This document shows, in pieces, positions 1-62,591 of a DNA stretch of 62,591 bases; position 1 is the stretch's first letter; each line of letters opens with the position of its first letter. The stretch is from a virus. The stretch lies in the IMG/VR virus record IMGVR_UViG_3300042691_020564, positions 1-62,591 of that record; one strand, written 5' to 3'. The notes under the pieces were generated by a model. It saw only the letters and a list, made by a program, of their open reading frames with translations. It searched no databases and was not told the DNA's origin. The position numbers and the translations under genes are program-made.

Positions 1-3000
1 TTTCTGATTTTTCAAATGATTGATAATAACCAGTTTTAGTTATTCTATCAAACTTCATAGTAACATCAAATGTTCTAACTTTTGTGTCACCAATAACTGC
101 TGTGGCTTTAGCCTGACGTGCGGTGGTAGGATTGCCGCCAACTAAAGTGATCGTAGGCGTAATTGTATATCCTGTTCCTGATGTAAGAACTTGTATTCCA
201 CTTACTTTTCCGTTTGCTATAAATGCCTGAGCTGTTGCACCGGCACCGTTTCCTTCAATTAATACTTTAGGAGGTGTTGTATATTGTTCTCCCCTATCAT
301 AAACTAAAATTTCAGTGATTGAAAAACCTTTGTTATCAGTCCACCATTTCCATGGATATTGATTTATTTGTATTAAATTATCAGTAACCGGTACAACTGC
401 ACCGTCTGATGTAGAATATGTAGGAGGAAGATCAAAATCTGCTACTGAAGAATTGTAATTTTCAACACTGTCATAGCGACTTACATATTCTCTTACAGTG
501 GTCCTATAAGGTTTAACTTCATTTATGTAATCTTGATAACTGTCAAGATTATCGTTTTTATAATTTGTCTTTTGTTCAAATGGGCCGACATTATGAATTG
601 CATTCAAGAAACTTGTTTTGAAGACCCAATCAACGTATTGTTGTTCACTTAAAACATATCTTATAGATGCAAAAAATAACTTGTTCCATTCTACTGAATA
701 GTCGCCTGTGAAAATATCTTCTTTGATTGCTGTGAATATATTTCTAAGTTCTTTGGCATTTTCTAAATCATATATAGTTGTGTCAAATGGCTGAGCATTA
801 TCGAAACCTACACCAAATACTGTAGTGTCATATAATGATTTGTCTAGCTGAATAGTACCGTTTTTTCTGCTGACGATTTTATATCTATCTAAAAAGGTTT
901 GCCCGGTTTCTGCTATCTTTTCAAATACTGCCCATCCGCCAGATGCATATTCTTTAACTCGAATGTAATCACCTATTTCTACAGCCGTGTTAATTTCGTC
1001 GTAGATGTTATTATATTCTCTAATAATACGCAAATTGGTGCTGTATCCTGGCCTAATCCAATCAACATAACTCCAATATCTTGTTGTATCAAAAGCCTGT
1101 GACTGACTGCGGAAGAAAACTTGACGAGTGTCATCCCAGGAGTAAATGCTCCAGAAATTATTAATAGTAGAATCGTTCTTTACTAATACAGAGAAGTATC
1201 TTACAGATACATTTACTGTACTGTATTTTCTTCCTCTGTTAGTTACAACTACAGCAATGACTCTGCCTTGTCCGTCTATATGACATACTGCAGAAGCATT
1301 AATACCGTCTCCAGTAATTGTCACCGGAGGTCCTAGATATACACCAGAAAATTCTTGATCAAAAAGTTCTTTAGGTCTATAACCAAACCCAGGATCAACA
1401 ATATCAATAGTGTCAATTTCGCCATTAATAATATTAGCTCTTAGAACAGCTCGTTTTGTTCTGACTACTCCTACTGTTTGTAATTCGATATCAGTGTCAA
1501 CACTTGTATCATATAAATTTAATAATTCACTAGGTTCTTCATCAACTAAGTTTAAATTAGTAAAATTAATAGTGTCGGCAAACATTTCCTTTCTAAGAAC
1601 ATCGTTGACATAATCTATTACAATCTGCAGAGCCAATGTTCTATTAACAAACATTGTTTGTCTTGGTCTAAAGCCGATACCATATTTTTGTTTTTCAGGA
1701 AGATTTAGAGCAGGTACTCTATTACCCGCTGCGTCTGAACCTACTAAACTATCTATCCATTTATTTTCTAATTTCAGCGAAGGCAAGCTATCTGCAACAC
1801 CTTCAGTTAATAATTGATATTCATTATGTACAATTGTCTGAGCATCTAAATTATTACGTAACTGTATATTCAACAAAGCTGTATCTGATTGCATTACAGA
1901 TTTAAAATTGTAAGTTATAAATTTATCCGACGCTACAAAAGCTGCAAAAGCAATGCCCGATGCACTGGGAGTCTCAATTAGGCTAGCTACTTCAGCTGCT
2001 GATCTAGTTCTATCCGGCATGTTTTGCGGAACCACTGCTTTGTTTCTAACCCAATAATAATATCGAGTTTCAGAGACTGCACCACTTATATTGCTTAAGA
2101 AAAATTTAACACTGTAAATGTTGTCGTTAGGATATAGAGGCTGGCCGCTTATACCTTGAGCTAATCCTTCATTGGTATCAGCCAAAGCGGCCCATTCGCT
2201 AGGTAATAATACAGTCTCCACCCATTCATAGATATCTACTGTTGACCCGGGTGCCAATTGATTCCAGTTTCCGTTACGGTAAGCACTATCTCCTTGTTCT
2301 GCATAGATAAATTTTGCGTTTGCAGTATTCCACCATAGTTTACCTACATTTTTTTCTAACCAATTTATCGCTGTATCTACTACTACTGAATCATCTCCTA
2401 TGCTATAGGCAGCAGGATCGTATGGAGTTTTATACTTTATTTCTTGTTCAGCTATGTTTAAAACTTTTCCTTTAGCTGCGTCAACATAGTCAATGTCCTG
2501 TATTTTAACGTTCTTAATATTGTCGTAAAGTTCAATTTTCTTAATTTTACGAATATCTACTACAGGTTGTTGTTCAGACAATGTAGTCCATGACTTACTA
2601 TCTGCATGTGAAACAAATAATCTAGCTATTCCTTGATAGCTATTGGTTATATTGTTTCTATAATATGGCGATCCTACGACTATTCTTGCACCTACACAGT
2701 CTACACTATAACCAAATGATTCGTTAGGTTGTAATTCAGAATCTAATTTTTCTGTTAGGAAAAATATTTGATCTTTTTTATCAAATACATAAACACCACC
2801 TGTAAATCCTTGTTCTACGTAGAATGTTGTTCTGGCATTATCGAAGGTTGTTCCTTCTAATGCGTCAAAGAAAACCGGAAATGGTGTTTTTGTATTTCTA
2901 GCTCCGACTGCAATCTTTTCGCCGTCGGGACTGACTGACACTGAAAAACCAAAATATTCGTTAGCATAAATTTCGTAACTTTGTAACCTTTGCTGTACTC

Positions 3001-6000
3001 TAAATTCTGTTGTGCTGGTATCTAATGTCAATACATATACTGATCCCTGATCAAGAAAATTTATATCAGCTTTAGGACTTGCAACAACTAAAGTATTTGC
3101 ATTAGCATCCATGTCCATGGCAAAACCAAATTGATCGCCTGTGCTGATTACCAGGCCGCTGTCTATGTCAGTGAAGGATGACAAAGATCCAGCATTTATC
3201 ATTTGGGTCAATTCGTAAGAATCAAAACTTGTTTTCTTATATACAAATACTTTTCCGGATGCTGTTTTAGTACTATCCCCTACTTGTTTCCAATTTATGC
3301 TGTCCGAAGGATCTTCATTTAAACTTCTATATGTAGAGTCAGGACCGATGTATACATCGCCTAATTGATAATATTGATAGGAATCAAGAGGAGAACCCTT
3401 GTGTCTTACAACTTCTCCTTCTACATATTCTACATCAGGTCTCCATAGTCCTCTATAATTCGCAAAGAACTCTCCATCACTTTCCGGAGCACCGATTACT
3501 AATATACTACCGTCACGACTCATGGTCATGGAAAAACCAAATTTGTCGCCTTGTTTTATTAGTTCTGCTTTTTGTGTATCTGTTAATAATCCCGTATACG
3601 CAAATTCTAAAGTAGAACCATCATCTTCTACTGATATATTTGTAGGCAAAGAACAATGAGTAGATATATTAGAAACCTTTAACCAGTTTTGAGATTCTAA
3701 AGTAATTGTACTGCCGTCGAATGTTGAATCATCTATAGCTGACCATAGATTACCCCGAACTCCCTCTGCTATAGGATCTGTCGATGCTTGCCATACTATT
3801 TCGCCTCGTTTATAAGATTCACTTATATCATATACGCCCCTGAACAGTGGATTTTCCATATGTATCCAGTCAGTGCCGTCATACTTGATTAGGTAAACTC
3901 TACCCGTACTGCTGTAAGAACCTACTGCTGAAACAGCCAAATAATATTCGGATCCATTAACACCTATACATATTTCAGAACCAAATTTCTCATTGTCTGC
4001 AGGTCTAGGACTAATAAATGCGGTTGTGTTTACATATCTTCCACCTATAAACTTATATACAGCAACCATACCTTGTTCAAAATTTCCAGGATTGCGGCCC
4101 GAAGTAGTAATAGGTATTACTGTTGTATGACGTTCCCAATCATCAGTATTAATTGCCGCCTGTGAACTTCCGTCACCCACTACTGTATTTGAATTTTTAG
4201 CTCTATATAATAAGCCTCCGTATAAAACTATATCGTCCTGTTCATAAAATACATCAGTGCCCCATTCTCCCATGAACCTGTTTGTTACTCCGCTGGCGGT
4301 TGGTGCTCCGACAATTAAGTATACGCCGTCGGGACTTATAGCCATTTTTTCTCCGAAAGATCCCACGGCAATGTTGTAAAAACCAACAGGAGGAGAAATA
4401 ATCTGTTTAAGTACCCAACCTTGTTCCGATTCAATATAAAGATTTACAAATCCGGAACCAGGAATACTCATGAATATGTGTTTTAAATTATTATCATAGA
4501 TAACTTTTGCGCCAGCATGTAAGGCGACCGAAGTTCCAAAATCACTTACAGAAATTCCAGTATAGAGTTTATTTTTTTCAACTACTTCCCAATTATTGTG
4601 ATCATTGTCATCTATGAAAATTCTAGACTTATTTTTTAGCAATGCAGAAACGTGCTGGTCAATATCTGCGTAAGTTGGATACCTTGCATTTGTCAGTAAT
4701 TGAAGATTAGCAGTGGTGCTATTGTCAATTACAGGATCAGAGATTTCAGCAGAAACTTCTAAAGTTATCCCGGTGTTAGTAACTTCAGTGACCTTAAAGA
4801 ATCCTGTGAGATTTTCAATTTCTCTAATACCTATGTAATCGTCAACTTGAACTGTATGAGGACGATTTAGTGTTATTCGAACAATGGTATCGTCCACTCT
4901 AACTACATCGATTACATATAACAACGGTGATTCATTTATTCTAAAAACCGCCCAGCTGTCTTGATAAAATGTTACCCATATATGATCATTTTCATTTATC
5001 GTGTCAATGTTAAGTGTGGTAAGATCCTGCATAGTTTTAACCACGTGTTCATAATGATCATTGGTCAAATATCCTGCTGTCTGAGAAACTTCTACATCAT
5101 TTGTTAAAGGAAAGATGTCCTTGGTGTATGGAATTGGAGATATAGTAAAATCATCTGCGGTTAGTCTATAATTTTGATCATTGGCTCTAGTGTCTGCAAT
5201 AGCTTGTATTAAAAACATTTGCGGATTAAGCAAATACTTGTTTTTGATCAGTTGCATTTCAACTTCGGAATATTGATCTGTTCCACCAAACTTTGCCAGT
5301 AAAAACGCCCATTCTTCGTTGAGCTGAATACTATCGGAACCAGACCTACTCAGTTTATCAAAAATCTTTGTAACACTGTTTGCCGTGCCTTTTTCTCTAA
5401 TGAATCCTTTGTAAATTTGAAATTGACTTACTGGATCTTCTGATAAATTTTGTAGATAATCTCTTTGTTGATAACCAATTGTGTGTCTGGCTAGACTTCT
5501 CTGGCTTTGATCTATACCATTCGTGGAAGTTTCAAAATAGTCACTGAATTGTTTAATTTTGTAATCAAAATTAGCAACTAATTGTTTTGTCGGACTAGAA
5601 TCTAATTTAGTCCATAGTGTATCATTGAATGTTTCTGTTCCTAATTGGTTGGCCAGGCTTGTCCAATTATAACTCTTATAGGAAACGATATCACCTAATT
5701 TATAATCTGTAAACGGTTGCCATATAGAGATATTGACATTGTCGAATAGAAATCCAGGACTTGTATAATCGCCGTCCCAATCAACAGTTCTAAATGACTG
5801 CATTTTGATACGACCTTGTCTATACCCTGTTGTCTTATCGTAAATGATATCGTTGAAAACAGTTCTGTCATCAAACACTGTAACATGCTCTTTTAACACA
5901 TAATATAATTTTAGATAATAAATGCCGTCAGTGGTATTTGTGGTTGTGACTGTTACATTTTGAAAACTTCTATTCACATTTAAGAATCTTATAGGCAATG

Positions 6001-9000
6001 GTTTTCCATCACCTTTCAAAACTTGATAATCATAAAATCCATCAAGAATATTATCAGCGACTCCTACAGGGACCGTCACCTGTAGTTTTTCAGCAGACGG
6101 ACTTAGTGCTATAATTGATCCTAGTTCCCAATTGTGTTTTGTCCAGAACATAAATTCTTTAGCAGCACTTAACCAGTCTTGACTGACTTGATTTACTGGA
6201 TCGTAGTTGTCAAAGATAAATCCTTGACTCTTCAACCACTGTTCGTAACCTAATAAGAAATCAACTACTTGCTGAATATTTGTAAGTATAGTTCCGTAAC
6301 TTAATTGTTTTTCGGAAAGATTATTAAACGATCTTCTTCGTAATGCCTCAACTGAACCTTTTCTAGGGACTGACAACAATTTTTGCCAATTGTTTTTATC
6401 AAAGTCACCTCCGCTGTTATGTGTTTTTAGAGATCTATAAAAATTACTTTGATATCTTACTAATACTCCATTGTTGTAATTTTTATCTTGTATCCAATCC
6501 GTAAATTCTTCGCTGACGCCACCAACAGAAATAACTGGATCCCTATTGCTGGCCAGTGGTTCAAAATAAGAAAAATATGGTTTTACATCATCGTAACCGG
6601 TAACAATCCAGCCACCGCCTGTTTTTTCTAATATAACACCGCTATAGGTAACACTGTTTATTGGACTGCTTACATTAAAAATAATATCAAAATTTTCTTG
6701 TGGTATGTAAACGCTGGTTGTTGTAGCAGATGGATTTTTAGAATCTAACAAAAATTTTTGTTGAGTTTGATCAACAAAACCAGACATCCTATATGATAAA
6801 CCACAATCAAGATTTTGTATTTTATCTTGCAATGTGTTAACATCTATTCCTCTAGATCTTACATAATTTATAAGATATTTTACCAAACCTATGTTCAATG
6901 TGTTAGTTACATTAGATGCAACATCGTTTAGGTTGATGAAAGTTTTTGTGTCTGTGTTAATATACTGATTTAAAGAATTTAGTGTAATCTTAGATCTATC
7001 GAAGCTATCTGTGATGTATTCAAACGGTTTCATTAGACACATGGCCGAAATCACAGCAAATGGCCACTCTGAACTAGATCTCCATGCATACTCGACCGGA
7101 GCTATATCTCCTAACACAAAACTTCCTCTATTATTAATTAAAGAAAAATCCTGCGCTAAATTTGAATCAAGCGGACTTAATAATTTTCCATCGCCGTCAA
7201 CAGGAATATGACTCAGCAATGTAGAACGCTTATATCTCTCATATTTTCCTTTTCTCTCGCCTTGTCTAATATGACCATTAGCTAAATCTTCCCATAGAAT
7301 TAAATTGTTAGAAGTGTATGGTGCAGGTCCGTACTCGTCTTCCCACCACGTTGGTTTTTCACTGAACCCTAACATCTCCCAAGGACAGCGATGTGGCCTA
7401 TCTGTATCATAGAACCACTGATACACTCCTCGCCAATAACCAGGAATATTCCTGGTTTTAGTAGGATCACTCATATTGCTGTATGTGTAGGTAAAAGAAT
7501 TTTGACTATCAAAATATGTATTATTGGTATAATTGATATTTGTATTCTGTATCCATTTTAGAAAATCTTGAGATACGATTAAGTCTAATTCTTTTTTAGA
7601 ATATAATCCAACTCCATAGTAACCGCTTACAATATTGTCTATATCAAATATACTGCTGTCATATTCTTGTTTTATATTGTTGTATATTCTTAATTCTAAT
7701 TCAAGTAATAAATCATCTCTAAAATCATTGAAAGCTATTGTTATGCTACCGTCATGCCCTTGAATAACATTCTTTGGTTCAACATACGTGTCATCTAGAA
7801 ACTTCATAGGCATGTATTTTTTATACAGACCCATAGATGTAGGTGTAGGAGGAATAAAATTGGTTCCTGTAGAAATATACTCTCTAATTTCTATAGTGTC
7901 TCCTACTTGCAAATTAATCGATAAAGATACGAATCCAAATGTTGAATCAAAAATATAATCTCTTGTATTGATTAACTGTTGTCCATTAACATAAACATAA
8001 ACTGCTCTTTCACTTAGAGTTTTCAAATCAAACTTTTGAGACAGCGCAAATGTCTTGATACCCGGATCTTCTACAACAGTCACTAGGTCTGTAAATGCTC
8101 CTGTACCTAACATATCTGAATTTGCAAACGCATCATTGGATTTTTTAACTGCGGTCATGCTAGTTAAAATATCATCTACAAAATCAACAATATTATTATT
8201 GTAATCTATTTCTGCTGCACGTTTTAAAAAATTGTTTTTAAATTCAGTGTATGTTTTTTTAGCATACTGAATAGATTTTACAATGTTATGAGTTTTGTCA
8301 CATAATGCCATTACTGCCAACGGAGCTATACCGCTGTGTTTCAAGAATCTTTTTGCGTATTTTTGATAATCTGGAAGATCGCGTAAATTACAATTACCAG
8401 GAACGACTCCAACAAAATCATTATTCCATTCAACTGCGCTAGAAAAATGATCTAAGGCCTGACCTAATGTAAATGATGATACAGCAGAATTCAGTGGATT
8501 TTTCTCTAACCCTACAGGAAGTTCATAATATCCCTGGTCAGGTTCTACATCTGCAATTATTTTAATTACGATTACATCTTGAACCGCAAATCGAGAAGAA
8601 AATGTAAACACTCCTTCATTTCTAGTCCATGTACCAGTGTATTTGGCTCCGTTCACATAAAAATTAATCCTAGGCTCAGATGTTAGCGATGTCCACTTTA
8701 CTGTACTAAATGTTAATCTATTTGTAGAGTTTGTGATAACTTGACTATCTATAATAGGTTGAATATATTCGGTTCCTAATGGCACCCAGCCGTTAGCAAA
8801 AGTGTCAGTATCTGTGAATTTAAAATAACCGGTAGATAATTTCTTGGTAGTCGGATTTTTATCTAAATTATATACAAAAGTTTCAGTATCCCAATTCCAA
8901 TCAAATTGTATGTCTCCAATATTATCAATATTTAGATAACTAAGCCGAAAACCTAATTCCTTATCTATCTTTCCATTACCTTCTTTATAACTTAATATTT

Positions 9001-10873
9001 TAGTTCCCTGGAAGGTATTATTTCCGTAGGTATCAGTATCGCTGAAACTAACTTTATTTTCATCATATGCGTCGAACAGTGGTGCTTGGTTAACAGAAGT
9101 TTTTTCCTGACTTAACACCCAGTCTGTACCATTAAAATGATACATTTTACCTTTATTGATATTGCCGCGTCTAACTAAAACGCACTGTCCAAGTAATGAC
9201 TCGCTGTCGTTGGTTTCTCTTAAATGAATCTGCCTAGAATTTATATGTGTAATAAATTCAACAGTATAAATCTTATTATTAGCTAATTTGTCTTTGTCAG
9301 CAACAACTAAAATTCTAGCGCCTTCAAAGATAAATTCTCCGTCTATGTTATATCCCTTTGACCCTTCTATTGTAGAAAATACATCAGTAGTAGTAGTGTC
9401 AATATAGTCTACTGTTGGTTTAGCAATATCGCCGTGATTATATAGTTGTAGATTAGGTTTGAATTCTATGATAGGTCGTTTAGCTCTGGCAGCTTCAGAA
9501 GCAGTGAAATCTTGTCCTCTTAATTTGTAAGCCTGTTCCAACACACTTCTGTGAAACCATCTGTTATATCTACTCCAGGGATTACTATCATTTGAGTTTC
9601 TTGCGATAGTAATATAGTCTTTGAATGTTGCGTATTCTGTAGCGTCATCGAACGGCTGTGTATCAAATCCTTCATTGTCAAATAGAACCTCAGGAACTGT
9701 TGATGTTAGTACAGGAACAATTAGATCAGCAAACTTTGTCAAAGTTATCGCCGAGCCCACACCTTCTACTAACCAAGTGTCTCTAGAATATTTTTCAGGA
9801 GTTACATTTCCTGCAAATTCTATAATCATACCATTGCTTAATGCTATTCCGTTTCCGCTGGTATAGGCGGTCTTACCTACCACTTCTAAATCAACATTTA
9901 CTAAAGTATTTTCTTCTATGTCGGCAATTAAAAATCTTCCAAAAATATCAGGAGTTATCATGCCTTGATAGTACAGCACATCCGGAGCATCGTATGGAAC
10001 TTCAAATGTTAAAATTCCGTTTTCTATACCGTTATTGGTGATACCTTTTCTATATTCTAATGCATCTCCTTGGCCAGCCGGTTCAACGTACTGCCAATCC
10101 TCGCTATCAACTGTAATAGAGCTGCCATCTAGGCTGCTGGTATCCTTTAATGCTCTCCAAAGTTTGTTATCATAGACTACCAGGCTTCCTGCAAAATAAC
10201 TTCTTCCTGGCTGAAACAACAAAGATCCGGTGTCGTAATTTGTCCTAATTGCAAACCCCTCACCCGGAGCATTTATTCTAAATTTGTATGTCTGCCCTCT
10301 ATAAAGAGTGATCGTAGGATTATTAGTATAAGCGTCCGGTGTGAAAACAAAAGAATTTCCACTTTCTCCGATTACAACTTTGTAAGTGCTGACTATATTT
10401 TGACTTTGACCTGTAATCCTAATACTTGCAGGGCCGGTTGGTTCCCAATAGTATTCTCGGTAGTTAATAAACTTATCCCAATCAATGGGCGGATTCCATG
10501 TATAATGTGTTTGGCTAGTTATTTTGTCATCACGCTCATTCATGTTTCCAAAAAATCTTAATTGATTTTTTAGGTCAAGGTAATCATAAAAGTTTTCTAT
10601 CCTGTCATGATTTTTATAGATTACGCCCGGTTCAAGCTGATACCTACTACGCAATGTATTATCTGTGTCGACATAAACATCTTTACCGTTATAGGTTTTA
10701 TCATATCTACGACCGATATATCCTACAACCTTGTCTAAAACGCCGGGCTGTATTAACGGATCTAAAACGCCAGATAAAAACTTATCATTGGTCTCTGACT
10801 GAAATACTACTGGTAGTAATTCTACAGATCTTCTGATAGGTAAATTGCTGTTAGGATAAACTTTGTCTGCCAT
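1..10873 (-). CDS. giant baseplate/fibre-like virion structural protein, C-terminus outside window
   Basis: The frame runs unbroken from an ATG at 10873 to position 1, giving at least 3,624 codons. The start (10871-10873) and the reading at 121-119 are in the same phase. The N-terminus has a docking-type motif (IRRSVELLPVVFQSETNDKF) that I associate with large virion proteins of aquatic T4-like phages. Around residues 2120-2740 there are at least six FG-GAP-like blades (e.g. SPDGVYLIVGAPTASG, SRDGSILVIGAPESDG), suggesting a beta-propeller. Between and before the blades are W-x(n)-Y-x-x-G-D-I-V modules that look like carbohydrate-binding repeats, near residues 1725, 2200, 2345 and 2475. Residues about 1145-1215 are rich in Trp and Tyr. 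It starts 4 nt after the gp6-like stop, with no clear ribosome site. T4 has gene 7 at this place, so it may be the positional equivalent of gp7; that is inference. Exact function unknown. Confidence 0.85.
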   Translation of the reverse strand, partial: MADKVYPNSNLPIRRSVELLPVVFQSETNDKFLSGVLDPLIQPGVLDKVVGYIGRRYDKTYNGKDVYVDTDNTLRSRYQLEPGVIYKNHDRIENFYDYLDLKNQLRFFGNMNERDDKITSQTHYTWNPPIDWDKFINYREYYWEPTGPASIRITGQSQNIVSTYKVVIGESGNSFVFTPDAYTNNPTITLYRGQTYKFRINAPGEGFAIRTNYDTGSLLFQPGRSYFAGSLVVYDNKLWRALKDTSSLDGSSITVDSEDWQYVEPAGQGDALEYRKGITNNGIENGILTFEVPYDAPDVLYYQGMITPDIFGRFLIADIEENTLVNVDLEVVGKTAYTSGNGIALSNGMIIEFAGNVTPEKYSRDTWLVEGVGSAITLTKFADLIVPVLTSTVPEVLFDNEGFDTQPFDDATEYATFKDYITIARNSNDSNPWSRYNRWFHRSVLEQAYKLRGQDFTASEAARAKRPIIEFKPNLQLYNHGDIAKPTVDYIDTTTTDVFSTIEGSKGYNIDGEFIFEGARILVVADKDKLANNKIYTVEFITHINSRQIHLRETNDSESLLGQCVLVRRGNINKGKMYHFNGTDWVLSQEKTSVNQAPLFDAYDENKVSFSDTDTYGNNTFQGTKILSYKEGNGKIDKELGFRLSYLNIDNIGDIQFDWNWDTETFVYNLDKNPTTKKLSTGYFKFTDTDTFANGWVPLGTEYIQPIIDSQVITNSTNRLTFSTVKWTSLTSEPRINFYVNGAKYTGTWTRNEGVFTFSSRFAVQDVIVIKIIADVEPDQGYYELPVGLEKNPLNSAVSSFTLGQALDHFSSAVEWNNDFVGVVPGNCNLRDLPDYQKYAKRFLKHSGIAPLAVMALCDKTHNIVKSIQYAKKTYTEFKNNFLKRAAEIDYNNNIVDFVDDILTSMTAVKKSNDAFANSDMLGTGAFTDLVTVVEDPGIKTFALSQKFDLKTLSERAVYVYVNGQQLINTRDYIFDSTFGFVSLSINLQVGDTIEIREYISTGTNFIPPTPTSMGLYKKYMPMKFLDDTYVEPKNVIQGHDGSITIAFNDFRDDLLLELELRIYNNIKQEYDSSIFDIDNIVSGYYGVGLYSKKELDLIVSQDFLKWIQNTNINYTNNTYFDSQNSFTYTYSNMSDPTKTRNIPGYWRGVYQWFYDTDRPHRCPWEMLGFSEKPTWWEDEYGPAPYTSNNLILWEDLANGHIRQGERKGKYERYKRSTLLSHIPVDGDGKLLSPLDSNLAQDFSLINNRGSFVLGDIAPVEYAWRSSSEWPFAVISAMCLMKPFEYITDSFDRSKITLNSLNQYINTDTKTFINLNDVASNVTNTLNIGLVKYLINYVRSRGIDVNTLQDKIQNLDCGLSYRMSGFVDQTQQKFLLDSKNPSATTTSVYIPQENFDIIFNVSSPINSVTYSGVILEKTGGGWIVTGYDDVKPYFSYFEPLASNRDPVISVGGVSEEFTDWIQDKNYNNGVLVRYQSNFYRSLKTHNSGGDFDKNNWQKLLSVPRKGSVEALRRRSFNNLSEKQLSYGTILTNIQQVVDFLLGYEQWLKSQGFIFDNYDPVNQVSQDWLSAAKEFMFWTKHNWELGSIIALSPSAEKLQVTVPVGVADNILDGFYDYQVLKGDGKPLPIRFLNVNRSFQNVTVTTTNTTDGIYYLKLYYVLKEHVTVFDDRTVFNDIIYDKTTGYRQGRIKMQSFRTVDWDGDYTSPGFLFDNVNISIWQPFTDYKLGDIVSYKSYNWTSLANQLGTETFNDTLWTKLDSSPTKQLVANFDYKIKQFSDYFETSTNGIDQSQRSLARHTIGYQQRDYLQNLSEDPVSQFQIYKGFIREKGTANSVTKIFDKLSRSGSDSIQLNEEWAFLLAKFGGTDQYSEVEMQLIKNKYLLNPQMFLIQAIADTRANDQNYRLTADDFTISPIPYTKDIFPLTNDVEVSQTAGYLTNDHYEHVVKTMQDLTTLNIDTINENDHIWVTFYQDSWAVFRINESPLLYVIDVVRVDDTIVRITLNRPHTVQVDDYIGIREIENLTGFFKVTEVTNTGITLEVSAEISDPVIDNSTTANLQLLTNARYPTYADIDQHVSALLKNKSRIFIDDNDHNNWEVVEKNKLYTGISVSDFGTSVALHAGAKVIYDNNLKHIFMSIPGSGFVNLYIESEQGWVLKQIISPPVGFYNIAVGSFGEKMAISPDGVYLIVGAPTASGVTNRFMGEWGTDVFYEQDDIVLYGGLLYRAKNSNTVVGDGSSQAAINTDDWERHTTVIPITTSGRNPGNFEQGMVAVYKFIGGRYVNTTAFISPRPADNEKFGSEICIGVNGSEYYLAVSAVGSYSSTGRVYLIKYDGTDWIHMENPLFRGVYDISESYKRGEIVWQASTDPIAEGVRGNLWSAIDDSTFDGSTITLESQNWLKVSNISTHCSLPTNISVEDDGSTLEFAYTGLLTDTQKAELIKQGDKFGFSMTMSRDGSILVIGAPESDGEFFANYRGLWRPDVEYVEGEVVRHKGSPLDSYQYYQLGDVYIGPDSTYRSLNEDPSDSINWKQVGDSTKTASGKVFVYKKTSFDSYELTQMINAGSLSSFTDIDSGLVISTGDQFGFAMDMDANANTLVVASPKADINFLDQGSVYVLTLDTSTTEFRVQQRLQSYEIYANEYFGFSVSVSPDGEKIAVGARNTKTPFPVFFDALEGTTFDNARTTFYVEQGFTGGVYVFDKKDQIFFLTEKLDSELQPNESFGYSVDCVGARIVVGSPYYRNNITNSYQGIARLFVSHADSKSWTTLSEQQPVVDIRKIKKIELYDNIKNVKIQDIDYVDAAKGKVLNIAEQEIKYKTPYDPAAYSIGDDSVVVDTAINWLEKNVGKLWWNTANAKFIYAEQGDSAYRNGNWNQLAPGSTVDIYEWVETVLLPSEWAALADTNEGLAQGISGQPLYPNDNIYSVKFFLSNISGAVSETRYYYWVRNKAVVPQNMPDRTRSAAEVASLIETPSASGIAFAAFVASDKFITYNFKSVMQSDTALLNIQLRNNLDAQTIVHNEYQLLTEGVADSLPSLKLENKWIDSLVGSDAAGNRVPALNLPEKQKYGIGFRPRQTMFVNRTLALQIVIDYVNDVLRKEMFADTINFTNLNLVDEEPSELLNLYDTSVDTDIELQTVGVVRTKRAVLRANIINGEIDTIDIVDPGFGYRPKELFDQEFSGVYLGPPVTITGDGINASAVCHIDGQGRVIAVVVTNRGRKYSTVNVSVRYFSVLVKNDSTINNFWSIYSWDDTRQVFFRSQSQAFDTTRYWSYVDWIRPGYSTNLRIIREYNNIYDEINTAVEIGDYIRVKEYASGGWAVFEKIAETGQTFLDRYKIVSRKNGTIQLDKSLYDTTVFGVGFDNAQPFDTTIYDLENAKELRNIFTAIKEDIFTGDYSVEWNKLFFASIRYVLSEQQYVDWVFKTSFLNAIHNVGPFEQKTNYKNDNLDSYQDYINEVKPYRTTVREYVSRYDSVENYNSSVADFDLPPTYSTSDGAVVPVTDNLIQINQYPWKWWTDNKGFSITEILVYDRGEQYTTPPKVLIEGNGAGATAQAFIANGKVSGIQVLTSGTGYTITPTITLVGGNPTTARQAKATAVIGDTKVRTFDVTMKFDRITKTGYYQSFEKSE

Positions 10874-10877
10874 AATA

Positions 10878-13800
10878 TTATGTTGTTGTTACAATAGAAT
10901 TTATATTGACTCCGATTTCAGAAGCGGTAATTGCTGTGACAATTTCTATGTCATCTACAGTAGCACCACTAATTAAAATCTCATCCGCTCTGCTTTGAAT
11001 TTCAAACAAACTACCAAATACTTGGGATGCCTGCTTAGGAACAATAACAATGTTAGCCAAGTCCGGTGCTGTTGAATTTAATATGTAAGTAGTCAATTCG
11101 CCCATGTAAAATCTGTCACCGAAATCCCAGTTGTTTATGTCAAAGAAATCATTAATTGCTGTAACAATTCTAACTTTTAAATCGTTGTCATTTATAGTTA
11201 AGTTAGCATTTTTTACAATCTTAAAGGTAGCCTGTAACTTTGGATCTGCTTTTGCACCAAACAGAACTTTGTATTTTACTGGATGATAAATTATTTCGTC
11301 GCTGATAGATTTTATAGGACTTAACACACTACCAAAATTTGTTCTTAGTGCCTCGCTGGTTGGAGCCACTGGTTCAACTGACGTGCCTCCCGCTAGATAA
11401 ATCCTGTAAGCTTCGTCATAGCTTCTTATTAATAAAAATATATCTATGATATTGCTAGACGAAGGATCTATTCTTCTATCCACACTTGCATTATGAACAT
11501 ATTGAAACTTAAGATCTCGTCTACCAATGTTAGCTTTATATTCATTTTTAATATCTATGGTATTGGTAGTGCGATTTATCTGCTTAACTACATTTTCAGC
11601 TTCGTCATAAAAATAAATTAATTGTCCATCTGGATACGTTGTTATATCTGTAAAATCAATTAACGATTCTTTTTCTCTTACTAAAATCAAATCGTCTGAA
11701 TTATCAATCAGTGTGAATATCTTAGTACCATAAACATCAGTGGTTTCTTGGAAGAAAAGAAAATTCAATTCCTGATCAATACCAACTATTTTTTCAAAGG
11801 CTTCGGGGTTATCTATAACACCGTCGCTGTCAGAATCGTAAAAACTAAGTTTGATTTCTGTCGCACTTTCGTAGCCGTCGTCAAATTTAATAGTATCGCT
11901 GACTTCGAAACTAACATCTTGTTTTAGTTCTGTAATCAAATCAGCAGACTTATTAATTCCAAGAACTCTAATATGATCTTTGACTACTGCCCCTAACTGA
12001 TCATTATATCGTTTTTCGTTAGAATCGAAATAAAATCTATTCTGATTGACACTTCCAAATACATAACAGAGCTTTCTAATTCTAACAACATAGCTATCAG
12101 CTTGTTTTACAAATGCAACTATCCAAGAACTATCAACTCCTGTATTTGTTGTGTCTCCGGCCTTACCTAATGAAAAATCACCTATCAAGCTTAGATTGTT
12201 ACTGGTGATTATTTTCCATTGCGATTCGTTTATTTCATATCTTAATCCGAAATTTAAATTGTTCGCTACTTGGTTTACGATTTCAGATTCCAGCGCCGGA
12301 GACAGGTCATTGATAAATCTAGGAACTATTCTCTGGGCTATCGCACCCGTTGGAATTATGTCACTTAGTGTTATCGGTCCTAACCCGTTGGCTAGCACTC
12401 CCCTTCCTGCATTGGTTCCGTCTCCTGTGACTTTTACTATCCTGGTCCAGAGACTATCTGTTTGATCTGGGTCAGAAGTATCTATGACTACTAATTTTCC
12501 TTTTTTGAATGCATAACCTTCTGGTGCTACAAATTTAATGGTAGCATTAGCTAAAACATATTTTAAGTTATTTGTAGAATAAGAACCTACTTTTAGTAAC
12601 GCATTATCAACTACGTTTTTGAAGTAGCCAGTAGGCGTAGATGTAGTAATCGATTGCCAAACTGTGTTTGAATCTGTAAACAAGATTTTATCAAATTTTG
12701 TAAAGTAAAAATTGTAAACTTCTGTATCTGTGAAAGCAGGTTCTATACTTCTTCTAATAAAATTAATAATATCTACTCTGTTTGCAAATTTAAAACTTAA
12801 GAAATCTTCTTCATCTTCTTTATAAATGTATCCATCATCGCCGACAACATTTATACTGCTGTATTTTCCAGAAGCATCAATAATGTCAAAATTTCTAGAG
12901 ATGCCACTAGACGTTCTATTAATTGATTTAATTTTAATGATATTTTGAGATCCGGACAGAGGAGCTAGATTGTAATCTTCTGCGGTTATCATGCGATTCT
13001 GAGTGTAATAAACAGCAGGTGCATTATTTCTAATATTATCAATGTCTTCAGATGCTGCGCTGTTAGCCACGGTAGATTGTAATGCAAGACCAATAGTAAG
13101 TGTATGCTGTACTCCTGACTTGTTTAGATATAGAACTCCTATGTTGATTCCTCGCATTTCATTAGGATAGATTGTATAGGTGAGGCCATTGCTTGTTCTA
13201 TAAAAAACTCTAAACGCACCTCTCGGGAGATTGCCATAAACTCCGTCGGCAAAAACTAAATCTATGTTGTCATTTTCTTTAGTTTCTACTGCATAGATAT
13301 TTCTAATGTCCTGTGTTATACTATTGTAAACGATATTGTTTCCTACCAAAGAAGAAACTTTAGTCCATTCTTCTAACTGAGTTCCCTGTGAATCCAGTGA
13401 AAATAACCATATATCATCGTTATTGATATTGCCGGCATCTATGGCGATTTTTTCATTAGTTGTAGGAACGTCTACAGCAAAATCTGCTATTTCCAATGTT
13501 CCTTGTTTGAACATAACGAAAAAACCTGTATTAGGACTTCCTGGTCCTGATCCGTCATTCCTGTATACAAAACCAAATTGATTTCCAGGCACCGGAGGCT
13601 CTTCGTAGATGTTCTCACTGTTTTTAAATGCCGTGCTAACTATTTCAAAACCCATGCTTCTAGCAGCTACAGTTTTTGTAAAAGAGAACAATGGCACATC
13701 AGTACTGAATGTTCTAAATCTATACTGTTCTGTAGGGATGCCTTGTATTGTTCCCGAACCCTGGCTGCGACCAAATTCTGTGTTGTCTGCCATAGCGGAA

Positions 13801-14282
13801 TTCAACACTAGTAAAAACTGCTCCAACCAATTGGTATTTGTGGGATCGTTCCAAGAAATTAACTGTTGCGCTAAATTTTTACCGTTGCTATCTAATAGAT
13901 CTTCAGTGGTGCTAACTGTTACGAATTTCAGCATTCCGCTTGCAGAAACATTTCTTTTGGCATTGTAAGAAAGCATACGAGCTATACGAAGAACACTTTC
14001 TTTAGTTTCTGCTAATTCAATAAAATTTTCTCTAGAGGCTAAGTCAATACGAAAGGCTAGGCTTTGTCCTAAAAATGCGATAGCATCGATTAGAGCAAGA
14101 TATTCGCTGGATTCGATATAATCATTAAAATCTTCTGGATAATTTTCTCTGAGGTAAGTGATTATGACTCTGCGAAGATTTTCAAAATCGTAAGATTTGA
14201 AATCAGCATTTTTGAATGTCTGATATATTCTAGTCCAATCTTGATTAAGAATCAGATTATTTTGTCTGCTGGTTATCGTCAT
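10878..14282 (-). CDS. 6: baseplate wedge protein, gp6-like
   Basis: 1,134 aa, much longer than T4 gp6 (about 660 aa). The first 130 residues are typical of the gp6 family: a short helical start, then YLRENYPEDFNDYIESSEY and a helix ending in RMLSYNAKRNV. The last 250 residues also fit, with a fold like that of the phage Mu/P2 gpJ wedge proteins (NFGSVLSPIKSISDEIIYHP, then FGDRFYMGELTTYILNS). The extra length is in the middle and is rich in beta strands. In T4, gp6 forms the ring that ties the six baseplate wedges together. The gene follows gp25-like in the same operon; an AAGG lies about 10 nt before the ATG. Assignment rests on family resemblance and gene order. Confidence 0.88.
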   Translation of the reverse strand: MTITSRQNNLILNQDWTRIYQTFKNADFKSYDFENLRRVIITYLRENYPEDFNDYIESSEYLALIDAIAFLGQSLAFRIDLASRENFIELAETKESVLRIARMLSYNAKRNVSASGMLKFVTVSTTEDLLDSNGKNLAQQLISWNDPTNTNWLEQFLLVLNSAMADNTEFGRSQGSGTIQGIPTEQYRFRTFSTDVPLFSFTKTVAARSMGFEIVSTAFKNSENIYEEPPVPGNQFGFVYRNDGSGPGSPNTGFFVMFKQGTLEIADFAVDVPTTNEKIAIDAGNINNDDIWLFSLDSQGTQLEEWTKVSSLVGNNIVYNSITQDIRNIYAVETKENDNIDLVFADGVYGNLPRGAFRVFYRTSNGLTYTIYPNEMRGINIGVLYLNKSGVQHTLTIGLALQSTVANSAASEDIDNIRNNAPAVYYTQNRMITAEDYNLAPLSGSQNIIKIKSINRTSSGISRNFDIIDASGKYSSINVVGDDGYIYKEDEEDFLSFKFANRVDIINFIRRSIEPAFTDTEVYNFYFTKFDKILFTDSNTVWQSITTSTPTGYFKNVVDNALLKVGSYSTNNLKYVLANATIKFVAPEGYAFKKGKLVVIDTSDPDQTDSLWTRIVKVTGDGTNAGRGVLANGLGPITLSDIIPTGAIAQRIVPRFINDLSPALESEIVNQVANNLNFGLRYEINESQWKIITSNNLSLIGDFSLGKAGDTTNTGVDSSWIVAFVKQADSYVVRIRKLCYVFGSVNQNRFYFDSNEKRYNDQLGAVVKDHIRVLGINKSADLITELKQDVSFEVSDTIKFDDGYESATEIKLSFYDSDSDGVIDNPEAFEKIVGIDQELNFLFFQETTDVYGTKIFTLIDNSDDLILVREKESLIDFTDITTYPDGQLIYFYDEAENVVKQINRTTNTIDIKNEYKANIGRRDLKFQYVHNASVDRRIDPSSSNIIDIFLLIRSYDEAYRIYLAGGTSVEPVAPTSEALRTNFGSVLSPIKSISDEIIYHPVKYKVLFGAKADPKLQATFKIVKNANLTINDNDLKVRIVTAINDFFDINNWDFGDRFYMGELTTYILNSTAPDLANIVIVPKQASQVFGSLFEIQSRADEILISGATVDDIEIVTAITASEIGVNINSIVTTT

Positions 14283-14311
14283 ACCAATATTTACCTTAAA
14301 AAATTATCTGG

Positions 14312-14749
14312 TCAGTTTATGACCGCATTGTTTCTATCAAAGTTAAAAGTCATTTGTTCGGTGATGTTAAACGGAACATATACCAATTCGGCCTGTATTC
14401 TAATGCCTTGATCAGTATTATCAATTTGAATTTCGTTAACCGCGAATCTAGGATCGTAGTTAATAATGTCTTCAACATCCTTGGCAATAATTTCTTTTAC
14501 ATCTTCCGTAAAAGGTTCAAACAACATATCCCATATAACCGTGCCAAAGTCTGGATTTTCTAACTTTTCGCCTTTTCGAATGTAAAAATGATTAATTAAG
14601 TCTTGCTTAACTAGATCTATATCGTACAATTTATAATTTTTATTTGCTTCTTTTGAGCTGAAACCTTTGTAAACAAACTGTCCTTGATTCTCTAAAACTT
14701 GAGCAGAACGTTGTGCAGCGGTTTTTTGATTGTAAAGTTTAGTTGCCAT
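14312..14749 (-). CDS. 25: baseplate wedge protein, gp25-like
   Basis: 145 aa, close to T4 gp25 (132 aa). The core matches the gp25/lysozyme-like wedge family: LINHFYIRKGEKLENPDFGT followed by VIWDMLFEPF, then VEDIINYDPRFAVNEIQI and a C-terminal strand pair. In T4 and related contractile systems this small protein sits in the wedge core, where it contacts the sheath and gp6. It lies directly between the gp5-like and gp6-like genes and its start is 2 nt from the gp5-like stop, so the two are probably translationally coupled. No enzymatic activity is expected in this family despite its old name. Confidence 0.9.
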   Translation of the reverse strand: MATKLYNQKTAAQRSAQVLENQGQFVYKGFSSKEANKNYKLYDIDLVKQDLINHFYIRKGEKLENPDFGTVIWDMLFEPFTEDVKEIIAKDVEDIINYDPRFAVNEIQIDNTDQGIRIQAELVYVPFNITEQMTFNFDRNNAVIN

Positions 14750-14751
14750 AA

Positions 14752-16347
14752 TTATACATCCCTATCGGTTTTGTCTGGGGTTAGTTGATCAGGAGCATTA
14801 CACTCATGTAAAGGCCACGGTTCGTGCATAGGTATACGTTTCATGAAACTTTTCACTGTGCCTGCCTGATATCTATCTTTCCAACCAGCAAATATACTGG
14901 TAGCAGGATTATCCCTTAAATCGTACGGTCTTACAAAATCTGCGGCTGTAGCGGTTTCGGCATTTTCTGGACCGTTCATGTAAATTTTTGTTCCGTTGAC
15001 TTTAACCTGTGCTCCGCTTCCTATGTTGATATCTGCCGTAGAACTAATTTTAGTTTCTGCGCCGGACGCTATGTCTAGGTCATTGTTTGTAGAAATTTTT
15101 GTCTTGGCTCCTACTAAAATATCTAAATCTGATCCCACTGTAAGTTTGGCATCAGCATTTACTAAGAATTCTAAATCTGTAGCTATTTCAGCATGCCATT
15201 TTCCAGTCTCTGTGTGCATATTAATATTGCGGCCAGCCTCTAAATTAATATCTCTGTCAGCTCTAATATTAAGATCCTGTTGTGTATGAATACTGATGCT
15301 ATCTTCAGAATAAATGTCGATCTTACCATTACTAGTAAGTTCTATCCACGCAGTTCCTCTTGCATTAGCAATATAAATTAAGTCTTCACTGTTATGTAAA
15401 AGAATCTGATGGCCGGTACGTGTTCTTACTCTGAAATATTCATCCTTAGGTATTGTAGCAGCACCTATGTCATTTTTTTTCTGTGATGTCGCATCTAAAA
15501 GATCTATATATTTTCTAGGGCCTTCAGCAGCAGATTTTTCTCTATGATATCTATCATCGCCGTCGTCCATCACTAATTGTGTTCCGCCTAATCTGCTGAC
15601 CGGAACAGTGGCTTGGCTATCAATTTTACCAATCTTCTGTTTTTTTGCTCCCTGTCTACGGTCCACTGGTCCAGGAGTACTTACACCAAATACCATCCCC
15701 GGAGTTTCTCTTCTTGGACTGGAGGTTGCATAACCTCTTACATCATCTTCTAATAAACCCTGTTCTAAAAATCTATCTGCGATAGGATGAACTACTCTAG
15801 GAAATTTTTCTGGATCAACTTCTTGTTTATCACCGTTAATTCTTTTATTGATTTCAGCCACAGGCAACGGTTGACTGGTATTTCCGTACCTCTCTTTATC
15901 AACTTGATCTAAGGCATTAACTTTGCTAGCGGCTATCGCCGGAACCATATTATTGATATTGCGGCCCGGCACACAGGCAAACCAATATCCCGAACCCGGA
16001 TCATCGTTGGTGAACAAAACCAATACATTTACTCCCACGTCGGGAGGCACAAACCACATTCCATAAGATTTTTGAGTATCACTGAAACCATCTATAGTAG
16101 ATTTAGTTCCATCATTCATGCCCATAAATTCAAAAGGAGTATATCCGAAAAACGGAGAAGCATATTTTACAATAAATGTCTGGCTGTCTTCACCGGCAGT
16201 ATTGGCTTGATCTTTGATTAGTTGAACTTCTAATGATCCCATGAAAGTGCTGTCCAGATGACTAATTACTCTGGCTAAATGCACACCGGAGGTTACGCCG
16301 CCAGATTTACCGTCATTTTCAGCTGTTGGTCTACTAAGTTCTGCCAT
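14752..16347 (-). CDS. 5: baseplate central spike/hub, gp5-like, without lysozyme domain
   Basis: 531 aa. Residues about 20-130 look like the OB-fold of gp5/VgrG-type spike proteins (VHLARVISHLDSTFMGSLEV, then DVGVNVLVLF and GSGYWFACVPG). Residues about 335-455 are a run of short strands with a near-octad pattern (IDIYSEDSISI, DINLEAGRNINMH, NDLDIASGAETKIS, DINIGSGAQVKVNG), as expected for the triple-stranded beta-helix that forms the piercing needle. The lysozyme domain placed between these parts in T4 gp5 is absent; instead there is a Pro/Arg-rich linker (residues about 130-310). The start overlaps the stop of the upstream gene by one base (taATG), indicating coupling. Confidence 0.85.
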   Translation of the reverse strand: MAELSRPTAENDGKSGGVTSGVHLARVISHLDSTFMGSLEVQLIKDQANTAGEDSQTFIVKYASPFFGYTPFEFMGMNDGTKSTIDGFSDTQKSYGMWFVPPDVGVNVLVLFTNDDPGSGYWFACVPGRNINNMVPAIAASKVNALDQVDKERYGNTSQPLPVAEINKRINGDKQEVDPEKFPRVVHPIADRFLEQGLLEDDVRGYATSSPRRETPGMVFGVSTPGPVDRRQGAKKQKIGKIDSQATVPVSRLGGTQLVMDDGDDRYHREKSAAEGPRKYIDLLDATSQKKNDIGAATIPKDEYFRVRTRTGHQILLHNSEDLIYIANARGTAWIELTSNGKIDIYSEDSISIHTQQDLNIRADRDINLEAGRNINMHTETGKWHAEIATDLEFLVNADAKLTVGSDLDILVGAKTKISTNNDLDIASGAETKISSTADINIGSGAQVKVNGTKIYMNGPENAETATAADFVRPYDLRDNPATSIFAGWKDRYQAGTVKSFMKRIPMHEPWPLHECNAPDQLTPDKTDRDV

Positions 16348-18797
16348 TAATTTTGTCCTAAATCTCTATAATATCTAAATCCGACAACACGCTGTCCTTG
16401 ATTTGAAGTTGTGGTAGTTCTAGCATTAGAATTTCTAGTGTTAGATTGATTAGCTGGCACTGGAGCATTAGCTGTTGTTCCACTATCTGCAATAGAAGTC
16501 TTAGGAGGTTCTTTTTCGCCAATCTCAGTAGCACTGCTTCCTTCTTTAGAAATCTTACTAGCATTTTTATCTTCGGATTCTGTAACTGCTTTTTCTGGTC
16601 CTTGTGGGCCAGGCATTCTTAATAATTTTAATTTTTGTTTCCACTGTCCGTCATTAAAGGTATTTTCGCACATATTGACTCGATAAATTCCGCCAAACGG
16701 ACTTTCTTTTCCTGCTATCGAAAAGTCATACAAACCAGTAACTGGATTCACGTCAGCAGGAGTCCTAAATGTTAGATACACGTAGACATTTCCACTTTCA
16801 TAATTCATGGTTCCGTCATCTGTAATCTGCGAAGTGGGGGAAGGAGCACCTACAAAATAGTTAGAAAATCCTGTATCTACTAACCAATACGGATCACCTA
16901 AAATTTCTAAAGATACTGTTACCATATCGGCACTGTTGCCGCTGATAAAAGCCTGTTGAAAGTTTTCTGCAACATTCTGTTCAACTGTTTTGTCGTCAGA
17001 TCCTCCTTTGTATCCTTTTAACAATTTTGGATCTCTTGGTGCAGCTCTTGCTCTACCTGCTTGTGCCCCTTTAACTTCGGGAGCTTGTCCTGCACCTGCC
17101 TGTGTTCGACTATTTCTAACTTCCGATCCTTTCTGATCTTGATTAGCAGTTTTACCAGCTTCGTTCTCTGGTTTAGGATTAGCACCAGTGTAGAAAAGAT
17201 TATTAATTTCAATATTGAAATTTAACACGTCAACATTCTGACCAGTGTAAATGTATTGGTATTCTTTGACAACAGATTTCATTAATTCAGCATACCCTAC
17301 AGGAGCTGATGAAGAATTAGCAAATATACTTTGATGTACATAATACGGAACTATTCTCCATGTAATTTTTTTTGCATAGTCCCCTATTTTATCATCGAAT
17401 TCCAACAACTCAATCTGCGGATCTAGTTTAAACCATTTAATATATCCCTGCGGAGTTAAGAACTTTGGGTCAATTGCGCGAGACGCATAATCCGAACTAA
17501 GAATAATTTGATTAATTATAGCTGTTAGAGACTGTCCTTGACCAAATTGAAATGCTCGTTGTGTAGGGGATATGGTCATTCCATCTCTTTTAATTACTCC
17601 CGTTTTTTCGTCATACTGGTCATTAGCTCTTTTGAACAATGGATTGCCGCCACGGAGTTGATCAAACCCTAGACTAGCTGCTGCTATATCATTTTTATCA
17701 TTTAATGAATCTGTAGTCGTTGTCCCTGTAGTATTCGCAACAATAGCTTTTAATCTGTTTCTTGCTGTGGCTATTTCATCTTGCTGATTTGGATCCACAG
17801 TGGCTTTGTCTAACTTGGGTGCTTTACCTGCAGACGAAACAAAATCAGTTGATAATACAGGAAACTGAATTGCATATTCGTCACAGACTTTAATTTTATT
17901 TTCTTTTTTTAATTGTTTTTCATTCTTATTTAAAAATGTAACTAGACTGCCCTCACCTGTACCTGCAAGTATGCTAAAAACATTACCTATTGGTTCTGCA
18001 AATAATTTTACATCGCTAAATGTTGTATTGATAGAATCAGAAAAAGCTAAATGATTATATGGTATACCTTCAACTTTATAAACAGATCCGCCTTCGTTCA
18101 CTGTAAACTTAGTTGAAGTTAATTTCATTACAAAATATTTGGGTTTGATAACTTTTATTTCTAACCCTCTTGTGTCCCATCCTTGTATGTCCATACGAAG
18201 AACAAATGGCGCATTATCAAGATAACTTAGATATCCAGCTTTAACTGCGGCATTCTGCATGCTCTGCAACAGTAGCCCCATAGAATGCGGTTCTATGATA
18301 TCAAAAGTAAATTTGACTGCATTAGAGTTACCAGTTTTTTCATTGGCTCCTATGATATTTGTCATTACAAAATTATTAATGTAATATTCAGGAGTTCCAA
18401 AAAATGTTCCTACTCGCTGTTTGTCAAACCTGCCGCCAGAAGAAAATACAATATTTTGTAAGTCAGCAGGACTATTTCTATACGAACGCGGATCATTAAA
18501 TTGCTTAGGAGTTAGACATGCCATTGTCCATAACACGTTAGTATTGGCAAACGGCTCCATTGGATTTTTAACTACTGCCGGAAGTTTTTTTACAGCAGTA
18601 GATGCAGTAGTATTACTTTTTGCTTGTTGTTTAGATTCGCCGTCTTTGATTGGATCAGTGGGTCTAGGAGGAACTTCTTCTGTTTTTCTGAAAGCTACTC
18701 CTGCCGGTATAGAACTGTTTGTAGGATTAGCAATTACAACTGTACCGTCAGGTTTAAAAGCAACATCTCTTCCGGCCGGTAAAAATCTAGCTACCAT
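16347..18797 (-). CDS. probable baseplate hub structural protein (gp27 position)
   Basis: 816 aa. I do not recognise a named family with certainty. A beta-rich N-terminal part includes FDIIEPHSMGLLLQSMQNAA and VLRMDIQGWD, followed by a region with KITWRIVPYYVHQSIF. The middle (about residues 585-640) is a low-complexity Ala/Gly/Lys/Gln linker, and the last 80 residues are again disordered-looking and Thr/Asn/Ser-rich. The gene sits immediately upstream of the gp5-like spike gene and overlaps it by one base, which suggests it supplies the hub ring that holds the spike, as gp27 does in T4. It is twice the length of T4 gp27 (391 aa). The assignment is from context; structure prediction against gp27 would decide it. 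Confidence 0.55.
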   Translation of the reverse strand: MVARFLPAGRDVAFKPDGTVVIANPTNSSIPAGVAFRKTEEVPPRPTDPIKDGESKQQAKSNTTASTAVKKLPAVVKNPMEPFANTNVLWTMACLTPKQFNDPRSYRNSPADLQNIVFSSGGRFDKQRVGTFFGTPEYYINNFVMTNIIGANEKTGNSNAVKFTFDIIEPHSMGLLLQSMQNAAVKAGYLSYLDNAPFVLRMDIQGWDTRGLEIKVIKPKYFVMKLTSTKFTVNEGGSVYKVEGIPYNHLAFSDSINTTFSDVKLFAEPIGNVFSILAGTGEGSLVTFLNKNEKQLKKENKIKVCDEYAIQFPVLSTDFVSSAGKAPKLDKATVDPNQQDEIATARNRLKAIVANTTGTTTTDSLNDKNDIAAASLGFDQLRGGNPLFKRANDQYDEKTGVIKRDGMTISPTQRAFQFGQGQSLTAIINQIILSSDYASRAIDPKFLTPQGYIKWFKLDPQIELLEFDDKIGDYAKKITWRIVPYYVHQSIFANSSSAPVGYAELMKSVVKEYQYIYTGQNVDVLNFNIEINNLFYTGANPKPENEAGKTANQDQKGSEVRNSRTQAGAGQAPEVKGAQAGRARAAPRDPKLLKGYKGGSDDKTVEQNVAENFQQAFISGNSADMVTVSLEILGDPYWLVDTGFSNYFVGAPSPTSQITDDGTMNYESGNVYVYLTFRTPADVNPVTGLYDFSIAGKESPFGGIYRVNMCENTFNDGQWKQKLKLLRMPGPQGPEKAVTESEDKNASKISKEGSSATEIGEKEPPKTSIADSGTTANAPVPANQSNTRNSNARTTTTSNQGQRVVGFRYYRDLGQN

Positions 18798-18798
18798 G

Positions 18799-19098
18799 TT
18801 AGACTCCTAGAAATTTTTCTAGATTACTCTTCTTGGGTAGATAGATTGTAGTTCCAGGTTCAAAATCATAAATGGGGTCTTTTAAAACATTCATGTTTCT
18901 TTGTACAAACACCCACCATAGTTTAGCATTACCATATAAGTCATAGGCTAAAAGATCAGGTCTATGTTTATATTGACTTTCGATAACATATCTAAAATCA
19001 TCTGTTTCGGCCGGCACTGGTCGTATTTCTAGAAGTTCTAAATATAAATTATTTTGTGGAGTGCTGGCCCAAGGACTAGCTCTATTGTATGTTGCCAT
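18799..19098 (-). CDS. 53: small baseplate protein with LysM-like fold, gp53-like
   Basis: 99 aa. The central part (IESQYKHRPDLLAYDLYGNA, then KLWWVFVQRNMNVLKDP, FEPGTTIYLP) matches the pattern of LysM-like domains in T4 gp53 and in tail proteins of other contractile phages: a hydrophobic YGN-x-x-LWW segment followed by an IxxPGTxLxLP-type strand. T4 gp53 is 196 aa, so this would be a shortened form holding only that domain. In T4, gp53 clamps neighbouring wedges together. It lies between the gp48-like gene (one-base overlap) and the hub gene. The family call is moderately sure; the wedge role is inferred. Confidence 0.6.
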   Translation of the reverse strand: MATYNRASPWASTPQNNLYLELLEIRPVPAETDDFRYVIESQYKHRPDLLAYDLYGNAKLWWVFVQRNMNVLKDPIYDFEPGTTIYLPKKSNLEKFLGV

Positions 19099-20180
19099 TA
19101 TAGATATCCTACCTCATTTACTTTCAGTGAACCTTTAGAATATTCTTGCAAGCTGAATTGTCGCAACATTGTTCTGTTGTACACAGGAGCCACAGTCACT
19201 GATATAGTGCTTAAAACTGGTACCCAAGTATTGGTGCCCCATTTGTTACAATTAATGTAATTTACATCATCTTTAAAATCTACAGAAAATGATTTTATAA
19301 TAACCGGAACTCGAGGAAACACACTGTCGCCGTAACCTTTTAGGTGGCAGATAATTGGCGGATTGCCTGCGTATTCTCCTTGTCCAAAAAACATTTTTGT
19401 CGCTGTTTTAAAAAATGTAGTTGCTGCTATCCAGTAAGCAGCATCAGTAGATGTTTCACAACTGAATTCTCCACTGATTTGTATATCATCAATTACGCTG
19501 TTTTTATAAGAATAAATTCCGTAATTACTGTGTGTAGGTGTTATAGATCCATAGTCAGCTTTGGTACTAACGGTGATGTTAGGCAAGTAAGGCCAAACTA
19601 CTCCGCCGGTTTCTTCTAGTACTTTAAACATAGGACTGTTAAAGACATTCCATTGGCAGGTAATTCTTACACGCCAATCATTTTTATCTCCAGGCAATAC
19701 TTTAATAGGGGTGCCTTGTGTGACTAACGATTGCGCTCCCGATGGAAGATTCGCTCCTCGTTTTAAGCTAAGTAAATTGTTGAGCATACCAGCAGACTTA
19801 CTGATATTGCCTGCTAGTTTCATTAACCCGCCACCGAGACTGCCGCCTGTGAGTTTGTTTATACCGCCTGCTATATCTGCTGTTATGTTGCTGGTAGAAC
19901 CAGCAACAGTTCTTAATTTATCAACTGCGCCTTTGGCTCCAGTTGAGACCGAGAAATTACCGCCCATGGCAGTATTACCAAAATTTTGTTGGTCGCCCGA
20001 TAGTCCGTTTAATCCAGATTCAATACTGCCGGCGAGTTCGTTGGCTCTTTGGTCTAGTTGTTCTTTTGAAATCGACGACGCTGCTGCCTGCAGATTAGCT
20101 TGGCCTTGATTAGTGGCTTTAGTAATACTTTCTGAAATAGAAGCAATTAGTTTAGAAAGCGGATTGATAGATAAGGACAT
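19098..20180 (-). CDS. 48: tail tube initiator on the baseplate, gp48-like
   Basis: 360 aa, essentially the length of T4 gp48 (364 aa). After an N-terminal region rich in Ala/Gly/Ser (residues 1-125) comes a tube-protein-like domain: VVWPYLPNITVSTKADYGSI, then HSNYGIYSYKNSVIDDIQISGEF, a helix AAYWIAATTFFKTATKMFFG, NPPIICHLKGYG, VPVIIKSFSVDF and TWVPVLSTISVTVAPVYNR. This matches the gp48/gp54 group that starts tail tube assembly on the baseplate. It is the first gene of the minus-strand baseplate operon, 23 nt after a late-promoter-like AATAAATA. Confidence 0.8.
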   Translation of the reverse strand: MSLSINPLSKLIASISESITKATNQGQANLQAAASSISKEQLDQRANELAGSIESGLNGLSGDQQNFGNTAMGGNFSVSTGAKGAVDKLRTVAGSTSNITADIAGGINKLTGGSLGGGLMKLAGNISKSAGMLNNLLSLKRGANLPSGAQSLVTQGTPIKVLPGDKNDWRVRITCQWNVFNSPMFKVLEETGGVVWPYLPNITVSTKADYGSITPTHSNYGIYSYKNSVIDDIQISGEFSCETSTDAAYWIAATTFFKTATKMFFGQGEYAGNPPIICHLKGYGDSVFPRVPVIIKSFSVDFKDDVNYINCNKWGTNTWVPVLSTISVTVAPVYNRTMLRQFSLQEYSKGSLKVNEVGYL

Positions 20181-20208
20181 TTTGAGCAGATTCCAGTGTC
20201 ATATAGTC

Positions 20209-20216
20209 TATTTATT
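20209..20216 (-). promoter_or_regulatory. late promoter candidate, AATAAATA
   Basis: The minus strand reads AATAAATA, one base from the T4 late -10 box TATAAATA, about 28 nt before the gp48-like ATG. This leaves a short leader of about 20 nt. It would drive the whole baseplate operon. Confidence 0.5.
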
Positions 20217-20228
20217 ATGTTAAAAATG

Positions 20229-20237
20229 TGCTATTAT
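20229..20237 (+). promoter_or_regulatory. extended -10 promoter candidate for the gp55 operon
   Basis: TGCTATTAT has the TG-N extension and a TATTAT -10 box, about 28 nt before the gp55 ATG. No late box faces this way, which suits an early or middle operon read by the host sigma factor before gp55 is made. A weak TTGAGC lies further upstream, too far away for a normal spacer. Confidence 0.4.
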
Positions 20238-20264
20238 ATTACTAACTATGGAGAATTCTAACCG

Positions 20265-21110
20265 ATGACGGTACCTAAAATAAAATATCTAACAAACAAA
20301 GACCTACTGAGAGAGATACATTTAAGCAAAAATACATACTGTTCTTATACAGACCCAGCATACGGCGATTACGATCTTATAGTGCCTAACTTAGAAAAAA
20401 TAAACGTTAGAACTATCGCAGAAGCTAAAAGAAATAGGGCAGCTAAACTAAGCAAGGAAGCACATGAAATCGCAATAGCAGAAGCTGGTAAAAAAATACC
20501 GGCAAAAGAATTTGAAATAGATTATAAAAAAATAGACAAACAAGATGTTGTTTTTAGAGTAATGACTTTTGAGCATGTGCCGTTGGCTCCTGGTCGTAAA
20601 AAAACTTTAAAAAATACCGCGGACAGTCACGATAAAGTTAACTTTCCTCCTTTTCAACACTGGAAATTCGATGCTAAAGGAAATCTTATCTGCGTAGGAA
20701 AAAGCCATTGGAAGGGCGATCTAACAAAGGGTAAATTTTCAAAAGACCACGGACAGATGACTGATAATCTGGCACGTATGTTTATTAAACTCTGCGAAAG
20801 ATATGCGACCAGAGGCAATGTCAGAGGCTATACCTACAACGATGAGATGAAAGGTCAAGCTATTCTACAACTAACTCAGATAGGACTTCAATTCGATGAA
20901 AGTAAATCAGATAATCCTTTTGCTTACTATACTGCTGCTGTTACTAATTCATTCGTTAGAATTATCAACCTTGAAAAACGTAATCAAAACATTAGAGACG
21001 ATATTCTAGAAATGAACGGTATGAATCCTAGTTGGACTAGGCAGAACAGCACCGGAAATGGGAATATATCTTCCGGCCCGGTAATAACCAATGGCAATGA
21101 TTGGGATTGA
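20265..21110 (+). CDS. 55: late-transcription sigma factor, gp55-like
   Basis: 281 aa, longer than T4 gp55 (185 aa). It starts TVPKIKYLTNKDLLREI, like the T4 protein's YNYVNNKELL start. The C-terminal half holds the sigma-2-like segment: NLARMFIKLCERYATRGNVR, YNDEMKGQAILQLTQIGLQF, DESKSDNPFAYYTAAVTNSF, VRIINLEKRNQNIRDDIL. The FDESK-DNP-AY pattern is close to FDETKYKNPHAY of T4 gp55. In T4 this protein replaces the host sigma and, with gp33 and the gp45 clamp, reads TATAAATA promoters. About 100 extra residues lie between the N-terminus and the sigma-2 part. It precedes 47 and 46, as in T4. A GGAGA is 11 nt before the ATG. Confidence 0.85.
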   Translation: MTVPKIKYLTNKDLLREIHLSKNTYCSYTDPAYGDYDLIVPNLEKINVRTIAEAKRNRAAKLSKEAHEIAIAEAGKKIPAKEFEIDYKKIDKQDVVFRVMTFEHVPLAPGRKKTLKNTADSHDKVNFPPFQHWKFDAKGNLICVGKSHWKGDLTKGKFSKDHGQMTDNLARMFIKLCERYATRGNVRGYTYNDEMKGQAILQLTQIGLQFDESKSDNPFAYYTAAVTNSFVRIINLEKRNQNIRDDILEMNGMNPSWTRQNSTGNGNISSGPVITNGNDWD

Positions 21111-21141
21111 CAAGAACATATAAAAATTGTACAGTAAATCT

Positions 21142-22152
21142 ATGAATCTATTCAAGAAAGCAGCCTGCTTTACAGACATACATTTTGGTTTGAAGTCGGG
21201 CAGTAGAACACACAACATCGATTGTGAAGAGTTTGTCAAATGGTTCTGTAAAACTGCTAAAGAACAGGACTGCGAAACTGCTATCTTCTTAGGTGATTGG
21301 CATCACAATCGCAGTACTACAGATGTTAGTACTATGAACTATACTCTTTCGAACTTAGAGCGTCTCAGCGATAACTTTGAAAAGGTATATTTCATTCTAG
21401 GTAATCACGATCTATTCTACAAAGATAAACGTGAAATCAATTCTATCGAATTCATGCGTTTATTTCCGAATGTGGTTCCGATCAAAGATCCGTTTACACA
21501 AGGGGACGTAACTATTCTTCCCTGGCTTGTTGCTGACGAATGGAAAAAGATTCCGGACATTAAGAGTCGTTACATCTTCGGACACTTAGAACTTCCTAGT
21601 TTCTACATGAATGCTATGGTGCAGATGCCGGATCACGGACAGTTACAAAGAAATCATTTTCAAAATCAAGAATACGTGTTTACTGGTCACTTCCATAAAC
21701 GTCAGCAGGCTAATAATATTGTCTATATTGGCAATGCTTTTCCTCACAACTATGCAGATGCTGGGGACGACGATCGCGGTATGATGATCTTAGAGTGGGG
21801 AGGTAAACCAGAGTATCATACTTGGCCTGGTCAACCTGTTTATCGTACATATAAACTAAGTCAAATTATAGATACGCCTGATAAACTACTCAAAGAAAAA
21901 ATGCACTGCCGGGTTACCATAGATTTACCTATCACGTTTGAAGAAGCTAACTTTATCAAAGAACAGTTTATTCCGCAGTATAATCTGCGAGAGCTGATGT
22001 TGATACCAGAAAAAGTAGAAGTTGAATCAACACAGGTGGCTATTGATATTCAATTTGAAAGTGTAGATACTATTGTGATGAATCAAATCAATGCCATCGA
22101 AAGCGATACCTATGACAAAAGTATGTTGTTGGGCATTTACAAAGAATTATGA
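21142..22152 (+). CDS. 47: recombination endonuclease subunit, Mre11-like (gp47)
   Basis: 336 aa from the ATG at 21142 (T4 gp47: 339 aa). The frame stays open upstream to a TTG at 21127, but the ATG puts the first strand at the usual distance. All metallophosphoesterase motifs of the Mre11/SbcD family are present: D12-x-H14, G51-D52-x-x-H55, G87-N88-H89-D90 and G182-H183-x-H185. With gp46 it forms the nuclease complex that processes DNA ends for recombination-dependent replication and host DNA breakdown. Its stop overlaps the gp46 start by 4 nt (ATGA-type junction). No strong ribosome site precedes it, so it may rely on gp55 translation 16-31 nt upstream. Confidence 0.95.
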   Translation: MNLFKKAACFTDIHFGLKSGSRTHNIDCEEFVKWFCKTAKEQDCETAIFLGDWHHNRSTTDVSTMNYTLSNLERLSDNFEKVYFILGNHDLFYKDKREINSIEFMRLFPNVVPIKDPFTQGDVTILPWLVADEWKKIPDIKSRYIFGHLELPSFYMNAMVQMPDHGQLQRNHFQNQEYVFTGHFHKRQQANNIVYIGNAFPHNYADAGDDDRGMMILEWGGKPEYHTWPGQPVYRTYKLSQIIDTPDKLLKEKMHCRVTIDLPITFEEANFIKEQFIPQYNLRELMLIPEKVEVESTQVAIDIQFESVDTIVMNQINAIESDTYDKSMLLGIYKEL

Positions 22153-23927
22153 TTAAAATAAAAAATTTAACTGTAAAAAACTTTATGAGCGTGGGTAATC
22201 AAACCCAAGCTATCGATTTTGACCGTGGTCAATTGACTCTAGTCTTAGGTGAAAATCTAGATCTAGGAGGTGATGATTCTGGGGCTCGCAACGGTACGGG
22301 CAAAACAACTATCATCAATGGCTTGAGTTATGCGATCTACGGTCAAGCCCTAACTAATATCAAGCGCGATAATCTTATCAACAAGATTAACGGCAAAGGA
22401 ATGTTAGTAACTGTTACCTTTGAAAAAGATGGTATAGAATATCATGTTGAACGAGGACGAAAACCTAATCTATTAAAGTTTTCAATTAATGGAGAAGAAC
22501 AAGAACTTAAAGATCTAGACGAAAGTCAAGGTGATTCCAGAGAAACACAAAAATCTATCGATGAAATGATCGGTATGAGTCACGAGATGTTCAAACATAT
22601 CGTAGCATTAAACACTTATACAGAACCTTTCTTAGCAATGAAGAGCGGGGATCAACGAGCGATCATCGAACAACTGTTGGGTATTACGTTGCTTTCTGAG
22701 AAAGCCGAAGCATTAAAAGAACAAATTAAATTTACTAAAGATGCTATAGCTACTGAAAACACTAGAATCGAAACTATCAAAGCTTCAAATGATCGAATCC
22801 AGCAAAGCATAGAAGCATTAGAACGCAAACAAAAACTGTGGGAAGACCAAAAAGAAACTGCTCTAGAAAATCTTAGAAAAAGCATAGATCATCTCAGTAA
22901 TATAGACATAGATGTAGAAATATCTAATCAACGATCTCTATTAGAGTGGGGCACTAATAAAAAAGAGCGCGATAACTTAACAACACTGATTGCTAAACAG
23001 ACTTCGGCGTTAGAAAAAGAACAAAAAACACTAGATCGGCTAAAAAAAGAAACAGCAAGTCTAATAGAACACAAATGTCATGCCTGTGGACAAGACCTTC
23101 ATGATTCAAAACACAACGAAATGTTGTCTACTAAGGCCAAGCAGGTTGAAGACAGTCAAAATTTGTTAACTGAGCATCTAGAAGAACTAGCTACACTAAA
23201 TGAAGCATTGAGCCTATTAGGTGATTTAGGAGATTGTCCTAAAGTTTTCTATGATAATTTAGAACAAGCATTAAATCATAAAAACACTGTGGATGGTTTA
23301 GAACGTGATATTGTGATTAAAGAGGCAGAAACTAATCCGTATGCCGAACAAATAGAAGAATTAAAAAAGACAGCAGTGCAGGAAATTAACTGGGAAGCTG
23401 TTAACGAATTAACTAAACTTAAAGATCATCAAGAATTTTTATATAAATTGTTGACCAATAAGGATAGTTTTGTACGCAAACGCATAATTGATCAAAATCT
23501 AGCTTTCTTAAATCAGCGTTTAACATACTATCTAGACAGAATCGGATTGCCACATATTGTTGAATTCCAAAATGACCTAAGTGTAACAATTACCCAACTA
23601 GGTCAAGATTTAGATTTTGATAATCTCAGTAGAGGCGAGCGTAATAGACTGATACTTAGTTTAAGTTGGGCGTTCCGTGATGTTTGGGAAAACCTATATC
23701 ACAGCATCAATCTGTTGTTTATTGACGAACTAGTTGATTCTGGCATGGACGCCAGCGGTGTTGAATCTAGTATTGCTGTATTAAAACGTATGACTAGAGA
23801 ACGAGATAAGAATGTGTTCTTGATTTCGCATAGAGATGACCTAACAAGTAGGGTCAATCATGTATTAAAAGTGATTAAAGAAAACGGATTCACTAGCTAC
23901 TCAACAGATATTGAAATCGTAGGATGA
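22149..23927 (+). CDS. 46: recombination endonuclease subunit, Rad50/SMC-like ATPase (gp46)
   Basis: 592 aa (T4 gp46: 560 aa). Walker A is GARNGTGKTT at residues 45-54. A long coiled coil (about 170-460) is split by a zinc hook, C310-H-A-C313. The ABC signature is LSRGE at 493-497 and Walker B is LLFIDE with D526-E527. This is the full order expected for an SbcC/Rad50-type ATPase. It drives the gp47 nuclease. The start overlaps the gp47 stop by 4 nt and its own stop overlaps the next start by 4 nt, so 47, 46 and the following small gene are translated together. Confidence 0.95.
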   Translation: MIKIKNLTVKNFMSVGNQTQAIDFDRGQLTLVLGENLDLGGDDSGARNGTGKTTIINGLSYAIYGQALTNIKRDNLINKINGKGMLVTVTFEKDGIEYHVERGRKPNLLKFSINGEEQELKDLDESQGDSRETQKSIDEMIGMSHEMFKHIVALNTYTEPFLAMKSGDQRAIIEQLLGITLLSEKAEALKEQIKFTKDAIATENTRIETIKASNDRIQQSIEALERKQKLWEDQKETALENLRKSIDHLSNIDIDVEISNQRSLLEWGTNKKERDNLTTLIAKQTSALEKEQKTLDRLKKETASLIEHKCHACGQDLHDSKHNEMLSTKAKQVEDSQNLLTEHLEELATLNEALSLLGDLGDCPKVFYDNLEQALNHKNTVDGLERDIVIKEAETNPYAEQIEELKKTAVQEINWEAVNELTKLKDHQEFLYKLLTNKDSFVRKRIIDQNLAFLNQRLTYYLDRIGLPHIVEFQNDLSVTITQLGQDLDFDNLSRGERNRLILSLSWAFRDVWENLYHSINLLFIDELVDSGMDASGVESSIAVLKRMTRERDKNVFLISHRDDLTSRVNHVLKVIKENGFTSYSTDIEIVG

Positions 23928-24154
23928 CAACAGAATCACATGATAAAATGATCGAAGCGTTTCAGCAATATTTCAAGTGGCAGGAACGTTTTGAATACAA
24001 AGGCTCAGACGAAGCAGGCATTAAGGCACGGTATTGGCTATCAGAAATACGCAATGAGGCATCAAAAAGGCGAGTAGAGATCCAAGAAAAACGAGAAGAA
24101 CGTAGGCTAGCCAGAAAAGGCAAGTTAGGAAGGCCCCCAAAGGTAACTAAATGA
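23924..24154 (+). CDS. small basic protein with AT-hook-like tail
   Basis: 76 aa, family not recognised. The N-terminal half is helical and aromatic (FQQYFKWQERFEYKG); the C-terminal half is a highly charged helix (RRVEIQEKREERRLARKG) ending in KLGRPPKVTK. The GRPPK tail resembles an AT-hook, so DNA or RNA binding is possible. It overlaps the gp46 stop by 4 nt, which links its expression to the recombination nuclease. Its stop is directly followed by the start of the GIY-YIG gene. No function is claimed. Confidence 0.75.
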   Translation: MTTESHDKMIEAFQQYFKWQERFEYKGSDEAGIKARYWLSEIRNEASKRRVEIQEKREERRLARKGKLGRPPKVTK

Positions 24155-24589
24155 GTGCATTGGACGTATCAAAATCAACTCGTAGAAGAAATTCCCGAAG
24201 GCTATGTTGGCTTTGTCTACATAATTACGAATCTTACAACCGGCCAGAAGTACATAGGCAAAAAACTAGCACAATTTAAACGTACTAAACCTCCACTCAA
24301 AGGCAAAAAACTTAAACGCAGAAGCACAGTTGAAAGCGATTGGCGCGATTACTGGGGTTCTAGCGATAGGTTACAAGCAGATGTCCAAGCACTAGGTCCG
24401 GAAAACTTCACTAGAGAAATACTTTATCTTTGCAAATCCAAGGCAGAAATGTCATATCTAGAGGCAAGAGAACAGTTTGAACGCAGAGTTTTAGAAACTG
24501 ACGACTATTATAATGGCATTATAAACGTCAGAGTAGGCGGATCAAACATACTAAGACAGCGTCTTTTAGAACAAAATAAGGCAAAATAA
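24155..24589 (+). CDS. GIY-YIG nuclease-like protein
   Basis: 144 aa from a GTG immediately after the previous stop. The GIY-YIG pattern is GFVYIITNLTTGQKYIGKK at residues 18-36. It is followed by Arg/Lys-rich strands, SDWRDYWGSS and a helix with E in SYLEAREQFERR, as in small phage GIY-YIG proteins. It has no second DNA-binding domain, so it is shorter than the Seg homing endonucleases of T4. It may be a compact homing nuclease or a DNA repair or degradation nuclease. It lies just before the gene-free structured region, which is notable because homing nucleases often sit beside such elements. Start choice: the upstream ATG at 24151 is in another frame. Confidence 0.75.
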   Translation: MHWTYQNQLVEEIPEGYVGFVYIITNLTTGQKYIGKKLAQFKRTKPPLKGKKLKRRSTVESDWRDYWGSSDRLQADVQALGPENFTREILYLCKSKAEMSYLEAREQFERRVLETDDYYNGIINVRVGGSNILRQRLLEQNKAK

Positions 24590-24591
24590 CA

Positions 24592-25046
24592 GCGGTTTTT
24601 GGCTGGCGCAGGCCAAACTTCGTGCGCTCTAAACCTGGTCAAACGTGGTCTCAGGGACGGAATTCCACGCCGCAGTGGTACTCAACTACTACCCATTTAT
24701 GGATGAAGATCGCTTAAAACCTGCGATTTAGTTGTTTGAAAAGGATTGTAAAGGTAAAATGAAGGGAGAAAAACCCTACGTTTACTAAAGTGTTAGCGTA
24801 TTTTAGTAAACCGCCGTCATATGAAGACGTGGCTCGAGGTACCGGATGACCGCCTCTGTAATGCCATAACGCTAATGTGTGCTTGTCAACTCGGATAATG
24901 TACATTCATCGCCCGGAAACGGGCGAAGTGTGGCTGAACAATCTGGATAATGCTTAAAAATGCTTCGCATTTATTATATTTCAATATTCAATAGAAGAAA
25001 AAATGCGTTGAGCGATAGCGAAAACGCAAACGAGCGTAAGCTCGTT
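24592..25046 (+). ncRNA. candidate large structured RNA (unclassified)
   Basis: This 490-nt stretch has no convincing gene and is dense in hairpins. A long-range stem (24592-24599 with 24716-24724, one bulge) closes a domain containing TGGC/GCCA at 24604-24615, CGTGG/CCACG at 24644-24669 and GTGGTA/TACTAC at 24675-24692. Further helices follow: GTTTACTAAA with TTTAGTAAAC (24780-24811), GCCGTC with GAC-GGC (24813-24833), GAGG..CGG-ATGA-CCG-CCTC (24836-24856), CGCCCG-GAAA-CGGGCG (24910-24925), AAATGC/GCATTT (24958-24972), TGCGTT/AACGCA (25004-25028) and AACGAGC-GTAA-GCTCGTT (25029-25046). Two have GNRA-type tetraloops, common in structured RNAs. Strand is assigned from neighbouring genes. It does not match tmRNA, RNase P, a tRNA or a group I core as far as I can see. 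A replication origin is the main alternative. Confidence 0.5.
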
Positions 25047-25051
25047 ATTAC

Positions 25052-25059
25052 AATAAATA
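25052..25059 (+). promoter_or_regulatory. late promoter candidate, AATAAATA
   Basis: AATAAATA (7 of 8 of the T4 late box) lies 20 nt before the ATG at 25080 and directly after the last hairpin of the structured region. It would start transcription of the three-gene 25-27.7 kb operon. Confidence 0.5.
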
Positions 25060-25079
25060 AGTAATCATTCGGACATACT

Positions 25080-26576
25080 ATGCGTCTTACAAATTTATCA
25101 GATTCAATATTATTAAGAGAACAACATCTTATAAGCAGCCGTGCGATTTTAAGAGAATCTTGTGAAGGTTTAACTATCGAACAGAGAAAGATAGTTGAAA
25201 ATATCTATAATGAATTCTTACCTTTAATTGAAGCCAGTCTTACTGTTGATCAGATAAAACAGATATTTGGTGCTGTTGAAAAACAAAGTATTGAAGGTGG
25301 ACAAAGTCGAACCCTAGCAGGTAAAGGCATAGATGTTGCTAAAAAAGCCAACGAAGTTATAGATAAAATTGGCACGTGGCTACAGGATACTACTCCTGTA
25401 AAAATGGCTGATCAAAAGTTTGAACAGTTAAAAGCTAAAGTCGGCGCAAAGTTTCCAGATTTAGACAAACAGTTAACAGGTCTAGGCACATGGATGAAAG
25501 AAAATCCAGGCAAAAGTGCTGCGGTCATCGGTGTGCTAACGGCACTAGCTTCTTTAGCAGGCGGACCTGTAGGTGGCGCAATTGCTGGTCAGGTGCTACG
25601 AGGTGCTGCAGAATTAATTAAAGGTGAAAAACTTTCTACTGCTGTTGGCAAAGGTATCAAAACAGCTGCCTACGGTGCTATTGCAGGATGGTTGTTAGAT
25701 GGGCTAGGTGATTGGCTAGCTGGTTTGAGAGCTGAAGTAGTTCCTTTTGACAAGGTTCCGGGATTGGTTCAGTTGGATGTAGGAGTAACAAGGACACTCA
25801 CAGGCTTTGGTTCTGAACTGAAACAGCGAGTGTACTCGGTATTTGTCCCAGAAGATCTTGCTGGAACAATGCAAGCCACTATAAATGCTGCCCGTGGTGG
25901 TGACGTTGATGCGTTTAAACAGATCTATGATTTCTCTAAAAACTTTAGCAGATCGGATTATCTAGCAGGCATGGAAATTTCAAATGCCATAGCCAAATCA
26001 ATCGCTCAAGAAAATGATCTTTTCCTAAAAGGCATAGAAGCTGCTAACAAAATTATCACTGCTGCTGCACAGGGATCCATCGCAGGCAAAATGGCAGCAG
26101 GCGATGTTAAAGTAGATGGAAAACCCATTACTCCCGAAGGCGGCGCACCTAAAGAAAGCTACTACATTCAGACCAAACCTCTCAGTGAAGGTCAAGTGTA
26201 TCTTCTATTCAACAACGTGTTGACTGAAGCTGGCTTTATGGACAAACTAAAATCTGGCGCCAGCTGGCTAGGAAAACAAGCAACAGAAAAAGTTACTTCG
26301 GCAAAATTAACTGCTGCATGGAAACTAGACGGATCTCCCACTGACAGTGAACAGCTTAGACAATTCTTATTGAATTACGGAGGAATAGACAAAGCTGCAA
26401 TCGATAAAGTTTACCAAGATATGAAATTGCCTGTTGGAAAACAAGAACCAAAATTAGATGATCCTGCAGCAGCCGGTACTAAGTACACTCAGGTAAAAGA
26501 TACGCTAAAACAATTAAATAATAAGGACAAACAACGTTTAGTTGCTTATTTGCAAAAACAACTAGGAACAGCCTAA
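25080..26576 (+). CDS. unrecognised probable internal virion protein with glycine-zipper segment
   Basis: 498 aa, no family recognised. The first 25 residues (MRLTNLSDSILLREQ, then SSRAILRES) contain two L-x-E sites of the kind cut by the T4 prohead protease. Residues about 145-180 form a Gly/Ala-rich hydrophobic stretch (AAVIGVLTALASLAGGPVGG), which could be membrane-active. The final 32 residues (QVKDTLKQLNNKDKQRLVAY and beyond) are a small helical domain that recurs in the next gene. It follows a late-type promoter and precedes the tail and head genes, so a virion or head-interior role is plausible but not proven. The next gene starts 1 nt after its stop. Confidence 0.8.
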   Translation: MRLTNLSDSILLREQHLISSRAILRESCEGLTIEQRKIVENIYNEFLPLIEASLTVDQIKQIFGAVEKQSIEGGQSRTLAGKGIDVAKKANEVIDKIGTWLQDTTPVKMADQKFEQLKAKVGAKFPDLDKQLTGLGTWMKENPGKSAAVIGVLTALASLAGGPVGGAIAGQVLRGAAELIKGEKLSTAVGKGIKTAAYGAIAGWLLDGLGDWLAGLRAEVVPFDKVPGLVQLDVGVTRTLTGFGSELKQRVYSVFVPEDLAGTMQATINAARGGDVDAFKQIYDFSKNFSRSDYLAGMEISNAIAKSIAQENDLFLKGIEAANKIITAAAQGSIAGKMAAGDVKVDGKPITPEGGAPKESYYIQTKPLSEGQVYLLFNNVLTEAGFMDKLKSGASWLGKQATEKVTSAKLTAAWKLDGSPTDSEQLRQFLLNYGGIDKAAIDKVYQDMKLPVGKQEPKLDDPAAAGTKYTQVKDTLKQLNNKDKQRLVAYLQKQLGTA

Positions 26577-26577
26577 C

Positions 26578-27486
26578 ATGAGAATCAATGAAATATTAAC
26601 AGAATCGCAACAACAGCTAGACGAAGGCCCGATCGGATCAGCACTAGGTGCTGTAGGTCGAGGTATTGGCAAAGTAGCGGGAGGTCTCGCTAAAGGAGTA
26701 GGCGCAGTAGCAGGAGGTGTTGTTGGCGCTGGCCGAGCATTGAAAAAAGGCTATCAGTCTGGTAAAGCAGTAGTCGGTGATGATCCAGATCCTAATGCCG
26801 GCGCTCCAGGATATGAAGATCCAGAAGAACCAGAAACTACACCTACTAAGCCCGCTCCAAAAAATACAACTCCGGCACCTTCGCCAGAGCCAACACCTGC
26901 ACCTGGACCAACTCCTGCTCCAACACCTGCACCTGGACCAACTCCTGCACCAACACCTGCACCTGGACCAACTCCTGCACCAACACCTGCACCTGCACCT
27001 AAAACTCCTACAAATTATGCGCAGGTCAAAGCAAGTATTGATCAATTAGACAAAAAAGGCAAACAACGTATTCTTCAGTTATTACAAAAATCGTTAGGAC
27101 AACCAGCTACTACTCCAGCTCCTACTCCTAAGCCCGGACCCGCACCTGCACCTGCTCCGGCACCTGCACCTGCTCCAGCACCTGCACCTGCTCCAGCACC
27201 TGCTCCGGCACCTGCTCCGGCACCCGCACCTGCACCTGCTCCAGCTCCATCGGGAGAAGCACCGGCTACTAAAAAGAAGAGAGCACCTAAAGGTAAACCT
27301 GCAGCAGGCCCTAGTCAAGCTGAAATTGATGCTGACCGTCAACGTTTAATGGGACCAACTTCTGATTCTAAAATCAATACAGGTAATCCTTTAGCAGAAG
27401 CATTAGCTCGTGGAGTAGAAGTTCATAAACAAAAAATGTTTGAAACTGGGTTAGCACGTGGACAAACAAGCATTTTTAGAAAATGA
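26578..27486 (+). CDS. Pro/Ala-repeat protein, probable virion protein
   Basis: 302 aa. N-terminus MRINEILTESQQQLDEG resembles the capsid-targeting leaders of T4 internal head proteins and holds L-T-E and L-D-E cleavage-like sites. Residues 18-62 are a Gly/Ala/Val-rich segment (GRGIGKVAGGLAKGVGAVAG). Two long Pro-Ala-Thr linkers (about residues 92-142 and 177-224) flank a helical domain (AQVKASIDQLDKKGKQRILQ) that is a clear relative of the C-terminus of the upstream protein. The Pro-Ala DNA is built of short repeats such as GCACCTGCTCCG. The C-terminal 60 residues are basic and helical. Function unknown. Stop overlaps the next start by 4 nt. Confidence 0.75.
   Translation: MRINEILTESQQQLDEGPIGSALGAVGRGIGKVAGGLAKGVGAVAGGVVGAGRALKKGYQSGKAVVGDDPDPNAGAPGYEDPEEPETTPTKPAPKNTTPAPSPEPTPAPGPTPAPTPAPGPTPAPTPAPGPTPAPTPAPAPKTPTNYAQVKASIDQLDKKGKQRILQLLQKSLGQPATTPAPTPKPGPAPAPAPAPAPAPAPAPAPAPAPAPAPAPAPAPAPAPSGEAPATKKKRAPKGKPAAGPSQAEIDADRQRLMGPTSDSKINTGNPLAEALARGVEVHKQKMFETGLARGQTSIFRK
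26870..27251 (+). repeat. Pro-Ala coding repeats (two blocks)
   Basis: Blocks at about 26870-27005 (units reading P-T-P-A-P-G and P-T-P-A) and 27108-27251 (units reading A-P) are built from near-identical 6- to 18-nt units. They code flexible linkers and are likely length-variable by slippage. Confidence 0.8.
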
Positions 27487-27755
27487 GATTACGAGACGTC
27501 ATTGCCACAGAGGGCATATGGGACGGTTTTAAAAAAGGTTACACTAAGGTGGGCGGAAAAGAACTATCTGTAGATTGGAAACCTGAAAAGAAAACTGTCC
27601 CCGTTGATTCTAAACCAAAAGACGCAACTACCCAATCACCTTTTAGTCTGCTGTCTAATAGTGAAGCTAAAGAAATTTTAAGTGCTGTATTAAGTAATCG
27701 GCCACTTGATAGTATGCAGAAATCAAAACTACAGAGAATTTACGATAAGTTTTAA
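27483..27755 (+). CDS. small unrecognised protein with capsid-targeting-like N-terminus
   Basis: 90 aa. It begins MRLRDVIATEGIWDGFKKG, which resembles the leader of T4 internal proteins (M-K-x-x-x-E-F-I-A-E) more than either upstream neighbour does. The middle is Lys/Pro/Thr-rich and probably unfolded. The last 35 residues (NSEAKEILSAVLSNRPLDSM and on) form a short helical domain. It overlaps the upstream gene by 4 nt. Its stop overlaps the stop of the convergent minus-strand gene (27752-27755). Function unknown; packaging into the head is inferred only from the leader. Confidence 0.7.
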   Translation: MRLRDVIATEGIWDGFKKGYTKVGGKELSVDWKPEKKTVPVDSKPKDATTQSPFSLLSNSEAKEILSAVLSNRPLDSMQKSKLQRIYDKF

Positions 27756-27964
27756 AAGAAAGCTAAACCAGTTTTTTTAGTTGTTTCTAGATTTTCTTTT
27801 ACAATTTCGCCAATTAAATCTCGTTCTTCCCAACTCATGTGCATTATTTCAGCATATGAAAAACTGCCTCGCATATACCAGCAGAGTTTGAGACATTCTT
27901 TTTTAAGTGCCTTGCCTTCTTTTTCTAGTTGTTCGGATTCCCGTAAAATCTCCGGCAAGGACAT
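27752..27964 (-). CDS. tail assembly chaperone extension, probable -1 frameshift product
   Basis: 70 codons from the ATG at 27964, helical and charged (MSLPEILRESEQLEKEG, then SFSYAEIMHMSWEERDLIGE, ETTKKTGLAFF). The SWEERDLI segment and the final TTKKTG resemble the small gene that follows gp26-type genes in aquatic T4-like phages. There is no ribosome site before the ATG. The frame is in the -1 phase of the preceding gp26-like gene and stays open upstream through that gene's stop, back to a slippery run at 27982-27991. It is therefore probably made mainly as the C-terminal part of a fusion of about 359 aa, like lambda gpG-T. Independent or coupled initiation at 27964 cannot be excluded. Confidence 0.7.
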   Translation of the reverse strand: MSLPEILRESEQLEKEGKALKKECLKLCWYMRGSFSYAEIMHMSWEERDLIGEIVKENLETTKKTGLAFF

Positions 27965-27991
27965 TGTTAAGATTTTACGGCGAAAAAATTT
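27941..27991 (-). promoter_or_regulatory. probable programmed -1 frameshift signal
   Basis: On the minus strand the gp26-like frame reads GCA AAT TTT TTC GCC, which holds two overlapping -1 slippery heptamers: A-AAT-TTT (27991-27985) and T-TTT-TTC (27988-27982). Beginning one base after the second is a perfect 11-bp inverted repeat, CCGTAAAATCT (27980-27970) with AGATTTTACGG (27951-27941), and an 18-nt loop. The loop contains both the gp26-like stop and the ATG of the 70-codon frame. The spacer is shorter than the usual 5-9 nt, so the lowest base pairs may open or the A-AAT-TTT site may be the one used. Confidence 0.65.
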
Positions 27992-28830
27992 GCTTGATCC
28001 ATAGTTACAGGTAAGCTAAATTCTTTACTACATTCACCGCATGATACGTTACTAGCCTTAAGTTCAATTTGATCTTTCATTGCAGTAATTTGTTCAGCAA
28101 TTTTATCAAATATATCTCTAGAACAGTTATGAATGAAGTCTTTAATTATAGCTTTATCTGTAACTTTACCTTCAGGACTGTCAATAGAAGTAATGCAATC
28201 TGCAACAATATCTACAGTGAGTTCGGTCAGTTTAACAAAACTTTGACCAAACCTTTCTAGTTTTTCTTCGTCACTGATGGAATCATCTTCTATAATTTTA
28301 AAAATACGCTGTTGTTCGATTGTTTTAATTGAAGTTTTAGTTACTTCTCTATAACTATAAGGTCTGATGTTTACTGTTAGAGGATCGGCATTTATCACAT
28401 CTTGATATGTGAAGTTTGAAAATACTTGGAACCACTCTGTTAGATTAATATCGTAGGAATTATCAGCATTACAATGTGGGCAACTAGTATTGACTTCCAT
28501 TTTGTCTCCGTATGTTGCAACACGGATTGCAATTAACGCAAAGTCTAAATCAATACTGGGCATCTGCCACGGATCTAAAATCGCAGGAATACAACTTTTA
28601 ATCAATTCAACAGTGCTTTGTCCAGACAATAATGCATCAGGAGTTTTAAACATCAACTCGTCTTTAGCAGTCATCGCATATACAGGATACTCACCTGTGG
28701 TGCTCACGTCCAAAGCACCAGGAGGATAGAATTTTCCTTTACTAGGCAATGTTACATAAATTTTTGGTTGTCTATAAAAGCTAGACAACGGGTTTTTTTT
28801 GGTTTCGATTTTAGGTGAAATCTTCTCCAT
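27967..28830 (-). CDS. 26: baseplate hub/tail assembly chaperone, gp26-like
   Basis: 287 aa (T4 gp26: 208 aa). Family pattern: KIYVTLPSKGKFYPPGAL, TAKDELMFKTPDALLSGQST, CIPAILDPWQMPSIDLDFAL, IAIRVATYGDKMEV, then a zinc-ribbon half C117-P-H-C120, and a second pair C264-G-E-C267 near the end. This is the T4 baseplate (gp26/gp51) protein group, needed for hub and tape measure assembly and not known as an enzyme. It is preceded by an exact TATAAATA late box and a GGAG ribosome site 5 nt before the ATG. It faces away from the probable tape measure gene, with which it should act. Its last codons contain the frameshift signal described separately. Confidence 0.82.
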   Translation of the reverse strand: MEKISPKIETKKNPLSSFYRQPKIYVTLPSKGKFYPPGALDVSTTGEYPVYAMTAKDELMFKTPDALLSGQSTVELIKSCIPAILDPWQMPSIDLDFALIAIRVATYGDKMEVNTSCPHCNADNSYDINLTEWFQVFSNFTYQDVINADPLTVNIRPYSYREVTKTSIKTIEQQRIFKIIEDDSISDEEKLERFGQSFVKLTELTVDIVADCITSIDSPEGKVTDKAIIKDFIHNCSRDIFDKIAEQITAMKDQIELKASNVSCGECSKEFSLPVTMDQANFFAVKS

Positions 28831-28839
28831 TTTTTCTCC

Positions 28840-28847
28840 AATAAATA
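28840..28847 (+). promoter_or_regulatory. late promoter candidate, AATAAATA
   Basis: AATAAATA, 52 nt before the tape measure ATG on the plus strand. It lies in the leader of the divergent gp26-like gene, so the two late transcripts would overlap at their 5' ends. Confidence 0.4.
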
Positions 28848-28867
28848 AACTATACAGCGTTCATTTC

Positions 28868-28875
28868 TATTTATA
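28868..28875 (-). promoter_or_regulatory. late promoter, exact TATAAATA
   Basis: The minus strand reads TATAAATA, identical to the T4 late box, 37 nt before the gp26-like ATG, leaving a leader of about 30 nt with a GGAG ribosome site. One of two exact copies seen in intergenic positions of this window. Confidence 0.75.
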
Positions 28876-28899
28876 TGCGCAGATAACCAGGAAAATTAA

Positions 28900-31770
28900 A
28901 TGGCAGGTGTATTCATCGATATCCCCGGAATTGGCAACATAGAAGCCAAAAATGCCGCCACTGAATCTACCTTAAGAGAAATTCTTAAGGCTATGCAGGG
29001 TGTTCAAAAGAACACCGGCGGAGGAGGCGGTGGTGGCGGTGGTGGCGGTGGTGGCGGTGGTGGCGGTACCGGAGGAGGTGGCGGTACCGGAGGAGGTGGC
29101 GGAGGTGGCGGTGGTGGTTTTGGTTTCTTTAATAAATCTATGACCATCGCAGGAAAAACTATCGGCAGTGCTGCTTTTGGAATTGGAAAATCTGCCGGGA
29201 TAGCCACAGGCGTTTTGGGTAAAATGGCAACTGGCGCAGCAGCGGCAGTAGGTGCTGTTGTTGGATTAGCCGAAAAAGGATTTTCAGCTGCCGACAGCCT
29301 ATCTAAATTAGATGGATCTGCATCTGGCGCAGCAGAAATGTTCAGCGGTATTCCTATTCTAGGCACGATATTCAAAGCAGTAGCCGGTGCAGCAGACAGA
29401 ATGGTTGAAGCTATAAATGAAGCAACATCTAGCGGAGCCAGTTTTGGAGGCAGTATATCGTCCTTTAGTGCCAGCGCCAATGCTGCTGGAATGAATTTAA
29501 AAGAATTTGCTTCATTGATATCTAAAAACGGTGCTGCCATGGGCGCATTTGGCGGAACCACAGAAGACGGTGCCAAAAGATTTGCAGTAGTATCAAGACA
29601 ATTAAGAAGCACCAGCAGTGAACTATATGCGCTAGGTTACTCTTCTGCAGAAATAAATCAAGGTCTAGCTAACTACGGAAAATTATTAAGACTGCAGGGA
29701 GCTCAAGGCACGCAGACTAATGCTCAGTTAGCTGCCGGCGCAAAAAACTATTTGAAAGAAATGGATCTGCTAGCTAAGGTTACTGGACAGAATCGTGCAG
29801 ATTTAGAAAAAGAAAGAGAAGCTCTACAGAAAGATGCGCAGCTACGGGCAGCACTAGCAGGACTAGGTCCAGATGTTCAGGCCTCAGTGCATTCTATGAT
29901 TCAGAATATGCCTAATGACGAAATGAAAAATTTCGCTAAGGATATTTTAGCTAACGGTACAGCAACCACAGATGCTAATAGATTGATCATGAGCCAGATG
30001 CCGGGCCTAGCTGCAGAATTGCAGAGAATGCATTCTCAGACTCAGAAGAATGTAAAGATATCTCATGATCAAATGAACTCTGCATTAAATCAGGGCAAGA
30101 CTGAGGCTAAAACTAATTTACAACGAGTTAAGACAGCAGTTGCCGCAGACGAAAGCGTTAGAGCACTAGGTTCTGCTATGGGCGGTATGGCAGAATTAAA
30201 TGTGGATGGTATCAAGAACGGTCAGGCACAGCAAGAACAAACTAAAAAGACAACTGACGGTTTTAACGAAAAAATGAACAAGATGCGTGAAACTCTTAAC
30301 AGAGTTTCTAATACGTTTACTGAATTTTTAGCTAGCAGTGGATTTTTAGATCTATTAATTTCAGCAGTTGAGTTCGTAGCTGACCTAGCCATGAACGTTT
30401 TATTTCCTGCACTACAAGCTTTAGAGAGAGCAATACGACCTGTTATAGAAATTTTAATGAAAGTATTTCCTCCGGTGTTAGCTGTTGTAAGTGCTGCGTT
30501 TGAAAAAATTGCTTTTGGTATCGGACTGATATTACAACCAGTTATTGATAGAATCAAATCTGCTTTTGAAGGTATGCAGCCTACTTTAGAAAGTTTTAAA
30601 GGAGCCATTGAATTTTTAGATGGTATAATAAATTTCACATTGGGAGCCTTGGATGCCACAGTAAGGGGCGTAATGATTGCCTTTGATGGCCTGTGGGAAG
30701 CTGTCACCGGACTGTTTGGTCCTATCAAAGAACTTTGGAACAGTCTAACTGACCTCTATCACACTGTGTTTGGTGCAGGTGATGCTACCGATGGTTTTAT
30801 GAGGATTATCCTAGAAGTAGGAGATATAGTTGGTCAAGCTTTTAGGATCTTAGGATCTATTACTAGCACTGTGATTGGTTGGATGACTGATTTAGTAAAG
30901 AGTATCACAGATTTCTTTAAAACCAATGAAACGGCAAGACATTATCTAGGGCTGTTAGCTGACGGAATATCTAGTGCATGGAGAACTATTAGAAAATATT
31001 TTAGTCCAGAAGGATTCAAAACAATTTTTGATAATCTATTAGAATACATCGATGAGCTAGGCGATAATTTAATGAATTGGATTAATACCTTGACACTTGG
31101 TGCCAAAGGTATTACAGATGACGAATTGAAAGCTAGACAAGAGGCAAGAGCTCAAAGAAAGAAAGAGAGAGACGATGCTCTAGAAGCAAATTTAGCTCAA
31201 AGAGATGCCAAAGTTGATCAACAGTTACGGGAAAATAGACAGACTAGACAACAGTTAGAACAACGTAATCTATACACAGAAGCTAATAGAAAATTACAGC
31301 AAAGAGAATTGCGTGGTAGAGAAGCTGCTGCACAGGCAGCGGAAATGGCTAAAGAACAGGTAGACTATACCGCTGGACCCGAAGCATTATTAAAACAATT
31401 TGGAAAAGTTGAAGGCAGCGCATTAATTCCACAGGCAGAGGGCGCAGCAGCACCTGGTTTGGCTAGAACTGCAAGAGCACTTACAGGAGTACCTATTACA
31501 GATGCAGAAAAGGCGCGAGCAGCTATGGAAACAGATGCTGATAGAAGGCGCCAAGAAACTGCGGCAGCACAACAAAATACAACAACTAGACAGACAGCAG
31601 GTGCAGAAGGAACAGCAAGAACTACTCAAGAAAGTGCATCTACTCTGCTGCAGGAGTTAAATAATAAGATGGCACAACTAATCAGATTAACTGCACAAAC
31701 TCAAACTAACACAGCCGAGACAGCGGAAGCAACTAGAGGATTGTCTAAAGATCTTTTTAGATCAATTTAA
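28900..31770 (+). CDS. probable tail tape measure protein
   Basis: 956 aa. Features fit a tape measure: high Ala/Gly, long helical stretches, and a central hydrophobic block (about residues 485-560: LDLLISAVEFVADLAMNVLF, PALQALERAI, LMKVFPPVLAVVSAAFEKIA, FGIGLILQPVIDRI). A long charged coiled coil follows at about 745-830. The N-terminal 38 residues are a small domain; residues about 39-74 are almost pure glycine with a few Thr. T4 gp29 is 590 aa, so a longer tail or extra domains are implied. It stands divergently from the gp26-type chaperone and directly before gp20. An AGGA lies 8 nt before the ATG. The assignment rests on composition, size and neighbours, not on a sequence motif. Confidence 0.65.
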   Translation: MAGVFIDIPGIGNIEAKNAATESTLREILKAMQGVQKNTGGGGGGGGGGGGGGGGGTGGGGGTGGGGGGGGGGFGFFNKSMTIAGKTIGSAAFGIGKSAGIATGVLGKMATGAAAAVGAVVGLAEKGFSAADSLSKLDGSASGAAEMFSGIPILGTIFKAVAGAADRMVEAINEATSSGASFGGSISSFSASANAAGMNLKEFASLISKNGAAMGAFGGTTEDGAKRFAVVSRQLRSTSSELYALGYSSAEINQGLANYGKLLRLQGAQGTQTNAQLAAGAKNYLKEMDLLAKVTGQNRADLEKEREALQKDAQLRAALAGLGPDVQASVHSMIQNMPNDEMKNFAKDILANGTATTDANRLIMSQMPGLAAELQRMHSQTQKNVKISHDQMNSALNQGKTEAKTNLQRVKTAVAADESVRALGSAMGGMAELNVDGIKNGQAQQEQTKKTTDGFNEKMNKMRETLNRVSNTFTEFLASSGFLDLLISAVEFVADLAMNVLFPALQALERAIRPVIEILMKVFPPVLAVVSAAFEKIAFGIGLILQPVIDRIKSAFEGMQPTLESFKGAIEFLDGIINFTLGALDATVRGVMIAFDGLWEAVTGLFGPIKELWNSLTDLYHTVFGAGDATDGFMRIILEVGDIVGQAFRILGSITSTVIGWMTDLVKSITDFFKTNETARHYLGLLADGISSAWRTIRKYFSPEGFKTIFDNLLEYIDELGDNLMNWINTLTLGAKGITDDELKARQEARAQRKKERDDALEANLAQRDAKVDQQLRENRQTRQQLEQRNLYTEANRKLQQRELRGREAAAQAAEMAKEQVDYTAGPEALLKQFGKVEGSALIPQAEGAAAPGLARTARALTGVPITDAEKARAAMETDADRRRQETAAAQQNTTTRQTAGAEGTARTTQESASTLLQELNNKMAQLIRLTAQTQTNTAETAEATRGLSKDLFRSI
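29016..29120 (+). repeat. poly-glycine coding run (GGN repeats)
   Basis: About 35 codons of GGN (units GGTGGC, GGAGGT) interrupted by ACC Thr codons. It codes a flexible glycine tract near the N-terminus of the probable tape measure and looks like a slippage expansion. Confidence 0.85.
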
Positions 31771-31776
31771 AATAAT

Positions 31777-33486
31777 ATGAGCTGGAAAAAATATTTCACA
31801 CCAGTAACAATAGACAACACAGGCGGAAGCCTAAGTCCAATTAGCGGTCGTGGCCGGCCTGGGCCTGCACGGGCAAATTATTCGAGTTTTTTACCTGACG
31901 TATATGCAGGAGCACCAAATCGTGTAGAACGATACATGCAGTATGATACCATGGACATGGATTCAGAAGTAAATGCTGCTTTAGATATTTTAACTGAATT
32001 CTGTACTCAAAAAGACAAAGAAAATACCACACCTTTTCATTGCTCATTTAAAGGTGAACCAACAGCCACTGAAGTAAAAATTCTCAAAGACAGTTTACAA
32101 AAATGGTGTAAACAGAATCAATTTGAAACTAGAATATTCCGTATAGTTAGAAATGCATTCAAGTATGGCGATTGTTTTTTTATTAGAGACCCCGAGACTA
32201 AAAAATGGTTGTTTGTTGATGCTTCAAAAGTAACAAAAATTATTGTAAATGAAAGCGAAGGAAAAATACCCGAGCAATATGTGATTAGAGATATTAACTT
32301 TAATTTTAAAGATCTTATTGCTACAACACCGCATGGCACGGCGAATACCGCACCTAGCGGAACAAGTTCATATACCAGCGGTGGCGGATTTGGTAGAGGA
32401 TTTGTAGGCGATGCAGCACGACCTGTTGGTACAAGATTTCAAAATTCAACAAATGAAATTACTGTTGACGCTAAACATGTAGTTCATATTTCAATGTCAG
32501 AAGGATTAGATAATAACTATCCATTTGGCAACAGCCTACTAGAATCTGTATTCAAAGTCTATAAACAAAAAGAATTATTAGAAGATGCGATCATCATCTA
32601 TCGTATACAACGTGCTCCAGAAAGACGTATATTTTATGTAGACGTAGGCAATATGCCAGCACACATGGCTATGAGCTTTGTTGAACGTGTTAAAAACGAA
32701 ATTCAACAAAGACGTATTCCTAGCTCAACAGGTGGCGGAGCCAACGTCATAGACGCTAGTTATAATCCTCTAAGTGTAAATGAAGATTACTTCTTTCCGC
32801 AGACAGCAGAAGGTCGTGGATCAAAAGTTGAAACGTTACCGGGGGGCACTAATCTAGGTGAAATTACTGACCTACGGTATTTTACTAACAAACTATTCCG
32901 TGCTCTGCGTATTCCAGCAAGCTACTTGCCTACAGCAATTGATGAGCAGCCAAATACTATGGCTGACGGTAAAGTAGGCACAGCATATATTCAAGAATTG
33001 CGTTTCAATGAATATTGTAAACGTCTCCAAGCTAATATTGTAGAAACTTTTGATCTAGAATTTAAACTTTGGTTGACATTCCAAGGTATTAATATAGACA
33101 GCAGTTTATTTGAACTGAAATTTAATCAACCGCAAAATTTCGCAGCTTATCGCCAATCTGAACTTGATACTGCACGAGCCGCAACTTTTAGTCAGGTTGT
33201 ACAAATACCGCATCTAAGCAAACGTTTTGCAATGAAACGTTTCTTAGGAATGACCGAAGATGAAATTAAAGAGAATGAACGTTTATGGAGGGAAGAAAAC
33301 GGATCTAATCTTAAAGCACCGGTTGACGCACAAAGTCAATTAAGGAGTGTAGGTATTTCCCCGGGGGGTTTGGCCGCTGAAGCTGGCGGACAAGAAGCAG
33401 AAGCTTCACCCGAAATGGCCGCAGCAGCAGAAGCTGATATAGGCGGAGAAGAAGCAGCAGCCGCACCTGCAGCACCAGTTCAATAA
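31777..33486 (+). CDS. 20: portal vertex protein, gp20-like
   Basis: 569 aa (T4 gp20: 524 aa). The start MSWKKYFTPV and the block VERYMQYDTMDMDSEVNAAL followed by DILTEFCTQKD are characteristic of gp20. Further matches are RIVRNAFKYGDCFFIRDPET, QYVIRDINFNF, HISMSEGLDNNYPFGNSLLE, IYRIQRAPERRIFYVDVGN, LPGGTNLGEITDLRYFTNKL and RIPASYL. It forms the 12-fold portal through which DNA enters the head and to which the tail attaches. The last 60 residues are an Ala/Glu/Gly-rich tail. It begins 6 nt after the tape measure stop with no clear ribosome site. Confidence 0.96.
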   Translation: MSWKKYFTPVTIDNTGGSLSPISGRGRPGPARANYSSFLPDVYAGAPNRVERYMQYDTMDMDSEVNAALDILTEFCTQKDKENTTPFHCSFKGEPTATEVKILKDSLQKWCKQNQFETRIFRIVRNAFKYGDCFFIRDPETKKWLFVDASKVTKIIVNESEGKIPEQYVIRDINFNFKDLIATTPHGTANTAPSGTSSYTSGGGFGRGFVGDAARPVGTRFQNSTNEITVDAKHVVHISMSEGLDNNYPFGNSLLESVFKVYKQKELLEDAIIIYRIQRAPERRIFYVDVGNMPAHMAMSFVERVKNEIQQRRIPSSTGGGANVIDASYNPLSVNEDYFFPQTAEGRGSKVETLPGGTNLGEITDLRYFTNKLFRALRIPASYLPTAIDEQPNTMADGKVGTAYIQELRFNEYCKRLQANIVETFDLEFKLWLTFQGINIDSSLFELKFNQPQNFAAYRQSELDTARAATFSQVVQIPHLSKRFAMKRFLGMTEDEIKENERLWREENGSNLKAPVDAQSQLRSVGISPGGLAAEAGGQEAEASPEMAAAAEADIGGEEAAAAPAAPVQ

Positions 33487-33496
33487 TAAATACATT

Positions 33497-33745
33497 ATGC
33501 TTCTTAACGAATTTTTCTATTTTAACGAAAAAAACAACGACTTTGCTAAAGACCGTAGATACGAGTCCAGCAGAGATAGCAGTATTGTAGACAAAAAAGA
33601 TAAAAGAAAAATACGTCTAACACTGCGACAGATCAATCAGTTACGGCTTCAAACAGAAGCTCACGAATTAGAAAAACAATCAGAACTGGACTTTATAAGA
33701 CAAATGTATGGAACTCCAGTTGAAGCAGAAGCACCTGCGCAATAA
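33497..33745 (+). CDS. small conserved head-module protein
   Basis: 82 aa. It starts MLLNEFFYFNEKNNDF. A basic helical core follows (KKDKRKIRLTLRQINQLRLQ, then HELEKQSELDFIRQMYG), and it ends in Glu/Ala/Pro. I believe this is the small gene that follows gp20 in aquatic T4-like phages; T4 has prohead core gene 67 here, but the sequence does not look like gp67. A small core or portal-associated protein is plausible. Its last 38 nt overlap the start of the next gene in another frame. Confidence 0.75.
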   Translation: MLLNEFFYFNEKNNDFAKDRRYESSRDSSIVDKKDKRKIRLTLRQINQLRLQTEAHELEKQSELDFIRQMYGTPVEAEAPAQ

Positions 33746-34361
33746 TCCCGCCTTTGTACTAGGTAACGGCATAAGCAGACAATGCTTAAATGCTCCTAGT
33801 TTACTGCAAAAAGGCATCGTTTACGGCTGTAATGCACAATACAGAGAATTCTCTCCGCATTATTTGATTGCAGTTGATGTTAAAATGGTTAATGAAATAA
33901 TAGATTCCGGATACCATAAAAAACATCAAGTGTGGACAAATCCAAATAAGGGAATACATTCAAAAAATTCTATAAACTTTTTTAGTCCGCATAAAGGTTG
34001 GAGTTCTGGACCTACAGCTCTATGGTTCGCTGCTACCCAAGGACATAATACCATATACATTTTTGGGTTTGATTATCAAGGTGTAAATGGCAAATTTAAT
34101 AATGTATATGCTGATACATTTAACTATAAAAAAAGCCAAGATGCTGCCACGTATTACGGAAATTGGTTAAGTCAAACTGAAAAAGTAATTAAAGAGTTTA
34201 GACATATTCAGTTTTTTAGAGTCATAGAATCGGATGCTTTTATACCCGACAAATTAGGTCCTTCACTATCAAACCTAAGCCATATAACTTACAAAGAATT
34301 TGGAAATATTTTCCCAGATACTATATATTCTGATCGAATCGATCAAAAAACTACCATTTAA
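33708..34361 (+). CDS. DUF115/MptE-like Rossmann protein, role unknown
   Basis: 217 aa. Residues 15-30 (AFVLGNGISRQCLNAP) are a glycine-rich nucleotide-binding loop. VYGCNAQYREF and YLIAVDVKMVNEI follow, then SSGPTALWFAATQGHNTIYI and FGFDYQGVNGKFNNVY. This order (GNG-S, GCNA-Y, a VD strand, SG-TAL, FGFD) is like the DUF115/MptE-like family linked to pyrophosphokinase or sugar-transfer folds. Its place between gp20 and the core gene is not explained by capsid assembly. The ATG used overlaps the previous gene by 38 nt and gives a basic N-terminal extension; a later non-ATG start is possible. Function is inferred only at fold level. Confidence 0.7.
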   Translation: MELQLKQKHLRNNPAFVLGNGISRQCLNAPSLLQKGIVYGCNAQYREFSPHYLIAVDVKMVNEIIDSGYHKKHQVWTNPNKGIHSKNSINFFSPHKGWSSGPTALWFAATQGHNTIYIFGFDYQGVNGKFNNVYADTFNYKKSQDAATYYGNWLSQTEKVIKEFRHIQFFRVIESDAFIPDKLGPSLSNLSHITYKEFGNIFPDTIYSDRIDQKTTI

Positions 34362-34386
34362 CGCCGATTTGTAATCTGCGTGTTAA
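34358..34386 (+). other. imperfect hairpin before the core protein gene
   Basis: TTAAC-GC-c-GATT-tgt-AATC-t-GC-gt-GTTAA can fold into a long interrupted stem overlapping the preceding stop codon. No T-run follows, so it looks like an mRNA processing or stability element rather than a terminator. Confidence 0.35.
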
Positions 34387-34421
34387 ATAAAAAACAGCCC
34401 AACCATTCAAGGAGAATAACC

Positions 34422-35279
34422 ATGGCAGACAATAAGCTATTACAGCAGATGCTTGAGCATTTGGTAAATGACGAGCAGGCTAAAGCTGAAGAATTATTCC
34501 ACGAGTACGTTGTACAACAATCTCGTGAAATTTACGAATCTATGATTGACAGCGAAATCGCTGAAGAATCAGACGAAGACGAAGACGAAGACAAAAAAGT
34601 TGACGAAGCTTCTGATGAAGATGAAGATGACGAAGACAAAAAAGTTGACGAAGAATTTGAAGATATCGCTATCGAAGGCGATGACGAAATGGACCTAGAC
34701 AGCGAAGATCCTACTGATGATCTTGCTGGAGAACTAGGAGATGAAGAAGGTGACGAGGGCGAAAAATCTGAAGAAGAACTTTTCCAAGATCTAGACGCTA
34801 TCGTTGACGAACTACAGGCTAAATTTGACGAACTGAAAGGTGGCGACGACATGGGCGGTGACGACATGGGCGGCGAAGACGAAATGGGTATGAAAGACGA
34901 TTTTGATCTAGAAACAGTTCGTGAGTACGTTGAAAAAGTTCCAGCTGGACATGGCGCCGAAAAGAAAGGTGCTGCTGAAAAAGCCGATAACACTAAATCT
35001 ACTATCGACAATATGAAGAATGATATGGGCGGTACAACTGCCAATATCCTAAGCGGCCGTAACGGAGCAGATGCAGGTTCTGTGGGTGCCGGTGGTAAAA
35101 TCAAAGGTTCTGCACTAAGTGATCAGAATCCAAAAGAAGATAATGCTGGTAATATCAATGTTCCAGGCGGTAAAGCAGGTAATGCTTTCAGCAAGAAAGA
35201 ACCTGGACATGGCGCTGAAAAGAAAGGCGCAGCTGAACAAGCTGATAACAAGCAAAGCCTTTTCCGTGGTCGTAGATAA
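34422..35279 (+). CDS. acidic prohead core protein (gp67/gp68-like position)
   Basis: 285 aa from the ATG at 34422, chosen because AAGGAG lies 7 nt upstream; the frame is open 14 codons further. The N-terminal 45 residues are helical (ADNKLLQQMLEHLVNDEQAK, AEELFHEYVVQQSREIYE), with the flavour of T4 gp67. Then comes an extremely acidic stretch of Asp/Glu (about residues 47-165), a GGDDMGGDDMGG repeat, and a C-terminal half with two copies of a GHGAEKKGAAE motif (about residues 179 and 261). A very acidic, low-complexity protein between gp20 and gp21 fits a prohead core component that gp21 would degrade. The homology is weak, so the name is by position and composition. Confidence 0.65.
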   Translation: MADNKLLQQMLEHLVNDEQAKAEELFHEYVVQQSREIYESMIDSEIAEESDEDEDEDKKVDEASDEDEDDEDKKVDEEFEDIAIEGDDEMDLDSEDPTDDLAGELGDEEGDEGEKSEEELFQDLDAIVDELQAKFDELKGGDDMGGDDMGGEDEMGMKDDFDLETVREYVEKVPAGHGAEKKGAAEKADNTKSTIDNMKNDMGGTTANILSGRNGADAGSVGAGGKIKGSALSDQNPKEDNAGNINVPGGKAGNAFSKKEPGHGAEKKGAAEQADNKQSLFRGRR

Positions 35280-35294
35280 TAGGACAATATAAAG

Positions 35295-35924
35295 GTGAAA
35301 ACTACTCTATCAGAACATTTGAGTTTTGACCAGGCTAAGATTGTCTTGGAGCGAGATGAAGGCAGCGACGGTAAAAAGTCGCTGCATTTAAACGGAATTT
35401 GCATTCAAGGCGACATCCGCAATGCAAATCAACGTGTTTATTCGTCCGAAGAAATTGGCAGGGCTGTCAAGACGCTCAATGAACAGATCGCTGGTGGGTA
35501 CTCCGTTCTTGGAGAAGTTGATCATCCTCAGGATTTGAAAATCAATCTAGATCGTGTTAGTCATATGATTACCAAGATGTGGATGGACGGTCCTAACGGC
35601 TACGGAAAACTTAAAATCCTCCCTACTCCAATGGGTAACTTAGTACAAACCATGTTGGAGTCGGGAGTCAAGTTGGGAGTAAGTTCTAGAGGTTCAGGCG
35701 AAGTTGACCAAAGCGGTCGAGTCAACGGTTTTGAAATAATCACTGTTGATGTTGTTGCACAACCAAGCGCACCAGGAGCATATCCCACACCAGTTTACGA
35801 ACACCTTATGAATAACACAGGTGGATATCAGGCATTTAGAATAGCACAAGAAGTCAAAGGCGATCCCAAGGCACAACAATACATAGCAGAAAGTCTAAAG
35901 AGAATTATCTCTAGACTAAAATAA
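35295..35924 (+). CDS. 21: prohead protease, gp21-like
   Basis: 209 aa (T4 gp21: 212 aa) from a GTG start. Conserved blocks: NGICIQGDIRNANQRVYSSE, GYSVLGEVDHPQDLKINLDR with His77, MGNLVQTMLESGVKLGVSSR with Ser130-Ser131 then G-S-G, and FEIITVDVVAQPSAPGA. These match the herpesvirus-like serine protease fold of phage prohead proteases (His and Ser of the active site visible). It cuts scaffold, core and capsid proteins after the motif (I/L)-x-E during head maturation. It stands directly before its main substrates gp22 and gp23. The ribosome site is weak, so output may be kept low. Confidence 0.93.
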   Translation: MKTTLSEHLSFDQAKIVLERDEGSDGKKSLHLNGICIQGDIRNANQRVYSSEEIGRAVKTLNEQIAGGYSVLGEVDHPQDLKINLDRVSHMITKMWMDGPNGYGKLKILPTPMGNLVQTMLESGVKLGVSSRGSGEVDQSGRVNGFEIITVDVVAQPSAPGAYPTPVYEHLMNNTGGYQAFRIAQEVKGDPKAQQYIAESLKRIISRLK

Positions 35925-35939
35925 CAGTAGGAGAATCAC

Positions 35940-37034
35940 ATGCTAGACATCGTAAAACAACTGTTTGAAAACAATGTGATTTCCGAAGAAATCAAATCGG
36001 AAATTGAATCCGCTTGGAATACAAGAATTCAAGAAAACCGTGACCTAGTAACTGCTGAACTTCGTGAAGAGTTTGCTCAAAAATACGAACATGACAAATC
36101 TGCAATGGTAGAAGCTGTTGAAGCTATGCTAGCAGATCGCTTACAAGCAGAACTTGGAGAACTTGCAGAAGATCGCCAAGGACTAATTGAGGCTCGTGCC
36201 AAGTATGCCAAGAAAATGAAAGATGATGCCAAAGCAATGGAAGCATTTGTCTTGAATAATCTAAAGAAAGAACTTTCAGAACTTCATGAAGATCGCAAGT
36301 CAGTTGCCAACAATGTTGCTAAATTAGAATCATTCATCGTGGATGCACTAGCGAAAGAAATCGCAGAATTCCACACAGATAAGAAAGACCTAGCTGAAAC
36401 CAAAGTTAAATTGGTTCGCGAAAGCAAAGCTAAGTTTGAAGCTCTGAAGAAAGAATTTATTAGCAAAGCTTCTACAATGGTTGCAGAAACAGTGCAGAGC
36501 GGTCTACGCTCTGAAATGACTCAACTACGCGAAGACATTGAAGCAGCTCGTAAAAATGACTTTGGTCGCAGGATTTTTGAATCATTTGCAAGCGAATATG
36601 CTGCAAGCCATCTCAATGAAAAATCTGAGACAGCTAAACTTTTAAAAGTAGTTCTTAACAAAGAATCTGAATTAGAAGAAGCAGCTAAAATTGTTGCAGA
36701 AGCACAAGAACAAGTAGCACAAAAAGATCGTGAACTACGTATTCTCAAAGAAAACAACCAACGCAAGGAAGTTATGAGCGAATTGCTTGGACCGTTGACA
36801 GGAGACAAGCGTGAAGTAATGAACAGTCTACTTGAATCAGTTCAAACTGAAAAGCTACGTACAGCTTTCGACAAGTATCTACCAGCAGTAATGAATGGTA
36901 ATACACCGGCGAAGAAAGTACTCAGTGAAGGCAAAGAAATTACAGGCGATAAACAGGCACCTCAATCTAGCGAGTCTGAAGGAAAGACCGCTGAAATATT
37001 CGACATCCGCAGGCTTGCGGGACTAAAAGTTTAA
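35940..37034 (+). CDS. 22: prohead scaffold protein, gp22-like
   Basis: 364 aa (T4 gp22: 269 aa). Almost wholly alpha-helical and highly charged, with the typical start LDIVKQLFENNVISEEIKSE and long coiled-coil stretches. C-terminal segment: QRKEVMSELLGPLTGDKREV then MNSLLESVQTEKLRTAFDKY, LPAVMNG, as in gp22 proteins. It forms the inner core on which gp23 assembles and is then degraded by gp21. Several L-x-E sites are present. A GTAGGAG ribosome site precedes the ATG. Length is increased by extra coiled-coil. Confidence 0.9.
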   Translation: MLDIVKQLFENNVISEEIKSEIESAWNTRIQENRDLVTAELREEFAQKYEHDKSAMVEAVEAMLADRLQAELGELAEDRQGLIEARAKYAKKMKDDAKAMEAFVLNNLKKELSELHEDRKSVANNVAKLESFIVDALAKEIAEFHTDKKDLAETKVKLVRESKAKFEALKKEFISKASTMVAETVQSGLRSEMTQLREDIEAARKNDFGRRIFESFASEYAASHLNEKSETAKLLKVVLNKESELEEAAKIVAEAQEQVAQKDRELRILKENNQRKEVMSELLGPLTGDKREVMNSLLESVQTEKLRTAFDKYLPAVMNGNTPAKKVLSEGKEITGDKQAPQSSESEGKTAEIFDIRRLAGLKV

Positions 37035-37045
37035 GGAGAACTATA

Positions 37046-38218
37046 ATGTCACAATTACTCGAGTCACGCTGGTCGGAAACCAAAGAGGCACTATTAGAAG
37101 GCCTACAAGGTACTAAGCGAACAGTAATGGCAACCACTCTAGAGAATACCCGCAAGTATCTCGCAGAAAGTGCCACAGCTGGTGCTACCTCCGCCGGTAA
37201 CGTTGCAACCCTAAATCGTGTGATCCTTCCAGTGATCAGACGTGTAATGCCAACAGTCATTGCTAATGAACTAGTTGGTGTACAGCCTATGACAGGCCCA
37301 GTTGGTCAGATCCATACTCTACGTGTTCGTTATGCAGATGCATTCAACAGCACTTCTGGTACTGACGTAGTAGCTGGTGAAGAGGCACTAAGCCCATTCA
37401 AGATTGCTGAAGGTTATTCTGGTGCTGCTGCCACAGATAGAGCTGCTGCTACAGCCGCTTTAGAAGGTGTAGCTGGAAACAGACTAAGCATTCAAATCTT
37501 GAAACAAACAGTTGAAGCTAAGACACGTAAGTTGTCAGCTCGCTGGACATTTGAAGCTGCTCAAGATGCACAAGCCCAACAAGGTATTGACATCGAAGCA
37601 GAAATCATGGCTGCTCTTGCACAAGAGATCACAGCTGAGATCGACCAAGAAGTTCTAGCTTCTTTGTCAAGCCTTTCAGGCACAGTATTGACCTATGACC
37701 AAGCTGCTGTATCTGGTACTGCTACATTCGTTGGTGACGAACACGCTGCTCTAGCTGTTCAAATTAACCGTGTTGCAAACTTGATCGCTCAGCGTACACG
37801 TCGTGGTGCTGGTAACTGGGCAGTTGTTAGCCCAACAGTGTTGACACTTCTACAGAGCGCAACAACTTCTGCATTCGCAAGAACAACAGAAGGTACATTC
37901 GAAGCTCCAACTAACACCAAGTTTGTTGGTACATTGAACAGCGCAATGAAAGTATATGTTAACACATATGCAACCAGCGACAACGTGTTGATCGGTTACA
38001 AAGGTTCTAGCGAAAGCGATGCAGCAGCATTCTACTGCCCATACATTCCATTGATGAGCAGCGGTGTTGTTCTAGATCCATCAACCTTCGAACCAGTCGT
38101 GTCCTTTATGACACGTTATGGCTATGTTGAGTTGACAAACACAGCTTCTTCTCTAGGTAATGCAGCTGACTACCTAGGCACCGTAGCTGTTACAACCGCT
38201 AACCTAAAGTTTGCTTAA
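37046..38218 (+). CDS. 23: major capsid protein, gp23-like
   Basis: 390 aa, clearly shorter than T4 gp23 (521 aa). The HK97-type start is seen: a propeptide, then RVILPVIRRVMPTVIANELV, GVQPMTGPVGQIHTLRVRYA. Later come KTRKLSARWTFEAAQDAQAQ, GIDIEAEIMAALAQEITAEI, NWAVVSPTVLTLLQSA and the C-terminal VVSFMTRYGYVELTNTA. A gp21 site fits at L39-A40-E41 just before SATAGATSAG, giving a mature protein of about 349 aa. It has a strong ribosome site (AAGGAG) and is followed by a strong terminator, as expected for the most abundant virion protein. The peripheral insertion domain of T4 gp23 appears to be reduced or missing. Confidence 0.96.
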   Translation: MSQLLESRWSETKEALLEGLQGTKRTVMATTLENTRKYLAESATAGATSAGNVATLNRVILPVIRRVMPTVIANELVGVQPMTGPVGQIHTLRVRYADAFNSTSGTDVVAGEEALSPFKIAEGYSGAAATDRAAATAALEGVAGNRLSIQILKQTVEAKTRKLSARWTFEAAQDAQAQQGIDIEAEIMAALAQEITAEIDQEVLASLSSLSGTVLTYDQAAVSGTATFVGDEHAALAVQINRVANLIAQRTRRGAGNWAVVSPTVLTLLQSATTSAFARTTEGTFEAPTNTKFVGTLNSAMKVYVNTYATSDNVLIGYKGSSESDAAAFYCPYIPLMSSGVVLDPSTFEPVVSFMTRYGYVELTNTASSLGNAADYLGTVAVTTANLKFA

Positions 38219-38242
38219 TCTTTAACAGGATTAACAACGTTC

Positions 38243-38270
38243 AAAAAGCCCCGCAAGGGGCTTTTTGTTT
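38243..38270 (+). terminator. rho-independent terminator after gp23
   Basis: AAAAAGCCCC-GCAA-GGGGCTTTTT forms a perfect 10-bp stem with a GCAA tetraloop, followed by GTTT. It lies 25 nt after the gp23 stop and would end the head operon. Confidence 0.93.
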
Positions 38271-38285
38271 GGCTTAAATATCTGC

Positions 38286-38555
38286 ATGCAAATCGAGAAC
38301 GAAAAAGATTTTCCAGAATTGCGAAAACAATTTATTATTTGGAAAAAGCGATTTCCCATGTTCACACATGATGTTCGTCAGATAGAAAAAATCATAGAAA
38401 AACACATTCAAAATTACAGTATTGCGTTAGTTCATTATAGACAAAGACACAGCACCTTATATCTAGAAATAGCTCAGAAAGAAATAGACGAGATCAATAG
38501 AGTATTATCTACAGTTAGTAAACTCGAGTTAATGGCAATGCTGAGTCGCGGATAA
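38286..38555 (+). CDS. small conserved helical protein downstream of gp23
   Basis: 89 aa from the ATG at 38286; the frame is open 7 codons further to a TTG that lies inside the terminator region, so the ATG is preferred. It reads MQIENEKDFPELRKQFIIWK, then FTHDVRQIEKIIEKHIQNYS and EIDEINRVLSTVSKLELMAM, all helical. I recall similar small proteins after gp23 in aquatic T4-like phages but know no function. No ribosome site is visible. As it lies after a strong terminator it needs read-through or its own promoter, and none is clear. Confidence 0.7.
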   Translation: MQIENEKDFPELRKQFIIWKKRFPMFTHDVRQIEKIIEKHIQNYSIALVHYRQRHSTLYLEIAQKEIDEINRVLSTVSKLELMAMLSRG

Positions 38556-38558
38556 ATA
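38551..38558 (+). promoter_or_regulatory. late promoter candidate, GATAAATA
   Basis: GATAAATA matches 7 of 8 of the late box and overlaps the stop of the preceding gene. The ATG is 85 nt further on, leaving a leader that begins with a hairpin. Confidence 0.5.
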
Positions 38559-38560
38559 AA

Positions 38561-38612
38561 GTATCAAAAGGAAGAGCCGATTGATACGGACTTATGCTGT
38601 ACCCACAGCGTA
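38561..38612 (+). other. structured 5' leader: two hairpins
   Basis: Stem 1 pairs GTATCAA (38561-38567) with TTGATAC (38581-38587), 7 bp. Stem 2 pairs TATGCTGT (38593-38600) with ACAGCGTA (38605-38612), 8 bp with one G-T, loop ACCC. Stem 1 would sit at the very 5' end of the late transcript, a position that protects mRNA from 5' decay. Confidence 0.55.
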
Positions 38613-38643
38613 GACCTAAAACGTCAACATAAGGAGAAAACAA

Positions 38644-39060
38644 ATGGGACGTCCACTAAGAAAAGATGTTAATGGTGTAGATGTTATTGGTACACCAGCA
38701 GGCGGCGGAACTTACGACCGCGGTATTCGTGTAGAAGCATATGCAGGCGGTGTTGCTTACACAGATGCAACATACAACAACTCAACAAACTATGCCTATA
38801 TCTACAAGCAACGCGGTGCAAAAACATTCGTGTGTGCTAATCAAGCAGGAACATTGCTAGGACCATTAGTTCTACAAGCCACCACACCAACAGCCAACGG
38901 TCAAATGCGTATGTATGGTTATATAGGTGGCAATGGTGCTGTATTAACACCTATTGCTAAAATTACCAAACGTGTTGCAACTGACTTTAACGGAAACCGT
39001 TATAATTGGTTTATTGTTAACGATTCAACCAGCGATTACATTCATCTAACCGCTATCTAA
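38644..39060 (+). CDS. small virion structural protein (possible head decoration)
   Basis: 138 aa, beta-rich: MGRPLRKDVNGVDVIGTPAG, then YNNSTNYAYIYKQRGAKTFV, LLGPLVLQATTPTANGQMRM, NRYNWFIVNDSTSDYIHL. The MGRPL start is shared, as I recall, with small structural proteins of aquatic T4-like phages. It has an excellent ribosome site (AAGGAG, 7 nt) and a structured, late-promoter leader, so it should be abundant; decoration of head or tail is plausible. No known motif identifies it. It is the first gene of the surface/fibre locus. Confidence 0.75.
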   Translation: MGRPLRKDVNGVDVIGTPAGGGTYDRGIRVEAYAGGVAYTDATYNNSTNYAYIYKQRGAKTFVCANQAGTLLGPLVLQATTPTANGQMRMYGYIGGNGAVLTPIAKITKRVATDFNGNRYNWFIVNDSTSDYIHLTAI

Positions 39061-39074
39061 TCTAGGAATAGATA

Positions 39075-40127
39075 ATGGGGCAGTTCATAAAAGTCAATGG
39101 TGACTATAATATTAAAGCAGGCGACGGCGCTAAGATAACTCTCGATACTGGGCCTGCCGTAAGTGGCGGTAGTGTAAGAGTTACCGGAAACTTAGTTGTC
39201 GAAGGAGATACATTTAATGTTTCTACTACCAACTTGACCATTGAAGATAATATTATCAATCTTAATACTGGCGAAGTTGGGCCTGGGGTAACATTAGTTT
39301 ATTCTGGTATTGAAATAGAAAGAGGTAATACAACAAGTATTACTCCGCAAAACAACGCTAGTTTTTTGTATGATGAAAGCAGTGATTCTTGGATAATTGC
39401 ACATGGATCTGCCCCGGGTCCTTTTAATTTTGATGCAAGCAGTTTAAAGTTAAAACAGATTTTAACTAATTCTACAACTGATTCTGGCGATCTTACTTTG
39501 ATCGGAACAGGGACAGGAGTAGTAAAAGTTCTAGGAACTATAAATTACGAAAGTCAAGTAACACACGACGACGATCTACCTAATAAAAAATATGTAGATG
39601 ATGCGATTCAAAACAATCCAACGTTTCAGATTGTTGCTCCTCAAAGTCAAGATACAAGAGTAGTAATTGCAGATAAAGAAATTACACCAAATACAGCCGG
39701 TACACCAGGATCCTTGGCTTATTTTACAGCTACTACTACACATAGTACATACGGCGAAAGTGCAGTTTCTATTGTAGTTGACGGATTACTGGCGGGGCAA
39801 TTCTATCCTAATAGATTTGAAACAGGTGATTTAGAGATTGGCGGTGGTCCGGATAGAAATGAAATTACCAGTCGTGCCGGTATTACCAACGAAAATGTCT
39901 ATGTACGAACACAGGGTACAGGTAAATTACAAACTAATTACGCATTTCAATTAGAAAAAATTGGAGTAGTGCCGGCTTATGTTGCTGATAATGTATTACT
40001 ATATGCTGCTAATCCAGGTGTAGGAACTACAGGATTATGGTTTCAAAATGACAGTGCAACAGCATCTAAACGTAATGGTGAGCTGATAAGTAAGAACAAA
40101 GCATTGTTATTCGGCATATTATTTTAA
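39075..40127 (+). CDS. fibre-like virion protein
   Basis: 350 aa. The N-terminal half has the repeating strand-turn pattern common to phage fibre shafts (SGGSVRVTGNLVVEGDTFNV, STTNLTIEDNIINLNTGEVG). A SASFLYDESSDSW-like segment follows, here NNASFLYDESSDSWIIAHG. Residues about 165-182 (HDDDLPNKKYVDDAIQNN) are the collar-like helix often seen in tail fibres. The C-terminal part is beta-rich and specific. It shares style with the two paralogues at 41263 and 42477. Precise location in the virion is unknown. Confidence 0.7.
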   Translation: MGQFIKVNGDYNIKAGDGAKITLDTGPAVSGGSVRVTGNLVVEGDTFNVSTTNLTIEDNIINLNTGEVGPGVTLVYSGIEIERGNTTSITPQNNASFLYDESSDSWIIAHGSAPGPFNFDASSLKLKQILTNSTTDSGDLTLIGTGTGVVKVLGTINYESQVTHDDDLPNKKYVDDAIQNNPTFQIVAPQSQDTRVVIADKEITPNTAGTPGSLAYFTATTTHSTYGESAVSIVVDGLLAGQFYPNRFETGDLEIGGGPDRNEITSRAGITNENVYVRTQGTGKLQTNYAFQLEKIGVVPAYVADNVLLYAANPGVGTTGLWFQNDSATASKRNGELISKNKALLFGILF

Positions 40128-40136
40128 GAGACAGAT

Positions 40137-40538
40137 ATGATAAGAAATTATGAAAATCCAGAAGGCACATTATCGCTAATAGATTCTACAAGCGTAACTG
40201 TACCAGTAAAAGTTTTTACTAGTTCTACTACCGGAGGACCTATTGCCGGGGGAGTAACTGGTCAGGAAAATGCAGTTACTACAATAGCTATGTGTAATAC
40301 GGCGGCACCAGATCCCACAGATGAAACAGTTAATTCAGTAACAGTTAACATTTATGTAGTGCGTAACGGTTTAAGTTACGGCAGCGGCAATTTAATTGTC
40401 AGCAGCTTAGTGGTTCCTGCAGGCGAAACAGTTTTCTTTTCTGAAGAAAGAATGGTTTTAGCTAGCGGCGATGCTATTTGGATCGGTACTAGTGCAGCTT
40501 CAAGATTAGCAGTTACAGTGAGCACATTAGCGGTATGA
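40137..40538 (+). CDS. small beta-sandwich-like virion protein
   Basis: 133 aa. Mostly alternating Val/Thr/Ser strands: VNSVTVNIYVVRNGLSYGSG, NLIVSSLVVPAGETVFF, MVLASGDAIWIGTSAASRLA. The strand-then-VPAGETVFF-then-LASGDAIW pattern is shared in outline with the proteins at 43534 and 57512, which suggests three copies of one small fold placed beside different fibre genes. Function unknown; a fibre accessory or capping role is a guess. It overlaps the next gene by 4 nt. Confidence 0.65.
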   Translation: MIRNYENPEGTLSLIDSTSVTVPVKVFTSSTTGGPIAGGVTGQENAVTTIAMCNTAAPDPTDETVNSVTVNIYVVRNGLSYGSGNLIVSSLVVPAGETVFFSEERMVLASGDAIWIGTSAASRLAVTVSTLAV

Positions 40539-41260
40539 AGTTCTTAAAAACAAAAAATATCAGCAAATTCAGCATTAACGATCGTGCGTTAATTTACTAT
40601 CCTGCTGGCAATGGTCCCGGAAACAGAATAGTAGTTAATGCCAGCGGCGGTATGATGTTGCCAAAAGGAACCACTGCTCAAAGACCGCAACTTACTGGTG
40701 TGAGGCAACCAACAGATGCTAACGGTACGATTAGATATAATACCAGCACCACTTCAATTGAAGCATATATTGGTGGGGCCTGGGTAACAGTTTCTACATC
40801 TTTTGCGAGCGCGGTGGTAAAACAAACATTAGGTCCAGGAGACGGTACTTCAACAATTTTTGGTCCGCTAAATGCAACGTTTGCACCATCGTATGCTGCC
40901 AGTGCCGACAATATAATCATTCTAGTAGAAAATGTTTTTCAAATTTCTACTACTAACTTTAACATTAATCAAAATCCTACATCTACCGGCACAGGAGCTG
41001 AAATAAATGCAACAGCTCTTAGTTCAGGAAACAACGGAACATCATATGTAATCACAGATGTTGGAACAACAAGTTTTACATCATTTGGAGCAGCAGCTAA
41101 TACAGTAGGTACAGTGTTTACCAAATCTGGAGGTACACCAACCGGAACAGGAAAAGTTAGACAAGCTGGTTACTATATTACATTTACATCTGCTGTACCA
41201 GCATCAGGAGGAGGCGGTAATCCAGTTTACGTAACTGTATACTACGGATACGCCAATTAA
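40535..41260 (+). CDS. fibre-like virion protein with shared SYVIT module
   Basis: 241 aa. N-terminal residues 32-72 carry the pattern SGGMMLPKGTTAQRPQ and GTIRYNTSTTSIEAYIGGAW, seen at the C-termini of the 41263 and 42477 proteins and at the start of the 58837 protein, so it is a common fibre tip or trimer unit. Residues about 169-210 (SYVITDVGTTSFTSFGAAAN, then TVGTVFTKSGGTPTGTGK) form a module that recurs in the 2,556-aa protein. Start overlaps the previous stop by 4 nt. The function is probably in host contact or fibre assembly; the exact role is not known. Confidence 0.65.
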   Translation: MKFLKTKNISKFSINDRALIYYPAGNGPGNRIVVNASGGMMLPKGTTAQRPQLTGVRQPTDANGTIRYNTSTTSIEAYIGGAWVTVSTSFASAVVKQTLGPGDGTSTIFGPLNATFAPSYAASADNIIILVENVFQISTTNFNINQNPTSTGTGAEINATALSSGNNGTSYVITDVGTTSFTSFGAAANTVGTVFTKSGGTPTGTGKVRQAGYYITFTSAVPASGGGGNPVYVTVYYGYAN

Positions 41261-41262
41261 CA

Positions 41263-42342
41263 ATGAGTCAGATAGGGCGTATAGGCGGACAGGTTTTAAC
41301 AGATAACCTGCTGCGAGCAGGAGTTGACCTTGCTTTTGAAACTGACTTACTGTATCTTGACGTTAATAATAGACGGATAGGAATTAAAGATTCAACTCCC
41401 GTCTATGACTTTGATATTAATTCTACCGTTAGAACTACTGATTTAACAGTAGACACACAACTTTCGGTACAGAACTTACGTATTAATTCACCACGAACTA
41501 TCACAACATCCGTTGGCGGCATTGATGTGTATATCAACGGCAACGGAGAATTATTTCATGATAGACTTATTACTGATAATTTAGTTGTCGACGGTAATTT
41601 AATTTCTAGCTTATCAAACTCAAACATAGTATTTGATCCCAACGGGTCAGGCACTGTTGAACTCTTAGCTGACACTAACATAACTGGAGATTTATCAGTA
41701 TCTGGAAATATTAATATGGGCGGAAATTTGACCGGCCTAGGTACACTTACTCTAGGTGATCAAACCATAGACACTGTAACTGTTAACACTGATTTTACAC
41801 AGGATATTTTGCCAGGCACTGATCTAACCTATGATCTAGGCACAAATTTAAAAAGATGGGCAGAGTTATGGACTCCTGATTGGACGAATATTACCACAGG
41901 AGCTTGGCCTGGATCTGGACTTGCCCCGACTGCTATCACGGTTAGCGATCAAATAACATTCAACGGGGCTTCTAACACTATTTTTGCCATACAATCTAAC
42001 GATGATATTCTATTAGATCCGGATACCGGTATAGTTTATATTGAAAGAACTAAATGGGAAAATAATTATATTACAAACCTAAATAACACTCCGATTACAT
42101 TTGCCTCTACAGGTATCGGGTATATAAAATTTACCGGTACTAATGCAATGGTTATCCCGTCCGGTACAGACGCAGAAAGATCCGGAACCCCAGAAGTTGG
42201 AGAAACAAGATGGAATACTGATCAACAATATTTAGAATGTTGGGACGGTTCTGTTTGGGTAGTTTCTATTGGTAGTGGTCCAGTAGTCACTGTTAACGAC
42301 ATGACAGAGTTAGGTGAAATCTTTACTCTCATCCTTGGCTAA
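41263..42342 (+). CDS. fibre-like protein, paralogue A
   Basis: 359 aa. It begins QIGRIGGQVLTDNLLRAGVD then LAFETDLLYLDVNNRRIGIK, nearly the same as the protein at 42477. A shaft of beta repeats follows (TTDLTVDTQLSVQNLRI, SNIVFDPNGSGTVELLADTN, NITGDLSVSGNINMGGN). Near the end is the tip pattern MVIPSGTDAERSG and TRWNTDQQYLECWDGSVWVV. Together with 42477 it is a tandem duplicate pair, both probably trimeric fibre or whisker proteins. No late promoter lies directly upstream, so it is read with 38644-41260. Confidence 0.7.
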   Translation: MSQIGRIGGQVLTDNLLRAGVDLAFETDLLYLDVNNRRIGIKDSTPVYDFDINSTVRTTDLTVDTQLSVQNLRINSPRTITTSVGGIDVYINGNGELFHDRLITDNLVVDGNLISSLSNSNIVFDPNGSGTVELLADTNITGDLSVSGNINMGGNLTGLGTLTLGDQTIDTVTVNTDFTQDILPGTDLTYDLGTNLKRWAELWTPDWTNITTGAWPGSGLAPTAITVSDQITFNGASNTIFAIQSNDDILLDPDTGIVYIERTKWENNYITNLNNTPITFASTGIGYIKFTGTNAMVIPSGTDAERSGTPEVGETRWNTDQQYLECWDGSVWVVSIGSGPVVTVNDMTELGEIFTLILG

Positions 42343-42354
42343 TCTTCCATTCTG

Positions 42355-42362
42355 TATAAATA
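42355..42362 (+). promoter_or_regulatory. late promoter, exact TATAAATA
   Basis: TATAAATA, identical to the T4 late box, 13 nt after the previous stop and 115 nt before the next ATG. It is followed at 9 nt by a 9-bp hairpin. Confidence 0.78.
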
Positions 42363-42370
42363 CTACTAAT

Positions 42371-42394
42371 CACAGGAAACGACCATTTTCTGTG
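42371..42394 (+). other. 5'-terminal hairpin of the 42477 leader
   Basis: CACAGGAAA (42371-42379) pairs with TTTTCTGTG (42386-42394), 9 bp with one G-T and a 6-nt loop. It falls at the expected 5' end of the late mRNA. The leader between here and 42446 also holds a small GAGCGTAAGCT loop (42421-42431). Confidence 0.55.
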
Positions 42395-42445
42395 AGATCC
42401 GACTGTGGTATACCGGCAAAGAGCGTAAGCTGAAAATCAGGTAAT

Positions 42446-42466
42446 CCGTGCAACACGGTGTTTTTG
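42446..42466 (+). terminator. attenuator-like hairpin and T-run in a leader
   Basis: CCGTG-CAA-CACGG (42446-42458) is followed by TGTTTTTG, then the ribosome site GGAG and the ATG at 42477. The stem is only 5 bp, so termination would be partial; it may instead shape access to the ribosome site. Confidence 0.35.
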
Positions 42467-42476
42467 TGGAGAGCTA

Positions 42477-43529
42477 ATGGCTATTGGTCGTATTTCCGGT
42501 CAGCTCTTGAAGTCAAACTTGCTCCGTGCGGGCGAGAACCTGGCTTTCGAGACCGACCTTCTCTATCTAGATGTTGTTAACTCTCGTATCGGAGTAAAAA
42601 CAGCAGCTCCTACCAATGACCTACACGTCAGCGGGCACACAAGAACAACTAATCTCACAGTCGACAATCAAATAAATGTTGGTAATTTAAGTTTTACCGG
42701 AAACACAATTACCAGTAGTTCAAACACAATTAATTTTGCGGCCGCAGCAGGCGAAGCTACAGTTTATCATGCTAGACTACAAATAGACGATTTGCAGTTA
42801 CAAGGCAACAAAATTTCTACAACTGTATCTAATAGCTCTATTGAAATAGATCCAAACGGTACTGGCACTGTAAACATACTCGCAAACACAAATATTACAG
42901 GCAATCTTGGAGTTACTGGAAATATCAACGCAACTGGAAACGTTGTTATCGGCGGTAATATACAAATTGGTGATGCATTAACTGATGAAATCATAATTAA
43001 CGCTAGCATTAAAAGCGACCTAATTCCAGAAACAAACAACACCTATGATTTGGGCTCATCTACATTTAGATGGAGAGCAGTCTATACTCAGACATTATAT
43101 ACTACATCTATAAACGTTCCTAGTTTGGATGTAGGTAACTTAATGTTTCGCGATAACGAAATAACAACCACTACTGGACAAGATCTTTACATTGACGGAA
43201 ATGGTGTAGGTGGTGTAAGATTAGCCAATTTTAAATTTACTGACAACGTTATCACAAATGTGGTTTCCGGGGCCGTTAGTGAAATTGTACAAAGCGGAAC
43301 AGGATATTTTAAAATTCAAGGAACAAATGCTTTTGTTCCACCGGTAGGAACAAACGCTCAAAGACCAACTGCATATGCTGTACTAGGTATGACAAGGTTC
43401 AACACAAATTCAAAAGCATTAGAAGTATGGGACGGCACTGCTTGGGCAAGTCCTGCTGGTACTTCGGGCGCAGTTTCAGCAGCACAGGCCGAAGACATTG
43501 CAGTGTCATGGGCACTAACATTAGGATAA
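42477..43529 (+). CDS. fibre-like protein, paralogue B
   Basis: 350 aa. The start AIGRISGQLLKSNLLRAGEN, LAFETDLLYLDVVNSRIGVK matches paralogue A at 41263 almost residue for residue; the shafts then diverge but keep the order (TTNLTVDNQINVGNLSF, SSIEIDPNGTGTVNILANTN, TYDLGSSTFRWRAVYT). The end has the same tip pattern (FVPPVGTNAQRPTA, MTRFNTNSKALEVWDGTAWA). It has its own exact late promoter, a structured 100-nt leader and a GGAG ribosome site, so it is probably made at higher level than paralogue A. Fibre or whisker function inferred from architecture. Confidence 0.72.
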   Translation: MAIGRISGQLLKSNLLRAGENLAFETDLLYLDVVNSRIGVKTAAPTNDLHVSGHTRTTNLTVDNQINVGNLSFTGNTITSSSNTINFAAAAGEATVYHARLQIDDLQLQGNKISTTVSNSSIEIDPNGTGTVNILANTNITGNLGVTGNINATGNVVIGGNIQIGDALTDEIIINASIKSDLIPETNNTYDLGSSTFRWRAVYTQTLYTTSINVPSLDVGNLMFRDNEITTTTGQDLYIDGNGVGGVRLANFKFTDNVITNVVSGAVSEIVQSGTGYFKIQGTNAFVPPVGTNAQRPTAYAVLGMTRFNTNSKALEVWDGTAWASPAGTSGAVSAAQAEDIAVSWALTLG

Positions 43530-43533
43530 TATT

Positions 43534-43866
43534 ATGCCAACAGTATTCAAGCACAGCTTAGTTACACAAATAGGAACGAATCCTACAGATGTTGTTGAAA
43601 TAGGTGGGGGAGTAAGAGCTACTGTTATAGGATGTAATCTAGCTAACGTTACAGAATACGATACCGTTGTAGCAGATGTACAAGTAGTAGGAGCAGATAC
43701 CACTGTAGCCTATTATGTAAAAGGGCTAGCTATTCCGCCTAATACTTCAGTAAAAGTAGTCACACAGGGTGAAAAATTAATTTTACCTGAAAATACAAAT
43801 TTAAGAATTACAGTTAATACTGCTGATAGCATAGACGCTACAGTGAGTTATGTAGAGATATCATAA
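43534..43866 (+). CDS. small beta-sandwich-like virion protein
   Basis: 110 aa: GTNPTDVVEIGGGVRATVIG, CNLANVTEYDTVVADVQVVG, VKGLAIPPNTSVKVVTQGEK, LILPENTNLRITVNTAD. This is a compact all-beta protein of the same size and plan as those at 40137 and 57512 (strands, then a IPPNTSVKV-type edge, then LILPENTNLRI). Such a protein could cap or link fibre subunits. It lies 4 nt after paralogue B. Family not named. Confidence 0.65.
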   Translation: MPTVFKHSLVTQIGTNPTDVVEIGGGVRATVIGCNLANVTEYDTVVADVQVVGADTTVAYYVKGLAIPPNTSVKVVTQGEKLILPENTNLRITVNTADSIDATVSYVEIS

Positions 43867-43876
43867 GGAGCGAACT

Positions 43877-44254
43877 ATGGCAACACCTATTAGCAGTACA
43901 TATTATCTCGGGACTACTCCTACTGAGGCTCTAGGAGAAAGTCCAAGATATTGGTATGCTCTAAGAAAAAATCAAGATGGCGAATTATTTCTAGTAAGAA
44001 GCGATCAAATTACAGATTTAGACGGATACGAATTAAATATTCCCGGACCTCCGGAAGAAGATTTTGACGAATTTGAACCTGGAGTAGATTTTTTAGATGG
44101 TATAGATGCTGACCACGAAAAACCAAAAGAGAATATGTATTATCCGCAGTATAAATGGGACAATAGATCTTTGTTTTATTATGTAGACAGCGAAGGAATG
44201 TTTACTGTAAGAATCAATAGAGGTTATTCATATCCAAACGGAATTTCATCATAA
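43877..44254 (+). CDS. small unrecognised virion-locus protein
   Basis: 125 aa. It starts ATPISSTYYLGTTPTEALGE, then SPRYWYALRKNQDGELFLVR. The middle is acidic (PGPPEEDFDEFEPGVDFLDG, IDADHEKPKENMYYPQYKWD) and it ends NRSLFYYVDSEGMFTVRI, NRGYSY. No known motif. It has a good AAGGAG ribosome site and lies directly before the first giant protein, so it may be its accessory or adaptor. Function unknown. Confidence 0.65.
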   Translation: MATPISSTYYLGTTPTEALGESPRYWYALRKNQDGELFLVRSDQITDLDGYELNIPGPPEEDFDEFEPGVDFLDGIDADHEKPKENMYYPQYKWDNRSLFYYVDSEGMFTVRINRGYSYPNGISS

Positions 44255-44267
44255 TTAGGATATTATA

Positions 44268-47200
44268 ATGGCAGAGTTTAAGATAACACGATTTAGATAC
44301 ACCTGGAGAGGCGACTGGGATAACAACTCAGTGGTATACTACAAAGACGATGTAGTTTTTTACAGAGGCTCGGCTTGGGTGTGTATAAGACAACACACTT
44401 CAGATGTGTTTAATAATGCACAGACTTTTTTACCAGCAGGTGAAACTCTGCCCTCGCCTGCATGGGTGAAATCAGTTGACGGAAGACAATTTTTAGGAAA
44501 TTGGACAGCTTCTACTAGATATGATCCTGGTGTACTAGTTGTGGCAGGCGGAAATCTATATCTTTGTGTAACATCTCATCAGTCATCTACTAACTTTAGT
44601 ACTAATGCAGATAAATTTGAAATTTATGCTACAGGTACAAATTTTAGAAACGCTTGGACTCCTAACACCAGATATAGAATAGGCGATGCTGTAAGATACA
44701 ATGGCTACACGTATCAATGTGTTTTAGAACACACATCAGGATCAACATCGCAAGGTATTTCAGTAGGAGACAATAATTCTGTAGATGACAGTACCGCAGA
44801 AACATGGACAACACTGGTAGAAAATTACACATTTGTTGGAACCTATGCAGATTCCGTAAGATATAGAATAAATGATTTAGTAAAGTACGGTGGTTCAGTT
44901 TTAAAATGTATTTCAGAACATACATCTAGTACCTTCATAGATAATAGTAAATTTGTAACATATCTATCTGGCTTTGAATTTGATGGAGAATGGTCTGGAG
45001 CAGCCTACTACGCCATAGGTGATGTAGTTAGTTTTGGCGGAGTTTTATATGTTGCAGCTCAAAATAATAACGCAAGCCAGCCAGGTAATTCCGACGATTA
45101 CAGTGCAGGTTCCAATCCAAATTGGACTGTTATTACCAAAGGATCTAATTTCAGAGGTGAGTATGATCCTGGAACAGGCGAACAATATAGAGAAGGCGAC
45201 ATAGTACGGAGAGGCGGTGCATTATGGAGAAGTATTGTAAATCAATATACTGACGATAGTTCGTTAATACCACTTGACACAACTAACTGGGAACTAGTAA
45301 TTGCTGCACAAAATTTTCAAGGCTCGTGGAAAACTGATCAAGATTATAATATCTACGATGTCGTAGTTTTTAGAGGTATAACTTATTATGCTTCAACGCC
45401 TCATAAGAGCGATTTTGAAAACTTTCCAGGAGATAACGGCTCAGGAGCTGCATACTGGTCAACCTTAATAACAGGTGATACAAATGCTGTTTTAACTTTA
45501 TCCGGAGATATGTTATCGTATGGCCTTAAACGAAATGTATTAGAAGACGGCAGTACAGTATTCACTTTAGGTGACGGCAGCACATTTGGAACTATAAGCG
45601 TACCTATCGGAACCACTGATCAGATGTTATATGTTGAAAATAATCAAGGCGACTTAGATTATAAAACATGGGGCAGCACAAATAGAATTTTTTATGTAAG
45701 AACTACCGGGGTTGATGATGACTCCGATCCTAACAGAGGTATAAATTATTTCAAACCTTATAAAACTGTAAGATATGCACTAGAACACGCAGATGATAAT
45801 TTTACTGGTACAACTACAATCAAAGTTTCTACTGGAGAATATCAAGAAATATTACCTTTAATAGTTCCGGCTAGAACTGCTGTAGTAGGAGAAGAATTAC
45901 GTTCTGTAACTATTAGAGCTAACCAACCATTTCCTGAATATGTTGCTGATTCGGCTAATTTTAAATTAACATTAATTAGACTAGGATTGATACTACCAAA
46001 TGTTATTTTAGGAACCCCTGTAAATGTTTCATCTGGTAACACTGTAGAACAAAACACATCTATACCAGGAACATCCACCGAGGTCGGCCTAGTAAACGCA
46101 CTATGGGCTAATATTATTACTGTAATTGAAGTTATGGTTCACAATAATGGAACAATGCCTGCTGTTACAGGAACAAATACCCTAACAACCATTCCTGGAA
46201 GATTAGCAGCAGCAAATATTCTTGAATCTAATAGAGCATTTATTAAAGCAGAAGCATTAGCGTACATGGGAGTGTTTTTCCAATCTTATGTATTCGATGA
46301 AGATAGATGGAGTATGGATATAGATAGATTTATAAATGCTTTACAGTATGATTTAAGATATCCAGGTAATTATAAATCAATTTTAACAGCGCGACAATAT
46401 TCTAACGCAGTAATAGGCAGTCAACTGGAGGACATGTTCTATGTTAGAGATACCACAGGTATAAGAAATTGCACCTTAAAAGGTTTAGAAGGCACATTGC
46501 CGGCTTTACAGGCAGGACAAACTTATCGTATACCTACCGGAGGATCTTTCGTAAGTTTAGATCCAGGTTGGGGACCTGCTGATGAAAGAACATGGATATT
46601 AAACAGATCTTGCTACGTACAAAACGTAACAACATTTGGCACAGGTGCAGTAGGTCAAAAAATTGACGGATTGTTACACAATGGCGGAAATAGATCTATT
46701 GTCTCTAATGACTTTACACAAGTAATTTCAGACGGTATTGGCGCTTGGGTAACCGATGGTGGTCGTGCAGAACTTGTTTCTGTGTTCACATATTATGCAC
46801 ATATTGGTATGTTTGCCAAAGATGGCGGAATTATAAGAGCAACCAATGGAAATAGTTCTTATGGAGACTTTGGAGCTGTCGCCGACGGCATTGATCCAAA
46901 CGAAACAGTTAGATATGGTTATGTTAATACTAGAACCGAGCAGGCTCAGGTAGCTTCTGCATTTGCGGGAGAAATTTTAGATTATATTTTAGGTTTAGAA
47001 TTTACAAACTGCGGACAAAACTATACTACAGCATCATATACAATTACCAGTTCAGGTGCAGGCGCAGTCGCTATACAAGAAGAATTCAGAGATAACGCAG
47101 TATTCAACGTGGGTGTATTAGACATTGGAGAAGGTTTTATTATCGCAGGAAACCAAGCACAGACAGGTAATACTACTTCTATTACATTGGCAACAGCTGA

Positions 47201-49805
47201 AACAGTAACTGAAGCAGAAATACTAGGCATGCGGGTAATAATTATTTCAGGTGAAGGTACAGGGCAATACGGATACGTGCAGGCCTATAATCCGGCGACA
47301 AAAGTTTTGACAGTTTATAGAGAAACGACTAACACACCTGGTTGGGATCATATTCTTCCAGGAACACCTAGCGCAACACTGCTAACAACAGGCACTAGAT
47401 ATAGAATTGAACCTAGACTAACTTTCAGCGAACCAACTTATTCTGCATCGAATATAACATTGTCAACAGCTAATTCATGGGCAGCATTAGTTTACGGTGA
47501 AACTAGTCAAACATTTACAGGAGTCTCGGGAAATAATGGCACCGGACAAACTATAGAAATTACTCCTGCTGCCGCACAATTTACGGTAGTAAAAAATGGC
47601 AGAACTTATTCAGTAAGTTTAACAGATGGCGGTGCTGGTTATGCAGTCAACGATACTATAACAATAGTAGGCAGTGATGTTGGCGGAATTGATGCAGAAC
47701 ATGATATTGTATTACGTGTTACAGATGTTTCAGACGACAGTACTAATTCTATATTAGCGTTTGAAGTTTCTGATCAAACTCTTTTAGCTAACAGCGGAAA
47801 ATTTATTTTGATCCCATCGTCAGGTCATTTTGGTAGATATTCATTTGATGGTGAAACATGGACTTCTTTTGATTTACCGACTAACGGTAATTGGAGATGT
47901 CTTGCTGCCGGCGACAACAAATTTGTTGCCATAAGGGGAGATGACGAAAGCACAAATGCTGCCGCAAGCAGCACTAACGGAGTAGATTGGGTGGCACGCA
48001 CTATGCCTACGACTAGATTCTGGTCCGGAGTAGCCTATGGAAAACCAAGCACTACTAGCACAGGTGTATTTGTTGCGGTAGCAAGGGATCAGAACGGAGC
48101 CGCATTTTCAACTAACGGTACTACATGGACAGCATCTACCTTGCCAACATTTGGCGATTCTACTCTAAATGAATATGTCGATATAGCTTTCGGCGCAAAC
48201 AAATTTGTAGCATTGGCTAATTCAGGGAATATCGCAGCGGTAGGAACATGGAATGGAACTACATTAACATGGCAAGGGACTATCATGGATGTGGTAGCCG
48301 ATTCTTCAGCAAGAAACTGGGTTAGTATAGCCTACGGAAACAGAAGATTTGTTGCTATTTCATCAACAGGTGACATAGGATACAGTTTTGACGGTTTGGT
48401 TTGGTTACCAGCAACAATGCCTACACAAGACGGATCCACAGCACACAATTGGAAGCAGATTCGTTACGGTCAAGGCGTTTTCTTTGCAGTAGGTGATACC
48501 GGCGGCGCTACTGTCGGTGGGGATCCGACTGCTGGCTCAACTACATATGCTGCTACTTCATATGACGGACTGGTCTGGACTGCTAGAACCTTGGCTGCAA
48601 ATGAAATGTGGGGCCTTGCAGCGTTTGGTAATCCAGATGTCACGCTAGGCGACAGTACTTTGACTAATAGTAAACCAACCTGGATAATAGCTCCTAAATC
48701 TTCTAGCACTACGCTTAACAAGGTTCATACAGGAGCCAGAGCTTTAGGACGAGCAGTAGTAAGTGGTATCGGTGTTGGATCTGTTAAGTTATGGGAACCA
48801 GGAAGCGGGTATATTTCAGATCCAACTATAACTGTAATAGATCCTAATAACACTGAAGATCCAACATTTAGAATTAGAACAGCAGACGGTGTGTTAGCAC
48901 AACCTACCTTTACTTCAAAAGGTGCTGCTTATAAAACCAGTACAACATCAGTAACTGTGACCGGTGATGGGTTTGCAGATATAACTCCTGTTGGTAAATT
49001 TCTTACCTTAGACGGATTATCAATCTTACCAGGACCCGGTGCACAGTTTTACATCGCCGGAAGTAGTTCTTTCAATGTTGCAGTGTTGGTTGGTATAAAC
49101 GAACAAGAATTACCAGACGGAACTATTCGTTCTACATTCCAAATAAGTCCAAATTTATCACTTGCTAGATTTGTGGAACACGGCATGGAAGTGTTAATTA
49201 GAGAAAAATACAGCCAAGTTAGAATAACTGGACATGATTTCTTAGATGTAGGAAGCGGCAATTTTGAAGAAACGAATTATCCTGACTTGTATAGAGATTA
49301 TGATTTTACGACACAGCCTCAGCAAGAAGTTCAAAATTTAAATGGTGGGCGTGTATTTTATACATCGACCGATCAAGATGGTAATTTCAGGGCAGGAGAA
49401 CAATTCGCAGTAGAACAGGCTACCGGTATTATTACAATTAGTGCCGACTTTTTTGATTTACAAGGTTTGACAGAACTGCGTTTAGCAGGCATTAACGTTG
49501 GTTCCACAGCAGTGATTAGAGAGTTTAGTAAAGATCCGTTGTTCTTACAAAATTCAAATAACGTTATACCTACACAACGAGCAATTATTGGTTATTTGCA
49601 ATCTCGATTAAATGTCGGCGGTGAAGATCTGTTGACACCTAGTGTTACTGCTGGTACTGTAAAGATTGGTCCTACCTCAATAGAATCAACTGCAGGACTA
49701 ACAATTAACGTTCCTGTGGTTGCAAATTTTGCAGGAAATAACAGTGGTATAGGCGATGGTTATGTTGCACAGACCATGTTTTTCAGAAGTTTTAAATTAT
49801 CATAA
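44268..49805 (+). CDS. giant modular fibre/adhesion protein 1
   Basis: 1,845 aa. Residues 8-375 hold seven W-x-x-x-x-x-Y-x-x-x-D-x-V-x-x-G-G-x-x-Y/W-x-C repeats (e.g. WTPNTRYRIGDAVRYNGYTY), like carbohydrate-binding modules of chitinases. From about 473 (RIFYVRTTGVDDDSDPNRG) to 900 is a region with a right-handed beta-helix look, including VPARTAVVGEELRSVTIRAN, a helical unit DIDRFINALQYDLRYPGNYK and the block QVISDGIGAWVTDGGRAELV. Residues about 1185-1440 contain propeller-like repeats (YSFDGETWTSFDLP, then GDNKFVAI). The end (about 1690 on) is GGRVFYTSTDQDGNFRAGEQ, IPTQRAIIGYLQSRLN. The next gene is a longer paralogue. Host-surface binding is inferred. Confidence 0.82.
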   Translation: MAEFKITRFRYTWRGDWDNNSVVYYKDDVVFYRGSAWVCIRQHTSDVFNNAQTFLPAGETLPSPAWVKSVDGRQFLGNWTASTRYDPGVLVVAGGNLYLCVTSHQSSTNFSTNADKFEIYATGTNFRNAWTPNTRYRIGDAVRYNGYTYQCVLEHTSGSTSQGISVGDNNSVDDSTAETWTTLVENYTFVGTYADSVRYRINDLVKYGGSVLKCISEHTSSTFIDNSKFVTYLSGFEFDGEWSGAAYYAIGDVVSFGGVLYVAAQNNNASQPGNSDDYSAGSNPNWTVITKGSNFRGEYDPGTGEQYREGDIVRRGGALWRSIVNQYTDDSSLIPLDTTNWELVIAAQNFQGSWKTDQDYNIYDVVVFRGITYYASTPHKSDFENFPGDNGSGAAYWSTLITGDTNAVLTLSGDMLSYGLKRNVLEDGSTVFTLGDGSTFGTISVPIGTTDQMLYVENNQGDLDYKTWGSTNRIFYVRTTGVDDDSDPNRGINYFKPYKTVRYALEHADDNFTGTTTIKVSTGEYQEILPLIVPARTAVVGEELRSVTIRANQPFPEYVADSANFKLTLIRLGLILPNVILGTPVNVSSGNTVEQNTSIPGTSTEVGLVNALWANIITVIEVMVHNNGTMPAVTGTNTLTTIPGRLAAANILESNRAFIKAEALAYMGVFFQSYVFDEDRWSMDIDRFINALQYDLRYPGNYKSILTARQYSNAVIGSQLEDMFYVRDTTGIRNCTLKGLEGTLPALQAGQTYRIPTGGSFVSLDPGWGPADERTWILNRSCYVQNVTTFGTGAVGQKIDGLLHNGGNRSIVSNDFTQVISDGIGAWVTDGGRAELVSVFTYYAHIGMFAKDGGIIRATNGNSSYGDFGAVADGIDPNETVRYGYVNTRTEQAQVASAFAGEILDYILGLEFTNCGQNYTTASYTITSSGAGAVAIQEEFRDNAVFNVGVLDIGEGFIIAGNQAQTGNTTSITLATAETVTEAEILGMRVIIISGEGTGQYGYVQAYNPATKVLTVYRETTNTPGWDHILPGTPSATLLTTGTRYRIEPRLTFSEPTYSASNITLSTANSWAALVYGETSQTFTGVSGNNGTGQTIEITPAAAQFTVVKNGRTYSVSLTDGGAGYAVNDTITIVGSDVGGIDAEHDIVLRVTDVSDDSTNSILAFEVSDQTLLANSGKFILIPSSGHFGRYSFDGETWTSFDLPTNGNWRCLAAGDNKFVAIRGDDESTNAAASSTNGVDWVARTMPTTRFWSGVAYGKPSTTSTGVFVAVARDQNGAAFSTNGTTWTASTLPTFGDSTLNEYVDIAFGANKFVALANSGNIAAVGTWNGTTLTWQGTIMDVVADSSARNWVSIAYGNRRFVAISSTGDIGYSFDGLVWLPATMPTQDGSTAHNWKQIRYGQGVFFAVGDTGGATVGGDPTAGSTTYAATSYDGLVWTARTLAANEMWGLAAFGNPDVTLGDSTLTNSKPTWIIAPKSSSTTLNKVHTGARALGRAVVSGIGVGSVKLWEPGSGYISDPTITVIDPNNTEDPTFRIRTADGVLAQPTFTSKGAAYKTSTTSVTVTGDGFADITPVGKFLTLDGLSILPGPGAQFYIAGSSSFNVAVLVGINEQELPDGTIRSTFQISPNLSLARFVEHGMEVLIREKYSQVRITGHDFLDVGSGNFEETNYPDLYRDYDFTTQPQQEVQNLNGGRVFYTSTDQDGNFRAGEQFAVEQATGIITISADFFDLQGLTELRLAGINVGSTAVIREFSKDPLFLQNSNNVIPTQRAIIGYLQSRLNVGGEDLLTPSVTAGTVKIGPTSIESTAGLTINVPVVANFAGNNSGIGDGYVAQTMFFRSFKLS

Positions 49806-49808
49806 ATA
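49801..49808 (+). promoter_or_regulatory. late promoter candidate, CATAAATA
   Basis: CATAAATA (7 of 8 of the late box) overlaps the stop of giant protein 1 and lies 19 nt before the next ATG; GGAG follows at 49819. It would give giant protein 2 its own transcript. Confidence 0.45.
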
Positions 49809-49827
49809 TACATATTCGGAGTAAGCG

Positions 49828-52800
49828 ATGGCAGAATTTAAATTAGGTAGGATTAGATTTGTTTGGAAAGGTGCATGGGTCACAGGCACCACCTATTACA
49901 AAGACGACGTTGTTAGATTTGGCGGTAAAGTATACTTGTGCCAAATTGGTCATACCGCGTCGGCTAATTTCAATACAGATTTAGATATCAATCCTACAAA
50001 ATGGAATTTAATGAGCGATGGTCAACGTTGGAGAGACGATTGGACTATTTCGACCGTATACGAAGAAGGCGATCTCGTAAAATACGGAGGAACAATCTAT
50101 ATTTGTATAGACGGCCACACGTCTGCTGCCACTGCTGCTTTAGGACTAGAATCTAATTCAGGAGATTGGAATACATTTGCTGAGGGAACTGAGTGGAAAG
50201 GCGTTTGGAATGTATCTACAAGATACAAACTTAATGATATAGTTAGATATGGCGGTATAAATTACCTATGTATCACTGGTCATACTTCGGCTGCAACCAC
50301 AGCACTAGGACTAGAGGATGCAACAGCTAACTGGGAAGTTTACTCACAAGGACAAGAATATCGCGGTACATGGATCAATGGCACTAGATACAAACTTAAC
50401 GATATCGTTAAGTACGGTGCGGGCCTTTGGATTTGCACAACATATCACACAGCAGGATCAACCTTTGCAGGTGATTCTGCTAACTGGTCACAGTATGTAG
50501 AGGGTTTTGAGTTTGAAAATGCATGGAGTTCTGGAACTGCCTACCAACCCGGCGATGTCGTAAAGTATGGCGGTAACAATTATGTATCTAAAACTCAACA
50601 TACCAATGCCAATCCTGTAACAAGTTCTGTAGATTGGGATTTATTTTCTGAGGGATTAAGTTTCCAACAAACTTGGTCTAACTCTACATCTTACAAAATC
50701 GGCGAAGTAGTTACACATGGTGGTAACAATTATCTGGCCATAGCCGACAGCCCAAGTAATAGCTATAACATTACTGTAGCTACTGCGGCATCTGATAGGT
50801 TTACAACATCAAATACCGCAGGCATGATGTCCGGAATGACTATTCGCTTCACTGGTACAACGTTTGGCGGAGTTTTCACCACAGGAAGATACTATGTAAA
50901 ACAGGTATTAGGTGCTACTCAATTTACAATTAGTACAACTTCAAATGGTTCTACATATAATATAACCGCAGATGCTACAGGATCAATGACTGCTACAGTG
51001 TCTGCAGAACCTCCAAATACATCGTATTGGACTGTTATTTCAACAGGGATGAATTGGAGAGGTGAATGGACAGACGATACTGAATACAATGTAGGAGACA
51101 CAGTCAGATATGGATCTAGTTCATATATCTGTATTTTGTCGCACAGATCTGAAGCAGACGACGGATCTACTCTAGGAACTCAAGGTGGCGGACAAGCCAA
51201 CAGTCGTCCTGATCTAGATAACACAGGAACTTATTGGAATGTAGTAGCAGTAGGCAGCGAAACATCAGTCTTAACAACTGTAGGTGACATGGTTTACTAC
51301 GGCGGTGCAGGTCCAACTCGTTTACCAGTAGGTACCGAAGGACAAGTACTGCGTGTTAGTTCAGCAGGATTCCCAGAATGGGTAACCTGGGGGAATACCA
51401 ATAATGTTTATTATGTTTCTACTACAGGCGAAGATCGACCATGGCCAGATTGTGGTGCAACATTAGATAAACCATGGAAAACTATCCGTTATGCCTGCGA
51501 GCAAGTTGAAAAAGGTCCAAGAAATCCAAATGCTCAATATCTTCTAGAACTAAACAGAGCATTCATACAAAAAGAAATTACTGCATGGATTAGATATCAG
51601 ATCACTAACAATATTTCTCCTTTCACTACTACATTTGATTATGATGAATATAAGTGTGAACGTGATGTAGGATTCATCGTTGACAGATTAATCTGGGATC
51701 TAGGTCACGGTGGTAATCTTAAAATGCGTTCAGCAGCTCTTAGTTTTGTTGGAGGTTTTGGAGAAGAAGGCGAATTTTCAGCAACGTCTGAAAATCAAAC
51801 TTATGTTACTCTAGCAGCCGAAGCTGATGAAGGTATTGCTGCTTACGAATACATGAAAACTTTAGTGGGGAAAGTTCTTGCAAATCAAGCACCTACTACT
51901 GTATATCAAAACGTAGGTCAAGATTCAACTGCTGTAGTAGCACAATATATTGATACAGATTATACAGCAGAAACAGGAGTTACTGATACTACTGATGAAC
52001 TTATCGATCTAGTAATCACTGCTCTTACCGATCAAGATTCTAGTAATCTGCCAGAACGTGTGGTACCAAACAATACAATTAATATCAGAACAGGTCAATA
52101 TAGAGAAACATTACCTATTATTGTACCTGCAGAAACTGCTCTTGTTGGTGACGAAGTGCGTTCTGTAAATGCTGGGCCTGCAGGAAGTTTAGTTAGTAAA
52201 GACGATGTAAAATATTCTGTTGGAGCACTGGGTCGTTTAGAAACAGTAGTAGGACAGATTGTTTTAGGTTCTAACGTAACTGAAAGTGCTGGGAACACCG
52301 ATGTTCAGAATGTAGCATTCCCATACGCAAGTTCTGTAGAAGAAACAGATATTAAGCGTCTGGTAAGAGTAATGCAACACCAGATAGATTTTAAAGTCGG
52401 CACTACCATAATGGAAAGCTCTGCAGATCCAACTGGTTATAACACATCTTTCTTAGCTGGATATAAAGATGCTAGAACATTAATAAAAGAAAATAAAGAA
52501 TTTGTAAAAGAAGAATTGACCGCTTGGATTGCTCAAAATTATCCATCTGTAAAATATAGCAAAACTAAATGCAAACGAGATGTTGGATACATTGTAGATG
52601 CAGTATGTTATGATTTAACTTATACAGGTAAGTGGGCAACACTCACAGCAGGACTTGCCTATTTTGATGGCAACGGCAGCACCACTTTAATGATTGACAG
52701 TTCCGAGGTAGCTGCTACTGCTGCCGCCTACAGCAGATTAAAGACTATATTACAACAAATTGTTGCTAATACAACTGTAACTAAATCTGCAGGAAACACT

Positions 52801-55800
52801 GCAACACAATGGACTGATAGTGTAAATTTAACTGGCGGCTCTGTTACAACGACCGATATTGGTAATTATATTGATCAAATTATTAATATTGTTCAAGGAG
52901 ATTCAACTGCAGGTAACACGCCACAAATTAATGTTACTGATATTGCAACGTTGAACACATTCACTTCTAACAATCACGGAATGCTTGTTGGAGATGCTGT
53001 GATTCCTAGAGTCACAGCTAATGGATTAACAGCAGGTGTAAAATATTGGGTGGTGACAACTGCAACTAACACTTTTCAACTTGCAGCAAACTACGGAGGA
53101 TCAGTACTTGCAACTTTTACTAACGGTACTGGTTTAGATATCGACTTAGAAGTTATAGATTATCCAACCGCACAAAACGGTAATACATCTACCACAGCGT
53201 TGATCACAGCAGCACAGACATTAGATGCAGCACAGGAAACTATTGTTACAAATGCTACTAGCTTTATTTCCACAAACTATCCGACCTTAGTATACAATAC
53301 TACTAAGTGTCAGCGAGACGTAAGATTGATTCTAGAAGCTGTGATGTTTGATTTTATGTTCAACAGCAATTTCCAAACACGATTAGCGGCTTATTCATAT
53401 TTGAGATCTAGCGCCAGCGATGTATTTGACCTAGGACAAAAAGCAGCAACTCGTGCGGCGTTTGCTTATGTAGCTACACAGGCCGCAGCTAACGTTGGAG
53501 GCAACGCTACAGCACAGAGCAGAATCAGCACATTAATGCAAATGTTAGATGATATTGTATACGGCGCTACCAATGAAGGTTCAGTATGCCAGACTTCTAT
53601 ACGTAGTGCTGATTGGGCTAGATTACAATTAGAAAGAAACAGAGATTACATTGTTTCAGAAATTACAGCTTGGGGTGCAGCTACTTACAAAACAACAGTT
53701 ACCGCAGCCACAGCGGCAACAGATTTGTTTACCTGTGCAGATACTAGCTGGATGCAGAGAAATGCAGCAATTAGATTTACAGGTTCTATATTTGGTGGTG
53801 TAAACACTGGAACAACTTATTATGTTCAGAACGTTGTAAGTTCCACTACATTCAAGATTTCTACAACTAGAAATTCTAACACAGCTCTAGATATAACTTC
53901 TAATGCCTCTGGCTCGATGACTGTTGAATTATATTACGATACAGTACAGTGTGAAAGAGATGTCGAGAGATACATTGATGCTTTGAAATTTGATTTGCAA
54001 TATCCAGGCAACTACAAATCAAGATTAGCTGCAAGAATATATTCTAATGCTGTTACCGGTAGTTTAGAAGAAGATATGTATTATCTAAGAAACGGTACTG
54101 GTGTTAGAAATCAAACATTACAAGGATTAACTGGTGATCTACTTGCACCTAACAGTTTAGGAACTTCAAGAGTAAGTGCAGGCGCATACTGCTCACTAGA
54201 TCCAGGTTGGGGCCCAGACGATTTCCGTACATGGATTATAGGTCGCTCACCGTATGTTCAAAACGTCACAACATTTGGTACAGCAGCAATTGGACAGAAA
54301 ATTGATGGCGCACTACATAATGGCGGAAATGATTCTATCGTTTCTAATGACTTCACACAGGTTATTTCAGATGGTATAGGCGCATGGGTAACTAACAATG
54401 GTCGTGCAGAACTTGTTTCTGTATTCACATACTATGCACACATTGGTTATCTAGCAGAAAACGGTGGACGTATTCGCGGTACCAACGGTAATAACTCATA
54501 CGGCGATTTTGGTTCTGTTGCCGAAGGTTTTGATGCGAACGAAACACCAATTTTGTGCCAGGTAGATAATAAAGCTTATAATGCTACTGTAGGTTCAGTT
54601 GCTACTGATGGTATCAATGAAATATATCAATTTGAATATGACAATGCCGGATCAGAATACAGCGAACAGACATGGAGTATTTCGGGCGGTGGTGCAAATG
54701 CAGAAGTTGAACAGGATGATTTCCGCGACGATGCTGTTTTCCAAGTTCGATTACTAGACAATGTAGACGATAGTACAACGGCTCCAGAAGCTGACGGAAA
54801 TCTAGGTGGTTTTGGCTATATTTCAAATGCCAACACTGCGCAGGCCGGCACAACAAGTTCACTTACTTTAGCAGCTACTGACGACGAAATCACTGGTGCT
54901 TACGTGGGTATGAAACTTATCGTAACAGCAGGTGCCGGTGCAGGTCAAGTAGGTATTGTATCTGCGTATAATGCAGGAACAAAAGTAGCTACAGTCACTA
55001 AAGAATCAACAGGAGCATCTGGTTGGGATCATTTAGTACAAGGAACTGCAATTGTAGCTCCGGATGCCTCATCCACCTATATTGTTGAGCCAAGAGTTGC
55101 ATTTACATCTCCTACATATAGTTCGACCAGTAGAACATTAGCAACTTCTCAAACATTCAGTGACGCAACTTTTGCACCAGTGTTTAAAGTGTACACACCA
55201 ATTTCTGGAACTACTAGCGGAAGCGGAACAGGTGCTACGTTTACGGTTGTTAGAAAAGGAGTCAAATATCGTGCCGTTGATATTGTAGGTAGCGGTACTG
55301 GATATGCTAGATTAGATACTATAACATTAGCAGGAACAAATTTAGGTGGTACAAGTACAACTAATGACATCACCGTTACAATCACAGCTATTAATAGCAC
55401 AACTGGGGCTATAACTGCTATAGAGTTTACCGGAGTTGCAGCTGGAGGCAATTTTGTTGCTGTGGCTAGCGGATCTCAAACTGTACAGACATCAACTAAC
55501 GGTGCAAACTGGTCAGCTGCTACTGCACTAAGCACTTCGAACTGGAACGGCCTAGCTGCAGGAAAATTAACTGTTGTTGAAACAGCAGGAAGTTTTGTAA
55601 TTGGTAGATCCTACGTTATTACAACTTTAGGAAACACAGTATTCACAAGCATTGGAGCTGCTTCTAACCTAGTAGGTACTTATTTCGTAGCCACCGGTGC
55701 GGGATCAGGCACAGGCACAGCAACACCAGTTGCAAATCATCTTGTTGCGATATCTTCAAGCACAACAGTTAATGCTTATTCTATCGACGGCGGCGTTTCA

Positions 55801-57498
55801 TTTACGGCAGGCGGTGCATTACCAGGAGGTATTTCTGGAACAGCAGTAAGTATTGCATACGGAAGCAATAACGGAGTTGGTACATGGGTGGTGATAGGAA
55901 ATACCGGAGCAACTGCTTATTCTACTAATGGTGGAGTTACATGGACTGCTGGCGGCAGTTTAGGAGCAGGAACATGGCAGTCAGTTGCCTACGGTCAGGG
56001 AAGATGGGTAGCAGTAGTTACTGGCGGCACAAGCACAAGCTATAGTATCGATGGTGGTGCTACATGGACAGCAGGAGGTTCTTTACCAGCCAGTTCAACA
56101 TGGAACAGCATTGCTTATGGTAAGAATAAATTTGTAGCAGTCAGTACAAGTGGTGCAGTTGATCCAGCATACTCGATAGACGGCGGAACGACCTGGAGTA
56201 ACAGCGGAGAGACTGGATATTTTGGATCCGGCACAGTTACCAGTGTTCACTACGGTCAAGGTGTATTTGTTGTAACACAATCAAGTAGTAATAACATGGT
56301 AAGTTCTGAAGATGGCTTAGTATGGACCACTAGAGCTATCACAAGAGGCAGCGGCACAGGAGCATTAGCAGCAATACAAGGTAATCCAAATTCATCGGGT
56401 ATCTGGGCTATCATTCCTAGCGCATCTACAACAGCAGCATCAAGTGCCATACTCGGTGCCACTGCAACTGCTAGAGCTTTTGTCGCAGACAATAAGATTT
56501 TTGCTATTAGAGTAGTAGATCCAGGATCTGCTTACTCTTCTGCACCTACAATCACTATTACAGATCCTAATAATATATATGAAGCACCTACTTCTGTAAG
56601 ATTGGGAGATGGTGTGTGCGCACAACCTAGTTTTATTGATAGAGGAACTGGATATGATTCGGCAATAGTTGAAGAAGACATAGGCGACGGCTATGCTAAT
56701 AATTTCCAAAGCGGAAGATTTATAGGCGTAAAGCGTTTAACAGACGTACCAAGAGCAGGTGCAAACGTAGTATTTGCTACACAGCCAAATACAGTTTATA
56801 AGTTAGTTCAAGTTCTATCTCAATCAGGCACACAAAATGGAGCTATAGCAGCATTCTTCCAGATATCACCTGATATGAGTGAATTTAACTCACCTGCAGA
56901 TTCTACAGCTATTACAACTAGAATTAGGTACAGCCAGGTGAGATTAACAGGACATGATTTCTTAGATATTGGCACAGGTAATTTTACAGAAACAAATTAT
57001 CCTGGATTACCAACACAAGTGCCAGTACAAGCTAACGAAACAGTTGACCTAAACGGGGGTCGTGTGTTCTATACATCCACTGACCAAGACGGTAACTTCC
57101 GTGTTGGCGAACTGTTTACTATTGAACAGTCAACTGGTGTTGCAACATTAAATGCTGATGCATTTAACATTGCAGGTCTTGCAGAACTATCACTAGGTAA
57201 CATTACATTGGGTGGAAATTCAGCAACAATTACTGAGTTTTCAACTGATCCATTCTTAACAGCTAACTCAGATAGTGTTGTACCTACCCAACGTGCTATC
57301 CGTGCATACATATCTGCACAGATTGGCGGCGGCGGTGCTGCACTAAACGTAAATAGCTTAGTGGCTGGATTTGTGTCTGTTTCAGGATCACAAATTACAA
57401 CAACAACAGGCGGTACTATCCAAATGAAGGCAGTCTTTAACTTCCGTTCAGGAGTTACAGGTTATCCAGTAGCTTGGAATTACTTCTTAAATAATTAA
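49828..57498 (+). CDS. giant modular fibre/adhesion protein 2
   Basis: 2,556 aa, paralogue of giant protein 1 with the same order of parts. Seven carbohydrate-binding-like repeats lie at residues 8-430 (e.g. WNVSTRYKLNDIVRYGGINY). A beta-helix-like region starts at about 524 (NNVYYVSTTGEDRPWPDCGA). Four copies of a helical unit, C-x-R-D-V-x-x-I-x-D/E, occur near 609, 913, 1160 and 1374; protein 1 has one degenerate copy. QVISDGIGAWVTNNGRAELV is at about 1511. BNR-like propeller repeats (YSTNGGVTWTAGG, YSIDGGATWTAGG, YSIDGGTTWS) lie at about 1884-2167. The tail GGRVFYTSTDQDGNFRVGEL is at about 2407. Extra modules explain the 700-residue difference. A long structural adhesin is inferred. Confidence 0.82.
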   Translation: MAEFKLGRIRFVWKGAWVTGTTYYKDDVVRFGGKVYLCQIGHTASANFNTDLDINPTKWNLMSDGQRWRDDWTISTVYEEGDLVKYGGTIYICIDGHTSAATAALGLESNSGDWNTFAEGTEWKGVWNVSTRYKLNDIVRYGGINYLCITGHTSAATTALGLEDATANWEVYSQGQEYRGTWINGTRYKLNDIVKYGAGLWICTTYHTAGSTFAGDSANWSQYVEGFEFENAWSSGTAYQPGDVVKYGGNNYVSKTQHTNANPVTSSVDWDLFSEGLSFQQTWSNSTSYKIGEVVTHGGNNYLAIADSPSNSYNITVATAASDRFTTSNTAGMMSGMTIRFTGTTFGGVFTTGRYYVKQVLGATQFTISTTSNGSTYNITADATGSMTATVSAEPPNTSYWTVISTGMNWRGEWTDDTEYNVGDTVRYGSSSYICILSHRSEADDGSTLGTQGGGQANSRPDLDNTGTYWNVVAVGSETSVLTTVGDMVYYGGAGPTRLPVGTEGQVLRVSSAGFPEWVTWGNTNNVYYVSTTGEDRPWPDCGATLDKPWKTIRYACEQVEKGPRNPNAQYLLELNRAFIQKEITAWIRYQITNNISPFTTTFDYDEYKCERDVGFIVDRLIWDLGHGGNLKMRSAALSFVGGFGEEGEFSATSENQTYVTLAAEADEGIAAYEYMKTLVGKVLANQAPTTVYQNVGQDSTAVVAQYIDTDYTAETGVTDTTDELIDLVITALTDQDSSNLPERVVPNNTINIRTGQYRETLPIIVPAETALVGDEVRSVNAGPAGSLVSKDDVKYSVGALGRLETVVGQIVLGSNVTESAGNTDVQNVAFPYASSVEETDIKRLVRVMQHQIDFKVGTTIMESSADPTGYNTSFLAGYKDARTLIKENKEFVKEELTAWIAQNYPSVKYSKTKCKRDVGYIVDAVCYDLTYTGKWATLTAGLAYFDGNGSTTLMIDSSEVAATAAAYSRLKTILQQIVANTTVTKSAGNTATQWTDSVNLTGGSVTTTDIGNYIDQIINIVQGDSTAGNTPQINVTDIATLNTFTSNNHGMLVGDAVIPRVTANGLTAGVKYWVVTTATNTFQLAANYGGSVLATFTNGTGLDIDLEVIDYPTAQNGNTSTTALITAAQTLDAAQETIVTNATSFISTNYPTLVYNTTKCQRDVRLILEAVMFDFMFNSNFQTRLAAYSYLRSSASDVFDLGQKAATRAAFAYVATQAAANVGGNATAQSRISTLMQMLDDIVYGATNEGSVCQTSIRSADWARLQLERNRDYIVSEITAWGAATYKTTVTAATAATDLFTCADTSWMQRNAAIRFTGSIFGGVNTGTTYYVQNVVSSTTFKISTTRNSNTALDITSNASGSMTVELYYDTVQCERDVERYIDALKFDLQYPGNYKSRLAARIYSNAVTGSLEEDMYYLRNGTGVRNQTLQGLTGDLLAPNSLGTSRVSAGAYCSLDPGWGPDDFRTWIIGRSPYVQNVTTFGTAAIGQKIDGALHNGGNDSIVSNDFTQVISDGIGAWVTNNGRAELVSVFTYYAHIGYLAENGGRIRGTNGNNSYGDFGSVAEGFDANETPILCQVDNKAYNATVGSVATDGINEIYQFEYDNAGSEYSEQTWSISGGGANAEVEQDDFRDDAVFQVRLLDNVDDSTTAPEADGNLGGFGYISNANTAQAGTTSSLTLAATDDEITGAYVGMKLIVTAGAGAGQVGIVSAYNAGTKVATVTKESTGASGWDHLVQGTAIVAPDASSTYIVEPRVAFTSPTYSSTSRTLATSQTFSDATFAPVFKVYTPISGTTSGSGTGATFTVVRKGVKYRAVDIVGSGTGYARLDTITLAGTNLGGTSTTNDITVTITAINSTTGAITAIEFTGVAAGGNFVAVASGSQTVQTSTNGANWSAATALSTSNWNGLAAGKLTVVETAGSFVIGRSYVITTLGNTVFTSIGAASNLVGTYFVATGAGSGTGTATPVANHLVAISSSTTVNAYSIDGGVSFTAGGALPGGISGTAVSIAYGSNNGVGTWVVIGNTGATAYSTNGGVTWTAGGSLGAGTWQSVAYGQGRWVAVVTGGTSTSYSIDGGATWTAGGSLPASSTWNSIAYGKNKFVAVSTSGAVDPAYSIDGGTTWSNSGETGYFGSGTVTSVHYGQGVFVVTQSSSNNMVSSEDGLVWTTRAITRGSGTGALAAIQGNPNSSGIWAIIPSASTTAASSAILGATATARAFVADNKIFAIRVVDPGSAYSSAPTITITDPNNIYEAPTSVRLGDGVCAQPSFIDRGTGYDSAIVEEDIGDGYANNFQSGRFIGVKRLTDVPRAGANVVFATQPNTVYKLVQVLSQSGTQNGAIAAFFQISPDMSEFNSPADSTAITTRIRYSQVRLTGHDFLDIGTGNFTETNYPGLPTQVPVQANETVDLNGGRVFYTSTDQDGNFRVGELFTIEQSTGVATLNADAFNIAGLAELSLGNITLGGNSATITEFSTDPFLTANSDSVVPTQRAIRAYISAQIGGGGAALNVNSLVAGFVSVSGSQITTTTGGTIQMKAVFNFRSGVTGYPVAWNYFLNN

Positions 57499-57511
57499 AC
57501 GGAGACTATAA

Positions 57512-57841
57512 ATGGCAACAGGAAGATTAGGCACAGCCAATATTACAACAACCGCAGATACTACTGTGTACACAGTACCTGCAACAACTTTTGCAGTAGT
57601 AACTGTGAACGTTGTTAATCGCAGTGCAAGTGCAAACGCTAGTATAAGAATTGCGGTAGCTTCATCGGCTACACCTACTACAGCTGAATATATTGAATAT
57701 GATTCAGCACTAGTACCTAACGGTGTTTTAGAAAGAACAGGTATTGTAATGGACGCTGGCAAACTATTAGTAGTGCAGACACCAACTGCTACACCTACTT
57801 TGAGTGTAGTAGTGTTTGGCATAGAAACATCAACAGCATAA
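57512..57841 (+). CDS. small beta-sandwich-like virion protein
   Basis: 109 aa: MATGRLGTANITTTADTTVY, TVPATTFAVVTVNVVNRSAS, ASIRIAVASSATPT, YDSALVPNGVLERTGIVMDA, GKLLVVQT. Same size and strand plan as the proteins at 40137 and 43534, including an edge strand before GIVMDAGKLLVV. It follows giant protein 2 by 13 nt with a GGAG ribosome site. Probably a fibre-associated accessory protein; function unproven. Confidence 0.65.
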   Translation: MATGRLGTANITTTADTTVYTVPATTFAVVTVNVVNRSASANASIRIAVASSATPTTAEYIEYDSALVPNGVLERTGIVMDAGKLLVVQTPTATPTLSVVVFGIETSTA

Positions 57842-57853
57842 GGCGGGTAAATT

Positions 57854-58837
57854 ATGGGAAGAAGAACCAGCGGTGGCCAAGTAGGTCTTGAAAAAATTGG
57901 ATTGGTCCAGGCCAATGCCGCCACTCTAACAACAACACAGACCAATGCTAATCTAACGTTGGATCCTAACGGTACTGGCGTAGTTCAGGTTAATTCTGAT
58001 ACGATGCATGATGGTACACTTACCATGATGAACCAAGCAGGTATTAGATTTAGAGAAGCTACTGCTAATGGAACCAACTACATACAAGTACAGGCTGCTA
58101 GCAATATGGCAGCGAACTACACGATAACATGGCCAGCAGCAGTTGCATCTTCAAGCGGATTTGTTTTAAGCTCCGACACCAGCGGCAATTTAAGTTGGTC
58201 GTCGGCAGGTGGAAATATTGCTGTAAGTGATCCGGGAGCTTCTGCTACAGTGCATTATCCGTTATTTGACACAGCTAGCGGGTCACTGCCTACTACATTA
58301 GCACCTAAAGCTAGAACAAATCTTTCTTTTGTACCAAGCACAGGTGAACTAATCAGTACTATTGCTACTCATCCGACTTTAAGAGGTAGTACAAGCAACA
58401 GCGGAACAATTACTATTAATGGCACAAGTTCGGCTACAAAAGCTACAGCCAGTGTGCTGATGACAGACAACGTAGCATCGTCTACAGTAGGTACTGGTAC
58501 ATTAGTTGTTACAGGAGGTGTTGGAATTAGCGGACAAATTACAGCAGCTACCATTGTTGAAACATCTAGTGTAGTGTTTAAGACCAACATTGAACCTCTC
58601 GAAAATGCGTTAGATACTGTGTTAAAATTAGTTGGAGTAACCTATGACAGACGAGATACAAAGCAACATGAAGCAGGTTTGATCGCTGAACAGGTATTTA
58701 AATATGCTCCAGATTTAGTAAGTTTAGATACAAAAGGTAAGCCTTATGGAATTAAATATACAAAAATCACAGCTTATCTTGTAGAAGCAATTAAAGAATT
58801 AAAGTCACAATTGGAAGAATTAAAGAGTTCTAGATAA
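57854..58837 (+). CDS. tail fibre protein with S74-type intramolecular chaperone
   Basis: 327 aa. The N-terminal part has fibre-shaft repeats (TNANLTLDPNGTGVVQVNS, TLMNQAGIRFREATANGTNY). The last 90 residues are an S74/intramolecular chaperone domain: VVFKTNIEPLENALDTVLKL, VGVTYDRRDTKQHEAGLIAE, QVFKYAPDLVSLDTKG, YTKITAYLVEAIKELKSQL. The expected Ser-Lys dyad with five-residue spacing fits S238 and K243, so the domain should trimerise the fibre and cut itself off just before S238. The product would be a trimeric fibre of about 237 residues per chain. The next gene starts on the last base of its stop. Confidence 0.85.
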   Translation: MGRRTSGGQVGLEKIGLVQANAATLTTTQTNANLTLDPNGTGVVQVNSDTMHDGTLTMMNQAGIRFREATANGTNYIQVQAASNMAANYTITWPAAVASSSGFVLSSDTSGNLSWSSAGGNIAVSDPGASATVHYPLFDTASGSLPTTLAPKARTNLSFVPSTGELISTIATHPTLRGSTSNSGTITINGTSSATKATASVLMTDNVASSTVGTGTLVVTGGVGISGQITAATIVETSSVVFKTNIEPLENALDTVLKLVGVTYDRRDTKQHEAGLIAEQVFKYAPDLVSLDTKGKPYGIKYTKITAYLVEAIKELKSQLEELKSSR

Positions 58838-59871
58838 TGGCAACATTAAAAAATACCAACTTAATCGGTACCGGTTTTATTCAATATCCGGCAGGCACAA
58901 CCGCTCAACGCCCGTCGCTTACAGCCAGCGATAGAGCTATTAGATTTAATACAGATAACGATGCCAACGGTAGAAGAATTGGTATGGAAGTATGGAACGG
59001 ATCTTCATGGACACAGATGGCTGTAGAACAAGATTCCAGTATACGACCAACTATTATTTCATTTAATGCCACAGGACCTGCTACATTTAATGTACCTACA
59101 GGTGTAGAACGTGTTCATGTTTTGGTTATCGGCGGTGGAGGTGGCGGCGGCGTTTTGGGTGGTGGCGGTGGAGCCGGAGGATTTGTAGAAGTTACTGATT
59201 TTCCAGTGACTCCTGGAGGTACTGTGCCTGTTGTAGTCGGCACTGGAGGACCAGGTAGCGATGGTACAATTTCAAATAAAAATGGCGCTAATTCTTCATT
59301 CGGCACACTAATAGCCTACGGCGGCGGTGGCGGATCAGGCCATCCGGGAAATGGTTATGGTGGAGGAGGCGCAGGCCGCCCCGGAGCGTCCGGAGGAGGT
59401 GCAGCATATACACACCCAGGTGGCCCAGGATCAGCTAATGATTATCCCACAGGTAGACAAGGATGGCCCGGAGGTGACGCACCAGGAAGCCCTCCACATG
59501 CTATGGGCGGTGGAGGTGGCGCCAGCAGTCAAGGATATCCAGGATTCGGATACGGTCGTGGAGGTATGGGTGGAATGGGAGCTGCAAGCGCCATAACAGG
59601 AACCTTAAAATGGTATGCCGGCGGTGGTGGTGGCGGTGGACATGGCCCGCAATCGAGTGGCGGCTTTGGCGGCGTCGGAGGCGGTGGATCAGGATCAGGA
59701 ACCACTGCGTTTGAAGACGGTGTTTTCAGGCAATGGAATAGGGGATACGGACCTCCAAGTCCGGGAGCTAAGAATACAGGTGGTGGCGGTGGTGGCGGCG
59801 GCCACACTGGTAGTAATCCATACGGCGGTGGCGGTAACGGCGGCCCCGGGATAGTTATAGTACGTTTTTAA
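58837..59871 (+). CDS. glycine-rich adhesin-like protein, one Gly-rich domain
   Basis: 344 aa. An N-terminal fibre-tip-like part (FIQYPAGTTAQRPSLTASDR, AIRFNTDNDANGRRIGMEVW) is followed by one glycine-rich domain: it opens with FNATGPATFNVPTGVERVHV, LVIGGGGGGG and ends GGPGIVIVRF. The interior is loops with runs of five to eight glycines. Domains of this kind can pack polyglycine helices, as in T4-group gp38 adhesins, where the loops between Gly runs contact the host. Whether this is a receptor-binding tip is inferred. It overlaps the S74 fibre gene by one base, so it may assemble on that fibre. Confidence 0.75.
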   Translation: MATLKNTNLIGTGFIQYPAGTTAQRPSLTASDRAIRFNTDNDANGRRIGMEVWNGSSWTQMAVEQDSSIRPTIISFNATGPATFNVPTGVERVHVLVIGGGGGGGVLGGGGGAGGFVEVTDFPVTPGGTVPVVVGTGGPGSDGTISNKNGANSSFGTLIAYGGGGGSGHPGNGYGGGGAGRPGASGGGAAYTHPGGPGSANDYPTGRQGWPGGDAPGSPPHAMGGGGGASSQGYPGFGYGRGGMGGMGAASAITGTLKWYAGGGGGGGHGPQSSGGFGGVGGGGSGSGTTAFEDGVFRQWNRGYGPPSPGAKNTGGGGGGGGHTGSNPYGGGGNGGPGIVIVRF

Positions 59872-59887
59872 AAGTAGATAAGAAAAA

Positions 59888-61855
59888 ATGGCAATATTAA
59901 ATTCACCAACAACAATAGCATCTCCTGCAACAGGATCAACAATGGTGCCTAGCGGTACGGCAGCACAGGCTCCAACTGTTACATCCACATTAGTATCATT
60001 CACATCAACTGGACCCGGAACTTGGTCAGTGCCTTCGGGCGTATCTGAAGTAGAAGTATTAATAGTTGCCGGTGGCGGTGGTGGTGGTGGTGGAAACCCC
60101 AGCGCAGACGGCAATGGCGGAGGCGGCGCTGGTGGTATTGTTTATGCTCAACATTTTCCAGTTACTCCCGGCGGCACCGTTTCTTATAATGTAGGAACCG
60201 GAGGAGCAGCTGGTCCAGACAGTAACGGTGCTGGATTAAAAGGAGGCAATGGCGGAAATAGCTCATTTGGATCTTTAACCGCTATTGGCGGTGGTGGCGG
60301 CGGCAACGGTCAAGGTGCAACAGGTCATTTACTAGCAGGCGGTTCAGGTGGCGGCGCCAGTTGTTCGGGAGGACCGCCTTCTAGCTCAGCACCATTTGCG
60401 GGAGGTCCCGGCATACAAACGTCATTCTTTCCCAGTACAACTACAGCTAGAGGATTTGGACATCCCGGAGGGGATGCTTTTCCGGGGAATGGCCCGGGCG
60501 GTGGCGGCGGGGGAGGCGGAGGTGCTGGCGAACGTGGAGCCAGCACAGTAGGAAGGAGTGTTGGGGGCGGTAAGGGCGGCGACGGGTTGGCGTTTAACAT
60601 CACAGGTTCCCTGGCATATTATGGTGGCGGTGGTGGTGGTGGAACTTGGTTTTCTCCTGGTGGCGCTGGTGGCTTAGGTGGCGGTGGTCCAGGAGGACAA
60701 CGGTCTCCGGGCCCTGTAGCAGGAACGGCAGGAAGTACAAACACCGGTGGTGGTGGTGGAGGCAGCGGAGCTTCTTTAGCAGGTGCAGGTGGTCCAGGAG
60801 TTATTCATTTAAGATATCGCACAATAAATTCAGAAACGATAACCGGATATACTAGATTTAATACATCTACTGCTAGATTAGAAGAAGCAGACGCAAGAGG
60901 TTTCAAATCTGCAGGTGTTACCGGCACAACTGGATCAAAGGGTAGAACAGTTGTAAGCTTTACATCTACAGGACCTGCAACATTTAGTGTGCCTTCAGGT
61001 ATAACAGAAGTTGAAGTTTTAGTGGTTGGTGGTGGTGGGGCTGGCGGAACCATTGGAGGTGGCGGTGGAGGCGGTGGAATCGTCTATAACAGATCATTTC
61101 CAGTAACTCCTGGAGGAACTGTGGCAGTTACAGTTGGCGCAGGTGGAACATCTGGCGGTAATCACCCAGCTCCTAACGGCAATCCTGGAGGAAATAGCAC
61201 ATTCGGAACACACACTGCGTTAGGAGGCGGAGGTGGCGGCAGTTGGGGTACATACACTCCAAGTCCAGGAGGCAGCGGCGCAGGAGGTTGCGGACAACCA
61301 AGTGGTTCTACCAACGGTGGAACGGCTCAACAACCCGGCCAATCGAATCCCGGTGGTACACAATACGGTTATCCAGGAGCGTCTAGCGGACAGGCTGACG
61401 GTTCTGGTGGTGCAGGACCAGACTACCACTATGAACCTGGTTCAGGAAACTGGTCTGGTGGAGGTGGTGGTGGTGCTGGCGGTGCCGGCGGATATTGGAT
61501 AGATCGAGAAGATGCGATAGGAAATGCTCTAACTAATACATCAACTTTCACAGCAGCAGGACGAAGAGGCGGTGTTGGAAGATCATTTGATATTACAGGC
61601 AGAAACGTATTTTATGGTGGTGGCGGTGGAGGTGGCACTCACAATAGTGGAGTGACAACACCGGTAAATTCAGCTCAGGGCGGTCAAGGAGGTGGTGGCA
61701 AAGGAGGATCTTTTGATTACGAATTTGCGCCAAACGGTAGAGGTGAACCAGGAACAACTAACACCGGTGGTGGTGGTGGCGGTGGTTGGTATACAGGTAC
61801 TGGAACGTCTAATGGTGGAGACGGCGGCCCTGGAATAGTTATTGTAAGGTATTGA
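59888..61855 (+). CDS. glycine-rich adhesin-like protein, two Gly-rich domains
   Basis: 655 aa. Two tandem copies of the glycine-rich domain of the preceding gene. The first runs from about residue 36 (LVSFTSTGPGTWSVPSGVSE, VEVLIVAGGGG) to about 313 (GGPGVIHLRY). The second runs from about 355 (VVSFTSTGPATFSVPSGITE, VEVLVVGGGG) to the end (GGPGIVIVRY). A short tip unit (ITGYTRFNTSTARLEEADAR) separates them. A PVTPGG-T-strand occurs once in each. Spacer loops differ strongly between copies, as expected for receptor-contact loops. The protein probably arose by duplication of the 58837 type. Adhesion role inferred. Confidence 0.75.
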   Translation: MAILNSPTTIASPATGSTMVPSGTAAQAPTVTSTLVSFTSTGPGTWSVPSGVSEVEVLIVAGGGGGGGGNPSADGNGGGGAGGIVYAQHFPVTPGGTVSYNVGTGGAAGPDSNGAGLKGGNGGNSSFGSLTAIGGGGGGNGQGATGHLLAGGSGGGASCSGGPPSSSAPFAGGPGIQTSFFPSTTTARGFGHPGGDAFPGNGPGGGGGGGGGAGERGASTVGRSVGGGKGGDGLAFNITGSLAYYGGGGGGGTWFSPGGAGGLGGGGPGGQRSPGPVAGTAGSTNTGGGGGGSGASLAGAGGPGVIHLRYRTINSETITGYTRFNTSTARLEEADARGFKSAGVTGTTGSKGRTVVSFTSTGPATFSVPSGITEVEVLVVGGGGAGGTIGGGGGGGGIVYNRSFPVTPGGTVAVTVGAGGTSGGNHPAPNGNPGGNSTFGTHTALGGGGGGSWGTYTPSPGGSGAGGCGQPSGSTNGGTAQQPGQSNPGGTQYGYPGASSGQADGSGGAGPDYHYEPGSGNWSGGGGGGAGGAGGYWIDREDAIGNALTNTSTFTAAGRRGGVGRSFDITGRNVFYGGGGGGGTHNSGVTTPVNSAQGGQGGGGKGGSFDYEFAPNGRGEPGTTNTGGGGGGGWYTGTGTSNGGDGGPGIVIVRY

Positions 61856-61856
61856 T

Positions 61857-62066
61857 ATGGCGTACAGTGAAGAAATAAAACAAGGACTAAGACACAATCA
61901 AGCCGAACCAGAAAGTTATATTTGGCTATCAGACGGAAAGACCTTATTCAGAGCACCAGCAGCTGAACTAAACGGTTCTGTGAATGCAGAACAAAAATTT
62001 TTAGCTGCCAAAGTTCTATTTGAAAATGGAAATAAAGACGTATATATTACTGATCTTACTCAGTAG
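61857..62066 (+). CDS. small unrecognised protein at the end of the fibre locus
   Basis: 69 aa: MAYSEEIKQGLRHNQAEPES, YIWLSDGKTLFRAPAAELNG, SVNAEQKFLAAKVLFENGNK, DVYITDLTQ. Mixed helix and strand, no known motif. It starts 1 nt after the stop of the large glycine-rich gene and has no ribosome site of its own. Its last 11 nt overlap the end of the convergent halogenase-like gene. Function unknown. Confidence 0.6.
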   Translation: MAYSEEIKQGLRHNQAEPESYIWLSDGKTLFRAPAAELNGSVNAEQKFLAAKVLFENGNKDVYITDLTQ

Positions 62067-62591
62067 TATGTATGTGTGTTCTTAAATATTGATATAACGT
62101 TGGTTCCTTTTCAGCCAACTCTTTCCAACGTTTTTTCCGCATTTCCATTTTAGTAAAACTATCAAAAAATCTCTTTCTGAAATCAGTTTTACTGTGGAAC
62201 TGTCTTTTTATCACATCAATCCTGTCGATAATATGCCTGTTCATTCCTGTTGAAATAAAAGTTATACCATAGTTTAAATCAAGTTGTCCGGTAAACATCT
62301 TTCTATCTTGGAAATCAAAAAAACCTACACTCGAGGTCGGAGCTAGATCAGGCATAGTTTTGTCATAAACTCTTTCTCCGTTGGCAATCCAATAAGCAGA
62401 ATCATGTCTATTACTTAGAGCGTAGTGCAAGGCTACAAACTCTGCAAAGTTTTGGAACATACCTCTGACAGCAGTGTTATAGGCATCTTTATCCCATTGC
62501 GTAACTGTACCCGGTAATAAGGTTTTACATAATTTTTCTAAGAAATGATGTACCGAAAATAATCCGTTACTTTCTAAAGGTTCAATAAATC
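62056..62591 (-). CDS. flavin-dependent tryptophan-halogenase-like protein, C-terminal part only
   Basis: 177 codons are in the window; the N-terminal part lies beyond position 62591. The frame reads through 62460 without a stop, so the ATG there is internal. The first visible residues, FIEPLESNGLFSVHHFLEKL, match the EPLE-S-x-G block of flavin-dependent tryptophan halogenases, where the Glu is catalytic and the following residues bind the halide. MFQNFAEFVALHYALSNRHD, SAYWIANGERVYD are the usual next block. The FAD-binding GxGxxG and the K and WxWxIP motifs should lie outside. The C-terminal 50 residues are basic and helical. Such genes are known in T4-like cyanophages (VirX1 of phage Syn10 is an active halogenase). 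Substrate unknown. Confidence 0.82.
   Translation of the reverse strand, partial: FIEPLESNGLFSVHHFLEKLCKTLLPGTVTQWDKDAYNTAVRGMFQNFAEFVALHYALSNRHDSAYWIANGERVYDKTMPDLAPTSSVGFFDFQDRKMFTGQLDLNYGITFISTGMNRHIIDRIDVIKRQFHSKTDFRKRFFDSFTKMEMRKKRWKELAEKEPTLYQYLRTHIHTTE

Follow-up and report, generated by a model that had tools for sequence, protein, structure and literature searches.

In the lambda model of tail assembly chaperones, the short part of the protein coats the tape measure, and the extension binds tube or initiator subunits (PMC5009743). In T4, gp26 and gp51 were described as hub-assembly chaperones (PMC3004832). Vladimirov, Gautam and Davidson (2022, Virology 566:9), as cited in the PRFect paper (PMC10885494) and the Adele paper (PMC12846349), recognized these two proteins as the short and long tail assembly chaperones, and the Adele paper also credits them with the poly-T slip sites of T4-like TAC-N genes. 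The locus discussed here lies in a stretch of viral DNA of 62,591 nt (IMG/VR record IMGVR_UViG_3300042691_020564), which is called the window below. Sequence comparison gives good support for regarding it as a further frameshifted member of this family; the family itself and the principle have already been published.

The short form is encoded on the minus strand and matches PF12322, 'T4 bacteriophage base plate protein' (Pfam, E 4e-18, 66.3 bits, cutoff 24.5), as well as phrog_150, 'baseplate hub' (PHROGs, E 4e-22). Its last codons, GCA AAT TTT TTC GCC GTA AAA TCT TAA, contain two overlapping slippery heptamers, A_AAT_TTT and T_TTT_TTC, each in the zero-frame phase. One base past T_TTT_TTC begins a perfect 11-bp inverted repeat, CCGTAAAATCT/AGATTTTACGG (27980-27970 with 27951-27941), whose loop encloses the zero-frame stop. 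In the -1 phase, reading stays open over a span reaching from 46 nt ahead of that stop to 215 nt beyond it, which includes a 70-codon frame that reads straight across it; no Shine-Dalgarno-like sequence precedes its ATG. The initial annotation had already pointed out the heptamers and their phase, the repeat one base after the slip site, a loop holding both the stop and the internal ATG, and a -1 frame open through the stop without a ribosome site, and each of these was found again at its place. Its predicted product sizes of 287 and about 359 aa came out at exactly 287 and 359 (283 + 76). Programmed -1 ribosomal frameshifting late in the gp26-like gene very probably yields two proteins from one gene, a reading that draws, by comparison, on the slip site, the phase, the hairpin, the constrained extension and the homology of cyanophage-type extensions to the end of T4 gp51. 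The features are collected in Table 1.

Table 1. Features of the frameshift locus in the window, with strand and supporting evidence.
Feature	Position	Strand	Evidence
Slippery heptamer A_AAT_TTT, clade-specific	27985..27991	-	sequence; 78/80 relatives; absent from other lineages
Slippery heptamer T_TTT_TTC, core slip site	27982..27988	-	80/80 relatives; synonymous-site invariance; other lineages
Stimulatory stem-loop	27941..27980	-	fold z -2.3; covariation; median stem 10 bp vs 5.25 in shuffles, 64 loci
gp26-like tail assembly chaperone, short form	27967..28830	-	287-aa ORF; PF12322 / phrog_150; 80 relatives
Zero-frame stop TAA	27967..27969	-	sequence; position (6-nt shift) and type (TAA/TGA/TAG) differ among relatives
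Extension in the -1 frame (76 codons and a stop; fusion of 359 aa)	27752..27982	-	open 80/80; dN/dS 0.14; pLDDT 92
ATG within the hairpin loop, unlikely to serve as a start	27962..27964	-	no Shine-Dalgarno sequence; missing in most relatives
Putative tape-measure protein, 956 aa, likely client	28900..31770	+	phrog_305 E 2.8e-7; phrog_1538 E 5.5e-5

A scan of viral contigs yielded 80 relatives of 59-79% identity, with 64 unique loci. Alignment of these homologues, which had been proposed as a check, showed the slippery run, the hairpin and the -1 phase all to be conserved. T_TTT_TTC stands in phase in all 80 relatives, and A_AAT_TTT in 78 of them. As a measure of chance, the 30 long open reading frames of the window (15,825 codons) contain T_TTT_TTC in phase twice and A_AAT_TTT eight times, so that their presence at the homologous place in all, or all but two, of the relatives is more than coincidence. 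Among the unique loci, TTT and TTC never vary, and AAT is retained in 62. Synonymous conservation at the slip site is 1.00 against an expected 0.51-0.65, and the gene-wide median excess is 0.08. A heptamer of the form X_XXY_YYZ, as is characteristic of -1 frameshift sites, is conserved in the zero-frame phase throughout these relatives and in other lineages.

The -1 frame runs beyond the zero-frame stop in every relative, as far as the contigs reach (3 contigs among the unique loci end within the extension), and almost every complete extension measures 77 codons, counted from the start of the slip site. The zero-frame stop is shifted by 6 nt in some relatives and may be TAA, TGA or TAG. Beyond the junction, the -1 frame has a median dN/dS of 0.14, compared with 1.49 when this DNA is read in another frame, and substitutions fall mostly on third codon positions. 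Judged by this pattern of substitution, the extension is under purifying selection. An open -1 frame across the stop, constrained at the protein level, is what a frameshift site should present. The frame might instead be a decaying remnant or a chance overlap that is not made, but openness in 80/80 relatives, the low dN/dS, the near-constant length and the homology of the cyanophage-type extension to a domain within the T4 gp51 polypeptide leave that reading next to no probability.

The hairpin of the window has a predicted RNA fold of -15 kcal/mol (z -2.3). For covariation, 52 distinct gap-free sequences were used, and the named 12-pair helix was tested directly, because free consensus folding of the alignment retained only 4 pairs. 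This helix is paired in 84% of cells, against 31-47% in slid controls, and both sides have changed in 37 cells, against 13 +/- 3 in shuffles and 3-15 in slid controls. Pair 36-63 is G-C in 34 sequences, A-U in 17, G-U in 1 and broken in 0, while pair 33-66 is U-A in 38 and C-G in 6. Since the helix strands code in two frames, conservation alone is weak evidence, and the compensatory changes form the stronger part. In a scan for stems across the 64 loci (medians in Table 1), 48 reached p <= 0.05, whereas for roughly one unique locus in four shuffled sequences give stems just as good. A terminator was considered for the hairpin and rejected, there being no T run after the arms on either strand.

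The stem starts 1-3 nt after T_TTT_TTC, most often 3 nt, and 4-6 nt from A_AAT_TTT, most often 6. The usual spacer between slip site and structure is 5-9 nt (PMC5009743); the distance from T_TTT_TTC falls below this range, and the 6 nt from A_AAT_TTT fall within it. A_AAT_TTT may be a principal site in the clade of the window, with T_TTT_TTC as an overlapping second site. This would explain why the former is retained only there; in the other lineages examined it is absent. The T run could also act on transcription, with the polymerase adding one U so that some of the mRNA enters the -1 frame. Such slippage would agree with the run being the most conserved element and reaching 7-8 T in some relatives, but the aligned loci of the window clade have only 6 T, and the run is kept as a codon-phase heptamer followed by an RNA stem-loop. 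For a bacterial polymerase to slip, longer runs are usually required, and this origin of the -1 product is improbable.

The loop of the hairpin had also been suggested to couple termination with re-initiation, in which case a separate 70-aa gene would begin at the loop ATG (27964). This ATG sits 2 nt past the zero-frame stop, and annotators give separate small genes in several phages. Among the 64 unique loci, however, only 23 carry a -1-frame ATG close to the junction, another 21 have no ATG, GTG or TTG at all, and a Shine-Dalgarno-like sequence occurs in 2. With a nearby -1-frame start missing from one third of the loci, re-initiation cannot be the conserved mechanism; the start-codon counts rule it out in this role, and the suggested coupling is not conserved among the relatives. 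Moreover, re-initiation leaves unexplained both the invariant AAT TTT TTC codons and T4 gp51, in which the two parts form one polypeptide. As an account of the extension it is highly improbable, and ribosomal frameshifting remains the preferred reading.

The frameshift arrangement recurs in jumbo phages, cyanophages, pelagiphages and Aeh1/KVP40-like phages. T_TTT_TTY together with a -1 extension was found in Agrobacterium Atu_ph07, Sinorhizobium Phosso, Pseudomonas PA5oct, Escherichia 121Q and one uncultivated 121Q relative, Pectobacterium CBB, Vibrio 2.275.O, Xanthomonas XaC1, OLIVR5, ZPAH1, Cronobacter S13, P-SSM2, HTVC008M, Aeh1, EniLVp02, Cr30, syn9, Melnitz-2, Marzo and phiN3, and the slip site and extension are present in 55/55 cyanophage-type and 5/5 pelagiphage-type unique contigs. 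Stems with clear z-scores are predicted 5-7 nt past the heptamer in Atu_ph07, PA5oct, OLIVR5, P-SSM2 and Cr30, and are weaker or absent in the other lineages examined. The putative stimulator takes the form of a tandem heptamer with a close hairpin in the window clade, whereas several others have one heptamer and a hairpin at a distance of 5-7 nt. Among the phages examined outside the Tevenvirinae and their close allies, the sole exception is Stenotrophomonas phage IME-SM1, which has T5 where its relative Marzo has T6, and whose annotated gene reads beyond the usual stop. It was rejected as a case of +1 frameshifting, as a sequencing error or an indel probably accounts for the one-base difference. 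The slip site is also missing from Stenotrophomonas IME13, whose genes 26 and 51 are separate as in T4.

Extensions are treated unevenly in existing annotations and families. Several phages have them annotated as the separate small genes mentioned above, and in ZPAH1, S13 and Aeh1 they are unannotated, lying in an 'intergenic' gap of roughly 165 nt before a TMP-sized gene. The 121Q/CBB-like extensions correspond to phrog_18291 (unknown function), and the cyanophage-type ones to phrog_634 (hub assembly catalyst). For the extension of the window itself, the best E value in Pfam and PHROGs was only 0.37.

T4 gp26 ends in the codons TTC TTT GAG, which are not slippery, and gene 25 follows it with a TAATG overlap. 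T4 gp51 is itself a PF12322 protein over residues 1-201 (E 4e-52), and its C-terminus also belongs to phrog_634. This C-terminus is matched by the profile of the cyanophage-type extension (hhalign E 8e-10; hmmsearch E 4e-6, Z = 1000), and the gp51 alignment passes the frameshift junction unbroken. As gp51 matches in frame across the junction, gp26 corresponds to the short product and gp51 to the long one, made from two genes. The extension group of the window and the jumbo phages matches the cyanophage group weakly (E 0.001, probability 20%). There is roughly an even chance that, in the PF12322 family as a whole, jumbo phages, cyanophages and Aeh1/KVP40-like phages included, hairpin-stimulated -1 frameshifting is the ancestral source of the long form, that it was lost once in the T4 branch through the gp26/gp51 duplication, and that lineages rebuilt the stimulator around a fixed slip site.

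The putative tape-measure protein matches phrog_305 (tail length tape measure) modestly and is likely to be the client of the chaperone. Its gene adjoins the chaperone gene in the window, but the two are divergent, and the portal gene (PF07230) comes next, at 31777. In several relatives, a tape-measure or TMP-sized gene follows the chaperone gene directly or, in some of them, after one small gene; in HTVC008M and Cr30, the annotated tape-measure gene is one small gene further along. At the other end of the locus, the stop of the extension overlaps that of a convergent 90-aa gene (27483-27755, plus strand) by 4 nt (27752-27755). This gene is the last of three consecutive plus-strand ORFs (25080-27755; 498, 302 and 90 aa) with alike starts, MRLTNLSD, MRINEILTES and MRLRDVIATEG. 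The 498- and 302-aa proteins have a common C-terminal block (TQVKDTLKQLNNKDKQRLVAYLQKQL / AQVKASIDQLDKKGKQRILQLLQKSL), and neither has a Pfam match. The three probably arose by duplication and are virion-associated proteins that share an N-terminal signal. Long proline-alanine repeats (PAPTPAPGPTPAP...) in the 302-aa protein (26578-27486, plus strand) make its DNA strongly repetitive. Further away, at 24155-24589 (plus strand), a SegE-like GIY-YIG endonuclease domain is encoded (PF19835, E 1e-35). It probably belongs to a homing nuclease and comes immediately after an SbcCD / gp46-gp47-like pair of genes.

AlphaFold models were usable for the short form (pLDDT 80) and confident for the extension, which is predicted to form four helices (pLDDT 92). 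For both domains, sequence and Foldseek fold searches returned no PDB match, which neither supports nor contradicts a tail-chaperone fold like that of HK97 gp13. In a viral structure library, the short-form model matches other T4-like hub proteins, some of them from other jumbo phages.

In the proposed mechanism, most ribosomes would stop at 27967 and release the 287-aa chaperone (TAC-N). A minority would slip back by one base at the tandem A_AAT_TTT / T_TTT_TTC, held by the 3' stem-loop, and would read 76 further codons to produce the 359-aa form (TAC-NC). If lambda gpG/gpGT is a guide, the short form may coat the tape-measure protein, while the extension may recruit tail-tube or initiation components. 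What we infer comprises the ribosomal nature of the slippage, its efficiency, the ratio of short to long form, the client and the partners of the extension.

In giant and marine T4-like phages, annotation routinely divides or overlooks a single protein: what is listed as a 'baseplate hub' gene, together with a tiny gene called 'hypothetical' or 'hub assembly catalyst', is very probably one frameshifted chaperone. The use of frameshifting in some phages and of duplicated genes in others is a clean natural experiment on the need for a short and a long chaperone at a fixed ratio in tail assembly, and the covarying RNA element is something whose strength could be measured. The present analysis contributes strong comparative evidence, the clade-specific tandem heptamer and the evidence against re-initiation, as well as two points that may be new: a hairpin that covaries, and the occurrence of the arrangement in jumbo and uncultivated lineages.

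The initial annotation had tied gp26-type proteins to the logic of lambda G/GT. This fits the published chaperone roles of gp26 and gp51, but the link is not new, as the citations of Vladimirov et al. (2022) in later papers indicate. Lambda gpG/gpGT resembles the window in having a short and a frameshift-extended chaperone beside the tape-measure gene, with a -1 shift late in the first frame; it differs in its slip site and gene orientation, and the likeness is one of arrangement, with no sequence relation claimed. We know of no stop-spanning hairpin in lambda gpG/gpGT. The tail assembly chaperone locus of Vandenendeviridae and Andersonviridae (PMC12846349) likewise has a conserved -1 shift on a T run before the tape-measure gene, and its extension was long annotated as a separate gene or left intergenic, but its slip motif is reported as GTTTTT and the phage families are others. 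The T4-like chaperones, as attributed to Vladimirov et al. (2022) in the citing papers, have the PF12322 short form, the poly-T slip site and the pair of short and long chaperones in common with the window. T4 makes this pair from two genes, gp26 (short) and gp51 (long), whereas the window uses one gene and a frameshift, and its clade adds A_AAT_TTT and the covarying hairpin, its putative tape-measure gene being divergently transcribed.
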